In this document: positions 1 through 64,000 of the stretch, in pieces | Layout of the letters: each line of letters starts with the position of its first letter | How positions within the stretch are numbered: position 1 is the stretch's first letter | Source of the DNA: Thermoleophilia bacterium | Lineage (GTDB): Bacteria; Actinomycetota; Thermoleophilia; Miltoncostaeales; Miltoncostaeaceae | Direction of reading: 5' to 3' | Length of the DNA: 64,000 bases | NCBI GenBank assembly: GCA_020438485.1 | Contig: JAGQUM010000023.1 | Span: 1 to 64,000 of the forward strand | Program-made: the position numbers and the translations under genes | The notes under the pieces: model-generated | What the model was told of the DNA's origin: nothing | Seen by the model: only the letters and a program-made list of their open reading frames with translations | Database searches by the model: none

Positions 1-156
1 CTGCCGGGAGCCGGCGCGTCGCGCCTGGCAGGCGCCGGCACCGCCGGCGCCCGGCTCGTGACGGACGCCGCGCAGGGCGTCGCGGCCGGAGCCGTCCGGG
101 AGATCGAGGCGCGGTCGTCCGGGGAGTTGGAGTGCCGCGTGGCGGGCTGTCCGGGG
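1..156. other. unassigned left edge
   Basis: This stretch lies downstream of pyrF at the window edge. One plus-strand frame is open from the edge to a TGA at 59-61, so the tail of a plus-strand gene could end here, but the visible residues are a proline/alanine-rich string with no recognisable family. I see no promoter or hairpin that I would defend. Confidence 0.3.
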
Positions 157-978
157 TTAGGAGGCCGCCCGCTCCGCAACCCGCCACAGCGCGTCGCGGA
201 GCTCCTCCGCAGCCCGGCGGGGGTCGTCGGCGAAGATGATCGACCGGCTGGCGTTGACGACGGCGCCCGCCCGGTGGGCGGAGAACGCGGCCCCGAGGTC
301 CTCGGGGCGGCCGCCCTGCGCGCCGACCCCCGGAATGAGGAACGGCTGCGCGGGCATCAGGGCGCGCAGGCGCTCCAGGTGTTGCGGGGCGGTGGCGCCC
401 ACGACCGCGCCGACGTCGGACAGGCCGGAGTCCCCCACACCCGGCTCGCCCATCGTCGCGACGAGGCCGGCGACGGCCTCGTGCCACGGCCGGCCGTCGG
501 CCAGGGGGAGATCCTCCAGGTCGGCCGCGCCGGGGTTGGACGTGCGCACCAGGCAGAACACGCCACGGCCGTCCGCGCGGGCGCGGTCCACGAACGGCGC
601 GACCGCGTCGGAGCCCATCATGGGGTTGACGGTGAGCGCGGACACGGGGCCGCGCAGCAGGCCGTCGGCGTAGGCGGCCGCGGTCACGTCGATGTCGCCG
701 CGCTTGGCATCCATGATCACCGCCAGGCCCGCGCCGTCCGCGGCGGCCGCGACGTGCCAAAGAGCGTCCCAGCCGGCCGCCCCGAGTCGCTCGAAGTACG
801 CGACCTGTGGCTTCACGGCCACGCACGCCGGGCCGGCGGAGGCAAGCACGTCCAGGCAGAACGCCCGCACGGCCGCGGGGTCCTCCCCCACCCGGGCCGG
901 CGCGGGGTCGAGGCCCAGCACCACGTGGCTCTCACGGGCCGTGACGGCGGCGGCCAGCGCGTCGCCGAACCCCGTCAC
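157..978 (-). CDS. pyrF: orotidine 5'-phosphate decarboxylase
   Basis: The 273-residue product converts orotidine monophosphate to UMP, the last step of de novo pyrimidine synthesis, in the cytoplasm. The catalytic Asp-Lys-x-x-Asp motif is visible as DAKRGD at residues 90-95, followed by a phosphate-binding region near the C-terminus (PGVGAQGG). This arrangement and length fit the longer type 2 PyrF found in actinobacteria and mycobacteria. The GTG start at 978 is chosen because it overlaps the TGA of the upstream transporter (GTGA), placing the conserved LGLDP strand at residues 21-25; the open frame itself extends far upstream but only as out-of-frame shadow of the transporter. It is probably translationally coupled to the transporter gene. 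No other pyr genes are in the window. Confidence 0.93.
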   Translation of the reverse strand: MTGFGDALAAAVTARESHVVLGLDPAPARVGEDPAAVRAFCLDVLASAGPACVAVKPQVAYFERLGAAGWDALWHVAAAADGAGLAVIMDAKRGDIDVTAAAYADGLLRGPVSALTVNPMMGSDAVAPFVDRARADGRGVFCLVRTSNPGAADLEDLPLADGRPWHEAVAGLVATMGEPGVGDSGLSDVGAVVGATAPQHLERLRALMPAQPFLIPGVGAQGGRPEDLGAAFSAHRAGAVVNASRSIIFADDPRRAAEELRDALWRVAERAAS

Positions 979-1895
979 GCGATCAGGGTCCGCACGAGCG
1001 GCAGCGTCAGCGTGCACAGCAGCGTGGTGACCACCACGGCGCCGGCCAGCAGGTCGGCGTCGAGGCCCTCGCGGGCACCGAGGACGAGGGACATCATCGC
1101 GGTGGGCATCGCCGACATTATGACGACGGTGTGCAGCACTATCCCGTCGAGGCCCAGTGCCCACCCGACGCCGAACCCCACGACGGGGCCGATGCCCAGG
1201 CGCACGGCCGCCGCGACCGCCACGGGCCGCCAGCGGGCCCGGACCCGCGACAGGTCCACCATCACGCCGGCGTAGAGCATCACCAGCGGCAGGACGGCGC
1301 CCGCCATGATCTCGAGGGGCCGCTCCGCGCCGCCGGGGATGTCGTGGCCGACGGTGAGGTTCCACGCCAGGCCGGCGGCGAGCCCCCATGTGGGCGGCAG
1401 CGTCAGCCCCGAGACCAGCGATCGGGGATCGACGCGGGCGCCGCCGTCCGAGCGCGGGCTGAACGCCGCCGCGATGGCCACCGTGGACGTCCACGTGATG
1501 ACGGCCGTGCACAGCGCGTCGTACATCACGCCGGCCGCCTGCAGGAACTCCCCGCCCGACGCGGCGATCAGCGGCAGCCCGAAGAACCCGGTGTTGCCGA
1601 CCGCGGTGGCGATGATGAACGCGCCGGTGGTGGGGCGGTCGCGGCCCGCCAGGCGGCAGCCGGCCCACGCGCCCGCCACCATGACGCCGTGAATGATGAA
1701 ACCCGCCAGCGGCACCAGCAGCAGCGTGGGGGTCAGGTCGGCCCGCACGATGATGAGGAACACCAGCGCCGGCAGCGTCGCGTACAGCACGACGCGCACC
1801 ATCACGTGCCCGTCCTCCTCGCGCAGCACCCCGGCGCGGCGCAGCACGACGCCCACCAGGATGATGGCCAGGGCGCCGAAGGCGGTGGCCGTCAC
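975..1895 (-). CDS. AEC-family transporter (auxin efflux carrier type permease)
   Basis: This 306-residue integral membrane protein has about ten hydrophobic segments in two halves, starting with an LAIILVGVVLRR segment at the N-terminus and ending in a short LVRTLIA tail. The two-half layout, the central loop and the length fit the AEC (Mem_trans) family, whose bacterial members export or import small organic acids such as malate; the substrate here is unknown. The GTG start at 1895 leaves the first helix intact. It overlaps pyrF by four bases, so the two are one operon. A TACCCT box lies about 40 bases upstream. The link to pyrimidine synthesis is only positional. Confidence 0.8.
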   Translation of the reverse strand: MTATAFGALAIILVGVVLRRAGVLREEDGHVMVRVVLYATLPALVFLIIVRADLTPTLLLVPLAGFIIHGVMVAGAWAGCRLAGRDRPTTGAFIIATAVGNTGFFGLPLIAASGGEFLQAAGVMYDALCTAVITWTSTVAIAAAFSPRSDGGARVDPRSLVSGLTLPPTWGLAAGLAWNLTVGHDIPGGAERPLEIMAGAVLPLVMLYAGVMVDLSRVRARWRPVAVAAAVRLGIGPVVGFGVGWALGLDGIVLHTVVIMSAMPTAMMSLVLGAREGLDADLLAGAVVVTTLLCTLTLPLVRTLIA

Positions 1896-1936
1896 GCGGA
1901 GTCGTGGTCAGCGCAGGCGGGCGGTGGCACCGGCCG

Positions 1937-1942
1937 AGGGTA
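1937..1942 (-). promoter_or_regulatory. possible -10 box for AEC-pyrF
   Basis: TACCCT on the minus strand in the 75-base gap between the pilin operon and the transporter. It matches the TANNNT pattern seen at many starts in this window, but no convincing -35 is visible and it would leave a leader of about 35 bases. Confidence 0.3.
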
Positions 1943-1970
1943 GCGGTCCGCCCACCGCGCCCGCCGCAGG

Positions 1971-3479
1971 TCAGGACGGGGGGTTCGCCTTGCGCCAGTC
2001 CAGCACGTCCCAGGTGCCGTCGATCTCGGGGAACATGGGTGGCGCGCCAGTGATGGTGAGGTTCTCGTCCCACTGGTAGTTACGCGTGGAGAACATGCTG
2101 GCGTAGCCGCCGCCCTTCGTGGCGGTGGACCCGGTAAACGTCAGCGTCCCCTTGGAGTTGTTCGGGGCGCCCGCGGCCGTGCGCCACTGGCCCGTCTCGG
2201 CCAGCGTCGCGCCCACCCACGTGAGGTTGTTGGGCGCGTAGCGGGTCATCACCACGTCGTTGGCCGCCATGAGACCCAGCACGTCGCTTCCGGGGTCCTG
2301 GTACGTGATGTTGCCGCCGATGTAGATGCTCGCCGAGGACGCGATGGTGACGCGCCCATCCACCACCGAACTGCGCGTGCGGGGCGTCGCGTCGCAGTTG
2401 GTGGGCACGGACGTGCCGTTGCCGATCACGACGGGCTGCTCGAAGTACAGGTAGTTCTCGAGGCTGCCACCGCGCAGTGTGTACGACGTGGGGCACTCGA
2501 GCGTGGGCAGGGCGTCCTCCAGGTTGACGTACGAGCGGCTGGTGAGCTTCCAGATCGTGACGGAGTTGGTACCGGTGAACTGCAGCATCCAGCCGCGCGC
2601 CGACGGGTCGTTCACGTACAGGCCCAGGCCCGCGGTCTGGGCGGCCTGCTTGAACTGCGAGCGGTCGTAGGCGAACTGCGAGAAGTCGATGGGCGACTTG
2701 ATGCGCTGCGCGAACGACGGCGTGGTGGTGCGGTCGTACGCGAGCGCGCCGAAGTACGTGGCGTCGGAGCGGTTGCAGTTGCCGTCGGGGTCGCGGCACA
2801 CCCACTGGCGGGCGTAGAGGCTAGCGCGGGCCGTGCCCGTGTGGGAGATGTTCTGGTTGGAGTACACCTGCCCGTTCGTGGTGGCCGTGGTCCCATAGGT
2901 GATCGATACGTCGGACACCATCTGGAAGTCGGCCAGGCTCAGCGGGGAGATCGCCGCCACCACCGACGTGTAGACGGGCTCCGCGTTGGCCGAGGTCTGC
3001 ACACGCGCCGTGGACTGCACGCGCAGGCCGGAGGTGTTGCCCCTCAGGGCCGTGCCGCCGTTCAGCGGGTAGACGCGCAACGAATAGCTGGCGTTGCCGA
3101 AACGGGCGTCCTGCAGGCTCTTCCAGGTGGTCGACGGGCCGGAGTACGTCCACTTGTCGCCGTTGGCCCAGGGCTGGCCCGGGTTGACCTGCGCACCGCT
3201 CGAGGTACTGATGCGGGGGTCCTCGGCCGGGTCCACGTACAGGCCCCAGTAGCGGCGGCTCTCGATGATGCGGGACACGTACTGCTGGATGCCGGCCTCG
3301 GCCGCCTGGGTGGCGATGTCGGCGCGCGCGGATCGCGCCGCCTGGCCGCTGGAGGCCTTGGACCACATGAGGCTGGCCGTCACCAGCATCGCCACGACGC
3401 TGGTGATGAGGATGGCACTGACGAGGCTCTGCCCCGCCTGCCGCCCGGGCCTACGTGAGGGGGTTGCGAGGCGCGACAT
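1971..3479 (-). CDS. PilX-like minor pilin / pilus assembly protein
   Basis: The 502-residue protein has a short basic N-terminus, a Gly-Gln-Ser-Leu junction at about residues 16-19 and then a single hydrophobic helix (about 19-42) of the kind that anchors type IV minor pilins of the PilX class. The rest is a large, Ser/Thr/Tyr-rich extracellular domain with no motif I can name. Residue +1 after the putative cleavage glycine is Gln rather than Phe or Met, as is common in PilX-type proteins, so processing by PilD is uncertain. It is the third gene of a pilV-pilW-pilX-like operon and overlaps the previous gene by 29 bases. It is far longer than a Neisseria or Pseudomonas PilX, implying an added surface domain. 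Confidence 0.7.
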   Translation of the reverse strand: MSRLATPSRRPGRQAGQSLVSAILITSVVAMLVTASLMWSKASSGQAARSARADIATQAAEAGIQQYVSRIIESRRYWGLYVDPAEDPRISTSSGAQVNPGQPWANGDKWTYSGPSTTWKSLQDARFGNASYSLRVYPLNGGTALRGNTSGLRVQSTARVQTSANAEPVYTSVVAAISPLSLADFQMVSDVSITYGTTATTNGQVYSNQNISHTGTARASLYARQWVCRDPDGNCNRSDATYFGALAYDRTTTPSFAQRIKSPIDFSQFAYDRSQFKQAAQTAGLGLYVNDPSARGWMLQFTGTNSVTIWKLTSRSYVNLEDALPTLECPTSYTLRGGSLENYLYFEQPVVIGNGTSVPTNCDATPRTRSSVVDGRVTIASSASIYIGGNITYQDPGSDVLGLMAANDVVMTRYAPNNLTWVGATLAETGQWRTAAGAPNNSKGTLTFTGSTATKGGGYASMFSTRNYQWDENLTITGAPPMFPEIDGTWDVLDWRKANPPS

Positions 3480-4092
3480 CGGTCGAGTACTCCGCGGTCG
3501 GTGTGGTGTTGCCGTTGCGGTACTGGATCCGCACGGTGAGGGTCACGAGGCCGATGTCGCCAACGGCGGGTCCGCTGGCGGTGGCCGGCAGCGCGGTACG
3601 ACTGCGGTCGAGAGCCGCGAACAGCGGCGTACCGGATTGGACGCCTGTCGCCATGACCACGGCGGGGCCGTAGGTGCCGTAGGTGAACGGGGGCGCCGAG
3701 CCGACCGGCCTGCTGACCTCGCGGGTGAGCGTGCCCGCCGCGATCGTGTAGCGCACGCGCTGCGGGCGGGGGTTGATGGCCGCCGAGGGGTCGACGGCGC
3801 GGCCGTTGTCGACGTACACGACGAACCCGGTGGGCGAGTACGACTCGATGCCGCGCGTGACCCCCGGGTTGGGGCTGGACGCCTGACGCACGTCGTTGGC
3901 CATCACGGCCAGCGCGTCGCGGGCCTGCTGCTGCGTGGTGGCCTGGCTCTCCTCGGTCTGCGCGGCGTTCATGCTGCTGAACAGGAACCCGTACAGCGCG
4001 GCGCCGAAGACCGCGGCCAGCATGATGCCCACGAGCAGCTCCACCAGCGTGAAGCCCCCCTGGCGGGCCCGGGCGCGGGCGCGGCGGCGCAT
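3451..4092 (-). CDS. PilW-like minor prepilin
   Basis: The 213-residue product begins with a basic Arg-rich leader followed by a textbook class III prepilin cleavage site, QGGFTLVELLVGIML at about residues 10-24, with Glu at +5, and a hydrophobic helix to about residue 33. The soluble part resembles PilW/PilJ-type minor pilins. The ATG at 4092 overlaps the TGA of the upstream gene (TGATG), which fixes the start and indicates translational coupling. It would be cleaved and methylated by the prepilin peptidase and would sit in the pilus tip or initiation complex; no pilus ATPase or peptidase gene is in the window. Confidence 0.82.
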   Translation of the reverse strand: MRRRARARARQGGFTLVELLVGIMLAAVFGAALYGFLFSSMNAAQTEESQATTQQQARDALAVMANDVRQASSPNPGVTRGIESYSPTGFVVYVDNGRAVDPSAAINPRPQRVRYTIAAGTLTREVSRPVGSAPPFTYGTYGPAVVMATGVQSGTPLFAALDRSRTALPATASGPAVGDIGLVTLTVRIQYRNGNTTPTAEYSTDVAPRNPLT

Positions 4093-5678
4093 CAGCCCAC
4101 CACCGGCACGACGCTGCTGGGGCAGTTGATGTTGCCGTTCACCAGGCCCGGGACGCTGCCGGCGCTGACCCACACGGGCTGGGACCCCGAGTATCCGCTC
4201 ACGACCTGCACGTTGTACGTGCCGGGGCTGAGGCTGCCGAACGTCGCGACCTGCGACGAGTTGGTCGCCCTCACCATGTCGTACGGGGCCGTGGCGCCCA
4301 CCCCGACCAGCCGGATCTGCTGTCCCCCGGACAGCCGGTGCTTGATCGCCACCTGGCACAAGGCGGTGGTCCCCATCTCCAGCGTCTGGTCGACGGTGGC
4401 GCCCTCGGGCACGGCCGTGACGATGGAGTACCCCGTGTACCCCTTACCGACGACGGACACCGTGTACAGGGCGCTCGTGCTCTTGGGCAGGCAGAAGTCG
4501 GCGTAGCCGTTGGCGTCCACGTCGCGGATCGGGTACGTGACGGACTGCTCGCCGCCCGAGACCACGACCTGCGCGTTCGTGATGGGCGTCGTCGTGCCGG
4601 CCCTCTTCACCCAGACACGCAGCACACCGGTGCGCGCCACGGGCTCGAGGTCGACGTCGAACACCTGCGTGTCGCTCGCCGGGTAACCCTGCGGCACCGG
4701 CACGGGGGGCACGGTGGCGGGCACGTAGCAGTCCGAGAACACCTCGACGGTGGTGGGCGTGAGGCTGGGGCGGATGGGCTCGCCCTGGATGGTGTCGATC
4801 GGGAACCGCCCGGTATAGCCCACGAACGTCTGGCTGAGGGCCTGCGGCGCGGGCAGCGTGACGCGGGTCTGGGTGCGCCGGGTCACGAACTGCCCCGTGG
4901 CCTTGTCGCGCACGTTCACCACGATGTGCGCGGGCCTGTACAGCTTGATGGTGGCGTTCCACGTCTGCGACGCGGCCAGGCTCTGCTTGACGTCGGCAGT
5001 GTCGGGGTCGGTGTTGTAGCCGGCCAGCGTCGCCGCCGCGCGGTAGTAGTACCGGCTGCTGCCCGTGTTGGGGTCGCTGGGGTCGAGGCCGGCGAACACC
5101 ACGGAGCCGTCCGCGCCCGTGGGGGCCACGCGCTCCGTCGACGTGCTGCCGAACAGCCGCACCGGCACGCCGGGCAGGATCTGGCCGGTGAGGGAGTCCT
5201 GCACCGTGATGATGGCGGTGGCCTTGCCACGGATGGCGCCGGCGTTGGGCGGAGCGACGAGCGCGCTCATCACCACCGGGCCCGTCACCTTGGCGCTGGG
5301 CGTCACCGTGACGGTGACCTTCTTGTAGTTGATGTAGTTGCGGGCGCGACCGGGCGTGGGGTCATCGACGTACGCGACGTCCGTGTCGACCCGGTACGTG
5401 ATGTCGTTGACCGTCTGGTTCGACGTGGCGGGGATGGTGCCGTCCGGGTTGCCGCCCGGGTTGCCGACGTCGTCGTACTCCATGGCACGGACCGTCTCGA
5501 GCTCGCCCGACGCGATCTTGGACGCGATGGTGTCCATCTTGGCGCGGGCGGTCTGCGCCTGGGACGCGCTGAAGCCCATGAGCACGCCGCCGGCCACGAT
5601 CCCGAGGATCATGATGCCGATCAGCACCTCGATGAACGAGAAGCCGCCCTGCGTCGCGCGCCGCGTCCGTTGTGGCAC
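4092..5678 (-). CDS. PilV-like prepilin fused to carboxypeptidase-regulatory-like (CNA-B-type) repeats
   Basis: The 528-residue product starts with a class III prepilin signal (QGGFSFIEVLIGIMIL, about residues 10-25, Glu at +5). Residues to about 130 look like a PilV-type pilin body. After that come three or so beta-sandwich segments with the pattern of carboxypeptidase regulatory-like or CNA-B domains: VQDSLTGQILPGVPVRLFG near 165-183, VRDKATGQFVTRRTQT near 260-275, and later segments near 345-370 and 420-450. PilV proteins are normally below 250 residues, so this is an enlarged, probably tip-exposed adhesive version. The GTG start at 5678 has a G-rich Shine-Dalgarno (GGGGGA) about five bases upstream. 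First gene of the pilin operon. Confidence 0.8.
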   Translation of the reverse strand: MPQRTRRATQGGFSFIEVLIGIMILGIVAGGVLMGFSASQAQTARAKMDTIASKIASGELETVRAMEYDDVGNPGGNPDGTIPATSNQTVNDITYRVDTDVAYVDDPTPGRARNYINYKKVTVTVTPSAKVTGPVVMSALVAPPNAGAIRGKATAIITVQDSLTGQILPGVPVRLFGSTSTERVAPTGADGSVVFAGLDPSDPNTGSSRYYYRAAATLAGYNTDPDTADVKQSLAASQTWNATIKLYRPAHIVVNVRDKATGQFVTRRTQTRVTLPAPQALSQTFVGYTGRFPIDTIQGEPIRPSLTPTTVEVFSDCYVPATVPPVPVPQGYPASDTQVFDVDLEPVARTGVLRVWVKRAGTTTPITNAQVVVSGGEQSVTYPIRDVDANGYADFCLPKSTSALYTVSVVGKGYTGYSIVTAVPEGATVDQTLEMGTTALCQVAIKHRLSGGQQIRLVGVGATAPYDMVRATNSSQVATFGSLSPGTYNVQVVSGYSGSQPVWVSAGSVPGLVNGNINCPSSVVPVVG

Positions 5679-5765
5679 CCAGGTCCCCCGAATCCGTTCA
5701 GGATGCGCCGGCGAGAGCGGGCAGGCGCCGACGTACGTGCGTCTGGCATCGGCGCGGGGGGGGCC

Positions 5766-6965
5766 TTACTTAACGTCTCTCCACCGCGTACCGCGGGGGT
5801 CGAACGTCAGCGCCGCGACGGTCGGGAACAGCACGGCCAGGGTCATCGCGACGGCGCCTCCCGCGTGTGACGTGGCCAGGCCGCTCAGCGCCATGCCGAT
5901 GGACGACCCGATCACCACCGAGCCGATCGACCACGAGAACGCCTCCGTCAGCGTGTTCTCGGGCGTAATGCGTGGGATCAGCTCGTACACCGACCCGATG
6001 GTGGGGGCGATGGCGATGCCCTGGGCGAACAGGGCGGCCCCCAGGGCCCATGGGCCGGCCAACGCGCACGCCGCCAGCGGAATGCCCAGCAGGGCGAGGA
6101 TCACGAGGAGCGCCGACAGGCGCCGGGCCGGGGAGGCCCGCCACACCCGGGGCACCACGACGCCGCCGGCGAAGCTGCCGGCCGCCCACGCGCCCAGCAC
6201 CACGCCGGAGGCCCCGCGCTCGCCCAGGTGCTCGAGCGCCGCGACGGCGGCCACCTCGATGGAGCCGAACGTGCCTCCCAATGCCAGGTACGCCAGCAGG
6301 ATGCGCCGCAGGCGCGGATTGGCCAGCACGCTGCCGCCGCGCCCGGTGGCCGACGGGGGTGCGGCGTGGCGCGCGACGGCCGCCGCGAACGCGGCCGTGA
6401 CGACCCCGGTGAGCAACCCGCACACCACGACGGCGGCGCGGGCGTCGGCCCCCGCCACGATCGCCAGCACCAGCATGGGTCCCACCACGTAGACCAGTTC
6501 CTGGCAGGCGGCCTCCAGCGCGTACATCTGCCCCAGGCGGTCCTGGCCCACCAGCCGCGGCAGCGACGCCCGGAACACGGTGGCGATGGGGGGCGTCGCC
6601 CCGCCGGCCACCACCGCCAGTGCCGTGATACCCGCGATCCCCAGGCGCTCCGGAACGGCCCCGAGCGTCGCCGTCGTGACCATGCCGACGAGGCCGGTCC
6701 CCACGAGCACCGGCGCGGCGCCGACGCGGTCGGCCAGGCGGCCGATGCGGGGCGCCGCGAGGCCCATGGCCACGGTGGACGCTCCCGCGACGGCCCCGGC
6801 CACCGCGTAGCTGTTGCCCTGGTCGCGCACCAGCAACAGCAGCCCGAGGTTCAGCATCGCCAGCGGCAGGCGCCCCAGCAGCGCCAGCACCATCAGCCCG
6901 GCGATGGCCAGGCGCGTCGCGCCCGCAGACGTGGCCGCAGCCGCGGAGGGCGACCCGGGCGTCAC
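5766..6965 (-). CDS. MFS permease
   Basis: A 399-residue protein with about 12 hydrophobic segments. A conserved major-facilitator loop 2-3 motif is visible as GRLADRVGAAPVLVG near residue 74, and the second half starts after a hydrophilic loop around residue 195-210 (ending ATGRGG). The family exports or imports small solutes by proton coupling; the substrate cannot be read from sequence. The GTG start at 6965 lies one base past the proA stop (TAG-G-GTG), so it is almost certainly the second gene of a proA transcript. The product is typical in length and shows no breaks. An 87-base gap with no clear terminator separates it from the pilin operon. Confidence 0.8.
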   Translation of the reverse strand: MTPGSPSAAAATSAGATRLAIAGLMVLALLGRLPLAMLNLGLLLLVRDQGNSYAVAGAVAGASTVAMGLAAPRIGRLADRVGAAPVLVGTGLVGMVTTATLGAVPERLGIAGITALAVVAGGATPPIATVFRASLPRLVGQDRLGQMYALEAACQELVYVVGPMLVLAIVAGADARAAVVVCGLLTGVVTAAFAAAVARHAAPPSATGRGGSVLANPRLRRILLAYLALGGTFGSIEVAAVAALEHLGERGASGVVLGAWAAGSFAGGVVVPRVWRASPARRLSALLVILALLGIPLAACALAGPWALGAALFAQGIAIAPTIGSVYELIPRITPENTLTEAFSWSIGSVVIGSSIGMALSGLATSHAGGAVAMTLAVLFPTVAALTFDPRGTRWRDVK

Positions 6966-6966
6966 C

Positions 6967-8202
6967 CTACGCGGGCGTCACCACGAACTGGCGCAGGTGG
7001 AGGTCGCGGAACGTCACGGGCCCGCGGGGCCCGGGCACGTGGTCGACGTTGATACCGGTCTCGGGGGCGCCCAGCAGCTTGAAGCCGTCGAGCAGCCTCG
7101 TGCTGGCGTTCCAGAACGCGCCCGTGCCCGCGTACGCGGCGATGAACCGCTCCGCGGTGGCGCGGTCCTCGGTGACGATGGTGGCGGCCAGACCCGAGGT
7201 CTCGCCGTTCGCCGCGACGGCGGCCTCGACGGCCGATCCCACGGGCGCGACGGTGACGTGGGCCTCGTTGCCCTCGTCCAGGGCCCATTCGCGGCCCAGC
7301 GCGTGGTCGTGCGGGGGGAGCTCCAGCTCCACCCCACGCTGGGCCGCGGCGGCGCGGGCCACGCGCACGGCGCCGTCCCACACGTCCTCGTGGATCAGCA
7401 GGAGGTTGAGGCGGTTGCACACGCCCAGGCGATCCAGGGACCCGGTGACCAGCTCGGCAACGAGCCCCAGGTCCGCGGCGCGGTCCACGTACATCACACC
7501 GCCCCCGTCGGCGTGGGCCAGCGTGCGCACCCCGTGAGCCGCAGCGTGCGCGCCCAGCTCACGCGTCGTGTCGCCGCTGCCACGGATGATCACCAGTGGC
7601 ACGACGGCCGGCATGCTGACCAGCGCCCGGGCGCCCTCGCGGTCGGGCGAGTCGACCACCTGCACGGCGTGCGCGTCGAGGCCGGCCAGGCGCAGCGCGG
7701 GCTCGACCACATGCCGCTGCAGAGCCATGGCCGACCCCAGCGCGGCCCTGCCGGTGCGCAGCACGCCGGCGTTGCGGCTCTTGAGCAGCTGCGACGCCAC
7801 GTCGACGGTGACGTTGGGGCGGGCCTCGTAGACCGCGCCGATCACGCCGACCGGCCGGCGGCGTTCCTCCAGGCGGAACCCCCCGGGCAGGTCACGCGTG
7901 GACACGACGGGGTCCGGGAAAGAGGCCTCGGCCAGCACCCTGATCTGCCCGGCCATCGCCTCCAGGCGGTCGGCGTCCAGCCGCAGGCGATCGCGCATGG
8001 CCTCGGGAAACGACGGGTCGAGGTCGGAGAGGTCCTGCGCGTTGGCCTCGAGAACCGGGCCGGACTCGTGGGACAGCTGGTCGGCCATGGCGTGGAGCGC
8101 CGCGGTGATGGCGGCGTCGGTGGCGGCGGCGAGCGTCGGGGCGGCGCGGTGCGCGCGGGCGCCGGCCTCGGCCACCAGGTGGGTCACATCGTGCTGGGTC
8201 AT
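6967..8202 (-). CDS. proA: gamma-glutamyl phosphate reductase (glutamate-5-semialdehyde dehydrogenase)
   Basis: The 411-residue enzyme reduces gamma-glutamyl phosphate to glutamate-5-semialdehyde with NADPH, the second step of proline synthesis. The family signature is clear: RRPVGVIGAVYEARPNVTVD at about 115-134, the cofactor-binding IIRGSGDT segment near 205-212 and the catalytic cysteine C262 in GVCNRLN. The ATG at 8202 is preferred over in-frame upstream codons because it starts just before the conserved N-terminal helix and the upstream part is low-complexity GC-rich sequence. Its usual partner proB (glutamate 5-kinase) is not adjacent. It is followed one base later by an MFS gene. Confidence 0.95.
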   Translation of the reverse strand: MTQHDVTHLVAEAGARAHRAAPTLAAATDAAITAALHAMADQLSHESGPVLEANAQDLSDLDPSFPEAMRDRLRLDADRLEAMAGQIRVLAEASFPDPVVSTRDLPGGFRLEERRRPVGVIGAVYEARPNVTVDVASQLLKSRNAGVLRTGRAALGSAMALQRHVVEPALRLAGLDAHAVQVVDSPDREGARALVSMPAVVPLVIIRGSGDTTRELGAHAAAHGVRTLAHADGGGVMYVDRAADLGLVAELVTGSLDRLGVCNRLNLLLIHEDVWDGAVRVARAAAAQRGVELELPPHDHALGREWALDEGNEAHVTVAPVGSAVEAAVAANGETSGLAATIVTEDRATAERFIAAYAGTGAFWNASTRLLDGFKLLGAPETGINVDHVPGPRGPVTFRDLHLRQFVVTPA

Positions 8203-8359
8203 CCGCCGATTCTCCCACGCCGCGCGGGGCCGCGCCGCCGCGCCGCCGCGCCGCCGGGAAGCCTGTCGGGATCCGCCCCGTGCGTGCGCCGCTCGCGCCC
8301 GCGAGCGCGGGGGGCCGCCACGGCGCACCCGTTGTCTTTCCCGGGCCCGGGAAGACGAC

Positions 8360-8387
8360 GGGCGGCGTCCCCGAGGGGACGCCGCCC
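8360..8387. terminator. GC-rich hairpin between groEL and proA
   Basis: A perfect 13-base inverted repeat (GGGCGGCGTCCCC and its complement) separated by two bases, preceded at 8335-8356 by a second hairpin built on CCCGGGCCCGGG. No U-run follows on the minus strand, so it would be a Rho-independent terminator of the U-less type seen in high-GC bacteria, or a 3' processing structure. Confidence 0.5.
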
Positions 8388-8441
8388 GCGCGCACCACGT
8401 GTGCGCCCGGCGGGCGTGTGGGCCACGCCGGGCGAAGGTTG

Positions 8442-8463
8442 CCGGTGCCCCGAAGGGCGCCGG
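8442..8463 (-). terminator. hairpin just after groEL
   Basis: Nine-base arms around a TTCG tetraloop (minus strand) start five bases after the groEL stop codon. One C-A mismatch in the stem when read from the minus strand. Position fits a groEL 3' end; no U-run. Confidence 0.45.
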
Positions 8464-8467
8464 TTTG

Positions 8468-10448
<1,981 letters not shown>

Positions 10449-10509
10449 TCACCCTCCCCCTCGGTAGAACCCGACGTCGTCGTCTTGAGCGGCACCACTC
10501 GGGGCCGCG

Positions 10510-10536
10510 TTGGCACTCTGTCATATCGAGTGCCAA
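10510..10536. promoter_or_regulatory. CIRCE operator (HrcA site) for groES-groEL
   Basis: TTGGCACTC and GAGTGCCAA, a perfect inverted repeat of nine bases with the canonical nine-base spacer. The CIRCE consensus TTAGCACTC-N9-GAGTGCTAA differs only at one position per arm, and the change is compensated in the other arm. Confidence 0.93.
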
Positions 10537-10539
10537 CGC

Positions 10540-10545
10540 ACCGTA
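10540..10545 (-). promoter_or_regulatory. candidate -10 box for groES
   Basis: TACGGT on the minus strand just upstream of the CIRCE, with CTGGCA 18 bases further upstream as a possible -35. The operator would then cover the transcription start, the usual CIRCE position. Confidence 0.4.
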
Positions 10546-10584
10546 GCGGACCCGTGTCCCGAATGCCAGGACCGCGCAGTCTTC

Positions 10585-10611
10585 TTGGCACTCCGCCACA
10601 TCAAGCGCCGA
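10585..10611. promoter_or_regulatory. second, half-degenerate CIRCE
   Basis: A perfect TTGGCACTC half-site, nine-base spacer, then AAGCGCCGA, which matches the second arm at six of nine positions. It lies 75 bases upstream of the first CIRCE, on the far side of the candidate promoter. Confidence 0.55.
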
Positions 10612-10665
10612 CGACGGCCCGCGCAGCGGCGCCGGGCGCCGGTGCGCGCGGTCGGCCGGCGCCGG

Positions 10666-11370
10666 TCAGATGAGGACGGGCGCGGCGATCGACGCGGCCG
10701 CGACGAGCACGGCCCACGCCACCGCCCACGGCACGCCGGACGCGCCGCGGTGCCGCCACAACGCCAGCGCGACCGCCGCGCCCGCGAGGCCCGACAGGGC
10801 CACGAGGACCACGTGCAGCGCGGGGAGCAGGTCGCGGCTGAACGCGACTCCGGCGAGGACGGCGGTGAGCAGGCACGCGAACCACACGGCGTCGAAGCCC
10901 GACGCGTCGATGCCCCGCAGGTCGGGATCGGACCGCAACACGCGCACGGCCTCCTCCCCCGCCCACAGCGCGAACACCAGGTCCCACGCGATCAGCAGCA
11001 GGTTGGCCCGCGGCCGCGGGGCCGACAGGGCCGCGTAGTCACGGGCCAGCAGCGCGCCCACCACCAGGGACGCGGCGGCCGCCACGAGCAGCACCACGGC
11101 GGCGGCGCGCCACGCCGCGTACGCACCCTCGGCCGGACGGGCCGCGTCGTCGGACGTGCCCCACAGCACGCGACCGGACGCGCGCATGCGGCGGGCCGCC
11201 ACGAACCCCGAGGCGAACACCACGGCCCCGGCCGCGGCGCCGATCAGCGCGGGCGCGGCCGCCTCGGACGGGTAGTCGCCGCGCAGGCGCAGCACGTTGT
11301 AGACGACCAACCAGCCGACGGCCACGCAGCCGACTGCCCACCACGCGATGCGCGACGCGGAGCCGCTCAC
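10666..11370 (-). CDS. uncharacterised polytopic membrane protein
   Basis: A 234-residue protein with about seven hydrophobic segments (for example near residues 8-27, 38-58, 88-110, 122-140, 160-178, 185-205 and 215-233) and no family that I recognise. The GTG start at 11370 overlaps the last bases of rdgB (GTGTGA), and the frame upstream of it is a shadow of rdgB, so the start is well supported. As third gene after rph and rdgB it is probably translationally coupled to them. Nothing in the sequence suggests a catalytic site; a housekeeping membrane role is only a guess. Confidence 0.7.
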   Translation of the reverse strand: MSGSASRIAWWAVGCVAVGWLVVYNVLRLRGDYPSEAAAPALIGAAAGAVVFASGFVAARRMRASGRVLWGTSDDAARPAEGAYAAWRAAAVVLLVAAAASLVVGALLARDYAALSAPRPRANLLLIAWDLVFALWAGEEAVRVLRSDPDLRGIDASGFDAVWFACLLTAVLAGVAFSRDLLPALHVVLVALSGLAGAAVALALWRHRGASGVPWAVAWAVLVAAASIAAPVLI

Positions 11371-11957
11371 ACGCCCGCCCCGGGCAGGGCCAGCACGCGC
11401 GCCAGGCCGCGAGCGGCCCGCCCGCGGTGGGAGATCGCGTTCTTCTCGTCGGGGCTCATTTCGGCCATCGTCCGGGTGTCGCCGTGGGGCACGAAGACGG
11501 GATCGTAGCCGAACCCCCGCGCGCCGCGCTGTTCGCGCACGATGGCCCCCGGCAGCACGCCGCAGCCCACCGCGCGAGACCCGTCGGCGAACAGCGCGAC
11601 GAGCACGCACACGAACGCGGCGCGCCGGTCGTCCGCGCCGCCCAGCTCGCGCAGGAGCAGCGCGTTGTTGTCGTCGAACGTGGCGTCGGGACCCGCGTAC
11701 CGGGCCGAGTACACGCCGGGCCGGCCGTCCAGCGCGTGCACCGCCAGGCCGCTGTCGTCGGCCACCACCACCACGTCGTCGGCCACCTCGCCGCGCAGCG
11801 CCTCGGCCTTGATCAGCGCGTTCTGCAGCAGCGTGGTTCCCGTCTCGTCGGGATCGAACCCCTCCGGCGCCGTCTCGACGGTCACGCCGCCCCACATGGC
11901 ACCCAGTTCCCCGGCCTTGTGAGGGTTGCCCGTGGCCAGAGCGATACGCGGGCTCAC
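11367..11957 (-). CDS. rdgB: XTP/dITP pyrophosphatase (non-canonical purine NTPase)
   Basis: The 196-residue enzyme hydrolyses dITP, XTP and related deaminated nucleotides to monophosphates, keeping them out of DNA and RNA. The Ham1/RdgB signatures are present: [11 protein letters not shown] at residues 8-18, VADDSGL near 63-69, GFGYDPVF near 144-151 and ISHRGRA near 171-177. The GTG start at 11957 overlaps the rph stop (GTGA), which fixes it despite a longer open frame. The rph-rdgB pairing is common in bacteria and supports both calls. Confidence 0.94.
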
Positions 11958-12676
11958 CGGCCCAGCGCCACGTTCTGCGCGTCCACCAGCTGCGCGATGC
12001 CCCCGACCGCGAGATCGATCACCGCGTCGAGCTGCGCACGGGGGAACACCGCCCCCTCGGCCGTCGCCTGCACCTCCACCACGCCGCCGGACGCGGTCAT
12101 CACCACGTTCGCGTCGGCGTCGGCGCGGGAGTCCTCGAGGTACGCCAGGTCCAGGCGCGGCTCGCCCCCGACGATGCCGGCGCTGACCGCGGCCACCGCC
12201 TCGCGCACGGGGCTCGCGGCCAGCAGGCCGCCGTCGACGAGGCCGCGGACCGCAAGCTCGAGCGCAACGTACGCGCCGCAGATGGCGGCGCAGCGTGTGC
12301 CGCCATCTGCGGTCAGCACGTCGCAGTCCAGCCACACGGTGCGCTCGCCCAGTGCCTCCAGGTCGACCACGGCCCGCAGCGCCCGGCCGATGAGGCGCTG
12401 GATCTCCGACGAGCGTCCGTCAAGCTTGCCGCGCGAGATGTCGCGGGGCTTGCGGTCGCCCGTGGACGCCGGGAGCATCCCGTACTCGGCCGTCAGCCAT
12501 CCCTTGCCCGAGCCGCGCCGCCAGCCGGGCACGGACTCCTCGACCGACGCCGTGCAGATCACCCGGGTCTCGCCCACGGCGATCAGGGCGCTGCCGTCCG
12601 CCGTGGGGACGAAGCCCGTCGTGATGGTCACCGGGCGAAGCTGCGCCGGTGTGCGGCCGTCGGGGCGGGAGCTCAT
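11954..12676 (-). CDS. rph: ribonuclease PH
   Basis: The 240-residue phosphate-dependent 3'-5' exoribonuclease trims tRNA 3' ends. Recognisable segments are [13 protein letters not shown] at residues 4-16, [16 protein letters not shown] near 65-80, which carries the phosphate-contacting residues, and [15 protein letters not shown] near 92-106. The ATG at 12676 is preferred over the much longer open frame that runs back antisense through the sigma factor operon. First gene of rph-rdgB-membrane protein. A TATCCT box ends nine bases before the start codon, so the message has little or no leader. Confidence 0.95.
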
Positions 12677-12685
12677 GTGGGCGCA

Positions 12686-12691
12686 AGGATA
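12686..12691 (-). promoter_or_regulatory. -10 box for rph
   Basis: TATCCT, nine bases before the rph ATG, divergent from the sigma-factor promoter 40 bases away. Implies a leaderless or nearly leaderless transcript. Confidence 0.5.
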
Positions 12692-12730
12692 GTGGTCGCG
12701 GCGGGCGGCGCCGCCCGGCGGCCCACCCGG

Positions 12731-12736
12731 TACGAT
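12731..12736 (+). promoter_or_regulatory. -10 box for the ECF sigma operon
   Basis: TACGAT, nine bases before the ATG at 12746. No Shine-Dalgarno precedes that ATG. No recognisable -35. Confidence 0.5.
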
Positions 12737-12745
12737 GCGCGCCCT

Positions 12746-13357
12746 ATGGCCACGGTGTCGGCACCCCACGCCCGCAGCGACTTCGCCCGCGACGAGGACG
12801 GCCTCGTGGTGGCGCGCGTGCGGGCGGGCGACGTCGACGCGTTCGAGCGGATCGTGGTGCGCTACCGCGACGTCGCGGTGCGCGTGGCGGCGGGCATCGT
12901 GGGGCGGGACGAGGCCGAGGACGTCACCCAGGACGCGTTCCTGCGGGCGCTGCACCGCATCGACCAGTACCGCGGCACCGCGCCGTTTCGCGCGTGGCTG
13001 ATGCGCATCGTGACCAACACCGCGCTGAACGCGCTCGAGCGGCGCCGCGCGATCCCGGTGGAGGAGGTCGAGGAGCCGGAGCCCTCGCCCGAGGGCGAGG
13101 CCCTGTCCCCCGCGTCGCTGCTGGAGCGCGCCGAGGCTCGAGCGCGCCTGGCCGGGAAGATCACCCGGCTGCGTCCCGAGCACCGCGCCGTGCTGGTGCT
13201 GCGTGACCTGGAGGGGCTGTCGTACAACGAGATCGCCGACGTCGTGGACGTGCCGGTGGGCACCGTGAAGGGGCGCCTCCACCGCGCGCGCGCCGAGCTC
13301 GTGGACCTGCTGCGTCACAACACGTATGACTGGGAGCTCCCCCCTGACGACGCCTGA
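12746..13357 (+). CDS. ECF-type RNA polymerase sigma factor
   Basis: The 203-residue protein has sigma region 2 at about residues 20-95 ([19 protein letters not shown], then [19 protein letters not shown], the core-binding and -10 recognition helices) and region 4 at about 137-190 ([20 protein letters not shown] followed by [17 protein letters not shown], the -35 recognising HTH). Regions 1 and 3 are absent, which defines the ECF group. The linker is acidic and proline-rich. It is followed, with a 32-base overlap, by a small protein gene and then an MscS-type channel, so it probably drives a small cell-envelope regulon including its own operon. No zinc-binding anti-sigma signature (HxxxCxxC) is visible in the neighbour. 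Confidence 0.92.
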
Positions 13358-13589
13358 GCCCCCCGACTCCCCCCGGAGCCCGCTCGGGGCCCGTGTGGAC
13401 GAGCTGCTGGAGCTGCTGCGGGCCGACCCGCCGCTGGCCGACCCCGACCGCACGGCCCGCACCATGCGCGCCGCCCGCTGGCAGGTGAAGGCCCGCAGGG
13501 CGCTGGGCGGCGGCCACGGCTTCCTCGCCGCGTTCGCCCAGAGCCTGGCCACCCTGCTGCGGCTGCGCGGCGACCACGAAAGGCGCTGA
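13326..13589 (+). CDS. small protein of the sigma factor operon, unknown function
   Basis: An 87-residue soluble protein, proline-rich for its first 20 residues, then an amphipathic helix ([14 protein letters not shown] at about 22-35) and a basic C-terminal half rich in Arg and Ala ([19 protein letters not shown]). It lies between, and overlaps or abuts, the sigma factor and channel genes. Position suggests a regulator of the sigma factor, but it has neither the transmembrane helix nor the HxxxCxxC of classic ZAS anti-sigma factors. I do not recognise the family. The start at 13326 (ATG) is the longest option; an internal start would shorten the overlap. Confidence 0.6.
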
Positions 13590-13592
13590 GCC

Positions 13593-14447
13593 GTGTCGAT
13601 CCTGACGTCCGCCGGCCAGTCGCTGGGCCAGTTCCTGCCCCGCCTCGGCGGCGCCATCGCCGTCCTCGTGTTGGGCATCATCGCGGCCCGCCTGCTGGCA
13701 AAGGCCGTGGGGCGCGTCCTCACCGGGGCCGGCCTCGACCGGCTGGTGTCCCGTTGGGGCGCCGACGACGCCCTGCGGCGGGTGGGCGTCTCGGGCGGGG
13801 CCTCCGCGGCGATCGCGGGCCTCACGAAACTGGTGGTGCTGTTCCTCGTCGTGATCGTGGCAGTGTCGGTGCTGGGGCTTCCGGCCCTCAACGACGCGAT
13901 CACGCAGGCCATCCTGTTCCTGCCGCGCTTCCTGGTGGCCATGGCCATCCTCGCCGTGGGTGTGCTGGCCAGCGGCGCGCTGCGCGAGCGCGTCGACGCC
14001 GTGTGCGACCAGATGAACGTCTCGGGCCCCATGGGCATGGCGGTGCAGGCGCTGGTTCTGCTGGTCACGGTGATCGTGGCCGCGTCGATGGTGGGCATCC
14101 CCACGCTGTTCCTCATCCTCCTCGCCACCACCGTGTTCGCGGGCATCGCCCTGACCGCCGCCCTGGCGTTCGGCCTGGGCAGCAGAGGGGTGGTGGACCA
14201 CTTCACCGCGGGCCGGTACGTGGGCGAGCATCTGGCGGTCGGCGACCACGTGCGCGTGGGCGACGCCGAGGGCACGGTGCGGTCGCTCGACGCCGCCGCC
14301 GTCGTGCTCGACGCCGGCGACGGGCGCACGCTGCGGGTGCCCAACCGCGCCCTCCTCGACCACGTGGTGGAGGTCACGCCCGCCGCGGACCCCAGCGGGT
14401 CGCCCCCCGGCGCCCCGCCGCAGGACGCCGGGGGCGCCGAGCGGTAG
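13593..14447 (+). CDS. MscS-like mechanosensitive channel family protein
   Basis: The 284-residue protein has about five hydrophobic helices in the first 195 residues and then a beta-rich stretch at about 205-255 ([37 protein letters not shown]) that matches the MscS beta domain, including the PNRAL segment corresponding to the usual PN-S/N-x-x-L. The early part resembles the conserved TM-helix repeat seen in several actinobacterial MscS relatives. It would release solutes on osmotic downshock. The large C-terminal cage is missing; the tail is short, Pro/Gly-rich and probably disordered. GTG start three bases after the small protein's stop. Confidence 0.78.
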
Positions 14448-14453
14448 GCCCGA

Positions 14454-14471
14454 CGGGCCCCGAGGGGCCCG
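14454..14471 (+). terminator. hairpin after the sigma-MscS operon
   Basis: Perfect eight-base inverted repeat CGGGCCCC / GGGGCCCG with a two-base loop, seven bases after the stop codon. No U-run. Confidence 0.45.
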
Positions 14472-14859
14472 CCAGGTGGCGTGAGGTCACCGCACCGGTC
14501 CCTTGCCCCGTCCGGTGAGGCGCTCTCGTCGCCCGTGGGTCGGCCCGGTGTCCGGGCCCGCCGGCGCGTGCGGCCGGTCGTACGTAGAGACAGCGCAGGG
14601 GCCCCGGGGGTTACGTGCCCGGGGGGCGGCGACGCGGGCGGGGTGTGCCGTGGCTGCGGCGCGCAGCGCGCGCAGAGGCGGCGGGGGTCCACCGAACGGC
14701 CCCTTACCCCGTCCGTCCGACGAACCCCGCCGCGTCGATCCCGAGGGATCGCGCCGTGCACGCCAGGCGGCGCGGCGGCCGTCCTCCTGCGTCCCCCTTA
14801 CGGCCGCAATCGGATAGCGTCGCCACGATAGGTCCCCTTTCCGCGGCGAGGATGACGTC
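14472..14859. other. 388-base gap upstream of the sirtuin gene
   Basis: No supportable coding region on either strand: the open frames present are low-complexity Arg/Pro/Gly strings. Near the right end, TAGCGT at 14815-14820 is a possible -10 box and GAGGA at 14848-14852 is a Shine-Dalgarno eight bases before the sirtuin ATG. The remainder is GC-rich sequence with no clear structure. Confidence 0.4.
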
Positions 14860-15618
14860 ATGACGGATACGTCTTTGCGGATTGCCGGAATATTGCAATC
14901 TGCATCACACGTGATCGCGCTCACCGGCGCGGGGATGTCGACCGAGAGCGGCATCCCGGACTTCCGGTCGGCCTCGGGCGTGTGGCAGAAGGTCGATCCC
15001 ATGGAGGTCGCGTCCCTGGGCGTCTTCATGTCGGATCCGGCCCGCTACTGGGGTTTCCACCGCCCCCGCGTCGACATGCTGACCGGCGTCGAGCCCAACG
15101 ACGGGCACCGGGCGCTGGCCGAGCTCGAACGCCGCGGCATCCTCGCGGCCGTCATCACCCAGAACATCGACCGGCTGCACACGAAGGCCGGCAGCCGCGA
15201 GGTGATCGAGGTCCACGGTTCGCTCGACCGCGGCGTGTGCCTGCGCTGCGACGCCCGCGTATCGCTGGACGAGCTGCTGGCGCGGGCCGACGCCGCCGAG
15301 GACGGCGTGCCGCGCTGCACGGGGTGCGGGTTCCAGATGAAGAGCGGCGTCGTCATGTTCGGCGAGCCGCTGCCCGAGGACGCCATCCAGGCCGCGTACG
15401 ACCACGCCATGAAGGCCGACGTGGTCCTGGTGGCCGGCTCGTCGCTGGCCGTCACGCCCGTGAACCAGATCCCGGGGATGGTGGTGGACCGCGGCGGGAC
15501 GCTCATCATCCTCACCGAGAGCGAGACCCCGTACGACCGGCTGGCCGCCGTGCGAGGCCACGGCCGGCTGGGCACCGAGTTGCCGGCGATCGTCGCCGCG
15601 CTGGACGCGGAGGGTTAG
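14860..15618 (+). CDS. cobB: NAD-dependent protein deacylase, sirtuin family
   Basis: The 252-residue enzyme removes acyl groups from lysines using NAD. All family elements are present: GAGMS at 23-27, IPDFR at 32-36, QNIDRLH at 101-107, catalytic H119 in VHG, the zinc cysteines C127, C130, C153 and C156, and GSSL near 192-195. Sirtuin class cannot be fixed from these motifs alone; the spacing is closest to bacterial and archaeal SIR2 proteins. The ATG has a GAGGA Shine-Dalgarno. Its TAG overlaps the TAA of the convergent hydrolase gene (TTAG at 15615-15618). Confidence 0.93.
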   Translation: MTDTSLRIAGILQSASHVIALTGAGMSTESGIPDFRSASGVWQKVDPMEVASLGVFMSDPARYWGFHRPRVDMLTGVEPNDGHRALAELERRGILAAVITQNIDRLHTKAGSREVIEVHGSLDRGVCLRCDARVSLDELLARADAAEDGVPRCTGCGFQMKSGVVMFGEPLPEDAIQAAYDHAMKADVVLVAGSSLAVTPVNQIPGMVVDRGGTLIILTESETPYDRLAAVRGHGRLGTELPAIVAALDAEG

Positions 15619-16607
15619 GCGCCACCCGCCCGGGCGGGGTCCAGCTCGTGGTCCACGATGGCGCGCATCCAGCGCCCCGCGGCCCCGATCACCACGTCGC
15701 TCGTGGTGGAGAACACGTGGTCCGCGCCCGGGATGTAGCGCATGAACACCGACGGGCACCCGCCCATCAGGGCGGCGCGCTCCAGGCTGGTGCCATCCGT
15801 GCGCGGCACCAGCACGTCGTTCTCGGCCTGCAGCACCGCCAGCGGCACACGCAGCGTACCCACCCAGCGGCCCGAGACCGCGTTCACGGCGTCGGGGCCG
15901 CGCGAGTGCCACCACGTCCGGTACGTCCAGATCTCCGCGTGGTCGGGGCGGTCCGTGGGCCCGGTGGCGCGGCGAACGATCACGATGCGGTCGCCGTCGT
16001 CCTCCCCCGTCGCGGCCGCCAGGCTGCGCTGGGCCCGCTGGGTCATCTCGAAGTAGCTGGGCCGGGCGCCGAACGTCTCCCACCGCGCCCGCAGCGCGCC
16101 GGGCAGGGACAGCGGGTGCGCGAACGTGGCGACCCCCACGATCTCGGGCGGGGTGTGCATCGCCTGGTAGTACGTCACGACGGTGGCGCCCATGCTGTAT
16201 CCCGCCAGGATCACCCGGGTGAACCCCATTCGGCGCAGCAGCGCCATGGCGGCGTCGAGGTCCAGGGGCGTCTTGTGGAACAGCCCGGTGCCGAAGAACG
16301 CCCCGAAGTTGGCCATGCGGGTGTTGACGCTGAGGACGCTGAAGCCCTCCTGCGCCAGGCCGAAGGCCAGCCGCCGGGGAAAGCCGGACAGGTAGTTGCC
16401 GACCGAACCGTGCACCACGATCACCGCGACCCGCCGGTGGTCCGCCCCCTCGTGGTACGGGCGGAACATCATGGCGTCCCACGAGCTACCGTCCTCGGTC
16501 TCGAGCACGTGCATGCTGGTGTGAAGGCGCCGGTCGTCGTGGCCGAAGCGGGGACCCCGGGATGGCAGCGGGGCGGCCCGCCGCGGCAGGTCCGGCAGCG
16601 TGCTCAC
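15615..16607 (-). CDS. alpha/beta hydrolase, copy A
   Basis: The 330-residue protein has the alpha/beta hydrolase fold: oxyanion-loop VIVVHGSVGNYL near residues 62-73, nucleophile elbow GYSMGA near 130-135 and a C-terminal His in PGADHVF. An odd shared motif TYRTWWHSRGPDA near 225-237 recurs almost identically in the next gene upstream, so the two are paralogues. The GTG start at 16607 overlaps the stop of copy B (GTGA). Last gene of the flavin reductase-murI-hydrolase B-hydrolase A operon. The substrate is unknown; the fold is shared with BAAT/acyl and peptide hydrolases. Confidence 0.78.
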   Translation of the reverse strand: MSTLPDLPRRAAPLPSRGPRFGHDDRRLHTSMHVLETEDGSSWDAMMFRPYHEGADHRRVAVIVVHGSVGNYLSGFPRRLAFGLAQEGFSVLSVNTRMANFGAFFGTGLFHKTPLDLDAAMALLRRMGFTRVILAGYSMGATVVTYYQAMHTPPEIVGVATFAHPLSLPGALRARWETFGARPSYFEMTQRAQRSLAAATGEDDGDRIVIVRRATGPTDRPDHAEIWTYRTWWHSRGPDAVNAVSGRWVGTLRVPLAVLQAENDVLVPRTDGTSLERAALMGGCPSVFMRYIPGADHVFSTTSDVVIGAAGRWMRAIVDHELDPARAGGA

Positions 16608-17500
16608 GCGCGCGCCCTCATCCAGCGCACCAGGTGGTCGCGGGTGATGATCTCCCGGTCCTTGAAGAAGTGGGTCGCCCCGTCGATCATCTGCACCTCG
16701 ACGTCGCGGTTGCCCGCGGCGCGAGCCACCTCGGCCAGGCGGCTGGCCTCGTCGGGGAACACCACGGTGTCGGCGGTGCCCTGCAGCAGCAGGATGGGGG
16801 CCCATACGCCGCCGATCTGCAGGTGGGTCTTGGCCGTGTCGGCCTCGGGCCCCCGGGAGTGCCACCACGTGCGGTAGGTGTAGACCTCGCTGTCCTTCGG
16901 CATGCGGGTGGGGCCGCGGCTGCGCTCGATCACGAACAGGCGGTCGTCGTCGGCGCCGTTCAGGCTGTGCACGATCGGCTCCGCGGTGGCATGCAGCGTC
17001 TCGTAGTCGGGCTCCGCGCCCCACCGCCGGGCCCGTTCCTCCAGCGACTCCGGCAACCCCCACGGCGCCCCGAGCAGCGCCACGCCCCTCAGCCACGGCA
17101 CGTGCCGGGTGGCGGCCCACCGGGCCGCCAGCGTCGCGCCACTCGAGTAGCCCATCGCGATGAGGTCCGTGAACCCGCACTCGTCGCGCAGCCAGCGCAC
17201 AGCCACGTCGATGTCGCGGCGGGCCCGGTCGAAGATGCCCGGGCCGAACAACTGCCCAACGTTGCCCATGCGCGTCTCGATCACCAGCACGGGGAAGCCG
17301 GCGCGGGCCACCGCGGGTGCCAGGAACCGCAGCGTGCCGACCAGGAAGTTGCCCATGATGCCGTGGACGTGGAAGCACGCGGTGCGGCGTCCGCTGGCGC
17401 GCTCGCGGGCGCGGGCGGCGCGCTCGTCGATCACCAGGAGGGCGTCGTGCGTGGCGCCGTCGATGGCCGTCAGCGTCACCAGGCGGTGATCGACGGCCAC
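16604..17500 (-). CDS. alpha/beta hydrolase, copy B
   Basis: A 298-residue alpha/beta hydrolase with FHVHGIMGNFL near residues 42-52 (oxyanion loop), GYSSGATLAARW near 116-127 (nucleophile Ser), an acidic residue in TADTVVFPDEAS near 242-253 and the catalytic His in DGATHFF near 274-280. It carries the same TYRTWWHSRGPEA block as copy A. The GTG start lies two bases after the murI stop. Copy A and copy B are divergent enough to be an old tandem duplication with possible specialisation. Position next to glutamate racemase suggests but does not show a cell-wall connection. Confidence 0.78.
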   Translation of the reverse strand: MAVDHRLVTLTAIDGATHDALLVIDERAARARERASGRRTACFHVHGIMGNFLVGTLRFLAPAVARAGFPVLVIETRMGNVGQLFGPGIFDRARRDIDVAVRWLRDECGFTDLIAMGYSSGATLAARWAATRHVPWLRGVALLGAPWGLPESLEERARRWGAEPDYETLHATAEPIVHSLNGADDDRLFVIERSRGPTRMPKDSEVYTYRTWWHSRGPEADTAKTHLQIGGVWAPILLLQGTADTVVFPDEASRLAEVARAAGNRDVEVQMIDGATHFFKDREIITRDHLVRWMRARA

Positions 17501-17502
17501 CG

Positions 17503-18354
17503 CTACGCGCGCCCGGCGGGCACGGGGTCGTCCAACGGCACGCGGGCGACGTCGCCCAGCGGCATCTGGAGGTAGCGGGAGCCCAGGGCCCTGAACGCGC
17601 CGGGGTCACCGCTGCACGCGAACCGGTAGGTCCCTTCGCGCCCGGCCGACCGCAGCAGGCCCTTGCGGCGCAGCGACTCGCGCAGCTCGCGGGCCAGTTC
17701 CTCGCCGCTGGTGATCAGCGTGACGTCGGGCAGGTTGCGGCGCAGCAGGCGGCTCACCATGGGGTAGTGCGTGCAGCCCAGGATCGCGGTGTCGACGCGG
17801 GCCTCGCGCAGGGGCGCCGTGTACTCGCGGACCATTTCCACGATGGTCTCGTCGTACGGCTCGCCGCGCTGGATGGCGGGCGCCAGCCGCGGACACGCCA
17901 CCGACGTCACCTCCACGCCGGCGTCGTGGGCCAGGATCATCCGCTCGTACGCGCCGGACTGGACGGTGGCGACGGTGGCCAGGAGCCCCACGCGGCGGTT
18001 GCGGGTGGTGTACGCCGCCGCATGCGCCTCGGCCGTCATCACACCGATGACGGGCACGTCGAGGTGCGTCTGCAGGTGCGCCAGCGCGGCCGCGGTGGCC
18101 GTGTTGCACGCCACCACCACGGTCTTGGCGCCCTGCTCCACCAGCCACGTCGCCGCCCGCATGGAGCGCTCGCGAAGGTACTCCACGTTCTTGTCGCCGT
18201 ACGGGAAGTGGGCGGTGTCGCCGTAGTAGACGAAGTCCTCGGCGGGGAGCCGGGCCAGGCACTCGTCCAGCACGGTGAGGCCGCCGACGTCCGAGTCGAA
18301 CACGCCGATGCAGCCCTCGGCCGTCAGCCCCCGCCCGGTGACCGCCGCGCCCAC
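17503..18354 (-). CDS. murI: glutamate racemase
   Basis: The 283-residue enzyme interconverts L- and D-glutamate for peptidoglycan. Two catalytic cysteines are in place: C83 in VACNTATA and C194 in GCTHYP, with YYGDTAHFPYG near 43-53. The N-terminal loop reads VFDSDVGGLTVL where nearly all family members have DSGVGG; Asp and Ser are kept but the following Gly is Asp22. The enzyme is otherwise intact, so this is more likely a tolerated variant than inactivation. GTG start abuts the flavin reductase stop; a second GTG five codons in (VTGRGL) is possible. Confidence 0.92.
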   Translation of the reverse strand: MGAAVTGRGLTAEGCIGVFDSDVGGLTVLDECLARLPAEDFVYYGDTAHFPYGDKNVEYLRERSMRAATWLVEQGAKTVVVACNTATAAALAHLQTHLDVPVIGVMTAEAHAAAYTTRNRRVGLLATVATVQSGAYERMILAHDAGVEVTSVACPRLAPAIQRGEPYDETIVEMVREYTAPLREARVDTAILGCTHYPMVSRLLRRNLPDVTLITSGEELARELRESLRRKGLLRSAGREGTYRFACSGDPGAFRALGSRYLQMPLGDVARVPLDDPVPAGRA

Positions 18355-18831
18355 CTACCCCGCCAGCTCACGGTAGCCGCGGTTCCAGAACACCAGCGGC
18401 GGGCGGTCGGTGACCTCGGCGTGCTCCACCCGGCCCACCAGGATCGTGTGGTCGCCACCGTCGAGCGCCGCGTGGTGGGCGCACACCAGGCGGGCCGTCC
18501 CCATGGGCGGCAGCGGCGCGCCGTACGGCCCCTCGGGCATGGTGATCCCCTCCCACTTCTCGGGACCGCGGCGGGCGAAGCGGGTCGACAGGTCGGCCTG
18601 GTCCGCGGCGAGCACGTTCACGACGAACCCCTCGGCGGCCACCAGGCCGGCGTGGCTGAGTGCGCCGAGGTCGATGCACACCAGTACCAGCGGCGGGTCG
18701 AGCGACAGCGACGAGAACGACGCGGCCGTCATCGCCAGCGGCCCGTGCGCGTCGCGGGCCGTCAGCACCGTCACGCCGCTGGCCCACCGCGCCAGCGCGT
18801 TGCGGAACTCCTGGGGGTCGACGTCGGGCAT
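18355..18831 (-). CDS. flavin reductase-like FMN-binding protein
   Basis: The 158-residue protein matches the split-barrel flavin reductase family: FRNALARWASGVTVLTA at residues 8-24, GPLAMTAASFSSLSLDPPLV near 29-48, which contacts FMN, and LVFWNRGYREL at the C-terminus. Such proteins supply reduced flavin to a monooxygenase partner or are stand-alone NAD(P)H:flavin reductases. No two-component monooxygenase is adjacent, so the partner is unknown. First gene of an operon that continues into murI with no intergenic base. Confidence 0.85.
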   Translation of the reverse strand: MPDVDPQEFRNALARWASGVTVLTARDAHGPLAMTAASFSSLSLDPPLVLVCIDLGALSHAGLVAAEGFVVNVLAADQADLSTRFARRGPEKWEGITMPEGPYGAPLPPMGTARLVCAHHAALDGGDHTILVGRVEHAEVTDRPPLVFWNRGYRELAG

Positions 18832-18870
18832 GTCGTCTCTGGGGATCGAGGTCCGGCTCGCCGACAGACG

Positions 18871-20058
18871 CTAGCGCACGATCGCGGTCAGGATCCTCGC
18901 CTGCGCCCCCGCGGGCGACAGCCCGTAGTACCCGCCGGCGGGGCCCTCCGCCGTGGGCAGCACCAGCTGCGCCCAGGCGGCTCTGCGACTGACGAGCGTC
19001 GGCGGCCCCACGAACGCGCGCTGGCCCCGGCTGTCGTCGACCCGGGCCACCAGGCCGACCCTGCCGGTGCGCAGGTTGCGCACCAGCACCCGGTCCCGGT
19101 AGCCGCTGCGCACCCGCAGCCGCTCGCGCCAGATGAGGCGCGGACCCTCCAGGCGTCCGACCGGCACGGCCGGCGCGTAACCCGGCACGCGGGCGGGCAC
19201 GCGCAGGCGGCGCACCAGCCGGCGGCGGCCGGTGCGCCGGTCGAGCGTGTACATCCACACGCGGCCGCTCGCGGCGTGGAGGACCGTGTACGCCACGAAC
19301 CGGGCCGAGACGTCGGCCCCGGCGATGTCGAGCCCGTCGATCGTGCGGGCCACCGTGCGGGTGCGGCCGCCCGCCAGCACCTGGGTCAGCCGGTCCGCAC
19401 CCGTCCCGTACCCGTACATGGCGCCGCTGACCTGCTCGCGCACGACCACCGCCCCGCCGGGGGCGATCCACACGGCGCGCGGCTCGACCGCCCGCCAGCG
19501 CATCGACCGGGTGTAGACCACCCGGCGTGGAGCGCCCGCGTACGTGCCCACCGCGGGCGCGCGCAGGTCCCCGACCACGGTCTCGCTGACGCGCGCGTCG
19601 CCCGCGCCGATCTCGCGGATCCACACCACCCGCGGCCCGGCCGTGTCGGCGTCGACGATCCGGAACCCCGATGCGGGCTCGGTCTCGGCCTCCAGCAGAG
19701 CCCGCCGCCCCGTGCGGACGTTGACGGCGTCGAGGCGCTGCAGGCCGGATTTCCCCCGGATGAGCGTGACCACCTGGTTGCGGTACGCGCCGATGAGGCG
19801 CACCTGCTCGCATTGCCCCGCCGCGCGGATGCCCCTGACACGCACGGGGCGGCCCCCGGTGCGCCGGGCCGCCCACACCTCGGTGGGGCCCTTGGGTGAA
19901 AGGCACCGCGTCCACGCGACGTAGCGGTCGCCCTGCACCAGCTGGCGGACCGTGCCGACCTGCGTCGCAACGGTGCGCGTCCGCGGCGCCGCCGGGGCCG
20001 CGGACGCGACCGCCGCGAGCACGGCCAGGGATACGGCGAGGGCGGTGCGCGGATGCAT
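18871..20058 (-). CDS. secreted protein of unknown function, probable beta-propeller
   Basis: The 395-residue product starts with MHPRTALAVSLAVLAAV and an Ala-rich signal peptide with a likely cleavage after APAAP near residue 25. The mature part is a chain of short repeated strands (GDRYVAWTR, GPRVVWIRE, EPRAVWIAP, SARFVAYTV, GPRLIWRER, SRRAAWAQL), about 45-60 residues apart, each with a conserved aromatic-Trp pattern. This is the look of a six- or seven-bladed propeller such as TolB-like or WD-like secreted proteins. ATG at 20058 is chosen because TAGGGT ends seven bases upstream. No catalytic residues can be named. Confidence 0.65.
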   Translation of the reverse strand: MHPRTALAVSLAVLAAVASAAPAAPRTRTVATQVGTVRQLVQGDRYVAWTRCLSPKGPTEVWAARRTGGRPVRVRGIRAAGQCEQVRLIGAYRNQVVTLIRGKSGLQRLDAVNVRTGRRALLEAETEPASGFRIVDADTAGPRVVWIREIGAGDARVSETVVGDLRAPAVGTYAGAPRRVVYTRSMRWRAVEPRAVWIAPGGAVVVREQVSGAMYGYGTGADRLTQVLAGGRTRTVARTIDGLDIAGADVSARFVAYTVLHAASGRVWMYTLDRRTGRRRLVRRLRVPARVPGYAPAVPVGRLEGPRLIWRERLRVRSGYRDRVLVRNLRTGRVGLVARVDDSRGQRAFVGPPTLVSRRAAWAQLVLPTAEGPAGGYYGLSPAGAQARILTAIVR

Positions 20059-20065
20059 GCGCAGC

Positions 20066-20071
20066 ACCCTA
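20066..20071 (-). promoter_or_regulatory. -10 box for the propeller-like gene
   Basis: TAGGGT on the minus strand, seven bases before the ATG at 20058; leaderless arrangement. Confidence 0.5.
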
Positions 20072-20098
20072 GCGCCTGCCCCCGCGGTCGCCGACCAC

Positions 20099-20104
20099 TA
20101 GCAT
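20099..20104 (+). promoter_or_regulatory. -10 box for the acidic protein gene
   Basis: TAGCAT, followed about 23 bases later by GGAAGGA, a strong Shine-Dalgarno, six bases before ATG 20140. A normal leadered message, divergent from the previous promoter. Confidence 0.45.
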
Positions 20105-20139
20105 GCGGGCGCCCGCAGCCGTCCCCGGAAGGAACGTCC

Positions 20140-21084
20140 ATGAGTGAGCTCTCCCTCGCCGAGGTGGTGCTGTTCGGCCTCGAGGAGGACAGCGGGATCG
20201 TGCCCGACGGCGACCTCCTGGAGCGCATCGAGAAGGCGCCGCCGGCCGCCCGCCGCCGCCTGGGGCGCCTGGACGCCGCGGTGTTCGGCGTGTGCGCCAT
20301 CACCCCACTCGAGCTCGCGGGCGTGCTGACGGGCCTCGCGACCGACGCCGTGGGCGACGACGGCCGCATCGACACGGACAAGGCGTGGGAGGCCGTGGTG
20401 GTCGCTCGGGACGCGCCCGTCGACGCCGCACCGGACGCCACGGCCGACCGCCTTCTGGCCATCGCCCACGCCGCGCTCGGCCTCGGCGCGCCCTGTCAGG
20501 CATGTACCGACTGGCAGCCCGAGGACCACGACGACGCCGACGGTGTCACGGAGCCCGGGGACGACGAGGACGGCGAGGACGGCACCGACGGGCACGACCA
20601 GGCCCACGACGCCCCGGCGTCGTTGGTCGACAGGGTGTTCGACGTTCACGCCGACGCGCTCGACGCGTGGCCCGCGCAGGTGGCGCTGCGCATCGCCGCG
20701 AACGCCGGAGACAGCCTCACCGAGATCGCGGGCTTCGACGTCCTGCACGAGGTCGTGGGCCACCGGCGCGGCGTCGACGGGATCAGCGGCGAGCAGCGGG
20801 GCGAGCTGCACGTGGTCCAGCACGTCGGCATGAGTCTGTGCGTGGACGCGGCCCAGATGCACGGGCTCGCCGTGGCGTACCCCCGGCTGACGGGCGACGG
20901 CAGCGTGGCGGACGCGATGGACGAGGCTGAGGCCGTGGCGGCCGAGGAATCCGGGGTGATGGCGGCAGTGATCGCGTCGGTGATCGTGGACCGCCTGGCA
21001 CCCATGGTGGAGGAGTCGCTGGCGTCGGCGCCGCCCCAGGGTCCGCCGTCGAAGCGGCCGCGCAACCGCCGCCGCTCAAGGTAG
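20140..21084 (+). CDS. acidic soluble protein of unknown function
   Basis: A 314-residue soluble protein with no recognised domain. The N-terminal 115 residues are helical and Ala/Leu-rich with a Cys pair (QACTD near 123-127). Residues about 130-165 are an Asp/Glu/Gly run, and the C-terminal 140 residues form another helical domain (FDVLHEVVGHRRGVDGIS near 205-222) ending in a very basic tail (KRPRNRRRSR). The mix of an acidic linker and basic tail could suit a nucleic-acid-associated protein but that is speculation. The start is fixed by a strong GGAAGGA Shine-Dalgarno. Confidence 0.65.
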   Translation: MSELSLAEVVLFGLEEDSGIVPDGDLLERIEKAPPAARRRLGRLDAAVFGVCAITPLELAGVLTGLATDAVGDDGRIDTDKAWEAVVVARDAPVDAAPDATADRLLAIAHAALGLGAPCQACTDWQPEDHDDADGVTEPGDDEDGEDGTDGHDQAHDAPASLVDRVFDVHADALDAWPAQVALRIAANAGDSLTEIAGFDVLHEVVGHRRGVDGISGEQRGELHVVQHVGMSLCVDAAQMHGLAVAYPRLTGDGSVADAMDEAEAVAAEESGVMAAVIASVIVDRLAPMVEESLASAPPQGPPSKRPRNRRRSR

Positions 21085-21133
21085 GCCGGGACGCGGCAAC
21101 CGGGGCGGCGCGTGACGCGCCGCCCCGCGGCGA

Positions 21134-21940
21134 TCACCGGCCCGCGCTCTGCATCGAGCGCAGGCCCACGGCCAGGCCGGCCACCAGTACCCCGGCGGCC
21201 GCGGCCACGGCCCACGCCACCGTGACGGCCGGGAACCGCCCGTCGAACAGCGCCCGCTCGGCCCGCACGATGTGGGTCAGGGGGTTCGCCTCCGACATCC
21301 ATCGCAGCCAGCGCGGCGCGCCGTCGAGCGGAAGCAGCACGCCCGCCAGCAGCAGGACGGGAAACAGAAGGGTCTGCTGCACAGTCCAGAACAGCCACTC
21401 CTGTCCCTCGGCCGCCAACGCCAGCGCGTACGAGAGCGAGCCGACGCCCACGGCGAACAGCGCCAGGACGACGACGCCCGCCACGATGCCCAGCGGGTGC
21501 ACCGCGAAGCCGAACGGCGCGCAGAGCGCCACGATGATCAGCGTCTGCACCAGCATCGGGACGATCTCCTTCAGCGCGCGGCCGATCAGCAGCGCACTGC
21601 GGCTGATGGGCGACACCAGCAGGCGTTCGTGCGAGCCGGACGTGATCTCCTCCGTCAGGTTCGACCCGGTGATCGTGGCGCCCACCAGGGCGGTCATCGC
21701 CACCATCCCGGGCACGAACCACTGCAGCGACGACATGCCGCCGCCGGAGTCGGGCAGGAGGGGCGCGAACAGCGCCAGGAACACCAGCGGCTGCACCATG
21801 GCCATGAACACGCTGACCGGCTCACGCAGGACGGGTTTCAGCTCGCGCACCATCACGCGTGTGATGTCGGCGGGCAGGCGGCCGCCGGCGCGCCCGTGGC
21901 GGGTCGACCGAGCCGTGACGCGAATGGTGGGCGTGGTCAT
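21134..21940 (-). CDS. ABC-2 type export permease (DrrB family)
   Basis: The 268-residue membrane protein has six hydrophobic segments and the ABC-2 signature region NLTEEITSGSHERLLVSPIS near residues 94-113 (the family's E-R-GT-E-x-L-x-x-x-P-like loop). It would form the transmembrane channel with the ATPase encoded immediately upstream, whose stop it overlaps (ATGA). DrrAB-type systems export hydrophobic drugs or lipids. A 49-base gap separates its stop from the convergent acidic-protein gene. Confidence 0.88.
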   Translation of the reverse strand: MTTPTIRVTARSTRHGRAGGRLPADITRVMVRELKPVLREPVSVFMAMVQPLVFLALFAPLLPDSGGGMSSLQWFVPGMVAMTALVGATITGSNLTEEITSGSHERLLVSPISRSALLIGRALKEIVPMLVQTLIIVALCAPFGFAVHPLGIVAGVVVLALFAVGVGSLSYALALAAEGQEWLFWTVQQTLLFPVLLLAGVLLPLDGAPRWLRWMSEANPLTHIVRAERALFDGRFPAVTVAWAVAAAAGVLVAGLAVGLRSMQSAGR

Positions 21941-22965
21941 GCCGCGACCTCCTCGAGGCGGGGTGACGAGCCGGACGCCGCCCGCGCGCCGTCGCGCAGG
22001 CTCCGCCCGGTGAGGGACAGGAACACATCGTCGAGCGTGGGGGCGACGACCGTGACGCCGTCGGCCACGATGCCGTCGGCGGCCAGGTCGGCCAGCAGGC
22101 GCGCCACGTGGGCCCGGCCGTCGGGAACGCGCGCGTGCAGCGTGCGACCGTCGCGGGAACGCTCGGGGGCGTGGCCGGCCAGCGCGGCCAGGCGTGCGGC
22201 CACGGCCGGTGCATCGCCCGACGCGACGTCCAGCGTCACGCGGTCCCCCAGGCCGGACTTCAGGGCGCGCGCCGAGTCGTCGGCGATCACGCGGCCGTGG
22301 TCGATGACCACCACGCGCTCGGCCAGCGCGTCGGCCTCCTCCAGGTAGTGCGTGGTGAGCACCACGGTGGCGCCGGAGTCGCGGTGCATGCGGCGGATCT
22401 GTTCCTGCATGTTGGCGCGGTTCTGGGGATCCAGTCCCGTCGACGGCTCGTCCAGGAACAGCACGTCCGGCGCGTGCATCAGGCCCAGCGCCACGTCGAG
22501 GCGGCGCCGCTGCCCGCCGGACAACGTGGCGACCTTGCGATCGAGCACTCCGTCCAGCTCCAGCGCGTCGGTCAGTTCGTCCACGCGGGCCCGGGCCTGG
22601 GCCGTGGTCATGCCGTGCGCGCGGGCCTGCCCGACGAGCTCGTCGCGGCCGTGGTGCCAGTGGCCGGCGCCGTTACCCTGCCCCACGTAGCCGATGACGC
22701 CGCGCACCCTGCGGCCCTCGCGGGCGACGTCGAAGCCCCCGATCCGGGCGGCGCCCGACGTGGGGGGCAGCAGCGTGGTCAGCATGCGCAGGGTGGTGGA
22801 CTTGCCGGCTCCGTTGGGACCGAGGAACGCCACCATCTCACCCGTCCTCACGGTGAGATCGAGGCCGTCGACGGCGGTCACGGTGGCGTTCTTCGCCCGG
22901 AACGTGCGGGTGAGGCCCGTCGCTTCGATGGCGGGGGCGTCGTGGGGTGTGCGGTGAGTGGTCAT
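21937..22965 (-). CDS. ABC exporter ATP-binding protein (DrrA family)
   Basis: The 342-residue ATPase has Walker A GPNGAGKST near 49-57, signature LSGGQRRRLDVAL near 148-160, Walker B DVLFLDEPSTGLDP near 166-179 and the H-loop in TTHYLEEAD near 203-211. The Q-loop is GYVGQGNGAGHWHHGRDEL, with an inserted His-rich stretch. The C-terminal extension of about 110 residues is typical of DrrA-type subunits. It forms an exporter with the overlapping permease. It is divergent from a WYL regulator, with a likely operator between them. Confidence 0.92.
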   Translation of the reverse strand: MTTHRTPHDAPAIEATGLTRTFRAKNATVTAVDGLDLTVRTGEMVAFLGPNGAGKSTTLRMLTTLLPPTSGAARIGGFDVAREGRRVRGVIGYVGQGNGAGHWHHGRDELVGQARAHGMTTAQARARVDELTDALELDGVLDRKVATLSGGQRRRLDVALGLMHAPDVLFLDEPSTGLDPQNRANMQEQIRRMHRDSGATVVLTTHYLEEADALAERVVVIDHGRVIADDSARALKSGLGDRVTLDVASGDAPAVAARLAALAGHAPERSRDGRTLHARVPDGRAHVARLLADLAADGIVADGVTVVAPTLDDVFLSLTGRSLRDGARAASGSSPRLEEVAA

Positions 22966-22971
22966 GCCTTC

Positions 22972-22977
22972 ACGCTA
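22972..22977 (-). promoter_or_regulatory. -10 box for the ABC exporter
   Basis: TAGCGT, six bases before the ATG at 22965; leaderless arrangement. Confidence 0.5.
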
Positions 22978-22988
22978 CGGCCAATAAA

Positions 22989-23003
22989 GGTCACTTTTTG
23001 TCC
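22989..23003. promoter_or_regulatory. candidate operator between ABC exporter and WYL regulator
   Basis: GGTCA-CTTTT-TGTCC, an inverted repeat (GGWCA-N5-TGWCC) inside an unusually AT-rich patch (about 22981-23020) for this genome. It overlaps the expected -35 region of the exporter promoter. Confidence 0.45.
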
Positions 23004-23043
23004 GTTATTTCCATTTAGGACTCTTCGCGGCCGGAATGGCCGC

Positions 23044-23049
23044 TACGGT
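23044..23049 (+). promoter_or_regulatory. -10 box for the WYL regulator
   Basis: TACGGT, six bases before ATG 23056; leaderless arrangement. Confidence 0.5.
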
Positions 23050-23055
23050 GCAGGC

Positions 23056-24006
23056 ATGGACACGAGCGAACGCACACTGCGGCTGCTTGGGCTGCTGCAG
23101 ACGCACCGGCTGTGGTCTGGCACGGAGCTGGCCGCCCGCCTCGACGTGAGCGGGCGCACGCTGCGTCGCGATGTCGAGCGGCTCCGGGGACTGGGGTACG
23201 CCATCGAGGCCGCGCGCGGCGTGGCAGGCGGCTACCAGCTGCGGGGGTCGGCCTCGATGCCCCCACTGCTGCTGGACGACCAGGAGGCCCTTGCGATCGC
23301 GCTCGGCCTGCGGGCCGGTGCGGCCGGGGCGGTCGCGGGCCACGAGGAGGCGGCCGTCAACGCGCTGGCCAAGCTGACCACGCTGATGCCGGCCCGGCTG
23401 CGGGAGCAGGTGGAGACGCTGACGGGCCACACGGAGCTGGGACCCACATGGAGCCCGGTCGACGCCGAGACGCTCACGACGGTGGCCCGGGCGTGCCGCG
23501 ACTCCGAGCTGCTGGGCTTCGCGTACACCGCCCGCGACGGCGAGGCCACGACGCGGCGGGTTGAGCCCCACCGCCTGGTGAACCTCGGCCGCCGCTGGTA
23601 CGTGGTGGCGTTCGACCGCGGCCGCGACGACTGGCGCTCGTTCCGGCTGGACCGCATGGAGGAGGCCACACCCCTGCGCGAACGGTTCGCGCCGAGGCGC
23701 ATTCCGGGCGGCGACGCCGTGGCGTTCGTGGAGGGCGGCACCCGCGGGGCGGGGTCCGACGCCCGGGTGCGCGTGCGGTTCGCCGCGCCGGCGGCCTCCG
23801 TGGCCGAGTTCGTGGGGCGGTGGGCAGACGTGGAGGCCGCCCCGGACGACCCGGGCGCGTGCGTGATGACGATGCTGACCGCCGACCTCCACTGGCCGCT
23901 GATGGTGATGTGCGCGGTCGACGCGCCCGCGCGGGTGCTGGAGCCAGAGGAGCTCGTCGGACGCGCCCGGCGGGCCGGTGAGCGCCTGCGCGCCGTGGCC
24001 GGCTGA
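23056..24006 (+). CDS. HTH-WYL transcriptional regulator (YafY type)
   Basis: The 316-residue protein has an N-terminal winged HTH of the DeoR/HTH_11 type (LLGLLQTHRLWSGTELAARL then VSGRTLRRDVERLRGLGY, about residues 10-48) and a WYL domain at about 140-205 (VEPHRLVNLGRRWYVVAFD contains the R-WYVVAFD core), plus a C-terminal WCX-type segment near 225-310. WYL proteins sense small molecules or nucleic acids; here the target is probably the divergent ABC exporter and its own gene. The ATG at 23056 directly follows a TACGGT box. Confidence 0.88.
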   Translation: MDTSERTLRLLGLLQTHRLWSGTELAARLDVSGRTLRRDVERLRGLGYAIEAARGVAGGYQLRGSASMPPLLLDDQEALAIALGLRAGAAGAVAGHEEAAVNALAKLTTLMPARLREQVETLTGHTELGPTWSPVDAETLTTVARACRDSELLGFAYTARDGEATTRRVEPHRLVNLGRRWYVVAFDRGRDDWRSFRLDRMEEATPLRERFAPRRIPGGDAVAFVEGGTRGAGSDARVRVRFAAPAASVAEFVGRWADVEAAPDDPGACVMTMLTADLHWPLMVMCAVDAPARVLEPEELVGRARRAGERLRAVAG

Positions 24007-24090
24007 CGCCCCAACCCGCAAGAACGTGGTCGGCGGGACCGATGAACGGCGTGACCGCCCGGACCCCGCGGGCCCCCGACCCGGACAGGC

Positions 24091-26033
24091 ATGGACGCCC
24101 CTACGAACCCCCTCGGCCCCGCCGCTGCGGCGGTGGAGACCGCCGCGACGCTCGCCCCCCTCCCCGCGACGACCGCGACGCCCCGGCTGGGCGACGCGCT
24201 GGTGGCCCGCGGGCTGCTCACCGAGGAGCAGCTCGCGCACGCGCTCGACCTCCACCGCCGCAGCGGGCAGCGCCTGGGGCGCGTGCTGCTGTCGCTGGGG
24301 TACGTACAGCGCCTGGACATCTTCCGCGTGCTGGGCGAGGCCTGGGACCTGCCGTTCGTCGACCTCACGGCCACGCCCGTCGACGCCGTCCTGTGTCGCC
24401 ACTTCGACCCCGCCGTGCTGGCACAGGAGGGCTGGATCCCCGTGAGGCGCCTGGACAACGTGGTGGTCGTCGCCACCAGCGAGCCCGTGCGGCCCCACAT
24501 CTCGGCGTCCGTGCGCGACGCGCTCGGCGACGACGTGAGGGTGCGGTTCGAGGCGACGACCGACTGGGACGTCGACGCCGCGCTGAGGAGTGCGTTCCGC
24601 GAGCGGCTGACGGACCACGCGGCCAACCTCCTGTACGACCAGGACCCCATGCTGTCGGCCCGGCACGGGGTGACGCGCGGGCAGAAGGCGCTGATCGCGC
24701 TCGGCGGCCTCATCGGGGGGGCGGCGCTCGGCCTGCAGCCGATGCTGCTGCTGGTGGCGGTGCTCGTGGCGGCCAACCTCGCGTTCGGCGCCTCGATCCT
24801 GTTCAAGGTCGTGACGGCGATGGCCGGCTGGCACACGATCCGGCGCGCACACACGCGAGAGGAGGACCGCATCCCCGACGACGAGCTGCCCATGTACACG
24901 GTGCTGGTGCCCGTGTACAAGGAGGCCAACGTGGTCGGGAACCTGGTGAGCCACCTGCGCACGCTCGACTACCCCCAGGAGTCGCTCGAGATCCTGCTGC
25001 TCATGGAGGAGGACGACCACGAGACCATCGAGGCGGCGCGCGCGGCGCACCCACCGGCGACAGTGCGGTTCGTGATCGTCCCGAAGGGCGACCCCCAGAC
25101 CAAGCCCCGCGCGTGCAACCTCGGCCTGGTGTTCGCCCGCGGGGAGTTCCTCGTGATCTACGACGCCGAGGACCTGCCCGAGCCCGGGCAGCTTCGCGAG
25201 GCCGTGTCGGCCTTCCGCAACAGCGACGAGGACCTGGTGTGCGTACAGGCCCGCCTGAACTACTACAACGCGGGCGAGAACCTGCTCACGCGCATGTTCA
25301 CCCTCGAGTACTCGTGGTGGTTCGACTACATGCTGCCGGGCCTCGATCGTCTCGGGCTGCCGATCCCGCTGGGCGGCACGTCCAACCACTTCCGCACCGA
25401 CGTGCTGCGCGAGCTGGGCGGCTGGGACGCCTGGAACGTCACCGAGGACGCAGACCTGGGCCTGCGCGCGTCGGCGAAGGGCTACACCGTGGGCGTGATC
25501 CCGTCCACCACTTACGAGGAGGCCTGCGGCCGTTACCGGCCGTGGATCCGCCAGCGCACGCGCTGGATCAAGGGTTACATGCAGACGGCCCTGGTGCACA
25601 GCCGCCGCCCGGTGTCGACCGTCGCCGCGGCGGGATGGCGCGGGGGGATCGGACTGGCGCTATTGATCGCGGGCACGCCGCTGACGTTCCTTGCGGCGCC
25701 CGTCATGTCACGGCGCTCACATTCGCACCGTGGTTGTGGGAGTCCGGGCCGCGCGACCTGCTGCCGGGCGACCTCGAGCTGCTGGCACTCGCCAACCTGG
25801 TGCTCGGCAACCTGTTCATGATCGGCATCAACGCCATGGCGGTGGGCCGGCGGCGCATCATGTCCCTGCTGCCGTTCGCGCTGCTGAACCCCCTGTACTG
25901 GTGCCTGCACTCGTTCGCCGCGTGGCGCGCGTTGGTGCAGCTCATCCGTAACCCCTTTGTGTGGGAGAAGACCCCCCACGGCCTCACGTCGCACACCGCC
26001 CAGCTGGGGGTGGCGCAGGAGCCGGCGACCTAG
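24091..26033 (+). pseudogene. membrane glycosyltransferase (MshEN domain + GT2), broken by a one-base frameshift
   Basis: Reads as one protein of about 647 residues once a single missing base is restored near 25705-25710. Order: disordered Pro/Ala head, GspE/MshEN-type domain (about 30-150), two transmembrane helices near 190-235, GT2 catalytic domain with YDAEDLPEP, EDADLG and QRTRWIKG (about 265-510), then, in the next frame, C-terminal membrane helices (PWLWESGP to NPLYWCLHSFAAWR). The intact downstream frame and exact 3n fit after one base suggest a recent mutation or sequencing error. An MshEN domain can bind c-di-GMP in related proteins, suggesting c-di-GMP-controlled polysaccharide synthesis. 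Its TAG overlaps the convergent antiporter stop (CTAG). Confidence 0.75.
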
Positions 26034-27181
26034 CGACGGGCGGGCCCGGCGACGTCCCCCGCGGGCGGCGACGCCCGGCGGGAGGCCACCGCGACGGCGG
26101 CCACCGTGACCAGCGCACCCACCAGCAGCGCGGTCTCCTCCCCGGGCTCCAGCACCCCCAGGCGTGTGCCGATGGTGGCCGCGGCGATGGGCACCCCCAG
26201 TTGCGCGGCCGTCATCACCGCCCTGGGTGCGGGCTGGCGCGTGAGCGCGCCCAGCGCGTGAACGGCCACGGCCGCGGCCCCCAGCGCCAGGCCGAGGCCC
26301 AGCATGTCCGGCGAGCCGGCGAGCGCGCGCAGGTCAAGGGACGTGCCCAGCCACACGAAGAACAGGGGGGCGAACATCCCCTCGGTGAGCGCGAAGAGCT
26401 GCTTGGCCAGCCGCCGGGGCTCTCCGACGGCCGCCACCGCCAAGCCCAGTCCGAACCCGGCCAGCATCACGGACACGTGGGTCCGGACCGCGAGGGCGGC
26501 GAGGGCGAACAGGCACACGAGCGACACGCGCAGCTCCAGCGCCAGCAGGCGGTCCTCCGACACGTTGTGCGCGGCGCGGCGCCAGCCGCGTGCCTCGAGC
26601 GTCGCGAACACGGCCCACGCGGCGAGACACGCGACGGCCATGACCCCCACCCCGGCGGCGGCGCGTGCGGCGTGCGGCGGTTCGAGCACCAAGGGCAGCG
26701 CGACGATGCAGGCCGTGTCGGCCACGGCGATCTGCGCCACCATGGAGGCGCCCGGCGCCGTCACGGATGCGTCCTCGCCGAGGGCGGGCAGCGCGAGGGC
26801 CGCGGACGACGACGCGATGAGCACGGCGTAGAGCGCGGCGTGGCCGGTGCCGAACAGCCGGGCCACGGCGTACCCGGCCGGTACCGCCGCGAGTCCCACG
26901 ATCGCGGCCCGCGCCACGCCGACCGCGAGGCCCCGCCGCACCACGGGCGAGCGCAGCGGCACATGGGTGCCCGCCACGAACATCACCAGCGCGAAGCCGA
27001 CCTCGGCCAGGAACGCGAACGTCGGTTCGGCGGGCGACAGCCATCCGGCGCCGGTGCGCCCGATCGCCACGCCGACGGCCAGCTCGCCCACCACCACCGG
27101 CAGGCGCAGGGGCCGCACCAGGCTGAGCGCCGGGCCGAGCAGCGCGGCAAGGCCGACGAGCGCGAGATCGCCGAACGTCAC
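26030..27181 (-). CDS. CPA2-family cation/proton antiporter
   Basis: The 383-residue membrane protein has 11-12 hydrophobic segments and the look of the Na+/H+ exchanger (KefB/GerN) family: VVVGELAVGVAIGRTG near residues 29-44, an Asp in VADTACIVAL near 152-161 and FFVWLGTSLDL near 268-278. The C-terminal RCK/TrkA-N domain of KefB is absent, as in shorter GerN-like members. It would exchange Na+ or K+ for protons at the inner membrane. It is convergent with the glycosyltransferase, sharing the CTAG at 26030-26033, and lies 10 bases downstream of proS, so it may be co-transcribed with it. Confidence 0.82.
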   Translation of the reverse strand: MTFGDLALVGLAALLGPALSLVRPLRLPVVVGELAVGVAIGRTGAGWLSPAEPTFAFLAEVGFALVMFVAGTHVPLRSPVVRRGLAVGVARAAIVGLAAVPAGYAVARLFGTGHAALYAVLIASSSAALALPALGEDASVTAPGASMVAQIAVADTACIVALPLVLEPPHAARAAAGVGVMAVACLAAWAVFATLEARGWRRAAHNVSEDRLLALELRVSLVCLFALAALAVRTHVSVMLAGFGLGLAVAAVGEPRRLAKQLFALTEGMFAPLFFVWLGTSLDLRALAGSPDMLGLGLALGAAAVAVHALGALTRQPAPRAVMTAAQLGVPIAAATIGTRLGVLEPGEETALLVGALVTVAAVAVASRRASPPAGDVAGPARR

Positions 27182-27191
27182 GACGCCGGGC

Positions 27192-28598
27192 TCAGTACGC
27201 CCGCGCCACCACGGCCAGCACGCCGTCCTCGTCCTCCTCGCGGGGCACCGAGCCGTCGGGCAGCATCAGGCAGCGGACCGTGATGGCCGACTCGCCCAGC
27301 GTGGCCTCCCCTTCCGTGCCGACGGCCGCCCAGGGCAGCGTGGCCCAGCCGGTCGCGGCGGCCTCGGCGGCCTCGGCGATCGTCGCGACGGACTGGATGC
27401 GGTCGTCGCGCCGACGCAGGGCGTCGGCGTACAGCGCGTCGTGGTCCTCCACCAGTGCCGCGCGCACGGCGTCCACCAGCCCCCCCAGCGGCACCGGGGA
27501 CTTGCCGCCCGCGATGCGGCGAGCCAGCGTCACCGAGCCCGCGGCCAGGTCGCGCGGACCGACCTCGACGCGCACGGGGATGCCCTTGAGCTCGGCGTCG
27601 ACGGCCCGCCGCCCGAACGCGGTGTCGCGGTCGTCCACCTCGGCGCGGACGCCCGCGGCCAGCAGGTCGTCCACGATCTGCCGCGCGGCGGCGGCCACAC
27701 CCTCGCCGTCCTTCACGACCATCACGAGTACCTGGACGGGCGCGATCTTCGGCGGCACGCGCAGACCCGCGTCGTCGCCGTGGCACATGATGAGCCCGCC
27801 GACCATGCGCGTGGACGTGCCCCACGACGTGGTCCACGCCAGCTCGCGCTCGTTGTCCTCGGTGAGGAAGTTCATGTCGAACGCGCGCGCGAAGTTCTGG
27901 CCCAGCTCGTGCGATGTGCCCATCTGCAGGGCCTTGCCGTCGCCCATCATCCCCTCGCACGTCAGCGTGTTCGTGGCCCCGGCGAAGCGCTCCTTGGCGG
28001 TCTTGCGGCCCAGCACCACGGGCATGGCAAGCTCGTCCCGCATGAACTCGGCGTACACCTGCTCGTGGATGCGCTTGGCGTATAGGCGCGCGTCCTCCTC
28101 GGTGGCGTGGGCAGTGTGGCCCTCCTGCCACAGGAACTCGGACGTGCGCAGAAACAGGCGCGGCCGCAGCTCCCAGCGCACCACGTTGGCCCATTGGTTG
28201 AGCAGCAGCGGCAGGTCGCGGTACGACTGCACCCACTTGGCCATGTACTCGCCGATGACGGTCTCGGACGTGGGCCGCACCACCGCGGGCTCTTCCAGCC
28301 GCTTGCCGCCCGCGTGCGTCACGACGGCGAGCTCGGGGCTGAAACCCTCGACGTGCTCGGCCTCGCGCGTGAGGTACGACTCGGGGATGAACAGCGGGAA
28401 GTACGCGTTCTTGGCGCCCGCGGCCTTGATGCGGGCGTCCATCGCCTGCTGCATGCGTTCCCAGATGGAGTAGCCGTACGGGCGGATCACCATGGTGCCG
28501 CGCACGGGGCCGTTGTCGGCGAGCTCCGCCTTCTGGATGACGTCCTGGTACCAGCGGGGGAAGTCCTCGCCCCGGGGGGTGATCACGTTCTTGGCCAT
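27192..28598 (-). CDS. proS: prolyl-tRNA synthetase, archaeal/eukaryotic-like short form
   Basis: The 468-residue class II synthetase charges tRNA-Pro. Motif 2 is in the RWELRPRLFLRTSEFLWQEG region near 143-162, motif 3 appears as GLIMCHGDDAGLRVPP near 258-273, and the HGTP anticodon-binding domain covers about 280-400. It lacks the INS editing domain of the common bacterial form, and begins ITPRGEDFPRWYQDVI, typical of the archaeal-like (type 3) ProRS found in many actinobacteria. ATG 28598 is chosen because TAGGAT ends seven bases upstream; longer in-frame starts would run past that promoter. Confidence 0.95.
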   Translation of the reverse strand: MAKNVITPRGEDFPRWYQDVIQKAELADNGPVRGTMVIRPYGYSIWERMQQAMDARIKAAGAKNAYFPLFIPESYLTREAEHVEGFSPELAVVTHAGGKRLEEPAVVRPTSETVIGEYMAKWVQSYRDLPLLLNQWANVVRWELRPRLFLRTSEFLWQEGHTAHATEEDARLYAKRIHEQVYAEFMRDELAMPVVLGRKTAKERFAGATNTLTCEGMMGDGKALQMGTSHELGQNFARAFDMNFLTEDNERELAWTTSWGTSTRMVGGLIMCHGDDAGLRVPPKIAPVQVLVMVVKDGEGVAAAARQIVDDLLAAGVRAEVDDRDTAFGRRAVDAELKGIPVRVEVGPRDLAAGSVTLARRIAGGKSPVPLGGLVDAVRAALVEDHDALYADALRRRDDRIQSVATIAEAAEAAATGWATLPWAAVGTEGEATLGESAITVRCLMLPDGSVPREEDEDGVLAVVARAY

Positions 28599-28605
28599 GC
28601 GCCGC

Positions 28606-28611
28606 ATCCTA
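28606..28611 (-). promoter_or_regulatory. -10 box for proS
   Basis: TAGGAT, seven bases before the proS ATG; leaderless arrangement. Confidence 0.55.
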
Positions 28612-28744
28612 TGGACGCATGACGCCCCGGGACGCGGCGGGCGCCCCGTTCCCGCCAGGTGAGACGCGATGCCCCGGTACTCAAGCTCCGCCCCCCGCTG
28701 CCGAGGACCGTGCGACCGCCCACCGAACGAGAGGCCCATCCCCC

Positions 28745-30853
28745 GTGGCGAACCCCGTCCTTCGCACGCGCGGCGCGCGCGCCACCGTCCTGTCGGCGGT
28801 GCTCGCCTGCCTGCTGTCACCCGCGTGGGCCCAGGCCACCGACATCACGCCGGCCACCCGGACCACCATCGCGGTGGATGCCTCGACGGTGCCCGGCGGC
28901 CCCGGCGGCGGACCCGTCTACTGGGACTGGCAGAAGGTCACGATGCGCATGACGTGGGCGGTGCCGGACGGTGCCGCCCCGGGCGATACCTTCTCGGTGG
29001 CGCTGGACCCGGCGCTGTCGGCCGGATCGTTCATCCCGTTCTCCCTGAAGGCACCCGGCGGCGAGGTGGTGGCCAACGCGTCGCTGGTGGACGGGCGCGT
29101 GGTGTTCACGCTCACCGACTACGTCAGGACCCATCGCGACGTGAAGGGCGACGCGTTCTTCGCGCTCAGCGTCGACACCTCGCATCTCAACGAGACGACG
29201 CCGAGCTACCTCACCGTGTACGGCACGCGCCTCACCGTGAACCGCGATCCCGGCCCCAGCGGCCGCGACAGCTACAAGTACGCGTGGTGGCAGCCCAGCG
29301 AGGCCCAGGCCACCGCCCGCGACGCGAACGGGGTGCTGCTGCAACGCGACCGTTCGCACATGCGCTGGGCCGTCCAGCTCCAGACCCAGGTCGCCACCCC
29401 GGCCCGCGACTGGTCCAGGCTGACCATCACCGAAACCCCGTCGTCCGGCTCGCACTTCAACTGCGTCCGAGTCAACGGCGTCTACACGGGCGTCAACGCC
29501 GCCGTCGACGTCCAGCGCGCCGACGGTCCCACCCCGCCGAACGTCGCCGTCACCTCGTGCGCGCCCGACCGCCTGGTCCTCACGGTCACCAAGCCCCGGA
29601 CCGAGCGCGGCATCTACCGCGTGCTGTTCGACGGCTGGCTCGACGTCGACGCCCAGGGCCGTCCCGCGTACCGCGATCCGCAGGACAACTGGCACACGGG
29701 GTTCAACCCGGAGGGCTTCGGCAACACCGCGGCGCTGAACTACGACGGGTGGACGACGACCGTCTCCACGGCGTTCGTGCGCACGGCCCAGGGCGGCAAC
29801 GGCCAGGGCGTGGGTGTGTCGCCCAGCGTGGACATCGAGAAGTACTCGGGCGGGTGGGCCGGCGTGAAGTTCGTCGACGGGCGGCCGGTGATGGACGAGT
29901 CGGGCCAGCCCGCGTCGCTTCCCGCCGAGGACCACGACGCGGCGCCGGGCAAGCGGATCGACCCGGCCAACGCCACGACGCTCACCATGACCGTCACCAG
30001 CACGGGCAGCGAGACGCTCAACAACGTCACCGTCGTCGACGACTCGCCCGCCGACGAGGATCTGTCGGGCTTCGCGTGCACGTACAAGGGCTCCACGACG
30101 CCGCCGTTCAACGGCTTCGCCCCCGGCGAGTCGTTCGCGTGCACCGTGACGCTCCGCGGCGACTTCGGCCCGGAGCACGAGGACATCGCCACCGTGCGGG
30201 CCATCGGCGCCGGCACCGGCACCGTCGTGAGCGACGCGGACGCGTTCTGGGCCGTCCGCGCCCCCGGCGCCCCGGCCACCACGCCGCCCGCGACGACGCC
30301 CGAGGTGATCCGCTACCCGGCCGATACCCCCACGACCTCTCCCGTGGTGCCCATCGCGGTGCCGGCGGGCAGCCCCCAGCTGGTCTCGCCGCCGCAGCGG
30401 GGGACGGCGATCTCCAACGCCGGCGCCAACCGCCCCACCCTGCGGGTGACCAAGCGGGCCGTCGCCCGCCGCGTGAGGGCGGGCGCACCGGCCCGCTGGC
30501 AAGTGATGGTGCGCAACGCGGGCGGAGGCGTCGCCCGGCGGGTGCGCGTGTGCGAGGCGCCAGACGCGGGGCTGACGTTCACGGGCCGGCGCGTGCGCGT
30601 GACGGTCGCGGGCCGCCCTCGGACGCTCAGCGCGACGACCCGCGGCGGCCGGGCGTGCGTGACGGTGTCCCGGCTGGCACCGGGCGAGAGGCTCCGCTGG
30701 ACGGTGACGACGCGCGTCGCCACGGGGCCGCGCCGCGTGCTGCGCAACACGGTCACGGCCACCGCCGACGGCGTGGCCCGGGCCGTGGCGACCGCGTCGG
30801 CGGTGAGGTTGCCCCGCCCGCCGACGCGCCGCTCGCCCGCCGTCACGGGCTAG
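28745..30853 (+). CDS. secreted adhesin-like protein with Ig-fold and DUF11-type domains
   Basis: The 702-residue product starts at a GTG with GAGAGG nine bases upstream and has a signal peptide (basic RTRGARATV, hydrophobic LSAVLACLLSP, cleavage after AWAQA near residue 34). Residues about 35-340 resemble the Ig-like head domains of SdrC/collagen-type adhesins (TFSVALDPALSAGSF, FFALSVDTSHL, GIYRVLFDGWLDVD). A conserved-repeat (DUF11/DUF7507-like) domain follows near 390-495 (TSTGSETLNNVTVVDDSPA), then a Pro/Thr linker and a second DUF11-like domain near 580-690. There is no LPXTG motif or terminal membrane anchor, so attachment is unclear. Confidence 0.7.
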   Translation: MANPVLRTRGARATVLSAVLACLLSPAWAQATDITPATRTTIAVDASTVPGGPGGGPVYWDWQKVTMRMTWAVPDGAAPGDTFSVALDPALSAGSFIPFSLKAPGGEVVANASLVDGRVVFTLTDYVRTHRDVKGDAFFALSVDTSHLNETTPSYLTVYGTRLTVNRDPGPSGRDSYKYAWWQPSEAQATARDANGVLLQRDRSHMRWAVQLQTQVATPARDWSRLTITETPSSGSHFNCVRVNGVYTGVNAAVDVQRADGPTPPNVAVTSCAPDRLVLTVTKPRTERGIYRVLFDGWLDVDAQGRPAYRDPQDNWHTGFNPEGFGNTAALNYDGWTTTVSTAFVRTAQGGNGQGVGVSPSVDIEKYSGGWAGVKFVDGRPVMDESGQPASLPAEDHDAAPGKRIDPANATTLTMTVTSTGSETLNNVTVVDDSPADEDLSGFACTYKGSTTPPFNGFAPGESFACTVTLRGDFGPEHEDIATVRAIGAGTGTVVSDADAFWAVRAPGAPATTPPATTPEVIRYPADTPTTSPVVPIAVPAGSPQLVSPPQRGTAISNAGANRPTLRVTKRAVARRVRAGAPARWQVMVRNAGGGVARRVRVCEAPDAGLTFTGRRVRVTVAGRPRTLSATTRGGRACVTVSRLAPGERLRWTVTTRVATGPRRVLRNTVTATADGVARAVATASAVRLPRPPTRRSPAVTG

Positions 30854-30857
30854 CCCG

Positions 30858-30888
30858 TGAGGGCGGGCGGCGCTGCCGCCCGCCCTCA
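30858..30888. terminator. bidirectional terminator-like hairpin
   Basis: A perfect 14-base inverted repeat (TGAGGGCGGGCGGC and its complement) with a three-base loop, between the stop codons of two convergent genes. Its right arm covers the last codon and stop of the minus-strand gene. Confidence 0.65.
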
Positions 30889-31869
30889 GCGCTCCAGGCG
30901 GGTTCCCTCGACGAGAGCCGGCGGGCGTGCGCCCAGGAAGAAAATGCCGGGCAACCCCCGCGTCTCGAACCCCCGGCTGGGGTTGCCGCGCAGCGTCGAC
31001 GACGCGATGGTGGCCGTCCCGGTGCGGTCGTTGGAGACGAAGAAGATGGCGCCGCCGCCCTCGGGCGCCACGTTTCCCTCCATCGTCACCCTGCGCAGCG
31101 ACAGGGTGAACGTGTTGCCGTCCAGGTAGACGGCCCCGCCGTTGCCGCCCCCGGGCGTTCCCGGGCGGGCGGGGTTGGCACCGCGGCCGGTGGCGCGGTT
31201 GTCGCGGAACTCGCCGCCCACGATGCTCCACGACACGCCGATGCTCGAGATGGCGCCGCCGTTGGCGCAGCGGCCGCCGCGGAACACGCTGTCCACGATC
31301 TCCACGGGACGGCCGCGGAACTGGCTGAGCGCCCGGATGGCGGCCCCGCCCACGTCCGGTCCCACCCTGTCGCAGCGGTTGTCGCGGAAGCGGGAGCGCT
31401 CGACCCGCAGCCGCCCGCCCCGCACGAAGATCGCCCCGCCGCCCCCGCCGTCCACCGCCTGCCCCGTGGAGTCGCCGCGCACGAACCGCATGCGGCGCAC
31501 GACGAGGACGGGGTTCGGCTGGTCCTGGCAGTGGCTCGTGGTCCACCCCTGCCGCCTGTCGCACGTGTTCTGGTAGAGGATGCGGCGGCGGCCGACGCCG
31601 TCCAGGGTCACGAGCCCCGCGCCGTCGATGATGGTGACCGGGTTTACGTTGCGCACCTTCGCGGTCGCGGCCATGCGGATCACGACGGGCCGCGGACCGC
31701 AGCGGAACCGGATCTCGCCGCCGCGGGCCACGGCGCGCACCACGGCCGCGGACGTGCACGACGCGCGGGTGCCGTCGCCCACCACCCGGCGGGGGACGGC
31801 GGCGGCGGCGGACGACACCGTGACGGCCGCTGCGGCGGCCGCGGTCGCGAGGGGCACGATGCGAGGCAT
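30886..31869 (-). CDS. secreted right-handed beta-helix protein
   Basis: The 327-residue protein has an Ala-rich signal peptide (cleavage after SSAAAA near residue 24). The body shows the ladder typical of parallel beta-helices: GGGGAIFVRGGRLRVERSRF, GGAAIRALSQFRGRPVEIVD, GGAISSIGVSWSIVGGEFRD, GGAVYLDGNTFTLSLRRVTM and GGGAIFFVSNDRTGTATIAS, about 35-40 residues apart. This resembles Chlamydia-polymorphic-protein (GGAI/FxxN) repeats and other pectate-lyase-fold proteins. Two Cys pairs may form disulfides. No lyase active site can be identified. Convergent with the adhesin-like gene, which is also secreted. Confidence 0.75.
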   Translation of the reverse strand: MPRIVPLATAAAAAAVTVSSAAAAVPRRVVGDGTRASCTSAAVVRAVARGGEIRFRCGPRPVVIRMAATAKVRNVNPVTIIDGAGLVTLDGVGRRRILYQNTCDRRQGWTTSHCQDQPNPVLVVRRMRFVRGDSTGQAVDGGGGGAIFVRGGRLRVERSRFRDNRCDRVGPDVGGAAIRALSQFRGRPVEIVDSVFRGGRCANGGAISSIGVSWSIVGGEFRDNRATGRGANPARPGTPGGGNGGAVYLDGNTFTLSLRRVTMEGNVAPEGGGAIFFVSNDRTGTATIASSTLRGNPSRGFETRGLPGIFFLGARPPALVEGTRLER

Positions 31870-31875
31870 GCCGCG

Positions 31876-31881
31876 ATGCTA
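31876..31881 (-). promoter_or_regulatory. -10 box for the beta-helix gene
   Basis: TAGCAT, six bases before ATG 31869; leaderless arrangement. Confidence 0.5.
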
Positions 31882-31928
31882 CGCGCCGTGATGCCCACGG
31901 TGCGAGGTCCCGGCCGCCGGGCGTCGAA

Positions 31929-31934
31929 TAGTCT
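31929..31934 (+). promoter_or_regulatory. -10 box for metF
   Basis: TAGTCT, seven bases before ATG 31942; leaderless arrangement, divergent from the beta-helix promoter about 50 bases away. Confidence 0.5.
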
Positions 31935-31941
31935 CGGCGCA

Positions 31942-32787
31942 ATGCGCATCGACACGCTGCTGGCCCAGGGGCCGACCTGGTCGTTCGAGTTCTTCCCGCC
32001 CAAGACGCCCGACGGGCGGCGCGAATTCGAGGACGCCGTCCGCGATCTGTCGACGCTCAACCCGTCGTACGTCTCCGTCACGTACGGCGCGCTCGGCGGC
32101 GTCCGGCATCTCACGCGCGACATCGTGCTGGCGATGACGCGCGACCTGGCGTTCCCCGCCATGCCGCACCTGACGTGCGTCGGTCACGACCGCGGCGAGA
32201 TCGTCCGGCTGCTCGAGACGTACCGCGACGGCGGCGTCGAGAACATCCTCGCGCTGGCCGGCGACCCCCGGGACGACGGGTGCGACACAGGCGACTTCCG
32301 CTACGCCACCGACCTGGTGGAGCTGATCCGCGCCACGGGCGACTTCGCCGTGGGCGTCGCCGCGTTCCCCGAGGTACACCCGCGCTCCCCGGACCGCGCC
32401 GCCGACCGCCGGCGCCTCGCCGACAAGCTGCGCGTGGCCGACTTCGGGCTGACCCAGTTCTTCTTCGACCCCGAGCACTACCGGGTGATGGTCCAGGAGC
32501 TGGCCGACCTGGGCGTCGACGCGCCCGTGGTGCCCGGCGTGATGCCGTTCACCAGCGTCCCGGGCGCGCGGCGGATGGCGGCGATGAACGGCACCCGCAT
32601 CCCCGACGCGCTGCAGGCGCGGATGGACGCCGTCGCCCACGACCCGGAAGCCACGCGCCGCCTGGGCGTCGCAGTCGCGACCGATCTGGTGGCACGCCTG
32701 CGGGAGATGGGCGCGCCGGGCATCCACCTGTACGCGATGAACCGGGCAACCTCCATCCGCGAGATCCTGGCCGCCCTCGACCGCTAG
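31942..32787 (+). CDS. metF: 5,10-methylenetetrahydrofolate reductase
   Basis: The 281-residue FAD enzyme reduces methylene-THF to methyl-THF, feeding methionine synthesis. Family motifs are FEFFPPKT at about residues 15-22, SVTYGALGG near 46-54, HLTCVGHD near 75-82, NILALAGDPRDD near 97-108 and FGLTQFFFD near 172-180. The length is normal for bacterial MetF. A very long open frame runs through this region, but the ATG at 31942 after TAGTCT is the real start. The stop overlaps that of the convergent HxlR gene (CTAG at 32784-32787). No metH or metE is nearby. Confidence 0.95.
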   Translation: MRIDTLLAQGPTWSFEFFPPKTPDGRREFEDAVRDLSTLNPSYVSVTYGALGGVRHLTRDIVLAMTRDLAFPAMPHLTCVGHDRGEIVRLLETYRDGGVENILALAGDPRDDGCDTGDFRYATDLVELIRATGDFAVGVAAFPEVHPRSPDRAADRRRLADKLRVADFGLTQFFFDPEHYRVMVQELADLGVDAPVVPGVMPFTSVPGARRMAAMNGTRIPDALQARMDAVAHDPEATRRLGVAVATDLVARLREMGAPGIHLYAMNRATSIREILAALDR

Positions 32788-33458
32788 ACCTCCGCCAGGT
32801 TCACCGACCCGAACAGGTCCGCGAATTCCTGGGCCGCGGCCGCGTCGCCGCGGACCGTCACGGAGCCGGCGGCCATCAGGTCCGCGACCGACCGCGGCCC
32901 GTAGAGCGCAAACGCCACGGCGTTGGGGGCCCCCTCGAACGTGAGGGGGGCCGCGCCGGGGTCGCGTGTGGGCTGCACCTCGGGCTCCCCGTCGGCGTCG
33001 AAGCACACCAGGAACCGCTCGCGGCCGAGGTCGAACCCCGCGAACGCCCGCGATCCCGCCGTGCGCCCGCGGTCGGCCATCACCGCCAGGGACATCATCA
33101 GCGACGTGGGACTGAGGAAACGTCGCGGATCGTGCCCCAGGCGCCCCGCCCCCCACCGCCCCAGCTCGCGCAGCACGGGGCGCAGCGCGTACCCGTCGCC
33201 GGTCAGCGCGTAGAAGGACGTGTCCGGGTCGTGGGTGACGATCCCCGCGTCGGCCAGCTGCTCCAGCCGCCCGGCGAGGACCCCGGGCGTGATGCCCGGC
33301 AGGCCCGCGCGGATGGCCTGGAACCGCTTGGGCGTGAGCATCAGCTCGCGCACCACCAGCAACGCCCACCGGTCACCCACCAGGTTGAGGGCGTGCGCGG
33401 CCGCGCAACCCTGGTCGTAGCGCACACGCCGCTCGGTCGCCGGATCGCCGTTAGTCAT
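32784..33458 (-). CDS. HxlR-family regulator with C-terminal SCP2-like domain
   Basis: The 224-residue protein has an HxlR winged helix at about residues 15-105 (YDQGCAAAHALNLVGDRWAL, RFQAIRAGLPGITPGVLAGR, LEQLADAGIV), with Cys18 in the position of the conserved redox- or ligand-responsive cysteine of the family. The C-terminal half (about 120-224) resembles the sterol-carrier-like domain found on some actinobacterial HxlR proteins and probably binds a small hydrophobic effector. Divergent from a VOC-DUF1428 gene pair and likely controls it and itself. TAGTAT lies six bases before the ATG. Confidence 0.87.
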   Translation of the reverse strand: MTNGDPATERRVRYDQGCAAAHALNLVGDRWALLVVRELMLTPKRFQAIRAGLPGITPGVLAGRLEQLADAGIVTHDPDTSFYALTGDGYALRPVLRELGRWGAGRLGHDPRRFLSPTSLMMSLAVMADRGRTAGSRAFAGFDLGRERFLVCFDADGEPEVQPTRDPGAAPLTFEGAPNAVAFALYGPRSVADLMAAGSVTVRGDAAAAQEFADLFGSVNLAEV

Positions 33459-33463
33459 GTTTC

Positions 33464-33489
33464 AATACTACCAGTTGTATTTTCATACT
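33464..33489. promoter_or_regulatory. divergent promoter/operator of hxlR-like gene and VOC operon
   Basis: AT-rich patch with two nested inverted repeats, AATAC-N8-GTATT (33464-33481) and GTAT-N4-ATAC (33477-33488). TAGTAT on the minus strand (33465-33470) is the -10 of the regulator gene, with CGGACA 18 bases upstream as -35. On the plus strand TTCAAT (33461) and CATACT (33484-33489) are 17 bases apart. Confidence 0.55.
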
Positions 33490-33559
33490 GTCCGTGGGAG
33501 TGTGGGCGTACGCCGCCGCCGCGGCGCCGTTTCCGAAAGACAATCCAGGAGGAAGTGCG

Positions 33560-34345
33560 ATGGCCGACGAGACCTCGTTTCACGGAAACCCGTGCTGGTA
33601 CGAGCTGGGCACCAGCGACGTCGCGGGCGCGGAGGCCTTCTACGGCCGCCTGCTGGGCTGGACCGGCGCCGACGCGGGGATCCCGGGCATGGAGTACCAC
33701 CTCGAGACCGCCCCGGACGGCGGGATGGTGGCGGGGATGATGGACAACTCCACCATGCCCGGCTCCCCTCCCCCCGCGTGGTGCGTCTATTACGCCGTTG
33801 ACGACTGCGACGCCACCGTGGAGGCCGCCACCGCCGCGGGCGGCAGCGTCTGCATGCCGGCCACCGACATCCCCGAGACGGGGCGCATCGCCGTGCTGGC
33901 CGACCCTCACGGGGCGGTCTTCGGCGTCCTGCAGCCCGAGCCCATGGACGGGCCGCCGCCCGGCACGCCCCCGTTCGCGATGGGCACGACCGGCCACGGC
34001 GGCTGGCACGAGCTGATGACGCCCGATCCGGAGGCCGCGCTGGAGTTCTACGCCGGGCTGTTCGGCTGGCAGAAGGACGTCGCGATGGAGATGCCGGAGG
34101 GCATGGGCACGTACCAGATCATCGCCCGCGCCGGACAGCAGTTCGGCGCCGTGATGGGCCAGGGGAACTCCCCCGTGCCGGCGTGGCTGCCGTACTTCTG
34201 CGTCGAGAACACCGACACGGCCATCGGAGCCGTCAAGGACGCCGGCGGGCAGGTGCTGCACGGGCCCATCGAGGTGCCCATGGCCATGCGCGTCGCCATC
34301 GCGACCGATCCCCAGGGTGCGGCGTTCGCCGTCCTGGGCAGCTAG
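33560..34345 (+). CDS. two-domain VOC (glyoxalase/bleomycin-resistance fold) protein
   Basis: The 261-residue protein has two tandem VOC modules, residues about 8-125 (NPCWYELGTSDVAGAEAFY, ADPHGAVFGVLQP) and 140-261 (GGWHELMTPDPEAALEFY, ATDPQGAAFAVLG). The layout matches the CFP-30-like or 27 kDa-antigen glyoxalase-related proteins of actinobacteria, whose substrate is unknown; one canonical metal ligand position appears as Glu in each half. A perfect AGGAGG Shine-Dalgarno lies eight bases before the ATG, unusual in this window where many genes appear leaderless. Confidence 0.85.
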   Translation: MADETSFHGNPCWYELGTSDVAGAEAFYGRLLGWTGADAGIPGMEYHLETAPDGGMVAGMMDNSTMPGSPPPAWCVYYAVDDCDATVEAATAAGGSVCMPATDIPETGRIAVLADPHGAVFGVLQPEPMDGPPPGTPPFAMGTTGHGGWHELMTPDPEAALEFYAGLFGWQKDVAMEMPEGMGTYQIIARAGQQFGAVMGQGNSPVPAWLPYFCVENTDTAIGAVKDAGGQVLHGPIEVPMAMRVAIATDPQGAAFAVLGS

Positions 34346-34412
34346 GCGGCGACGCCCGGACGCCCCGGGACGCAACCGCGTCCCGGGCCTGAACGCGAGA
34401 GAAAGGGACGAC

Positions 34413-34772
34413 GTGACCTACGTCTCCGGCTTCATCCTCCCCGTGGCCACCGAGCGCCGCGACGAGTACGTGGCGTTCGCCCGGCAGGGCTGGCCCCACT
34501 TCGCACGCCACGGTGCGCTGCACATGGTGGAGTGCTGGGGCGAGGATGTGAAGGAGGGCCACACCACCGACTTCATCCGCGCCACCAGGGCGACGCCCGA
34601 CGAGACCGTGGTGTTCTCGTGGATCGTGTGGCCCGACCGGGCCACGGCCGACGCGGCCGAGCAGGCCATGCAGACCGACCCGGCGATGGCGGAACTGCGC
34701 GAGATGCCGTTCGACGGCACCCGCATGGTCTTCGGCGGCTTCGTCCCCGTGTTTGACAGCGGCGGGGCCTGA
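34413..34772 (+). CDS. DUF1428 family protein
   Basis: A 119-residue protein starting at GTG 34413 after GAAAGGGA. It matches the DUF1428 (YbaA-like) family: YVSGFILPVATERRDEYVAF at residues 3-22, the FARHGALHMVECWGEDV block near 29-45, FSWIVWPDRATADAA near 69-83 and the GTRMVFGGFVPV end. The family has a dimeric ferredoxin-like (antibiotic-monooxygenase-like) fold and no known reaction. Probably co-transcribed with the VOC gene 67 bases upstream. Confidence 0.86.
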   Translation: MTYVSGFILPVATERRDEYVAFARQGWPHFARHGALHMVECWGEDVKEGHTTDFIRATRATPDETVVFSWIVWPDRATADAAEQAMQTDPAMAELREMPFDGTRMVFGGFVPVFDSGGA

Positions 34773-34811
34773 CGACGTCCGGGCGTCCCGCTCACGGATC
34801 GCCCCTGCGCC

Positions 34812-34833
34812 GTTCACCCGGCGTTCACCGGCC
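34812..34833. promoter_or_regulatory. 11-bp direct repeat upstream of the two-component operon
   Basis: GTTCACCCGGC followed directly by GTTCACCGGCC. Eleven-base spaced GTTCACC units are the hallmark of OmpR/PhoB-family sites such as the Streptomyces PHO box. It covers the -35 region of a TACGCT box at 34839-34844. Confidence 0.6.
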
Positions 34834-34838
34834 GGGCG

Positions 34839-34844
34839 TACGCT
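34839..34844 (+). promoter_or_regulatory. -10 box downstream of the direct repeat
   Basis: TACGCT, five bases after the direct repeat, placed for activator-dependent transcription of the small ORF and two-component genes. No good -35 besides the repeat itself. Confidence 0.4.
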
Positions 34845-34883
34845 CCGGCGTCGACGCAGTCGCGATGTGGACGGTGATCCCCC

Positions 34884-35162
34884 ATGATGAACGCCCCGTG
34901 GCACGCGATGACCCCGACGGACTGGGCCCTGATGGCGCTGCCGGCGATCGCCCTGCTCGGGCCCGCCGTGTGGGCCCTCGTGCGGATGACGCCGGCCGGC
35001 GGGCGCAGGCACCCGGTCGAGACGCCCCGGCAGGCGATCGACCGCCACCCGGCCGCGGGCGAGATCGGCCTGGACGGGAATGACGGGATCACCGACGGCC
35101 GGGTTGCGCCTCCCCCGGCTGACACCTGCCCGCCCGTCGGACGGATGCCCACCGCGCCATAA
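34884..35162 (+). CDS. possible small membrane protein upstream of the response regulator
   Basis: A 92-residue open frame with a single predicted transmembrane helix near residues 13-34 (WALMALPAIALLGPAVWALV) and a hydrophilic Pro/Gly-rich C-terminus. It has no clear Shine-Dalgarno and no recognised family. Its position just upstream of a two-component system, inside the transcript expected from the TACGCT box, is the main reason to keep it. It could equally be non-coding leader sequence. Confidence 0.4.
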   Translation: MMNAPWHAMTPTDWALMALPAIALLGPAVWALVRMTPAGGRRHPVETPRQAIDRHPAAGEIGLDGNDGITDGRVAPPPADTCPPVGRMPTAP

Positions 35163-35163
35163 T
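35158..35163 (+). promoter_or_regulatory. -10 box for the response regulator gene
   Basis: CATAAT, seven bases before the GTG at 35171; leaderless arrangement and the closest match to TATAAT in the region. Confidence 0.45.
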
Positions 35164-35170
35164 CCCCCGC

Positions 35171-35845
35171 GTGAGCGCAAACCCCCGGGTGGTGATCGTC
35201 GAGGACGACGACGAGTTGCGCGAGTTGCTCGTGCGGGGCCTGCGCTCGGCCGACCTCGACGCGCGCGGGCTCTCGGCGGGAGCTGACGTCATCCGCCGGG
35301 CCGCGTCCGACCCGCCCGACCTGGTGGTGCTCGACATCGGCCTGCCCGACGCCGACGGCCGCGATGTCTGCCTGGCCCTGCGCGCGCAGGGGTTTCGCGC
35401 CCCGATCCTGTTCCTCACCGCCCGCGACGCAGTGGTCGACCGCGTCAGCGGTCTCGACGCGGGCGGCGACGACTACCTGGTGAAGCCGTTCGCGCTGGCC
35501 GAGCTGGAAGCCCGCGTGCGGGCACTGCTTCGCCGGGCGGCCGCCGCGGCCCCCGAGCCCGTCACGGCGGGGCTGGCGCTGGACCCCGCGACGCACCGGA
35601 CGGGCCTGGGCGGGCGTTGGGTGGAGCTCTCGGCCACCGAGTTCCGCGTGTTGTCCGCCCTGGCCACGCGGCCCGGCTACCCGGTGCGGCGCTCGGCTCT
35701 GGTGGCGGCCGGCTGGCCGCCGGGGGCACGGGTCAGCGACAACTCCGTGGAGGCGTTCGTGGCCCGCCTGCGCCGCAAGCTGGCGACGCTGCCCGGCGCG
35801 CCGTCGATATCGGCAGTGAGGGGCGTGGGGTACCGGCTGAGATGA
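35171..35845 (+). CDS. OmpR/PhoB-family response regulator
   Basis: The 224-residue protein has a receiver domain (residues about 6-118) with acidic pocket EDDD near 11-14, phospho-acceptor Asp in VLDIGLPDADG near 53-63, Thr in FLTARD and Lys in LVKPF, and a C-terminal winged helix (about 130-224) ending in the RRKL...VRGVGYRLR signature. It is translationally coupled to the sensor kinase (ATGA). Likely targets are the 11-bp direct repeats upstream of its own operon and of the COG4705 gene. Confidence 0.94.
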   Translation: MSANPRVVIVEDDDELRELLVRGLRSADLDARGLSAGADVIRRAASDPPDLVVLDIGLPDADGRDVCLALRAQGFRAPILFLTARDAVVDRVSGLDAGGDDYLVKPFALAELEARVRALLRRAAAAAPEPVTAGLALDPATHRTGLGGRWVELSATEFRVLSALATRPGYPVRRSALVAAGWPPGARVSDNSVEAFVARLRRKLATLPGAPSISAVRGVGYRLR

Positions 35846-37182
35846 GACGCCTGCCCCAGCCGTCGTCGCTGCGCCTGCGACTGCTGGCAGTGGCCCTGGG
35901 CGCCGTGGGGCTGGGCCTCGCGATCGCCACGGCGGGCTTCTTCCTGGCGCTGCGGGTCTCGCTGCTGGACGACGCGACGTCCGTGGCCCAGGAGCGCGCC
36001 GAGGCGCGGGCGAGCCTGCTGGCGCTGGAGGGCGGGTCGCTGACTGCCCGCGACGAGGCCCTGCTCGAGCGGCTCGACTCCGACCTGGTGTGGGTCGTCT
36101 CCCCCGGCGGCGCCGTGGTGCGGGGCCCCGACCGCGGCGCCGCCGTGCGCACCGGCGTGGCGGCCGTGGGCGCGGGCGGGGCGCCGCGCACCGTCAACCG
36201 ACTGCGGCTGGCCGCCGCCCCCCTGATGGTCTCGGGCCGCCAGCGCGGAACGGTCGTGGCCGCCGTCGCCATGCGGCCCTACGACAACACCATGCACGCG
36301 GCCAAGGTGGGCGCCGCCATGCTCGTCGCGTTCGTGCTGACGGCCCTGGCCGCCGCGACATGGTGGGTGTTGCGTGCCGCGCTCGACCCGGTGGCCCGCA
36401 TGACCCGCGACGCCGAGGCGTGGGGCGACCACGACCTGGACCGCCGCTTCGGCCTGGGGCCGCCGCGCGACGAGCTGACGGGCCTGGCGGCGACGCTGGA
36501 CGGCCTGCTGGAGCGCATCGCCGGAAGCCTGCGCCACGAGCGTCACCTCACGGCGGAGATCTCCCACGAGCTGCGCACGCCTCTGGCACGCATCGCCGCG
36601 CGGGCGGAGCTGGGAGCCCGCGACGCGGATCCGGAGACCGCCGGCGCGTTCGCCGGGATCCTGCGGTCGGCCGAGCAGATGCGCGAGACGCTGACGGCCC
36701 TGCTGGCGGCGGGGCGGGCGGCCGGGGACGGGGAGTCGTCCGACATCGCCGCGGCCGTTGAGCGAGTGGCCGACGCCGCTCGTCCCGAGGCGGACGCGGC
36801 CGGCGTGGAGCTACGCGCCGAGGCCGAGTCGCTGCGGGTGGCGGCCGGCCAGGCGCTGGTGGAGCGCGCGCTGGCGCCACTGGTGGACAACGCGGTGCGT
36901 CACGCACGCCGGCGGGTGGACGTTGCCGCGACGGTCGACGGGCGGGCCGTGGCGATCGACGTGACCGACGACGGCCCCGGCGTCGCCCCCGACGATGTCG
37001 ACGCGGTGTTCGCGCCGGGCGTGGGCGCGGCGGGCGGCGCCCCGGTGGGCACCGGGCTGGGACTGCCGCTGGCCCGCCGGCTGGCGCGGGCCGCTGGCGG
37101 CGACGTCACCGCCGAATCGGGCGACGGCGGCCGCTTCCGGCTCACCCTGCCCGCCGCCCGGGCGCCCGCGGAGCTCGCCTGA
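35842..37182 (+). CDS. sensor histidine kinase
   Basis: The 446-residue kinase has a transmembrane helix near residues 13-37, an extracytoplasmic sensor loop to about 150 with no known domain, a second helix near 152-175, a HAMP linker, the H-box EISHELRTPLARIA near 236-249 (phospho-His), N-box LVDNAVRHA near 346-354, G1 DDGPGVAP near 375-382 and G2 GTGLGLPLARRLARA near 403-417. The sensor loop is Ala/Val/Gly-rich and lacks Cys or His clusters, so no ligand can be predicted. Partner of the overlapping response regulator. Confidence 0.94.
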   Translation: MRRLPQPSSLRLRLLAVALGAVGLGLAIATAGFFLALRVSLLDDATSVAQERAEARASLLALEGGSLTARDEALLERLDSDLVWVVSPGGAVVRGPDRGAAVRTGVAAVGAGGAPRTVNRLRLAAAPLMVSGRQRGTVVAAVAMRPYDNTMHAAKVGAAMLVAFVLTALAAATWWVLRAALDPVARMTRDAEAWGDHDLDRRFGLGPPRDELTGLAATLDGLLERIAGSLRHERHLTAEISHELRTPLARIAARAELGARDADPETAGAFAGILRSAEQMRETLTALLAAGRAAGDGESSDIAAAVERVADAARPEADAAGVELRAEAESLRVAAGQALVERALAPLVDNAVRHARRRVDVAATVDGRAVAIDVTDDGPGVAPDDVDAVFAPGVGAAGGAPVGTGLGLPLARRLARAAGGDVTAESGDGGRFRLTLPAARAPAELA

Positions 37183-37201
37183 CCGGCGGCGCCGGCGCGA
37201 C

Positions 37202-37222
37202 GGTCAGGTTCAGGTCAGGTTC
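37202..37222. promoter_or_regulatory. 11-bp spaced direct repeat upstream of the COG4705 gene
   Basis: GGTCAGGTTC at 37202-37211 and again at 37213-37222, an 11-base period as in OmpR/PhoB-family binding sites. In an alternative register both units contain GTTC(A/G), as in the box upstream of the two-component operon. Confidence 0.55.
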
Positions 37223-37240
37223 GGGACCGACCATGGTCCC
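37223..37240. promoter_or_regulatory. inverted repeat abutting the COG4705 start codon
   Basis: GGGACC-N6-GGTCCC, with a nested perfect palindrome GACCATGGTC (37229-37238). It ends at the base before the ATG, so it could act as an operator or as an mRNA hairpin over the ribosome entry region. Confidence 0.5.
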
Positions 37241-38038
37241 ATGACGAGCTTTCGCGCAGCACTCCAACCCGACTCGCCCGCTCGGCGCCTCCTCAACAAG
37301 GTGCCCGAGGTCGCGGCGCTCTTCTGGATCATCAAGGTCCTGTGCACAACCGTGGGCGAGACCGCGGCCGACTACCTGAACGACACCCTCGGCTTCGGCC
37401 TTACGAACACGACGTACATCATGGGAGCACTGCTGGTGGTCGTGCTGGCCGCGCAGTTCCGCGCCCGGCGCTACATGGCGCCCCTCTACTGGAGCGCCGT
37501 CGTGCTCATCAGCATCGTCGGCACGCTCATCACCGACAACCTCACGGACGGCTACGGCGTCGCCCTCACCACCACGACGACCATCTTCGCCGTGGCGCTG
37601 GCCGCGACGTTCGTCGGCTGGTACGCGGTGGAGCGCACCCTGTCGATCCACACGATCGTGACGGCCCGCCGCGAGGCGTTCTACTGGCTGACCATCCTGT
37701 TCACGTTCGCCCTGGGCACCGCGGCGGGCGACCTGATCGCCGAGCGCTGGGCCCTGGGATACCGCGACTCCGTGCTGCTGTTCGCCGCCATGATCGCCAT
37801 CGTCGCGATCGCCCACTACCGGCTTCGGCTGGCGTCCGTCCCGGCGTTCTGGGCGGCGTACGTCCTCACCCGCCCGCTGGGCGCCTCCATCGGCGATTAC
37901 ATGTCGCAGGCCAGGACCGACGGCGGCTTGGGCCTCGGCACCACCGACACCTCCCTTGCCTTCCTCGGCGTGATCCTCGCGCTCGTGGCGTACCTCGCCC
38001 TGACGCGCCGGGACACCACGCCGTCCATGCCCGCGTAA
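37241..38038 (+). CDS. COG4705-family membrane protein
   Basis: The 265-residue protein has seven or eight transmembrane helices and the conserved opening LNKVPEVAALFWIIKVLCTT (about 19-38) and GETAADYLNDTLGFGLT that mark this uncharacterised family; a second family block is ALGTAAGDLIAERWALGY near 162-179. Repeated T-x-GE(T)AADY / GTAAGD half-motifs suggest an internal duplication. Function is unknown; genes of this family are often found beside two-component systems, as here. Direct repeats upstream resemble a response-regulator site. No Shine-Dalgarno: an inverted repeat occupies that place. Confidence 0.82.
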   Translation: MTSFRAALQPDSPARRLLNKVPEVAALFWIIKVLCTTVGETAADYLNDTLGFGLTNTTYIMGALLVVVLAAQFRARRYMAPLYWSAVVLISIVGTLITDNLTDGYGVALTTTTTIFAVALAATFVGWYAVERTLSIHTIVTARREAFYWLTILFTFALGTAAGDLIAERWALGYRDSVLLFAAMIAIVAIAHYRLRLASVPAFWAAYVLTRPLGASIGDYMSQARTDGGLGLGTTDTSLAFLGVILALVAYLALTRRDTTPSMPA

Positions 38039-38218
38039 ACCCCGAGAAGCCACGCACGCCCGCGACGGATCGGCGCCACGCGCGTCGGTCCGTCCGCGCG
38101 TGAAACGGCTTCCGTGTCGTCCCGGACCCCCAACCGTCCTGCGGGGCCCTGCCGCCCCTCGTCGGGGGCCCGAGCGGGTGTGGTTCCGCACCGGCTCGGA
38201 CGCGGAGCTCGCGCCCTC

Positions 38219-38796
38219 GTGAGGATCGACCGCTCCCAGGCCACCGTGCCGGGCCTGATGCAGGGCGTCGCCGAGTTGTTCCCCGTGCCCGGCCTGGGGC
38301 ACGGCGTCATCGTGCCCCGGTGTGCGGGGCGGGGACATTCACCACAACGAGGATTGCTTCCCGGCGTTCCTGGCGGCCTCCACCTCGCCACGGCCATCGT
38401 GCTGCCGCTCTTCTTCTGGCGCGACTGGGGCGCATCCTCGCGGGCCTCGGCCGCAGCCTGCGCGAGCGTGGCGTCCGGCCCGGCGACCACGACGCCCGGC
38501 CGGGGTGGCTGCGGGTGGTCGGTACGATCCCCGCGGGCGTGATCGGCCTGGTGCTCGAGCACCTGCTCCGACGGCTGTTCGCGTCGCCCTCCCCGACCGC
38601 CGCGGCGGCCCTGGCTGCTCACGGCGATGTTGCCGACGGCCGCATCGCCGAGCGCTCTTCGTGGCGCGAGGCGGTCGGCATCGGCGTGGCCGTGCGGTCC
38701 CTGATCCGCGACCTGCACCCGAACCGGCTGAACGTGTTCGGCGTCTATCGCCTGGTGGAGGGCATCCTGGCGATAGACGCCCTGCAACCGGTCTGA
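38219..38796 (+). pseudogene. remnant of undecaprenyl-diphosphatase gene (uppP/bacA)
   Basis: Pieces of one UppP protein appear in order but in different frames: LMQGVAELFPVPGLGHGVIVP (frame of the GTG at 38219), then DIHHNEDCFPAFLAA near 38337-38375, then LHLATAIVLPLFFWRDW, then LAGLGRSLRERGVRPGDHDA, VVGTIPAGVIGLVLEHLLRRLF and a C-terminal NVFGVYRLVEGILAI. At least three frame changes and loss of the middle of the protein are needed. The family's first motif (Q-G-x-T-E-x-x-P-V-S-S-S-x-H) is degraded at SSS. UppP recycles undecaprenyl phosphate for the cell wall, so another copy must exist. Confidence 0.72.
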
Positions 38797-38800
38797 GGCC

Positions 38801-38831
38801 ACCGGGGCGCCGCAAGGGCCGGCGCCCCGGT
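38801..38831. terminator. bidirectional terminator-like hairpin
   Basis: Perfect 12-base arms ACCGGGGCGCCG and complement around a seven-base loop, between the uppP remnant and the convergent radical SAM gene. No U-run. Confidence 0.6.
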
Positions 38832-38836
38832 CTCCC

Positions 38837-39991
38837 TCAGCGGACCCCGGCCAGGCTGCAACTGGGGTCGATCGCCCACGGGTCCCCCGTGGCGAGTTCG
38901 GCGCGCGACCGCATGCCGCCGCCGCACAGGGCGAGGTCGGGGCACGTGGCGCACGCGGAGTCCAGCGGGCGCTCGGCGGAGCGCAGCTCGGTGAGCCACG
39001 CGTCGCGTCCCTCGGACCAGATGCGGCTGAACGGCTCCTGGCGGATGTCGCCCAGCACGCGGTGGCGCGAGAACTGGTCGGGGTGGACCAGGCCGACCTC
39101 GTCCACGCAGCCGATGCCCACGCCGGGGCCGCCGCGCGCGCCGGCGTTCCACTCCAGCATCTCCCGGGCGCGGTCGACGCGGGCCGGGTCGAGCACCGTC
39201 AGCCAGCGCACGAGCGCCGCACCGTCGGACGGGTTGTCGACGGTCAGCACCTCGACCTCGGGGTGCGACTCGGCGAACGTGAACACGCGGTGCAGCACGC
39301 CCAGCCGCTCGGCCGGCGTGATGTCGCTCAGCAGCCCGCCGCGGCCCGACGGGACGAGGTGGTACACGCAGAGCCGCTCGATGCCCTCGCGCGCCACCAG
39401 GTCGAGGACGTCGTCGACGCCGCCGACGTTGCCGGGCGTGATGGTGAACCGCACGCCACGCCGGACGCCGGCATCGCCGAGGTTCCGAAGGCCCTTCACG
39501 GAATCCCGGTACGCGCCCGCCTGGCGCCGCTGGCGGTCGTGCAGCTGCTCGGGACCGTCGATGGAGACGCCCGCGTAGACGAGGCCGACAGCCGCCAGCG
39601 AACGGGCCATGGCGGGGTCGATCAGCGTGCCGTTCGTCGACAGCGTGAACCGCAACCCGCGTTCGCCGCCGTACCCGATGAGATCGAGCAGGTCGGGCCG
39701 CGACAGGGGCTCGCCGCCGGACATGAGCACCGCGGGGACGCCGAAGCCCGCGAGGTCGTCGAGGAACGCACGGGCCTCGGCGGTGGTCAGCTCGTCGGGC
39801 CCCGGCCGGCGCTTGGCGCTGGCGTAGCAGTGGGTGCAGGCCAGGTTGCACGCGCGGGTGACGTTCCAGACCACCACGGGACGGCGGGCGGTGGACGAGG
39901 CCGGGGTGTGTTCGCCCGCGCGGCGGCGGCCGTAGCGCAGGGCGTCGGAGGCGGACCGGCGCACACCGAGAAGCGAGGAGACGTTGATCAT
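38837..39991 (-). CDS. radical SAM/SPASM protein, AhbC/NirJ-like
   Basis: The 384-residue protein has the radical SAM cluster ligands C48, C52 and C55 in TRACNLACTHCYAS, a GGEP motif near 92-95, and a C-terminal SPASM-type Cys set (GIGCVDEVG, SACATCPDLALCGGG near 350-364) for auxiliary Fe-S clusters. The start MINVSSLLG...SDALRYGRR followed by RPVVVWNVTR strongly resembles the siroheme-derived tetrapyrrole enzymes AhbC and NirJ. ATG at 39991 gives the family-like N-terminus; an upstream extension is possible. No other heme or siroheme gene lies in the window, so the exact substrate is open. Confidence 0.8.
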   Translation of the reverse strand: MINVSSLLGVRRSASDALRYGRRRAGEHTPASSTARRPVVVWNVTRACNLACTHCYASAKRRPGPDELTTAEARAFLDDLAGFGVPAVLMSGGEPLSRPDLLDLIGYGGERGLRFTLSTNGTLIDPAMARSLAAVGLVYAGVSIDGPEQLHDRQRRQAGAYRDSVKGLRNLGDAGVRRGVRFTITPGNVGGVDDVLDLVAREGIERLCVYHLVPSGRGGLLSDITPAERLGVLHRVFTFAESHPEVEVLTVDNPSDGAALVRWLTVLDPARVDRAREMLEWNAGARGGPGVGIGCVDEVGLVHPDQFSRHRVLGDIRQEPFSRIWSEGRDAWLTELRSAERPLDSACATCPDLALCGGGMRSRAELATGDPWAIDPSCSLAGVR

Positions 39992-40079
39992 GGAGCCATG
40001 CTGCGGCCGACACCGGACCCCGCGCATCGGTGCCGCCCGGTACGCGGGCTCGTGGTGAACTACGCACTTCCGCGGGCGG

Positions 40080-42002
40080 TCAGATATCGACCTGGGTGCC
40101 GATCTCCACGACGCGCTGGCTGGGGACTCCCAGGTACGTGGACGCGCGGAACGAGTTCTTGCTCATGGCCGCGAACAGCCTCTTGCGCCACATGGCCATG
40201 CCCACGTCGTCGACCGGGTTGAGCGTGAAGTGGCCCAGGAAGTACGTGGCGCGGGGCTCGTCGATGCCCGCGGCGCGGGCCTCGGGCAGGCGCAGCGCGG
40301 CGGGGACGTCGGGCTGTTCCTGGAAGCCGTAGCGGGCGACGACGCGCACGATGCCCTGGTTGAGCGTCGTGACGTCCAGGCGGCGGTCGTCGGGAACGCG
40401 CGGCACGGACTCCACCCGCGACGTGAACAGCACCACGTGCTCGTGCAGCACGTGGTTGTGCTCCACGTTGCGGGCCAGGGCCGTGGGCGTGCCTCCGTCG
40501 TACGCGGTGAGGTACACGCCGGTGCCGGGGACCCGCAGCACCGGCACGCCGGGGATGTCGCGGGCCCACTGGGCGCGCAGCAACTGGATGAACGTACGCA
40601 GCGGCATCTCGCGGCGCGACAGGCGGTCCGCCGCGACTGCCCTTCCCCGCCTCCACGTCGACAGCAGCGTGAACACCGCGAGCGCCATGACGATCGGGAA
40701 CCAGCCGCCGTGGAGGAACTTCGTGAGGTTGGCGCCGAAGAACGCCAGTTCCACCACCAGGAAGAACGCGGCGCCCGCCACGGTCAGCCACAGGGGTTTC
40801 CGCCACAGCGCCCGGAATACGTAGAACGCGAGCAGGGTGTTGATAGCGAACGTCGCGGTGACGGCGATGCCGTACGCGGACGCCAGGTGCGTGGACGAGC
40901 GGAACCCCAGCACCAGCATCACGACGGCCACGAGCAGCATCCAGTTGACGGCGGGCACGTAGATCTGGCCCTCCTCGCGCGAGGACGTGTGCCGCACCGA
41001 CATGCGCGGCAGGTATCCCAGCTGGATGGCCTGGCGCGTCACGGAGAACGCGCCGGAGATGACGGCCTGCGACGCGATCACCGTCGCGACGGTGGCCATC
41101 ACCACCATGGCGAGCCGCAGGCGCTCGGGCACCAGCAGGTAGAACGGGCTCTCGGCCGCCCCGGGGGTGGACACCAGGAGCGCCGCCTGCCCCATGTAGT
41201 TCAGCAGCAGCGCCGGGAGCGCCACGATCAGCCACGCCCGGGTGATGGCCGGCCGGCCGAAGTGGCCCATGTCGGCGTACAGGGCCTCGCCGCCGGTGAC
41301 CGCCAGCACGACGGACCCCAGCGCAAGGAACGCGGTGAGGTGGCGGTCCGCGAAGAACTCCGCCGCGTACCAGGGGGACAGCGCGTGGACGATGGAGGGG
41401 TGCTGGATGATCTCGGCCACCCCGAACGCGGCCAGCAGCGCGAACCACACGAGCATCACGGGGCCGAACAGCACACCCACGCGGGCCGTGCCGAACCGCT
41501 GGATCCCGAACAGCCCGACGATGATGACGAGCGCGATGGGGACGACCAGGGGCTCGACCGACGGCGCCGCCACCCTGATGCCCTCCACCGCCGACAGGAC
41601 GGAGATGGCGGGCGTGATCATGCCGTCGCCGTAGAACAGCGAGGCGCCGAACACGCCCAGCGCCGACAGGACCATGGTGCGACGCGTCCCGGTGCTGGCG
41701 CGCTGCACGAGCGCAACGAGGGCCATGATGCCGCCCTCGCCGTTGTTGTCGGCGCGCATGATCAGCAACACATACTTGAGGGTCACGACGACGATCAGCG
41801 ACCAGAAGATGAGCGAGACGACGCCGTAGATGCTGGCTCGGTCGACGGGCACGTCGTGCGGCCCCGCGAACACCTCCTGCATGGTGTACAGCGGGCTGGT
41901 GCCGATGTCACCGAACACGACGCCAAGCGCGCCCAGGGCCAGGCCCGCCGTGCCGGCGCGCGCCCCGTCCCCGTGTGCCCGCCGCCCGGCCGTGTTACCC
42001 AC
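40080..42002 (-). CDS. kup: Kup-family potassium uptake permease
   Basis: The 640-residue protein has 12 transmembrane helices followed by a cytoplasmic C-terminal domain (about 470-640). Family motifs are GVVFGDIGTSPLYT near residues 28-41, KYVLLIMRADNNGEGGIMAL near 76-95 and GDGMITPAISVLSA near 124-137. It brings K+ in with protons. The GTG start at 42002 overlaps a small membrane protein gene by eight bases, so the two are probably translated together. Potassium and antiport genes cluster at 40-48 kb. Confidence 0.95.
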   Translation of the reverse strand: MGNTAGRRAHGDGARAGTAGLALGALGVVFGDIGTSPLYTMQEVFAGPHDVPVDRASIYGVVSLIFWSLIVVVTLKYVLLIMRADNNGEGGIMALVALVQRASTGTRRTMVLSALGVFGASLFYGDGMITPAISVLSAVEGIRVAAPSVEPLVVPIALVIIVGLFGIQRFGTARVGVLFGPVMLVWFALLAAFGVAEIIQHPSIVHALSPWYAAEFFADRHLTAFLALGSVVLAVTGGEALYADMGHFGRPAITRAWLIVALPALLLNYMGQAALLVSTPGAAESPFYLLVPERLRLAMVVMATVATVIASQAVISGAFSVTRQAIQLGYLPRMSVRHTSSREEGQIYVPAVNWMLLVAVVMLVLGFRSSTHLASAYGIAVTATFAINTLLAFYVFRALWRKPLWLTVAGAAFFLVVELAFFGANLTKFLHGGWFPIVMALAVFTLLSTWRRGRAVAADRLSRREMPLRTFIQLLRAQWARDIPGVPVLRVPGTGVYLTAYDGGTPTALARNVEHNHVLHEHVVLFTSRVESVPRVPDDRRLDVTTLNQGIVRVVARYGFQEQPDVPAALRLPEARAAGIDEPRATYFLGHFTLNPVDDVGMAMWRKRLFAAMSKNSFRASTYLGVPSQRVVEIGTQVDI

Positions 42003-42189
42003 CGCCCCCGCGCCGGCGCACCACCGACACCGCCAGCATGACGGCGGCCGCCACCGTCACTGGCACCGAGACGGCCAGTGACACCGGGATGCAGGCCCCT
42101 CCCTCGTCCCGGCCGCACAGCGCCATCTGCACCACGATGGCGGCGACGCCCAGCAGCAGCACGACACTCCAGCTGGTGATTGCCCTCAT
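41995..42189 (-). CDS. small two-helix membrane protein coupled to kup
   Basis: A 64-residue open frame with two hydrophobic helices (WSVVLLLGVAAIVVQMAL near 7-24 and VSLAVSVPVTVAAAVMLAVSVV near 36-57) joined by a short CGRDEGGAC loop with two cysteines, and a basic RRRGGGG tail. Its stop overlaps the kup start by eight bases. The overlap and the clean two-helix layout argue that it is real. I know no family; it may help assembly or regulation of Kup, by analogy with small subunits of other transporters. Confidence 0.6.
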   Translation of the reverse strand: MRAITSWSVVLLLGVAAIVVQMALCGRDEGGACIPVSLAVSVPVTVAAAVMLAVSVVRRRGGGG

Positions 42190-42359
42190 GCTCTACCGGT
42201 CCTGGGACGCTCCCGCGCGAAGACCCCCGCGTCGGTAGCGCGAGGATAGACCGGCGACCACGGGCCCATCGCGGGCCGGATGACACGCGTTGGCCGGCCG
42301 GCGCGGCGACGGCCCTATCATCGGTGCCCGGTGGCCGGGGCGACGGAAGGCGGAACGAC

Positions 42360-43058
42360 GTGAGGGTGGACGTGTGGTCGGACGTGGCGTGCCCGTGGTG
42401 CTACATCGGCAAGCGCCGCTTCGAGCGGGCCCTCGCCGGGTTCCCCCACGCGGGCGACGTGGACGTGGTGTGGCACAGCTTCCAGTTGGACCCCGGCGTC
42501 CCGGCCGGCTTCGCGGGGTCCGAGGTGGATTACCTCGTGCACCGTAAGGGCATGACCGAGCCGCAGGTGCGGCAGATGATCGCGCACGTGGCCCGGCAGG
42601 CCGCGGGCGAGGGCCTGGAGTACGACTTCGACAGCCTCGTCGTGGCCAACACGCTGGCGGCGCATCGGCTGCTTCACCTCGCCGCCCGCCGCGGCCGGGC
42701 CGGCGACGTGAAGGAGGCCCTGCTGCGGGCCCACTTCGTGGAGGGGCGCGACGTGGCCGACCCCGACGTCCTGGTGGCCATCGCGGCCGGGGCGGGCCTG
42801 GACCCCGACGAGGCCCGCGGGGCCCTCGACGACGCGGGCCTGGCGGCCGGCGTGGAGGCCGACTTCGCCGCGGCACGGCGCATCGGCGTCACGGGCGTGC
42901 CGTTCTTCGTGCTGGATGGGCGCTACGCGGTGTCGGGTGCACAGCCACCCGAGGTGTTCCGCGAGGCGCTCGACCGGGCGTGGGGCGAGGCGCACCCACG
43001 TGAGGCCGGCGCCGGCGATGCCGCCGCCGCGTGTGGCCCGGACGGCTGCACCGACTAG
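42360..43058 (+). CDS. DsbA-family oxidoreductase (FrnE type)
   Basis: The 232-residue thioredoxin-fold protein has a CPWC active site at residues 11-14 (SDVACPWCYIGK), a helical insertion (about 60-155) and the cis-Pro loop GVTGVPFFVLDGRYAVSGAQP near 183-203. No signal peptide is present, so it is cytoplasmic like FrnE/YwbO proteins that act as disulfide isomerases or in oxidative stress. The GTG at 42360 is preceded by GGAAGG; TATCAT at 42316-42321 is a plausible -10. A Cys pair near the C-terminus (CGPDGC) is noteworthy. Its TAG overlaps the stop of the convergent antiporter (CTAG). Confidence 0.9.
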   Translation: MRVDVWSDVACPWCYIGKRRFERALAGFPHAGDVDVVWHSFQLDPGVPAGFAGSEVDYLVHRKGMTEPQVRQMIAHVARQAAGEGLEYDFDSLVVANTLAAHRLLHLAARRGRAGDVKEALLRAHFVEGRDVADPDVLVAIAAGAGLDPDEARGALDDAGLAAGVEADFAAARRIGVTGVPFFVLDGRYAVSGAQPPEVFREALDRAWGEAHPREAGAGDAAAACGPDGCTD

Positions 43059-45082
43059 GTCCGCGGCCGCGCCGGGGCGTCACTCGCCGCCGAGCGGCGC
43101 GCCGCCCCGGCCTCCTTGCCCGCCTTGCGCTCGGCGTTGCGTACCGTGCGCTTGCCCAGCTCCCTGTCGCCGGTGAGGGCCACCAGCACCCCGTCGCCGG
43201 GCTCGGGCGAGTCCTCGGTCAGCACCGTGAGGCGCCCGCCCCGGTGCGTGAACATCACGACCGCCTCGGGGTGCTCGCGACGGAAGTCCGCGAACGTGAA
43301 CGCGTCCGACAGCGTGGTGCGGCGTACCACCATGCCGCGGTCGGACATCTCGGTCATCCGGGCGTACGTCAGGGCCGGGGAGAACGGGTAGCGGCCCACG
43401 AGGTGCGGCGCCGGCGCCGTGCGGTGGTTCGCCCCGCCCTCGGGGTCGTCGTCGCGCCGCAGCTGCCACGCGTTGCTGCGGCCCAGGATGTGGACGAACT
43501 CCCGGGCCGCGATCGAGTTGGTGGAGTCCACGTCGGTGGCGGCGATGAAGGTGCCGATGCCGGCCAGTTCCAGGTCCTCGACGGCGAACTCGCTGACGAT
43601 GTTGGTCTTGACCGCCGACAGGCCCTTCATGCGGGCCCGCGACACGTCCTGGGCGCGGTCGCTGACGACGACCGTCGGCACGTCCAGCGCGTCGAGCTGC
43701 TCGGCCGCCTGCACCACCCACGGGGCGGCGCCCGCGAACAGCACCCCCTGCGGCGACGTGGTGGCCAGGCCGAGGCGCTCGGCCAGGCGCCCCACGCCGA
43801 GGCCGTAGACCGCGACGGTGCACACGATGAGGATGAACACGATGGGCACGAGTCGCTGCGCGTCGTCGCCCAGCGACGCCAGCGACGACGCCTGGCGCTC
43901 GAGCTCGGCGGCGCGCCCGGGGTCGGCGGCGCCCGCCGCGCGCTGCGCCAGCACGTCGGCGGCGTGCTGGAACTCCAGGGCGAAGATGCTGGTGACCGAC
44001 GCCGCCACGATGCCCCGCGGGGCCATGAACGCCAGCAGCGTGCGCTCACGACGGGTGGCGGCGGTGCCGTGCAGCCCCAAGAAGACGCTGACGGGGCGCA
44101 CCAGCACGACCGCCAGCGCCACGAGCCCGAGCGCCTGGGGGGCCACGTCGCGCACCTGGTCGAGGCCGACGCGCCCGGCCAGCACGATGAACAGCACGCC
44201 CACCAGCAGAACCTGCAGGTGTTCCTTGAACTCGCGCACGTGGCGCAGTTCCAGGCCGGGGACGTTGGCCAGAACGATGCCCAGCACGGTCACGGTGAGC
44301 AGGCCGGACTCGGACGCCGCGGCGTTCGACGCGACCTGGCAGCCGAGCGCGACGCCCAGGAACAGCACGCCCTGCAGGTAGTCGGGGACCCAGTGGCGGC
44401 GCACGACCCACGCCAGCAGCAGCCCCACGGGCACGGACAGGGCCAGTGAGACGGCGAGCGTCCGCGCGAGGCTTGCGGCGATGACCGCCGCCGTGTCGCC
44501 CTCCCCCTGGGCGATGATCGCCTGCGCCACCAGGACGGCGAGGATGGCGCCGACGGGGTCGACGACGATGCCCTCCCAACGCAGCAGCGACGATACCCGC
44601 CGGGTGGGGCGCATCTGGCGCAGGATCGGGTTGATGACCGTGGGGCCGGTCACGACGAGGATCGCGCCCACCAGCGCGGCCAGCCGCCCGTCGATGCCCA
44701 CGGCGTAGGCGGCGCCGGTCAGCAGCCCCCACGCGATCAGGGGGACGGCGCTGCACAGGCGCACCACGGGTCCGCCGATGCCCCGCAGCTCGCGGAACCG
44801 CAGCGTGAGGCTGCCCTCGAAGAGGATCACGCCGACCGCGAGCGTCGCGGCGGCGAACACCATGTCGCGGCCCAGCACGTCGTCGGCGCTCTGCCACTGG
44901 CCCACCGCGAACCCGGTCAGCAGGAGCAGCAGCAGGGAGGGGATGCGCAACGCCCACGCGAGCCACTGGCAGCCGACGGCAAGCGCGATGACGAGCCCCA
45001 GGTACGTGGGGAGCCCGATGGCGCCCCCCGCCGGCGCGGACGCCGCGAGGGGCAGCCCGGCGATGTCGAGGCCCGGGAGCAC
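43055..45082 (-). CDS. CPA1 cation/proton antiporter with C-terminal RCK-like domain (NhaP/CvrA-like)
   Basis: The 675-residue protein has 12-13 membrane helices over the first 430 residues (LLLLLTGFAVGQ, VGVILFEGSLTLRF, ILVVTGPTVINPILRQM near 140-156, WEGIVVDPVGAILAVLV near 167-183, with the expected acidic residues) and a cytoplasmic tail with a TrkA-N-like Rossmann unit (about 440-540) and a TrkA-C-like segment at the end. This architecture matches K+/H+ or Na+/H+ antiporters that are gated by nucleotide binding. A GTG start lies six bases after TAACCT. Confidence 0.86.
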   Translation of the reverse strand: MLPGLDIAGLPLAASAPAGGAIGLPTYLGLVIALAVGCQWLAWALRIPSLLLLLLTGFAVGQWQSADDVLGRDMVFAAATLAVGVILFEGSLTLRFRELRGIGGPVVRLCSAVPLIAWGLLTGAAYAVGIDGRLAALVGAILVVTGPTVINPILRQMRPTRRVSSLLRWEGIVVDPVGAILAVLVAQAIIAQGEGDTAAVIAASLARTLAVSLALSVPVGLLLAWVVRRHWVPDYLQGVLFLGVALGCQVASNAAASESGLLTVTVLGIVLANVPGLELRHVREFKEHLQVLLVGVLFIVLAGRVGLDQVRDVAPQALGLVALAVVLVRPVSVFLGLHGTAATRRERTLLAFMAPRGIVAASVTSIFALEFQHAADVLAQRAAGAADPGRAAELERQASSLASLGDDAQRLVPIVFILIVCTVAVYGLGVGRLAERLGLATTSPQGVLFAGAAPWVVQAAEQLDALDVPTVVVSDRAQDVSRARMKGLSAVKTNIVSEFAVEDLELAGIGTFIAATDVDSTNSIAAREFVHILGRSNAWQLRRDDDPEGGANHRTAPAPHLVGRYPFSPALTYARMTEMSDRGMVVRRTTLSDAFTFADFRREHPEAVVMFTHRGGRLTVLTEDSPEPGDGVLVALTGDRELGKRTVRNAERKAGKEAGAARRSAASDAPARPRT

Positions 45083-45088
45083 CGCGGC

Positions 45089-45094
45089 AGGTTA
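45089..45094 (-). promoter_or_regulatory. -10 box for the CPA1 antiporter
   Basis: TAACCT, six bases before the GTG at 45082; leaderless arrangement. Confidence 0.5.
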
Positions 45095-45130
45095 GCCGCG
45101 CCGGCGGGGGAGGCCGGCGACCTCCCCGGG

Positions 45131-45136
45131 TAAGGT
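45131..45136 (+). promoter_or_regulatory. -10 box for the tRNA gene
   Basis: TAAGGT, 14 bases before the tRNA 5' end. No clear -35. Confidence 0.45.
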
Positions 45137-45149
45137 GCCCGGTGCGAGC

Positions 45150-45223
45150 GGGCGTGTAGCTCAGTTGGTTAGAGCAGGGGACTCATAATCCCTGGGTCCT
45201 GGGTTCGAATCCCAGCGCGCCCA
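45150..45223 (+). tRNA. tRNA with CAT anticodon (elongator Met or lysidine-type Ile2)
   Basis: All four stems pair: acceptor GGGCGTG/CGCGCCC (one G-U), D stem GCTC/GAGC, anticodon stem GGGGA/TCCCT around loop CTCATAA, and T stem CTGGG/CCCAG with TTCGAAT. It is 74 bases to the discriminator A and the CCA is not encoded. It is not initiator tRNA, which has a mismatched first pair and a GGG/CCC anticodon stem around the same loop. Met versus Ile2 cannot be settled by anticodon alone; the G-rich anticodon stem slightly recalls Ile2. Confidence 0.93.
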
Positions 45224-45590
45224 TGCCTCGATAAGCCCTTCCGCACGTCGTTTCACGGCCTGTTCCATCGACGGATACCCTGTGGAGGTCGTGTCGGCGC
45301 TCCTGGGGCGGACGAGCGTGCCCGGCGTCTGCCGCCGCGGTGGCCCCGACGTGGTCGCCTACCGTGCTCCGTCCGGCACGCAGCGTCGCCGGACCGAGGC
45401 CAAGCTCGGGGAGGCCCGGGCCTGAAGACCGAGCATCCGGCGATGCCCATCAGCAAGTGAGCGGTGGAGTCGCTCACGAGCGTAATAGAAACGCGGGCAG
45501 ACCACATGCGGCACGCTGTCAACAGCGATGCGCTGGCATCCGTGCGACTCAGGGGGCCGATCGCGCCTGGATAAACGGGGCGATCGCTGC
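45224..45590. other. gene-free stretch after the tRNA
   Basis: About 370 bases with more A/T-containing patches than the surroundings and no gene that I can defend. A plus-strand frame from about 45282 to a TGA at 45423 encodes some 47 residues with no known match and looks like a remnant. The interval follows a tRNA 3' end and precedes an unusual gene and an IS fragment, so it probably belongs to a decayed integrated element. No repeat of the tRNA 3' end was found downstream. Confidence 0.4.
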
Positions 45591-46580
45591 TCACGGGCGC
45601 GGTACCGCTCCGAGGATCCAACCCTCCTCGTGGATGGCGACCCTCCGCTGCTGATCGTTCAGGTGCGGGAGCGCGAACAGGCCCGGGAGGTCGCCGCCGA
45701 CATCCATCTCCCGGATCCGTGTACACACCAGGCGCACCTGCGCCTGGTCCCGGATCGCCCCGGTCTCCTCGACGGCGGCCCTCACATGCGGGTCAGGCAC
45801 GATGCCCGGCCAGATCTCAGCGTGGAGGACCCCAGGCGTGAGCCCGTGAGCCGGGTCGCCGACGAAGCCGCTCTCGAACGGCCAGACACGACTCACCGGG
45901 GAAAGGATCTTGTCGTCCCGCAACGCGCGCACGTACGGGATGCCAAGCACCGCCTGGCTGCCTACCGATCCTGCGTAGGCGAGCTTCCAGCTCTCCTGGA
46001 CGCCCTTGAGTGCCTTCTCGGTCCATCGCAGCCGCTCGACGGCCAGTCCCCGGCGTCCCGTGAGGGGGAACGTGAACAGCCCCTTCATCGTGTGGCCCAG
46101 CCCGGGTGGCGCAACCGCGTTTCCGCATCCCCAGAAAGGTCCGGCCGGCGCGCCGAACAGGCCGTTCAATTGAGCCGCGACTTCAAAGCGGTTGCTGTTG
46201 TTGGGCCCCGGGGTGTCATCGGCAACCCGTGCGGAGAGCTCGTCCCATACGGCTCGCCACGGTGCCTCCCCGACGAGCCCGAGGCCCACCGCGAAGCCGG
46301 CGGGATACCCGTAGGGGAAGTCGAAGCCCACCAGCACGCGGTTGCCGCGCTCAACGTGCATCAACAGGCGGTCACGGGCGTGCTCCGCTGCTGCCGACCG
46401 TGTCCGGACGTAGACCTCACTGGCGATCTCGCCTCCCACGATCTCGGTCGCGACGGCGGCTTCCGGGGCACCCAGCGGACCGAGCTCACCGATCCAGATC
46501 GCATCCCTCCTGGGCTTGGCGCTGGTCGGCCTGTTGGCCGAGCTCCAGTCCACGAACAGGTAGGCATCGAACAGGGGCAT
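45591..46580 (-). CDS. uncharacterised protein with VDWS N-terminus
   Basis: A 329-residue soluble protein starting MPLFDAYLFVDWSSANRP. A second strong block is VLVGFDFPYGYPAGFA near residues 82-97, then WRAVWDELSARVADD near 107-121, NRFEVAAQLN and FWGCGNAVAP near 150-159. An early Asp on a beta-strand followed by DFPYG resembles RNase H-like or DUF429-type nuclease folds, but this is only a resemblance. Close relatives in databases carry inconsistent cofactor-synthesis labels, as I recall. Codon usage is slightly less GC-biased than neighbours and it sits in the tRNA-linked island, so it may be a horizontally acquired gene. Confidence 0.6.
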   Translation of the reverse strand: MPLFDAYLFVDWSSANRPTSAKPRRDAIWIGELGPLGAPEAAVATEIVGGEIASEVYVRTRSAAAEHARDRLLMHVERGNRVLVGFDFPYGYPAGFAVGLGLVGEAPWRAVWDELSARVADDTPGPNNSNRFEVAAQLNGLFGAPAGPFWGCGNAVAPPGLGHTMKGLFTFPLTGRRGLAVERLRWTEKALKGVQESWKLAYAGSVGSQAVLGIPYVRALRDDKILSPVSRVWPFESGFVGDPAHGLTPGVLHAEIWPGIVPDPHVRAAVEETGAIRDQAQVRLVCTRIREMDVGGDLPGLFALPHLNDQQRRVAIHEEGWILGAVPRP

Positions 46581-46773
46581 CGATCTGCTCCTTCTGGCGC
46601 GTCAGTGCCTGGGGCCACCCGCGGATGAGCGGGTCGGGTTTCTCCAAGCCGTTGCATCCAGCACCCTTCGGATGCCAAGAGCGAGGTCCTCCGGGCGTCC
46701 TCCCGGGCGCTGGGGTCGCCCCGCTTCTGCGGACACCGATCGAAGGGTGATGATGCGCCTCCAAGGAGTCCGC

Positions 46774-46965
46774 ATGGAGCAAGCCCAACGGCGCAAGCGG
46801 AGTGAGTTCAGCGAGGAGTTCACGGTCCGCGCCGTTGAGCTGATCAAGTCGTCGGGCAAGTGGGTGGGAGATGCCCGCCGGGAGCTCGATCTCACCGAGA
46901 CGGCGGTCCGTCGTTGGGTGATGCGGCCCCGCATCGACGCCGGCGCGGACCTCGGGCAACCGCTC
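46774..46965 (+). pseudogene. IS3/IS911-type transposase OrfA remnant
   Basis: About 60 residues match the N-terminal HTH of IS3-family OrfA: RRKRSEFSEEFTVRAVELIK, then WVGDARRELDLTETAVRRWV and a degraded IDAG. After this the frame continues only as nonsense antisense to the potassium transporter gene. There is no OrfB and no terminal inverted repeat that I can see. It marks the right end of the tRNA-linked island. Confidence 0.7.
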
Positions 46966-47040
46966 TGCCCCCCATCCCCCGCCTCCCGCGCGCCGGACCT
47001 CCACCGTGCGCGGACAGGTCGAACGCGGGCCCGGCGGGCG

Positions 47041-48429
47041 CTACCCCACGATGGGGCGTTCCTCCGGGTAGCGGTACAGACGCCGGCGCTCTCGCACCGC
47101 GATCGCCGCCACCAGGGTGAGCATCCCGGCGCGGCCGAACAACATCAGCGCGCACAGCACCACCTTGCCCGCCGCCGGGAGGTCCGGCGTGATACCCGTC
47201 GACAACCCACACGTGGCGAACGCGGAGATGGTCTCGAACAGCACGGCGTCGAGGCGGAAGTCGGTCAGCAGCAGCAGCGTCGTGGTACCGGCCCACACGG
47301 CGACGGCTGCCAGCAGCACCACGGACACCGCCAGACGCACGACCCCGATGGACAGGCGACGACGGCCGATGTTGACGTCCTGAAGACCCCGCCCCTCCGC
47401 CCACGCAGCGGCCACGATCACCGCGAACGTCGTCACGCGGATGCCGCCGGCGGTCGACGAGCTACCGCCCCCGATGAACATCATCCCGTCGATGAAGAAG
47501 CGCGTGGGGTCCTGCATGTGCCCGGGGTCCACCAGGCTGAAACCACCCGAGCGGGGCATGACCGCCGTGAAGAACGCGGCGACCGGCCGGTCGACGAGCG
47601 CGAAGCCGCCCAGCGTGTCGCGGCGCGTCCACTCCAGCGCGCCGATCACCACCGTGCTCACCGCCAGCAGCGCCAGCGTGGTCCACACGGTCAGCTGCGT
47701 GTGCATCGACCACGGCGCGGGACGCCGGAACCGCCGCAGCACCTCCAGCTGCACCGGGAATCCCACGGAACCCACCAGCACGGCGACCGCGATGGGCAGG
47801 GTCAGGAACCAGTCGGACTCGCTGCCCGCCGGCAGACCCCCGGGGTGGATGACGAACCCCGCGTTGTTGAACGCGGACACGGCGTAGAACGCCGAGTGAC
47901 CCGCCGCGGTGCTGAGCGACTCGTGCATCTGCAGGAACCGCGGGAACAGCACGGCGGCGATGACCAGCTCGAGTGACGTCGACACCAGCAGGATCACGCT
48001 GAGGAGCGACCCCACCTCGCCCAGATGCTGCGCCTTGGTCTCCTGGGCCACGATCAGCCGCTGCTGCAACCCGAGGCGGCGCGACACCGTGCGCACCAGG
48101 ATCGCGGCCAGCGTCAGCGTGCCCAGCCCGCCGAGCTTGATCGCCACGGCGATCACGACGTGGCCGAACGTGGTCCAGTACGTCGCCGTATCGACCGTGG
48201 TAAGGCCCGTCACGCATACCGCCGACGTGGCGGTGAACAGGGAATCGACAAGCGACGCCCGATGCCCGTCCGCGCGCGAGACGGGCAGGTGCAGCAGAAA
48301 CGTCGTGGCCGCGATCACCAGCGCGAACGCCCCCAATGCCAGGCGCGCCGGATGGAGCGCCGGGTTCCCGGGCCGCTCGGGCGGGCCCCGGCGGTGGTCC
48401 CGCGCGGCCCCGGGGGCGCCCGCACTCAC
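47041..48429 (-). CDS. TrkH/KtrB-family potassium channel-like transporter subunit
   Basis: The 462-residue protein shows the four-fold pore repeat of the family, with selectivity-loop segments TSAVCVTGLTTVD near 69-81, SAFNNAGFVIHP near 181-192, MPRSGGFSLVD near 290-300 and SAFATCGLSTGITP near 409-422. The length fits KtrB. It needs a KtrA/TrkA RCK subunit, which is not adjacent in the window. Together with kup and the antiporter it forms a K+-related cluster on both sides of the tRNA island. Confidence 0.9.
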   Translation of the reverse strand: MSAGAPGAARDHRRGPPERPGNPALHPARLALGAFALVIAATTFLLHLPVSRADGHRASLVDSLFTATSAVCVTGLTTVDTATYWTTFGHVVIAVAIKLGGLGTLTLAAILVRTVSRRLGLQQRLIVAQETKAQHLGEVGSLLSVILLVSTSLELVIAAVLFPRFLQMHESLSTAAGHSAFYAVSAFNNAGFVIHPGGLPAGSESDWFLTLPIAVAVLVGSVGFPVQLEVLRRFRRPAPWSMHTQLTVWTTLALLAVSTVVIGALEWTRRDTLGGFALVDRPVAAFFTAVMPRSGGFSLVDPGHMQDPTRFFIDGMMFIGGGSSSTAGGIRVTTFAVIVAAAWAEGRGLQDVNIGRRRLSIGVVRLAVSVVLLAAVAVWAGTTTLLLLTDFRLDAVLFETISAFATCGLSTGITPDLPAAGKVVLCALMLFGRAGMLTLVAAIAVRERRRLYRYPEERPIVG

Positions 48430-48485
48430 GTGATCTCTGGTCCTCGGATGCGCGGGAGTCTATCCCCGGGGCGCCGGGGGCCGGG

Positions 48486-48735
48486 TCAGGGCCCGTCCCG
48501 CCACCCCGGCACGGGAACCGCGTCGCCGTCGAGGAACGTCACCGCCTCCCCCGTGACGCGCGCCACGCGCTCGTTGCGGGCGTGCGACAGCCCCCGGCCG
48601 CCGCCGTCGGCCATCACGTCGCACACCCTTCCGGGTCGCCCGGGCGGCGACGGCCCGGCGCACCGGCGCCTCCCGCCGGTCGGTGTCGCAGCGCACCGCC
48701 GCGGTGGCGGTCGGCGTCGAGGTGGATGCGATCAC
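48486..48735 (-). pseudogene. glycosyltransferase family 2 remnant
   Basis: On the minus strand a frame ending at 48486 reads GLSHARNERVARVTGEAVTF then LDGDAVPVPGW, the classic GT2 block (A-R-N-x-G...G-E-x-x-x-F-L-D-x-D...P-x-W). The preceding 150 bases are open in a different frame (start at 48735) and look like a degraded N-terminus. Both the start and everything after the DxD motif are missing, so this is a dead fragment between TrkH and the next operon. Confidence 0.5.
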
Positions 48736-48781
48736 GGGTTCCCAGGATGCGTCACGGGCGCCGTGAACCCGCCCCGTCCGC

Positions 48782-49531
48782 CTAGGTGCGCGGCTCCAGA
48801 CTCGTCAGCGTCTCGTCGACCTCGAAGTCGAGGTCGGTGGGGCCCTTGAGCGACGAGTCGATCGTGTAGCGCACCACCAGGTGCGTCTTCGGGTCCACCC
48901 AGAACTGCTCCACCCGGGTGCCGGTGTACTCGCCCGTCGCCTGCTGATCGAACCGGTAGACGTTGGCCTTGACGGTCTGCGTCCCCACGGTGACGTCCTC
49001 CGCCGGCCGCTGCGTGGCCTTCACCGCCATGGTGATCGTGCCGGTTTGGTGGTTGCCGCCCCACGGGGCGTGCGCGCCGGTCGGGATGCGCAGCAACTGG
49101 GGCTTCCAGTCGCGCTCCACCACGTTGCGCACGGGCCCCACCGAGATCCGCGTGACCGCCTTCGTGAGGTACGCCCCGTCGGGTTTCAGGGCGAACACGG
49201 CCTCCTCGGTGTGTTCGGCCGAGTACAGGGTCTTGGTCTCGTAGCCGCCCTCGCGGTGCAGCAGCATCATCGGCGCCGTGTCGGGCAGCGTGCGCTCGAT
49301 CGTGATCCCGCGGACGATCTTCTCGCGCCCCTTCACGCGGTACTGGTACACGCCCTGCGGCGGGAGGCCCGCCTGCCCCTGACGCGCCGGGCCCGCCTGC
49401 GCGCGGAAGTCGCTGAGGACGTCGTCGGTCTTCGCCTCGGTCTGGTCGTCCAGCGTCGAGACGAACCACGCGACGCCGCCGGCCACCACCAGGGCGGCGA
49501 CGACGCCGCCGACGAGGATCGGTTTCTTCAT
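48782..49531 (-). CDS. membrane-anchored extracytoplasmic protein of unknown function
   Basis: The 249-residue protein has a short N-terminal signal anchor (KKPILVGGVVAALVVAGGVAWFV) with no lipobox, then a hydrophilic region, then a beta-rich domain (about 60-245) with strands VYQYRVKGREKIVRGI, GYETKTLYSAEHTEEAVFAL, GTITMAVKATQ, VKANVYRFDQQATGEYTGTR and THLVVRYTIDSSL. It has a vague LolA/LppX-like appearance but no diagnostic motif. TAG stop and the ATG six bases after CATAGT fix the ends. Divergent from the EAL-domain gene. Confidence 0.7.
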   Translation of the reverse strand: MKKPILVGGVVAALVVAGGVAWFVSTLDDQTEAKTDDVLSDFRAQAGPARQGQAGLPPQGVYQYRVKGREKIVRGITIERTLPDTAPMMLLHREGGYETKTLYSAEHTEEAVFALKPDGAYLTKAVTRISVGPVRNVVERDWKPQLLRIPTGAHAPWGGNHQTGTITMAVKATQRPAEDVTVGTQTVKANVYRFDQQATGEYTGTRVEQFWVDPKTHLVVRYTIDSSLKGPTDLDFEVDETLTSLEPRT

Positions 49532-49537
49532 CGTTTC

Positions 49538-49543
49538 ACTATG
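49538..49543 (-). promoter_or_regulatory. -10 box for the membrane-anchored protein gene
   Basis: CATAGT, six bases before ATG 49531; leaderless arrangement. Confidence 0.5.
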
Positions 49544-49597
49544 GCAAGCGCCCCGGACCGCATCGGCGACCGCCATCGCAGCCGGGACGAATTCGTG

Positions 49598-49626
49598 TGA
49601 CGTTTCGCCGCGCGGTGCAAACGTCA
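49598..49626. promoter_or_regulatory. long dyad upstream of the EAL gene
   Basis: TGACGTTT and AAACGTCA, a perfect eight-base inverted repeat with a 13-base spacer, ending 11 bases before the ATG at 49638. Candidate operator for an unidentified dimeric regulator. Confidence 0.45.
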
Positions 49627-49637
49627 AGAACCTCCAG

Positions 49638-51801
49638 ATGCAGGCCGATTCTCTGGACGTGACCCCGCGCGCGCCGATACGCGATCGACCCATCCTGCTT
49701 GCCCTCGTCGTCGCCCTCGCCGTGGTGGGCGCCACGCTGACCGCGTGGCTGTCCGGTCGCATGGGCGTGGCCATGGCGTCGCTCATCGGGATGGATGCCG
49801 CCGCGGCCATGTCGCTGATCGCGGCGTGGCGCTTCACCGGCGCCAGGTCGGTGGCGGACGGCCGCCAGCGCCGGGCGTTCACGATGTTCGCGCTGGGCTG
49901 CGCCCTCTGGGGTGCCGGGGCCGTCCCCTACTCCGCGTTCATCCTCACGGGCGGCAGCCCCGTCGAGCCCGGCGCGTGGTCGCAGGCGGGCTTCGCGCTG
50001 GCGTACATCCCGTGGTTCTGCGGGCTGTGGCTGCTGCGCCAGCCCATCCTGGCCGACGGCCGCCGCACGCTGCTGGACGTGGGCGTGGTCGAACTGGGCG
50101 CGTTCACGATCGTGGGCGCCGGGGGCGCCGGCCTGCTGTGGAACACCGACGTCGGGGTCGTGGACAACGCGGGCCTGCTGGCCGCCGCCGTCGCGGACAC
50201 CCTGCTGGTGATCGCCGCGTGCAACGCGGTGCGCCGCGTGTCGTTCACCCATCGCGCGTTCTCCATGTGGCTGCTCGCCGGCACGTGCCTGATGCTGATC
50301 GCCGACGCCGGGACCGCGTACGCCGCCACGCGCGGCCCGATCAGCTGGATGGCGGGCTCCAGCATCGCGCTGTACTGCGTCGTGTTCGCGACGTTCGCCA
50401 TCGCATCCGGGCGGCCCGCGGGCGTGCGCGACGCGACGCTGTCGGGCGAGCGGGTGACGTTCGCCATCGCGATGACGGCCCTGGCCCTCGCGGGGCCGTG
50501 CACGTTCTACGGGCCGGACTGGCTGCGCTGGCCCATGTGGATCATCGTGGCCGTCATGGCGTGGCGCATGCTCTGCATGATCGAGCGCCAGCGAGTGCCG
50601 GACCGCGACCCGCTGACCGGCATGTATGAGCTGAAGCCGCTGCTGCGCCACGGCGTTCGGCACGTGGAACTCCACGCACGGGTTCCGGGCCGGGGATGCG
50701 GTGCTGAAGCACCTGTCGGAGCTGCTCGTGGACCTCGACACGGGCCCCGGGGTGTGGGGCCGCGTGTCGTCCAACCGCTTCAGCTGGATCGGCGTGGTCG
50801 ACGGCCCCGGCGAGGCCCGCCGCGTGGCCCGGATGATCTGCGACGCCGCGGCCGACAACCGGGCGGGCCTGGCACCCCGCACCGGCCTCGCCATCTGCCC
50901 GCAGGACGCCGTCACGCCCGAGAGCGCCCGCGCCGCCGTGCGCGAGGCCATGGACGCCGCCCGCGACGCCGGCGAGAACCTCGTGGCGTTCGACGGCGGC
51001 CTGATGGACGGGGCCAACCCCACCGGCGCGCCGTCCGCGTCGTTCCGCGCACGTCGCAAGCGGATCGCGGCGATCATGGACGCCCCCGACGCCCTGACCC
51101 CCGTGTACCAGCCGATCGTCCACATGGCGACGCTCGCGGTGTCCGGGTACGAGGCCCTGACCCGCGTCAACGCCGAGCCGCGCCTGGGCCCCGATCAGTG
51201 GATCACCGAGGCCAAGCGCGTCGGCCTGGGGCTGGAGTTCGAGGCCGAGTGCATCCGCCGGGCGCTCGCGAACCGGGCCGACCTGCCCGCGGGCGCCTAC
51301 CTCTCGGTGAACTCCAGCCCCGAGCTCGTCCTGTCCGGCCGGCTCGACACCCTGCCACCCACCGGGCCGCTGGAATGGCTCATGATCGAGATCACCGAGC
51401 ACGAGGCGGTGACGGACTACGGCGAGCTGGGGAATCGTCTCGACAACCTGCGCGGCCGCGGCGCACGCGTCGCGGTGGACGACCTCGGTGCCGGGCACTC
51501 CACGCTGCGCCACGTGATGCAGATGAGCCCGGACTTCGCGAAGCTCGACCGCTCGCTGGTGGAGGGCATCGACCGCGACGGCGCCAAGCAGGCCCTGGTG
51601 CGCTCCATGGTCGCGTTCAGCAACGAGGTGGAGTGCTCGCTGGTGGCCGAGGGCGTCGAGACGCCGGCGGAGATGCAGACGCTGCGCGGTCTCGGCATGG
51701 ACCTCGGCCAGGGTTACCTGTTCCAGCGCCCCGAGCCGGCCATCGCGCCGCGCCTGTCCGAAGACCGACGACGCGTGATCGCGGCGATCCGCGCGGCGTA
51801 G
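49638..51801 (+). pseudogene. membrane protein with degenerate GGDEF and intact EAL domain, interrupted by a deletion/frameshift
   Basis: Frame 1 (49638 to about 50655) encodes eight or nine membrane helices and the start of a GGDEF domain (DRDPLTGMYELKPLLRHG). Frame 2 (from about 50656 to 51801) resumes at FGTWNSTHGFRAGDAVLKHL, equivalent to the F-K-x-x-N-D-x-x-G-H-x-x-G-D block, so about 20 residues and a non-multiple of three bases are missing. The GGDEF signature itself is lost (SSNRF). The EAL domain keeps YEALTRV, LSVNSSPE, ITEHEAV, VAVDDLGAGHSTL, KLDRS and VAEGVET, so it looked catalytically competent for c-di-GMP hydrolysis. Two ORFs may still be expressed; an assembly error is possible. 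Confidence 0.75.
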
Positions 51802-51819
51802 CCCGCGCCGGGGTTGGGC

Positions 51820-51837
51820 CCCCGGGACAACCCGGGG
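51820..51837 (+). terminator. hairpin after the EAL gene
   Basis: Perfect CCCCGGG / CCCGGGG stem with ACAA loop, 18 bases after the stop codon. Confidence 0.5.
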
Positions 51838-51929
51838 CGCACGAGCCCTGGTTCGGGGTCCATCGGGACGAGCCTCCTCGCGGACGATCCTCACGGCATC
51901 AGACGCCCTCCCCGGAAGGACCGACCGCC

Positions 51930-52103
51930 ATGCCCCGCGACCACCGCCCGTCCGACGACATCACAACCGTGTGGGAGCCGTGCGGCTCCTGCTGGGGGCA
52001 GCGCGTGATCTGGACGCTTCACCGGCACGGCGGGCGCCTGCACCGCGAGGCGTGCCCCGGGTGCCTGGGCGTGGGCCAGCGTGCCGTGATCGTGGCGGCC
52101 TAG
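51930..52103 (+). CDS. 57-residue CxxC-CxxC zinc-ribbon-like protein
   Basis: A small protein with two Cys pairs, EPCGSCWG near residues 17-24 and ACPGCLGVGQ near 42-51, spaced like a DnaJ-type or ribbon zinc site. A strong GGAAGGA Shine-Dalgarno lies nine bases before the ATG, the same layout as at 20140. It lies between the EAL and GGDEF genes, seven bases from the convergent GGDEF stop. Likely a metal-binding small protein; the partner is unknown. Confidence 0.65.
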   Translation: MPRDHRPSDDITTVWEPCGSCWGQRVIWTLHRHGGRLHREACPGCLGVGQRAVIVAA

Positions 52104-52110
52104 CGGGCCC

Positions 52111-53166
52111 TCACGCCTCCCCGGGGGTGCCCTGCCGGCCCACCACCGGCGCGCCGGACACCACGTTGCGTCCCGCCTGCTTCGACGCGTAAAGGGCCTC
52201 GTCGGAGGCCCGGAACAGGTCGGTGGCCGTGGCCCCGTCGCCCGCGACGGTCGTTGCCACGCCGACGCTGATGGTGACGCCCCCCATCTCCCCGGCGACG
52301 GCGGTGCGCAGCGACTCGGCCACGGCTCGCGCCGCGGGGGCGTCGCACGCCCGCAGCAGCACGACGAACTCGTCGCCGCCGAGGCGGGCGACGAAATCCC
52401 CGTGGCGCACGTTGCGGTCCAGCACGCCCGCGATGCGCCGCAGGGTCTCGTCGCCGGCGTGGTGGCCCCCCGTGTCGTTGATTCCCTTGAAGAGGTCGAC
52501 GTCCAGCGTCAGCAGCGAAACCGGCACCCCGGGGCTCTGGCCCTCCAGGGCGGCATCGACGGCCGCGTCGACGGCGCGGCGGTTCGGCAGCCCGGTGAGC
52601 TGGTCCTCCATCGCCTGACGGGCCAGCGCCCGGCGCAGCGTGTGCTCGCGCGCCCGCAGGAACACCAGCAGCCCGCACGAGATCGCCATCGTGACGATGA
52701 TGCCCGCGAGGTCCGCGACCGCCTTCGACGCGGGCATCAGCGTGAACAGCAGCCACGCCTCCGCCGCCCCGACCACGACGACGACCGCCGCGGCCTGCGG
52801 GGCCCGCAGGAACATGCCGGCGTACAGCACGGGCCACAGGGCGAACAGCTGGCTGCCCGTGCTGGTGTCGCGCGTGGCGTGGTTCATCCACACGATCAGG
52901 ACGACCGCGACCACGGGCAGCAGCACGAGCCCCCACGCGGGGACCGCGCGGGGCCGCGCCCAGGCGAGCACTCCGAAGGCGATGAACGCGGCCGCCATGG
53001 TGAGCTCCGCCGCCAGCACGTCCCGCGCGTACTCGGAGATCGTCAGGGACAGCACGGCGATGAACACGCCGCCCACCAGGTAGAACGTGCCGGCCGCGCG
53101 GGCGGCGACGACGTGGTCGTGGGGCGGGGCGAGGAGCCCACGCGCGAGTGACCGCAGCGCGTTCAC
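52111..53166 (-). CDS. membrane diguanylate cyclase (GGDEF)
   Basis: The 351-residue protein has six transmembrane helices (about residues 20-180), then a GGDEF domain at about 185-345 with DQLTGLPNRR, LDVDLFKGINDTGGHHAGD and RLGGDEFVVLL. The A-site GGDEF is perfect and an RxxD inhibitory site (RHGD) sits five residues upstream, so the enzyme should make c-di-GMP and be product-inhibited. The GTG start at 53166 overlaps the stop of the SDR gene (GTGA), so the two are one operon; an in-frame extension upstream only shadows the SDR. Confidence 0.9.
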   Translation of the reverse strand: MNALRSLARGLLAPPHDHVVAARAAGTFYLVGGVFIAVLSLTISEYARDVLAAELTMAAAFIAFGVLAWARPRAVPAWGLVLLPVVAVVLIVWMNHATRDTSTGSQLFALWPVLYAGMFLRAPQAAAVVVVVGAAEAWLLFTLMPASKAVADLAGIIVTMAISCGLLVFLRAREHTLRRALARQAMEDQLTGLPNRRAVDAAVDAALEGQSPGVPVSLLTLDVDLFKGINDTGGHHAGDETLRRIAGVLDRNVRHGDFVARLGGDEFVVLLRACDAPAARAVAESLRTAVAGEMGGVTISVGVATTVAGDGATATDLFRASDEALYASKQAGRNVVSGAPVVGRQGTPGEA

Positions 53167-53972
53167 GCGGGCCCGCGCCTCCCGCGCGGCCAGGCCCACC
53201 GCGCGAGGCGGCGCGTCAGGCCGGGGGCCAGCGCCTGTGTGAGGGCCGCGGCGCGCCACCACCGGGGCACGAACACCTCAGCGCGACCACGGCCCAGGGC
53301 GTCCATTACCTCGTCGGCACAGCGGTCCACGTCGATGACGGCCCGCCGGGCGAGACGGCGGCCCACGAGCTCGGTCTGCGGGAAGCCCGGCGTTACGACC
53401 GGGCCGGGGTTGACGGTGAGCACCCGCACGCCCTCGGCGGCCCCGCTCGCCGTCAGCGCCCGCGACCACGCCAGCGCCGCGTGCTTGGAGGCCGTGTAGG
53501 GCGCGTCATACGCGGTCGCCACCGTGCCCGCCACGGACACGATGTTGACCACCGTTCCCCCGGCGGCGACCAGCGCGGGCCACAGGCCCACGGTCACGTC
53601 GGCGGTGCCGTGGAAGTTCACCCCCATCACGCGCCGGGCCAGCGCGGGGTCCGTTCGCGGCGCGGTGCGGCGGCCGGGGATTCCCGCGTTGCACACCAGT
53701 AGATCCACCCGGGCGTACTCGCGGCGCACGCGGTCGCAGAACGCGGCGACCGCGCCGGGGTCGGCCACGTCCAGCGGCACGGCCGAGGCCGCATCCCCCA
53801 CCGCGCGGCGCGCCGCCTCGAGACGCCCCGCGTCCCGGCCCACCAGGATGACCCGCATGCCGCGGGCCGCCAGCCGGCGGCTGATGGCCAGCCCGATGCC
53901 GGACGTCGCCCCGGTCACGATCGCGAGGCGGGGCGCGGCGGGCGTTCCTCCGGTGCGCGAGGGATCGTTCAT
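53163..53972 (-). CDS. short-chain dehydrogenase/reductase
   Basis: The 269-residue SDR has the Rossmann motif TGATSGIGLA near residues 20-29, NAG near 93-95, catalytic Ser in VSVAGTV near 142-148 and YxxxK in YTASK near 157-161. The C-terminal segment is hydrophobic and Trp/Arg-rich (RWWRAAALTQALAPGLTRRL), as in many membrane-associated classical SDRs. The substrate is unknown. ATG 53972 has CACAAT seven bases upstream. Co-transcribed with the GGDEF cyclase. Confidence 0.88.
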   Translation of the reverse strand: MNDPSRTGGTPAAPRLAIVTGATSGIGLAISRRLAARGMRVILVGRDAGRLEAARRAVGDAASAVPLDVADPGAVAAFCDRVRREYARVDLLVCNAGIPGRRTAPRTDPALARRVMGVNFHGTADVTVGLWPALVAAGGTVVNIVSVAGTVATAYDAPYTASKHAALAWSRALTASGAAEGVRVLTVNPGPVVTPGFPQTELVGRRLARRAVIDVDRCADEVMDALGRGRAEVFVPRWWRAAALTQALAPGLTRRLARWAWPRGRRGPA

Positions 53973-54135
53973 CGGCGGAATTGTGACACTTCCGCCGTCG
54001 CGCACCAGGGGACGGGGCCGCCCATGGACGCCCGAGATCCGGTCGTGCCCGGGGGGACGGAGATGACCGGAGCGCGGACGCCCGATGCGGCGTGAGGCAG
54101 AGGATGCCAACTCCGCCAATGGGCCACCAGTGCGC

Positions 54136-54176
54136 GTTTGCGACGCGTCGCGGCGCGATATGCGAAGATTGCAAAC
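54136..54176. promoter_or_regulatory. candidate autoregulatory region of the RamB-like gene
   Basis: GTTTGC (54136-54141) and GCAAAC (54171-54176) form a widely spaced inverted repeat; the inner copy sits in ATTGCAAA, reminiscent of the RamB motif with its TTTGCAAA core. A perfect 12-base palindrome GCGACGCGTCGC (54140-54151) lies between. The right half ends one base before ATG 54178. Confidence 0.45.
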
Positions 54177-54177
54177 G

Positions 54178-55617
54178 ATGCGGAGCACCGGTTTGCGGGG
54201 AAAGGCGCGGCTGCTGGTCGGCCCCCACGTCAGGCGGGCCCGCGAAGCGGCGGGGCTATCGCAGGCCGCGCTCGCCCGCCGCATCGGGATCTCCCCGAGC
54301 TACCTCAACCAGATCGAGCGCAACCAGCGCCCCCTGACGCTGCGCGTGCTCGCCCTCCTGCGCGACGCGCTCGGCGTGGACCTCGACGTGGTGGGTGACG
54401 ACGCGGACGGGCGCCTCGTGATGGATGTGCAGGGCGCGCTGGCCGACACGCGGGCCGGCGTCGCGCACGCCGCGGGCCGCGACGACATCCGCGAGCTCGT
54501 CCGGGCGTTCCCGGACGCGGCGCGTGCCCTGGCCCACTGGCACCGCAACGCGGTGGAGGCCCAGCGACGCATCGAGGAGATGGCCGTCGGCCTGGGCGCC
54601 GACCTGCCGCACGGCGCGCCGACGCCGGTGTCGCCGTACGAGGCGGTGTTGGACTTCGTCCACGACCACCGCAACCACTTCGCGGACCTCGACGAGCGGG
54701 CCGAGCGACTGGCCGAGGACGAGGGCCTGCACGGGCTCGCCGCCGAGGCCGGCCTGGCGGAGAGGCTGCGCCGCCGCCACGGCGTGAGGGTCGCGCTCGT
54801 CGACCGCGACGCCGGCCGGCGGCGGTTCGACGCCGCGACCCGCCGGCTCGAGATCCCCCGCCGCCTCGCCCCCCGGCGCCGGGCGTTCCAGATGGCGGTC
54901 GAGCTCGCCTTCCTCGAGCACGGCGACGCGCTGGACCGCCTCACCGACACCCCGGGCCTCGGCGACGCCGACGCCCGCGCTCTCGCGCGCATCGGGCTGG
55001 CCAACTACTTCGCCGGCGCGGTGGTGCTGCCGTACGGCCGCTTCCTGGAGGAGGCCGAGCGGGTGGGATACGACATCGCCGTGCTGGCCTCGACGTTCGA
55101 CGTGGGCATCGAGGCCGTGTGCCACCGCCTGTCGACGCTGCAACGCCCCGGCCGCTGCGGCGTCCCGTTCTTCTTCGTCCGCGTCGACCGGGCCGGGAAC
55201 ATCTCCAAGCACCACTCGGCGGGCGAGCTGCAGCTGTCGCGGGTGGGCGGCACGTGCCCGTTGTGGGCCGTGTTCGCAGCGTTCGCGACGCCCGGGCGCT
55301 TCGTCACGCAGGTCGCTCAGATGCCCGACGGCCGGCTGCACCTGTGGGTGGCCCGCACGGTGGTGCAACCGACGGGCGGCTACGGCTCGCCGGACGTCGA
55401 GTTCGCGCTGGGGCTCGGGTGTGAGCTGCATCACGCCCACCGCCTGGTGTACGGGCGGGGACTGCCGACGGCAGACCCCGCGCTGGCCGTGCCCATCGGC
55501 CCCGGCTGCCGGCTGTGCGTGCGCGCCGGGTGCCGGCAGCGGGCGTACCCGCTGGTGGGCCGCCCGCTCGACATCGACGAGGCGCGCAGCCCGGCGACGC
55601 CCTACCCTGCGATGTGA
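54178..55617 (+). CDS. RamB/ScfR-type short-chain fatty acyl transcriptional regulator
   Basis: The 479-residue protein has an XRE HTH at about residues 16-72 (VRRAREAAGLSQAALARRIG, ISPSYLNQIERNQRPLT), a central ImmA/IrrE-like domain (about 150-290) in which the metalloprotease HExxH is not retained (ELAFLEHGD), and a C-terminal DUF2083-like domain ending in a Cys-rich signature (GCRLCVRAGCRQRAYP near 442-457). This is the layout of RamB and MlaR/ScfR regulators of acetate, propionate and glyoxylate metabolism. Starts at 54160 and 54178 are both ATG; the second is preferred. Its stop overlaps the next start by one base. Confidence 0.9.
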   Translation: MRSTGLRGKARLLVGPHVRRAREAAGLSQAALARRIGISPSYLNQIERNQRPLTLRVLALLRDALGVDLDVVGDDADGRLVMDVQGALADTRAGVAHAAGRDDIRELVRAFPDAARALAHWHRNAVEAQRRIEEMAVGLGADLPHGAPTPVSPYEAVLDFVHDHRNHFADLDERAERLAEDEGLHGLAAEAGLAERLRRRHGVRVALVDRDAGRRRFDAATRRLEIPRRLAPRRRAFQMAVELAFLEHGDALDRLTDTPGLGDADARALARIGLANYFAGAVVLPYGRFLEEAERVGYDIAVLASTFDVGIEAVCHRLSTLQRPGRCGVPFFFVRVDRAGNISKHHSAGELQLSRVGGTCPLWAVFAAFATPGRFVTQVAQMPDGRLHLWVARTVVQPTGGYGSPDVEFALGLGCELHHAHRLVYGRGLPTADPALAVPIGPGCRLCVRAGCRQRAYPLVGRPLDIDEARSPATPYPAM

Positions 55618-56561
55618 TGACGCCCGGCGACCCGAGCCCCTCGCGCGGCGCGCCGGCCGCCGCGCCGCTGCGCACACGCGACCAGGAGTCCGACGCGGAG
55701 GACCACGCCGCCGGGCTGGACCACGGCGTCGAGTGCCACATGGAGTGGACCCGCCGCCTGCTGCGCGTGGCGGCGCGCGGCGACGCGCCCACCGACGACA
55801 TCGTGGGCCCGGACGCCCACGAGCGCTGCGCGTTCGGCCTCTGGATGGCCGCGCAACGGGAGTGGTGCGAGGGAGTCGACGAGGACGCCGCCGCCCGGGC
55901 GTTCGCCAGCCACCGGGATATGCACGATGCCGCGGGCGCGATCGCCGCCGCGTGCGGCCACGGGCGCCCCCCCGACGCCGCGCTCCACGATCGCTTCGAG
56001 GCGGAGCAGCGCACGCTGTACGCGTCGCTGTCGCGCATCAAGACGCTGGCCCTGGCACGAGCCGCGCACCGCGACGCGCTGACCGGCCTCGCGACCCGCC
56101 AGGCGCTGGGGATCGAGGTCGACCGCACGTGGCGGATCGCGCGGCGCCGGGGGCACGACGTGGCTGTGCTCCTGATCGACGTCGATCACTTCAAGGAGGT
56201 CAACGACACGCACGGGCATCCCGTCGGCGACCGGACGCTGCAGGAGATCGCACGGGCGCTCGCCGCCTGCGCCCGGGCCGGCGAGCCCGTGCTGCGCTAC
56301 GGGGGCGAGGAGTTCCTCGTGCTGCTGATCGCCGCCGGCCTGCCGTCGGCCGCGATCGCCGGCCACCGCTTCCTGGACGCCGTCCGGTCGTCGGCCGCGT
56401 CCGCGGCGGCGGCCCGCGGCCCGGTCACCGCGAGCGGCGGGCTGGCGCTGATGGACGGTCCCGACGGCGTGGCCGAGGCGATCGAGCGGGCCGACCGCGC
56501 CCTGTACCGCGCCAAGCGGGCAGGCCGCGACCGCCTGTGCTGGGGTAACGAGCCGGCCTGA
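55617..56561 (+). CDS. zinc-sensing diguanylate cyclase (CZB-GGDEF, DgcZ-like)
   Basis: The 314-residue soluble protein has an N-terminal chemoreceptor zinc-binding domain with ligands H41 (HMEWT), C71 (CAFGLWM), H99 and H103 (SHRDMH), spaced 30, 28 and 4 residues, close to E. coli DgcZ. The GGDEF domain (about 150-310) has DALTGLATRQ, IDVDHFKEVNDTHGHPVGD and an active GGEEF at 228-232; no RxxD inhibitory site. Zinc should repress c-di-GMP synthesis. It overlaps the RamB-like gene (TGATG), an unexpected pairing of carbon and zinc/c-di-GMP control. Confidence 0.88.
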   Translation: MTPGDPSPSRGAPAAAPLRTRDQESDAEDHAAGLDHGVECHMEWTRRLLRVAARGDAPTDDIVGPDAHERCAFGLWMAAQREWCEGVDEDAAARAFASHRDMHDAAGAIAAACGHGRPPDAALHDRFEAEQRTLYASLSRIKTLALARAAHRDALTGLATRQALGIEVDRTWRIARRRGHDVAVLLIDVDHFKEVNDTHGHPVGDRTLQEIARALAACARAGEPVLRYGGEEFLVLLIAAGLPSAAIAGHRFLDAVRSSAASAAAARGPVTASGGLALMDGPDGVAEAIERADRALYRAKRAGRDRLCWGNEPA

Positions 56562-56578
56562 TCACGGCCGGTGACGGG

Positions 56579-57604
56579 TCAGGAGCGCGCGGGCAGGCAG
56601 ACGCCCGCGACCCGCTCGAGCGAGCGCAGCCACGCGCCGCGGTCCACCGCGACGGAGGCGACCATCAGCTCGTCCGCGTCCGCGTGCGTCCGGAAGCCCT
56701 CGAGGTACTCCCGCGCGGCCCGCGGCGTGCCGACGGCCGTGTACGTCAGCATCGCGTCGACGTGTCGTCCGGCCTCGGTGCGCAGGATCTCGTCGGCCTC
56801 CGCGTCGCTGAACACCTGGCGCGGCCGGCCGAGGATCAGGCCGACGCGGCGGCGGCGGGTGGCCAGGAGCAGGTCGGTGGCCTCGGCGTCGGTGTCGGCG
56901 ACGATCACTCCCACACCGGCGATCACGTACGGGGCGTCCAGCTGCGGGGACGGCCGGAACTCGGCGCGGTACAGCGCCACCGCCTGTTCCAGCGCGGCCG
57001 GGGCGAAGTGCGAGGCGAACGCGTAGGGCAGCCCCAGGGCGGCGGCCAACCGAGCGCCGAATAGCGACGAGCCGAGGATGTAGACGGGCACGTCGCTGCC
57101 GCGGCCCGGCGTCGCCTCCACCCCGGGCACGAGGGTCCGCTCGCCCAGGTACGCCCGCAGTTCCTGCACGTCCTGCGGGAAGCGCTCCGCGTCGGCCACG
57201 GTCGTGCGCAGCGCGCGGGCCGTCGCCTGGTCGGTGCCCGGCGCGCGCCCCAGCCCCAGGTCGATGCGCCCGGGGTGGAGCGCGGCGAGCGTGCCGAACT
57301 GCTCGGCGATGAGCAGCGGCGAATGGTTGGGCAGCATGATTCCGCCGGCCCCCAGGCGGATCGTGGAGGTCTGGGACGCGACGTGGGCGATGAGCACCGA
57401 CGTGGCCGCCGACGCGATGGCGGGCATGTTGTGGTGCTCGGCGTACCAGATGCGGGTGTAGCCCCACGCCTCGGCGCGCCGGGCCAGGTCCACGCTGGCG
57501 GTGAACGCGTCTGCCACGGTCTCGCCGGGACCCACGGGCGCCAGGTCGAGGATCGACAGCGGCACGGGGAACGCGGGCGTCGTGGGGTCCCGAGGTGGGC
57601 GCAC
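56579..57604 (-). CDS. LLM-class flavin-dependent oxidoreductase
   Basis: The 341-residue TIM-barrel protein resembles bacterial luciferase-like monooxygenases of the MsnO8/YhbW-type group: [18 protein letters not shown] at about 17-34, [18 protein letters not shown] near 51-68, [20 protein letters not shown] near 84-103 and [12 protein letters not shown] near 113-124. It uses reduced FMN (or F420 in some actinobacterial relatives), so it needs a reductase; the window has a flavin reductase at 18.4 kb but not adjacent. GTG 57604 follows TACGCT by six bases. Confidence 0.9.
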
Positions 57605-57610
57605 CCCGGC

Positions 57611-57616
57611 AGCGTA
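57611..57616 (-). promoter_or_regulatory. -10 box for the LLM oxidoreductase gene
   Basis: TACGCT, six bases before GTG 57604; leaderless arrangement. Confidence 0.5.
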
Positions 57617-57641
57617 TCGGGGGCCGGCCGTGCCGCCCCGC

Positions 57642-59072
57642 CTACGAGGCCCGCGGCGACGGGGCGCGCACGGCCGCGCGCCGGGACGCGCGGCGGCCCA
57701 GCCCGGGCAGCGCCCACGCCACCGCGGCGGCGACCAGGCACAGCACGGCCCCCGCCGCTGACGCGTGCCCGTAGGCGGCGGACGAAGGGCTCTCGTCGCC
57801 GCCCGAGAACGCACGCAGCAGCGTCACGGCGAGGCCCGCCCCCAGAGAGAAGCCGACGTAGCGCGACACCTGGTAGAAGCTCATGGCACTGGACGTCTCG
57901 TGCGCGGGCACGGCGCCGACGATCAGCGCCGGCATCGCCGCGAACGTGAAGCCGATGCCCAGCCCCACGAGACCCATCGTCACCATCGCCTGCCACACCG
58001 CGTCGCCCGTGGCGGCGAAGAACGCGAGCCCCACCGCGATCAGGGTGCAGCCCGCGGGCAGCACCCCCCGCGGCGTGAGGGCCGTTCGCGCGAGCGGCAT
58101 GAGGCGGTTGGCGCCCGCCGACGTGATCGACAGCGGGATCAGGCACAGCCCCGCCACGAACGGCGTGGCCCCCATCCCCTGCGGCAGCTGCACCAGCTGG
58201 GTGATGAGCGAGATGCCCAGGTACATGGCCAGCCCCAGCACCAGCCCGGTCACGTTGGCGGTGAGCACGGCCGGGTGGCGCATGAGGCGCAGATCGACGA
58301 GCGGCGCCGCGACCCGGAGCTCGCTGACCACCCACGCCGCCAGGGCGACGACGGCAACGACCAGCAACCCCCGCGTCCTGCCCGCGCCCCACCCCCAGTC
58401 GGCGCCCTTCTCGAACGCCAGCAGCAGGCACAGGACCCCCGCGCCGATGAGCGCGGCCCCCGCCACGTCGAGGCGCGGGGCGCGGCCCGCATGGTGCGAG
58501 GCGGGCACGAACAGCACGGCCAGCGCGAGCGCGGCCCCGCTGGCAGCCGCGCCGGCCCAGAACGCGGCGGCCGTGCCCAGGTACTCGGCGATGAACCCCG
58601 TGGCCGGGTATCCCAGGCCGATCCCGACGGCCGCCACCACCGACAGCGTGCCGATCACGCCGGTCGCGCGCTCCGCCGGCAGGTTCTCGCGGGCGCTCGC
58701 CATGGTCAGCGGCATCAGCGCGAGCCCGACGCCCTGCATGGCCCGCCCCGCGACGAGCACCCACAGCGCCGGTGCGACGGCGGCCAGCGCGCCGCCGGCC
58801 GTCACGACGGCCAGCGCCCCGATCAGCACCGCTCGCCGGTGCGGCCCGTCGCCGAGGCGCCCGATGAGGGGCGACAGGACGGCCCCCACCAGCATCGTCG
58901 CCGTCAGCGACCACTGGGTGGCGCCCAGCGTGGCGCGGTAGTGCGCGGCGATCTCGGGGATCAGCGGCGCCCCGAGCGCGCTGATCACCGACACCACGAG
59001 CCCGATCGCGATCAGGGAGGGTACGTACGCGGCGCGGGCCGGCGTCGCCTGCGGATCGGGGTGGTGCGTCAC
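57642..59072 (-). CDS. MFS multidrug-type exporter (DHA2-like)
   Basis: The 476-residue protein has about 14 hydrophobic segments and motif A as [15 protein letters not shown] near residues 71-85, with an antiporter-type motif C region ([14 protein letters not shown] near 109-122). It resembles drug:H+ antiporters of the DHA2 group. GTG 59072 with GAAAGG upstream is preferred; an ATG 11 codons earlier would read through the operator. It is divergent from and probably repressed by the TetR regulator, whose operators lie in the gap. Confidence 0.88.
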
Positions 59073-59092
59073 TCGCGCCTTTCGTCGACCAT

Positions 59093-59110
59093 GCGGAATC
59101 ACCATTCCGC
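59093..59110. promoter_or_regulatory. TetR operator O1
   Basis: GCGGAAT-N4-ATTCCGC, a perfect 7-4-7 inverted repeat 20 bases from the MFS start. Confidence 0.75.
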
Positions 59111-59120
59111 TTTCGCCCGC

Positions 59121-59126
59121 TAGCAT
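59121..59126 (+). promoter_or_regulatory. -10 box for tetR
   Basis: TAGCAT, eight bases before ATG 59135, placed between the two operators; leaderless arrangement. Confidence 0.55.
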
Positions 59127-59127
59127 A

Positions 59128-59145
59128 GCGGAACATGGATTCCGT
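59128..59145. promoter_or_regulatory. TetR operator O2
   Basis: GCGGAAC-N4-ATTCCGT, the same 7-4-7 layout as O1 with two mismatched pairs, 35 bases centre to centre from O1. It covers the tetR start codon. Confidence 0.7.
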
Positions 59146-59713
59146 TCAAGCCTCACCCCCCATCGCGCCCGCCTGGGCGGGGCTGGACGCCGCCGCCAAG
59201 CGGGGGCGCCTGCTGGACGCCGCCGAGCGCGTGTTCGGCGCCCGGGGATTCGACGCGCCCATGCCGGACGTGGCCCGCGCGGCGGGCGCGGGCGTGGGCA
59301 GCCTGTACCGGCAGTTCCCCTCCAAGGAGGCGCTCGTGGCCGCGCTGGCCGAGCGCCGCCTGCGCCAGCTCGCCGAGCGGGTGCGGGCGCGGGCCGCGGG
59401 GCCCGACGCCTGGGCCGCCATCGAGGGCTTCGTGGCCGACGTGCTGGGCGACGACGCGGACGACCCGGTGTCGGCTCGAGCCGTGGCCACGACCACCGAC
59501 GACGCGGGCGTGGCGGCGGCGCGGCAGGAGGTCCGGAGCCTGCTGGGCGGCCTGGTGGACCGCGGGATCGCAGCCGGGCAGGTGCGTGCGGACGCCACGT
59601 TCCGAGACGTGATCATCGCGGTGCGCTCCGCCCGGGCCGCCCGCTCGATGGGGGATGCCGCGTGGCGCCGTGCCGTCGCGCTGACGCTGGACGGCCTGCG
59701 GGCCGGCCGCTAG
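59135..59713 (+). CDS. TetR-family repressor of the divergent MFS exporter
   Basis: The 192-residue protein has the TetR HTH at about residues 22-68 (KRGRLLDAAERVFGARGFD, MPDVARAAGAGVGSLYRQFP, SKEALVAAL) and a helical C-terminal ligand-binding domain. Two similar inverted repeats flank its promoter. Its TAG overlaps the stop of the convergent DUF5718 gene (CTAG at 59710-59713). Confidence 0.92.
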   Translation: MDSVQASPPIAPAWAGLDAAAKRGRLLDAAERVFGARGFDAPMPDVARAAGAGVGSLYRQFPSKEALVAALAERRLRQLAERVRARAAGPDAWAAIEGFVADVLGDDADDPVSARAVATTTDDAGVAAARQEVRSLLGGLVDRGIAAGQVRADATFRDVIIAVRSARAARSMGDAAWRRAVALTLDGLRAGR

Positions 59714-60570
59714 GGCACCGCGACCCGCTGCACCAGCACGGACGCCGACGGGATGCCGTCCTCGGCGCCTGCGCGCACGGCGTCCTCGACGCGGTCGGGA
59801 GCGGAGGTCTCGGAGTCGTAGACCACGACGACAGACTCGTCCCCGTCGTCGAGGTACGTGCTCTCTCCCAGCGGCGTGTAGCGGGTCGCGCCGATGCCCA
59901 CGAGCAGCAGTTCCGGGCGGCCCGCCTCCGCGAGGTGCCTCCCCACCGGCTCGAGGGGCGTGTCGTCGCTGCCGGTCTGGTGGACGAGCCGGTCCAGGAG
60001 CCAGTCGACGAGGCGGGAACCCGAGTACGAGTAGTCGGCCGCGGCGCTGTCGATGCCGTACGCGTAGACCTGGTCCCCGCGGCGCAGGAAGCTCGCGATG
60101 CGCAGCCGGCCCAGAGCGCCGTCCGGCTCGATGTCGTCCACGGGGAACAGCAGCGGCGCCAGCCCCTTCGACGCGGGCCCCCAGTTCTTCTTGTGGCTGA
60201 TCTTCGCGGCGCCCGGGCGGCGGATGGAGCAGTCGTTGAAGGCGCCCGCCGCCCGCGGGGTGAGCCCCACGACGCGGTCGTCCCGATAGTCGACCAGGAA
60301 GACCACGCCCACCTCGGGCTCGATCTGAAGGTGATGATCTCCGGCGGCGTCCGGCAGCTCGAGCCTCCCGTGTGCCAGCGGAAAGCACCCCAGGAAGTCG
60401 TCGCGATTCGGCAGGTACCAGGGGAAGATCCCCTTCGGGGCGGTCGGCTCCGTCGCCGTCACGCGGGCGAAGTCGGCGGCCTCACCGGCCTGCTCGAGGT
60501 GTCCGGCGAAGTTCCCCGCCACGCCGATGCCGGCCGCGCCGCGGAGGGGGATCGAGTGGGCGTCGAGCAT
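59710..60570 (-). CDS. DUF5718 family protein
   Basis: The 286-residue soluble protein contains GVAGNFAGHLEQAGEAADF at about residues 16-34 and IFPWYLPNRDDFLGCFPL near 48-65, with RRPGAAKISHKKNWGPASKG near 118-137. These are features of the uncharacterised DUF5718 family. The GN-FAGHLEQAGE core and acidic residues recall the fumarylacetoacetate hydrolase-like or YisK-like fold but I cannot confirm it. TACCCT ends eight bases before the ATG. Next to a GCS2 ligase gene, 40 bases downstream of its stop. Confidence 0.7.
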   Translation of the reverse strand: MLDAHSIPLRGAAGIGVAGNFAGHLEQAGEAADFARVTATEPTAPKGIFPWYLPNRDDFLGCFPLAHGRLELPDAAGDHHLQIEPEVGVVFLVDYRDDRVVGLTPRAAGAFNDCSIRRPGAAKISHKKNWGPASKGLAPLLFPVDDIEPDGALGRLRIASFLRRGDQVYAYGIDSAAADYSYSGSRLVDWLLDRLVHQTGSDDTPLEPVGRHLAEAGRPELLLVGIGATRYTPLGESTYLDDGDESVVVVYDSETSAPDRVEDAVRAGAEDGIPSASVLVQRVAVP

Positions 60571-60578
60571 TCGCGATC

Positions 60579-60584
60579 AGGGTA
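60579..60584 (-). promoter_or_regulatory. -10 box for the DUF5718 gene
   Basis: TACCCT, eight bases before ATG 60570. The -35 region is replaced by a CCCCG triple repeat (60586-60600). Confidence 0.45.
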
Positions 60585-60610
60585 GCGGGGCGGGGCGGGG
60601 CCGGCCCCGG

Positions 60611-62086
60611 TCAGCCGCGACCCCACGTATGCACGGGCGCGCCGTCGCGCGACCGGGCCAGGTACTCGTCAAGCATGCCGGCCAGCGCGGCGCCGCGACC
60701 TGCGGCCTCGCGGGCCGCGACGGCCCGCACCTGCCACCGCGCCCCCGTCGTGCCGGCGGCCAGCCTCGCCCGGGCGATGCCCAGGTAGTGCTCGCGCTCA
60801 TCGCGGTCGACGCCGACGGAGGCCAGCCCGCCGTCGGCCGCGCCGATCAGCAGCTCCAGCAGGCGGGGCGCCTCGACCGGGCGGGGGGACGGCGCGCGCC
60901 GCGCGGGCCACAGGAAGGTGGCGTCGAGGCCCCGGCGCGCGGCCTCCATGAAGTTGTACTCGGCGTAGCGGAACGGCATGGCGGCGGTCATCCACTCGGT
61001 CTCCTCGGCCACCGCCAGGGACGCCCCCACCAGCAGGGCGGCGTTCGCGATCATGTCCTCCACGGTGGGCCCGGCCGGCAGGGCGCGCAGCTCGATGCGG
61101 ACGCTGCCACCGCCGTCGGGGTCGTAGACGGCGCGGTTCCAGCGCCACACCGTGCCGTGGTGAAGGCGCAACTCGTCCAGGGCGGGAACCGCCCCGGCGT
61201 CGGCGGCTCGGCGGGGGTCCTGGCCGCCCACCACGGGCAGCAGCGGCGCGTGCAGGGCCACGCTCTCGGCGAACAGCTCCAGTGCGCCCGTGCGGACCCA
61301 TCCGTGCCCGAACGACACGCGCGCGGGGCGCCAGTGGCCGTCCGGCGCGCGGTCGTCGACGGCCTGGCGAAACAGAGCGACCCGGGTCTCCTCCCAGCAG
61401 CGCCGCCCGACGAGGAACGGGGAATTGCCACACAGGCCCAGGACCGGCCCGGTGGCCAGCTGCACGGCGTTGAACACGCGGGCGAACCGGTCCGGCGACG
61501 CCTGCAGGTGCACCTGTAGCGACGTGTTGGCCCCCTCCAGCGTGACGTCGTCGCACGTGATGTCGACGGGCTCGGGACCGTCCACGCGCACGCGGAACGG
61601 CGCCTGGCGGATCTGCCGGATGCGCGACGACAGTGCGTGGAAGCGGAATCGGTCGGTCAGCGCGTCGCTCTGGAGGTCGGCCTCGCGCAGCGTGGGCAGG
61701 ATCCCGACGATGGCCACCCGCCCGCCCACGGCCTCGGCCGCGCCGGCGGTGTGCGTGAGCCCCTGGCGCAGATCGGCGCCGATGGCTGAGAACGCGTCGC
61801 CGCGCAGGCCGAGGGGTCGCGAGTTGTACTCCACGTTGAAGCGATTGAGCTCAACGTCCAGCCTGTCGATGCCCGCGCGCTCGAGCACCTCCTCGTTGCG
61901 CGCCAGCGGGCGGCACGCGCCGTCGACGATGGACATCTCGAGCTCCATCCCGATGCGCGGAGGACCGGCCCCGAACCCCGGTCGTCTCAGCACGTCGCCG
62001 AGCGCGTCGAGGCTCTCGTGCAGGCGCCGCGAGAACCGCTCCTCGTCGTCGACGGTGAACTCCGACCGGTCGATCTCCAGGCCCAT
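60611..62086 (-). CDS. glutamate-cysteine ligase-like (GCS2 family) protein
   Basis: The 491-residue protein belongs to the plant/proteobacterial-type GCS2 or carboxylate-amine ligase family: RIGMELEMSIVDG near residues 44-56 (ATP/Mg-binding Glu residues), LDVELNRFNVEYNSRPL near 76-92, NTSLQVHLQASPDRF near 185-199, LGLCGNSPFLVGRR near 216-229 and VRIELRALPAGPTVEDM near 345-361. These enzymes join glutamate to an amine; the actinobacterial cognate of EgtA makes gamma-glutamylcysteine for ergothioneine, but no other egt gene is here, so the amine substrate is open. ATG 62086 follows TAACTT. Confidence 0.85.
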   Translation of the reverse strand: MGLEIDRSEFTVDDEERFSRRLHESLDALGDVLRRPGFGAGPPRIGMELEMSIVDGACRPLARNEEVLERAGIDRLDVELNRFNVEYNSRPLGLRGDAFSAIGADLRQGLTHTAGAAEAVGGRVAIVGILPTLREADLQSDALTDRFRFHALSSRIRQIRQAPFRVRVDGPEPVDITCDDVTLEGANTSLQVHLQASPDRFARVFNAVQLATGPVLGLCGNSPFLVGRRCWEETRVALFRQAVDDRAPDGHWRPARVSFGHGWVRTGALELFAESVALHAPLLPVVGGQDPRRAADAGAVPALDELRLHHGTVWRWNRAVYDPDGGGSVRIELRALPAGPTVEDMIANAALLVGASLAVAEETEWMTAAMPFRYAEYNFMEAARRGLDATFLWPARRAPSPRPVEAPRLLELLIGAADGGLASVGVDRDEREHYLGIARARLAAGTTGARWQVRAVAAREAAGRGAALAGMLDEYLARSRDGAPVHTWGRG

Positions 62087-62093
62087 ATGCGGA

Positions 62094-62099
62094 AAGTTA
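62094..62099 (-). promoter_or_regulatory. -10 box for the GCS2 gene
   Basis: TAACTT, seven bases before ATG 62086, preceded by a CCCCG-type repeat as at the DUF5718 promoter. Confidence 0.45.
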
Positions 62100-62117
62100 C
62101 CCGCGCGGGGCGGGGCG

Positions 62118-62143
62118 GGGCGGGAACGCCCGCGGTCCCGCCC
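62118..62143 (-). terminator. hairpin after the aldo/keto reductase gene
   Basis: Eight-base arms GGGCGGGA / TCCCGCCC with a ten-base loop, six bases after the stop codon of the aldo/keto reductase. It also overlaps the G-rich repeat upstream of the GCS2 promoter. Confidence 0.45.
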
Positions 62144-62148
62144 GTTGG

Positions 62149-63108
62149 CTAGTTCCACTCCAGGCCCGAGCGGGCGCCCCAGTAGTCCTGGGGGTCCTCG
62201 GAGAGGTCGGCGAACGCGGCCGGGTCGACGTCGAGGTCGAGGCCCACCAGGTTGGACCGCAGGTGGGCGCGCGTCGACGCCCCCGAGAGCACGCAGTCCA
62301 CGAACGGGTGCGCCAGCACCCACGCGATGGCGACGGCGTCCGGGGACGCCCCCAGAAGCTCGGCGCGTGCCGCGAACCGGTCGGCGTCGCCGCGGTCGGT
62401 GAGGCGCCCGTTCGCGACAGCCTCCTTCACGATGACCCCCATCCCGGCCGCATGGGCCGCCGCCAGGGCCTCGCCGACGGACGACTCGAGCACGTTGAAC
62501 GTGCTCTGCACGGCGTCGAACACGCCCAGCCCGATGGCGCGCGACACCGTGTCGGCCTGGTGCGGACCGCTGGTGGTCAGGCCGATCGCGACGCCCCCCT
62601 CGCGGATGCGGCGCAGCCCGTCGATGACGTCCGCGTCCTCCAGCACCCCGGACTCCCGGGTGGCCGAGTGGATCTGGTAGAGCAGCACCCGGTCGCCCAG
62701 CGCCGCGCGGGTCTCTGCCCACTGCGCGTCGAGGTGGGCGCGGGTGTGTTCCTTGACCTCGTGCACGTCGGCGTCGTCGCGCCACCCCGCGGTGTAGCGG
62801 TAGCCCCACTTCGAGCCCACGACCACGTCACGGGCGTCGTCGCCGCGGCCCGCCAGCCACGACGCCACGAACTCCTCCGACCTGCCGTAGCTGCGGGCGC
62901 AGTCCACGTAGCGAACGCCCTCGGCCAGGGCCGCGTCGAGCACGTCGTGCGCGCGGGCCTCCAGGGACGCGCGATCGCGGTCCGGGCCCAGGTCGTCGCG
63001 GTGGCCCAGGTTGATGTAGCCCGGCCGGCCCAGCGCGGCCATGCCCAGGCCGACGGGGCTGACGCGCAGACCGGTGCGACCCAGGGGGCGTGGCGCGTGT
63101 CGGTTCAC
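62149..63108 (-). CDS. aldo/keto reductase
   Basis: The 319-residue TIM-barrel oxidoreductase has LGRTGLRVSPVGLG at about residues 9-22, YVDCARSYGRSEEFVASWL near 67-85 (Asp-Tyr of the catalytic tetrad), VVGSKWGY (catalytic Lys) near 95-102 and LYQIHSATRESG near 145-156 (His), plus a C-terminal cofactor segment VLSGASTRAHLRSNL. The substrate is unknown. The GTG at 63108 gives the family-typical start; an ATG six codons upstream (63126) is possible. Divergent from aceE. Confidence 0.9.
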   Translation of the reverse strand: MNRHAPRPLGRTGLRVSPVGLGMAALGRPGYINLGHRDDLGPDRDRASLEARAHDVLDAALAEGVRYVDCARSYGRSEEFVASWLAGRGDDARDVVVGSKWGYRYTAGWRDDADVHEVKEHTRAHLDAQWAETRAALGDRVLLYQIHSATRESGVLEDADVIDGLRRIREGGVAIGLTTSGPHQADTVSRAIGLGVFDAVQSTFNVLESSVGEALAAAHAAGMGVIVKEAVANGRLTDRGDADRFAARAELLGASPDAVAIAWVLAHPFVDCVLSGASTRAHLRSNLVGLDLDVDPAAFADLSEDPQDYWGARSGLEWN

Positions 63109-63279
63109 CCGGCGATGCTCCCACATCGCCGCCTCGGCGCGCACCGATACGCGTTCGTCACACGGCCGAGACCGACCCGCGGCCGGCGCCCGCGACGCTC
63201 GCGACCGCGTCGGGACGTCGACCCGCCGCACGGGCGGACCCGTCGCCGCGCCTTCGCCGGAGGGCCGGCGCCCCGCCCC

Positions 63280-63310
63280 GGCCCCCTCCCGCCCGGGGCG
63301 GGAGGGGGCC
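63280..63310. repeat. perfect 31-bp GC palindrome between divergent genes
   Basis: Fifteen-base arms (GGCCCCCTCCCGCCC and complement) around one base, in the 288-base gap between the aldo/keto reductase and aceE. It lies upstream of both genes, so it does not terminate either; the rest of the gap is low-complexity G/C. Confidence 0.6.
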
Positions 63311-63355
63311 CTCGAACGCCGCCGAAACCCGTACCGCGGTGCGCGCGGGGCCGGA

Positions 63356-63375
63356 CTCGTGCGGTGCCGCACGAG
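63356..63375. promoter_or_regulatory. operator-like palindrome at the aceE promoter
   Basis: CTCGTGCGG-TG-CCGCACGAG, a perfect nine-base inverted repeat with a two-base spacer, overlapping the position expected for the -35 box. Confidence 0.6.
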
Positions 63376-63383
63376 CGCCGGGG

Positions 63384-63389
63384 TAGGAT
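63384..63389 (+). promoter_or_regulatory. -10 box for aceE
   Basis: TAGGAT, seven bases before ATG 63397; leaderless arrangement, nine bases downstream of the palindrome. Confidence 0.55.
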
Positions 63390-63396
63390 GCCCCCC

Positions 63397-64000
63397 ATGG
63401 CGAGCGACGACGCAGACACCCGGAACGGCGGCGGTGTCGACCCCGCCGAGTTGCAGGACTGGCTGGACGCCCTCGACGGCTTGCTGGACTTCGCCGAGCC
63501 CGAGGACGCCGCGCACGTGCTGTCGACGGTCATCGACGAGGCGCGACACGCGGGCCTGTCGGTGCCCGTCCCCGACAGCACGCCGTACGTCAACACCATC
63601 CGCCCGCAGGACGAGGCGCCCATCCCGGGCGACCAGGAGGTGGAGCGCCGCCTGCGCTCGGCGGTCCGCTGGAACGCCGCCGCCATGGTGCTGCAGGCCA
63701 ACAAGGTGTCGTCGGAGTTGGGCGGCCACATCGCGTCGTACCAGTCCGCCGCGACCCTGTACGAGGTGGGGTTCAACCACTTCTGGCGCGCGCCCACCGA
63801 CAACCACGGCGGCGACCTGGTCTACATCCAGGGCCACAGCTCGCCCGGCGTCTACGCCCGCGCGTATCTGGAGGGGCGGCTCGACGACGAGCACCTGCTG
63901 AACTTCCGCGAGGAGGTGGACGGGCACGGCCTGTCGTCGTATCCCCACCCGTGGCTGATGCCGCACTTCTGGCAGTTCCCGACGGTGTCCATGGGGCTCG
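63397..64000 (+). CDS. aceE: pyruvate dehydrogenase E1 component, homodimeric (partial)
   Basis: Only the first 201 residues are in the window and the gene runs off the right edge. The sequence after an acidic head (DADTRNGGGVDPAELQDWLD) matches the start of AceE: IDEARHAGLSVP near 47-58, PYVNTIRPQDEAPIPGDQEV near 63-82, RRLRSAVRWNAAAMVLQANK near 84-103, GGHIASYQSAATLYEVGFNH near 109-128 and LVYIQGHSSPGVYARAYLEG near 141-160. The enzyme decarboxylates pyruvate with thiamine diphosphate and feeds the E2 lipoyl domain. Homodimeric AceE is the form used by many actinobacteria. Confidence 0.93.
   Translation, partial: MASDDADTRNGGGVDPAELQDWLDALDGLLDFAEPEDAAHVLSTVIDEARHAGLSVPVPDSTPYVNTIRPQDEAPIPGDQEVERRLRSAVRWNAAAMVLQANKVSSELGGHIASYQSAATLYEVGFNHFWRAPTDNHGGDLVYIQGHSSPGVYARAYLEGRLDDEHLLNFREEVDGHGLSSYPHPWLMPHFWQFPTVSMGL

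Follow-up and report, generated by a model that had tools for sequence, protein, structure and literature searches.

The locus examined here raises the question of how a GGDEF cyclase resembling the zinc-sensing DgcZ of E. coli came to be encoded directly behind a RamB-like regulator in an actinobacterial genome, and whether it acts together with the other c-di-GMP genes found beside it. The locus lies on contig C66 of a 2.58 Mb draft genome in 91 contigs, with a GC content of about 74%, and the whole stretch of DNA analysed, 64,000 nucleotides, is referred to below as the window. A preliminary description had interpreted the locus as a c-di-GMP signalling cluster containing a zinc-sensing cyclase coupled to a carbon regulator. 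The individual genes that it named were all recovered, including an MshEN-GT2 protein encoded elsewhere in the window; they are listed here together with two further genes of the locus, for a short-chain dehydrogenase and a monooxygenase:

24091–25821, + strand, MshEN-glycosyltransferase 2 protein (MshEN 45 bits, GT2 89 bits)
49638–50660, + strand, N-terminal membrane part and GGDEF start of a frame-broken GGDEF-EAL protein
50644–51801, + strand, degenerate GGDEF remainder and EAL domain of the same protein in another frame (Pfam EAL, E 2.7e-46)
51930–52103, + strand, four-cysteine (CxxC) micro-protein of 57 aa (CGSCWGQR ... CPGCLGVGQR)
52111–53262, − strand, membrane GGDEF cyclase with several hydrophobic stretches (GGDEF, E 9e-38)
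53163–53971, − strand, short-chain dehydrogenase (SDR), divergent from the RamB-like gene
54085–55617, + strand, RamB/ScfR-type regulator (HTH_3, Peptidase_M78-like and ScfRs C-terminal domains)
55617–56561, + strand, DgcZ-like CZB-GGDEF protein of 314 aa
56579–57700, − strand, luciferase-like monooxygenase, convergent to the CZB-GGDEF gene

The CZB-GGDEF protein comprises an N-terminal CZB domain and a C-terminal GGDEF domain (Pfam, E 8.9e-39) as its only domains, and is soluble. Its CZB score straddles the Pfam cut-off of 29.4 bits (26.9 bits by hmmscan, 30.1 bits in the genome search). The NCBIfam DgcZ model PRK09894 covers residues 31–308 at 206.3 bits, below the equivalog cut-off of 256 bits, and the protein is therefore described as DgcZ-like rather than as DgcZ itself. 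DgcZ was also the best sequence match in the PDB (4h54, E 2.8e-30, residues 33–309), and a profile of the N-terminal domain returned a single significant match, again DgcZ (3t9o, E 9.6e-13), in which the four ligands and the adjacent Trp were aligned. The putative zinc ligands H41, C71, H99 and H103, numbered correctly in the preliminary description, align in register with H22, C52, H79 and H83 of DgcZ (3His/1Cys). The claim that their spacing matches that of DgcZ holds for the first and last intervals, with the middle one a residue longer (30/28/4 versus 30/27/4), making this a near-match rather than an identity. W44, three positions beyond the first His ligand (H41-M-E-W44), is the Trp typical of CZB cyclases, which a 2021 survey described at this position in the cyclase subgroup (PMC8262984). 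Across eight aligned CZB-GGDEF proteins, H41, W44, C71, F73, W76, H99 and H103 were invariant, and the FGxW motif is kept here. The GGEEF active-site motif lies at residue 229, and the canonical RxxD I-site is absent, with RAGE in its place; DgcZ, too, has RxxE instead of RxxD before GGEEF.

The predicted structure points in the same direction. The two top Foldseek matches of a full-length model (pLDDT 85) were both DgcZ, and the model aligned with 4h54_A over 267 residues (Z 24.4, rmsd 5.9 Å); this rmsd could stem from the two domains being set at another angle to each other. When the N-terminal domain was modelled alone (pLDDT 90.5), the CZB crystal structure of DgcZ ranked first (3t9o_B; Z 14.0, 2.1 Å, 112/115 residues), above every other helical bundle, and the predicted fold is the CZB four-helix one. 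The modelled domain matches the zinc domain of DgcZ, with the four residues in register by alignment, contrary to the refuting outcome that the preliminary description had named for structure prediction. Taken together, the family model, the sequence alignment, the predicted structure and the PDB match provide good support for a DgcZ-like cyclase predicted to sense zinc, as had been proposed. Relative to DgcZ (YdeH; 4h54, 3t9o), the protein has the same soluble CZB-GGDEF architecture, four ligands, Trp and GGEEF motif, but is only about 26–28% identical, has a longer N-terminal tail and the additional residue between C and H, is actinobacterial, and has a start codon overlapping a RamB-type gene. 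TlpD-like chemoreceptors also have a 3His/1Cys CZB domain, although theirs is C-terminal to the MCP signalling domain.

The host was placed using GroEL. The nearest sequences to the GroEL encoded in the window are actinobacterial: it scores 742 bits against 60 kDa chaperonin 2 of M. tuberculosis (3rtk), versus 634 bits against E. coli GroEL, and its first seven matches in a plasmid collection were actinobacterial (66.5–68.8%). No homologue of WhiB, sought as a phylum marker, was found in the genome, suggesting that the host likely belongs to a deep-branching actinobacterial class. Carriage of the cyclase on a plasmid was rejected, there being no plasmid match at 1e-30.

No full-length relative of the cyclase was found in 100 relatives of the host. 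A profile of the CZB part, run over 396 genomes of the phylum, matched frames of 127 to 1403 aa in ten other genomes, most of them, judged by size alone, chemoreceptor-sized (about 475–586 aa), and none of the other phylum genomes sampled gave a match of comparable strength. The closest named relative is instead a protein of Thiobacillus sp. MAG W21 (L012; 42% over residues 32–306), encoded on a betaproteobacterial contig of 61% GC with no RamB, SDR, MFS or EAL relatives nearby. We consider it probable that the gene is a DgcZ-type soluble cyclase acquired whole from a proteobacterial source, that it took up a place immediately behind a RamB/ScfR-type regulator already present, and that it is zinc-gated and translated together with that regulator.

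The strongest competing history is one of local domain joining, in which a native actinobacterial GGDEF protein gained a CZB domain, for example from a chemoreceptor, and came to look like DgcZ. A CZB chemoreceptor is encoded in the same genome, the highest identity of the GGDEF domain is to a sequence of the related genome G010 (48%), and a quicker GGDEF tree under a simpler model set the domain among native actinobacterial ones with low support. That placement was superseded by a mixture-model tree, in which the CZB-GGDEF protein groups with the Thiobacillus protein and E. coli DgcZ (89/81, which is not strong). The GGDEF domain taken alone also scores best for the Thiobacillus protein (134 versus 118 bits), the similarity to that protein and to DgcZ runs over the full length, the Trp at position 44 is of the cyclase type, and the CZB profile finds DgcZ; local joining therefore seems unlikely. 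In AU tests, grouping with L012 was not rejected (p 0.39), nor was grouping with all DgcZ-like rows (p 0.25); a p of 0.02 was obtained for grouping with the full set of native rows, a value confounded by the fact that native rows need not form one clade. The conflict with the quick tree leaves the history of transfer unsure, so that transfer from Proteobacteria is the likeliest and best-supported history of the cyclase but not a proven one. Any such transfer was not recent, since the GC content of the gene by codon position (0.80/0.57/0.95) resembles that of its neighbours.

The gene in front of the cyclase encodes a regulator with the HTH, M78-like and ScfRs (212 bits) domains of the RamB/ScfR superfamily, and its likely start is near 54184. 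It matches the NCBIfam RamB model NF038139 along its length (487.5 bits over 463 residues) but misses the 700-bit equivalog cut-off, and so is RamB-like only, as the preliminary description had termed it; a further difference from that family is that its neighbours include no acetate or glyoxylate genes. The two genes meet at ATGTGATGACG, where the TGA of the RamB-like gene (55615–55617) overlaps the ATG of the cyclase (55617–55619) as TGATG. By eye, no Shine-Dalgarno-like run was seen upstream of this ATG, and a scan of 53900–56700 found no Sigma70-type promoters, which may not apply here, and no terminators. Gene overlaps are common locally: the GTG of the membrane GGDEF gene (53166–53164) overlaps the SDR stop as GTGA, and gaps of 0–2 bases separate other co-directional gene pairs of the window. 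The TGATG overlap by itself therefore carries little information.

True relatives of the RamB-like regulator occur in four other genomes of the family (G001, G005, G025 and G016; 71% identity in G001, and 59, 59 and 55% in the others), none of which has a CZB-GGDEF gene. In G001, which belongs to the same genus, the divergent SDR/RamB pair is conserved within the order EAL, SDR, RamB, MFS, TetR, FAH-like. There the end of RamB abuts a convergent MFS gene, leaving no room for a cyclase, and the interval lacks the CZB-GGDEF, membrane GGDEF, micro-protein and luciferase-like genes. By eye, RamB of G025 adjoins genes resembling acyl-CoA carboxylase subunits. Nor was RamB found near DgcZ-like genes at seven proteobacterial loci, the one exception being a short HTH-type match in L016. 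Absence of the coupling from relatives, an outcome that the preliminary description had itself set as refuting, was thus obtained. The earlier claim of coupling to RamB stands for the gene overlap and fails for its conservation, while the suggestion that such an arrangement is unusual proved right in the narrow sense that no other genome searched was seen to have it.

The remaining genes of the locus have histories of their own. The GGDEF-EAL frame breaks near 50640–50660, inside the GGDEF domain, with about 30 codons lost at the change of frame, and the EAL part, open to 51798, keeps its EAL, N, ExxE, DD, K, E and Q catalytic motifs. Paralogues in G001 and in the present genome are unbroken; the G001 orthologue is also broken in its GGDEF domain, at a different nearby site (L152 6830–7000, against 50580–50720 in the window), and the EAL halves of the two genomes are both open and 60% identical. 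Two readings fit: an assembly error at this gene in both drafts, or continued use of the EAL half by itself. The membrane cyclase carries the I-site ascribed to it (RHGD, exactly five residues before GGDEF). Within the conserved divergent SDR/RamB pair, each arm has one of the two cyclases at its 3' end.

The micro-protein is real, with relatives in G006 (64%), G012, G019, G025, G010 and G007. The family, CGxCWGQR ... CPxCLGxGxR, has a weak Pfam match, to the DnaJ zinc domain (E 0.022), and is kept within the bacterial family in varied neighbourhoods and not beside cyclases (L195–L201, L203). Since its relatives adjoin unrelated genes, the micro-protein was rejected as a c-di-GMP partner. The luciferase-like gene, which G001 likewise lacks between RamB and MFS, may have arrived together with the CZB-GGDEF cyclase. 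The MshEN-GT2 protein is a possible c-di-GMP target.

The genome encodes 46 GGDEF and 14 EAL domains in about 48 c-di-GMP genes, a repertoire that looks unusually dense for its size. Could the EAL protein, the membrane GGDEF, the CxxC protein and the CZB-GGDEF protein, with RamB, form a functional module joining carbon status, zinc and c-di-GMP? Their physical closeness speaks for it, this being the only triple of c-di-GMP genes so tight in the genome (4.9 kb), as does the fact that each cyclase gene overlaps the 3' end of one of the divergent genes, SDR or RamB. Random placement of 48 genes would nevertheless yield a triple within 4.9 kb 0.19 times on average (P about 0.17), and only EAL, SDR and RamB are common to this locus and G001, where neither of the cyclases is present, nor the micro-protein, nor the monooxygenase. 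Elsewhere in the family, RamB orthologues have other neighbours, such as the carboxylase-like genes of G025, and the micro-protein family occurs in varied settings. On the G001 synteny and the chance estimate the cluster was rejected as a unit, and a functional module is distinctly improbable. No related genome examined shares the arrangement, so the cluster probably does not represent an old functional unit. The RamB-cyclase arrangement and the cluster are features of one genome, and the EAL, membrane GGDEF and micro-protein genes are to be read as neighbours of the CZB-GGDEF cyclase rather than as its established partners.

For the whole-gene acquisition that we favour, a mechanism can be drawn by analogy with E. 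coli DgcZ, which has a very high affinity for Zn2+, is inhibited by zinc, and is released from inhibition when HOCl oxidises its ligand cysteine (PMC8262984, PMC8846402). The CZB four-helix domain would hold Zn2+ through H41, C71, H99 and H103 and, when loaded, would keep the GGDEF dimer inactive; the GGEEF domain would be released for c-di-GMP synthesis once zinc is lost or C71 is oxidised. Through the TGATG overlap, translation of the cyclase would be linked to that of RamB, so that enzyme levels would track RamB expression. That the CZB domain instead no longer senses zinc, leaving a cyclase that is constitutive or otherwise regulated, might be read from the borderline Pfam score and the longer C-to-H interval, but is very doubtful given that the ligands are all conserved, as are the FGxW motif and W44, and that the predicted fold closely matches 3t9o.

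The 2021 survey reported that CZB cyclases are restricted to Proteobacteria and that the chemoreceptor and cyclase types of CZB do not co-occur, although single exceptions outside the stated classes in its table show that the restriction is not absolute (PMC8262984). Both types are present in the genome studied here, the MCP-CZB chemoreceptor lying on contig C91. MCP-CZB chemoreceptors were seen in this genome and in G010 (L157 4610–6079; L156 7989–9110), and are rare in the family, with a CZB match in 2/119 genomes. DgcZ-type enzymes have so far been reported almost only from Proteobacteria, and it is mildly new to find a DgcZ-like cyclase alongside a CZB chemoreceptor in an actinobacterial genome. 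We tentatively raise the possibility that a deep-branching actinobacterium gained a proteobacterial cyclase gated by zinc or redox state and wired it into the RamB transcript, such that c-di-GMP synthesis would need both a carbon-status signal, for expression, and zinc loss or oxidation, for activity, while the CZB chemoreceptor would read the same cue for movement. The overlap with RamB would matter only if the two genes prove to be co-expressed. The finding adds an actinobacterial genome to those with CZB-regulated cyclases and, with chemoreceptor and cyclase together, runs against the either-or pattern of the survey; this co-occurrence offers a natural test of whether both CZB outputs answer the same zinc or redox signal.
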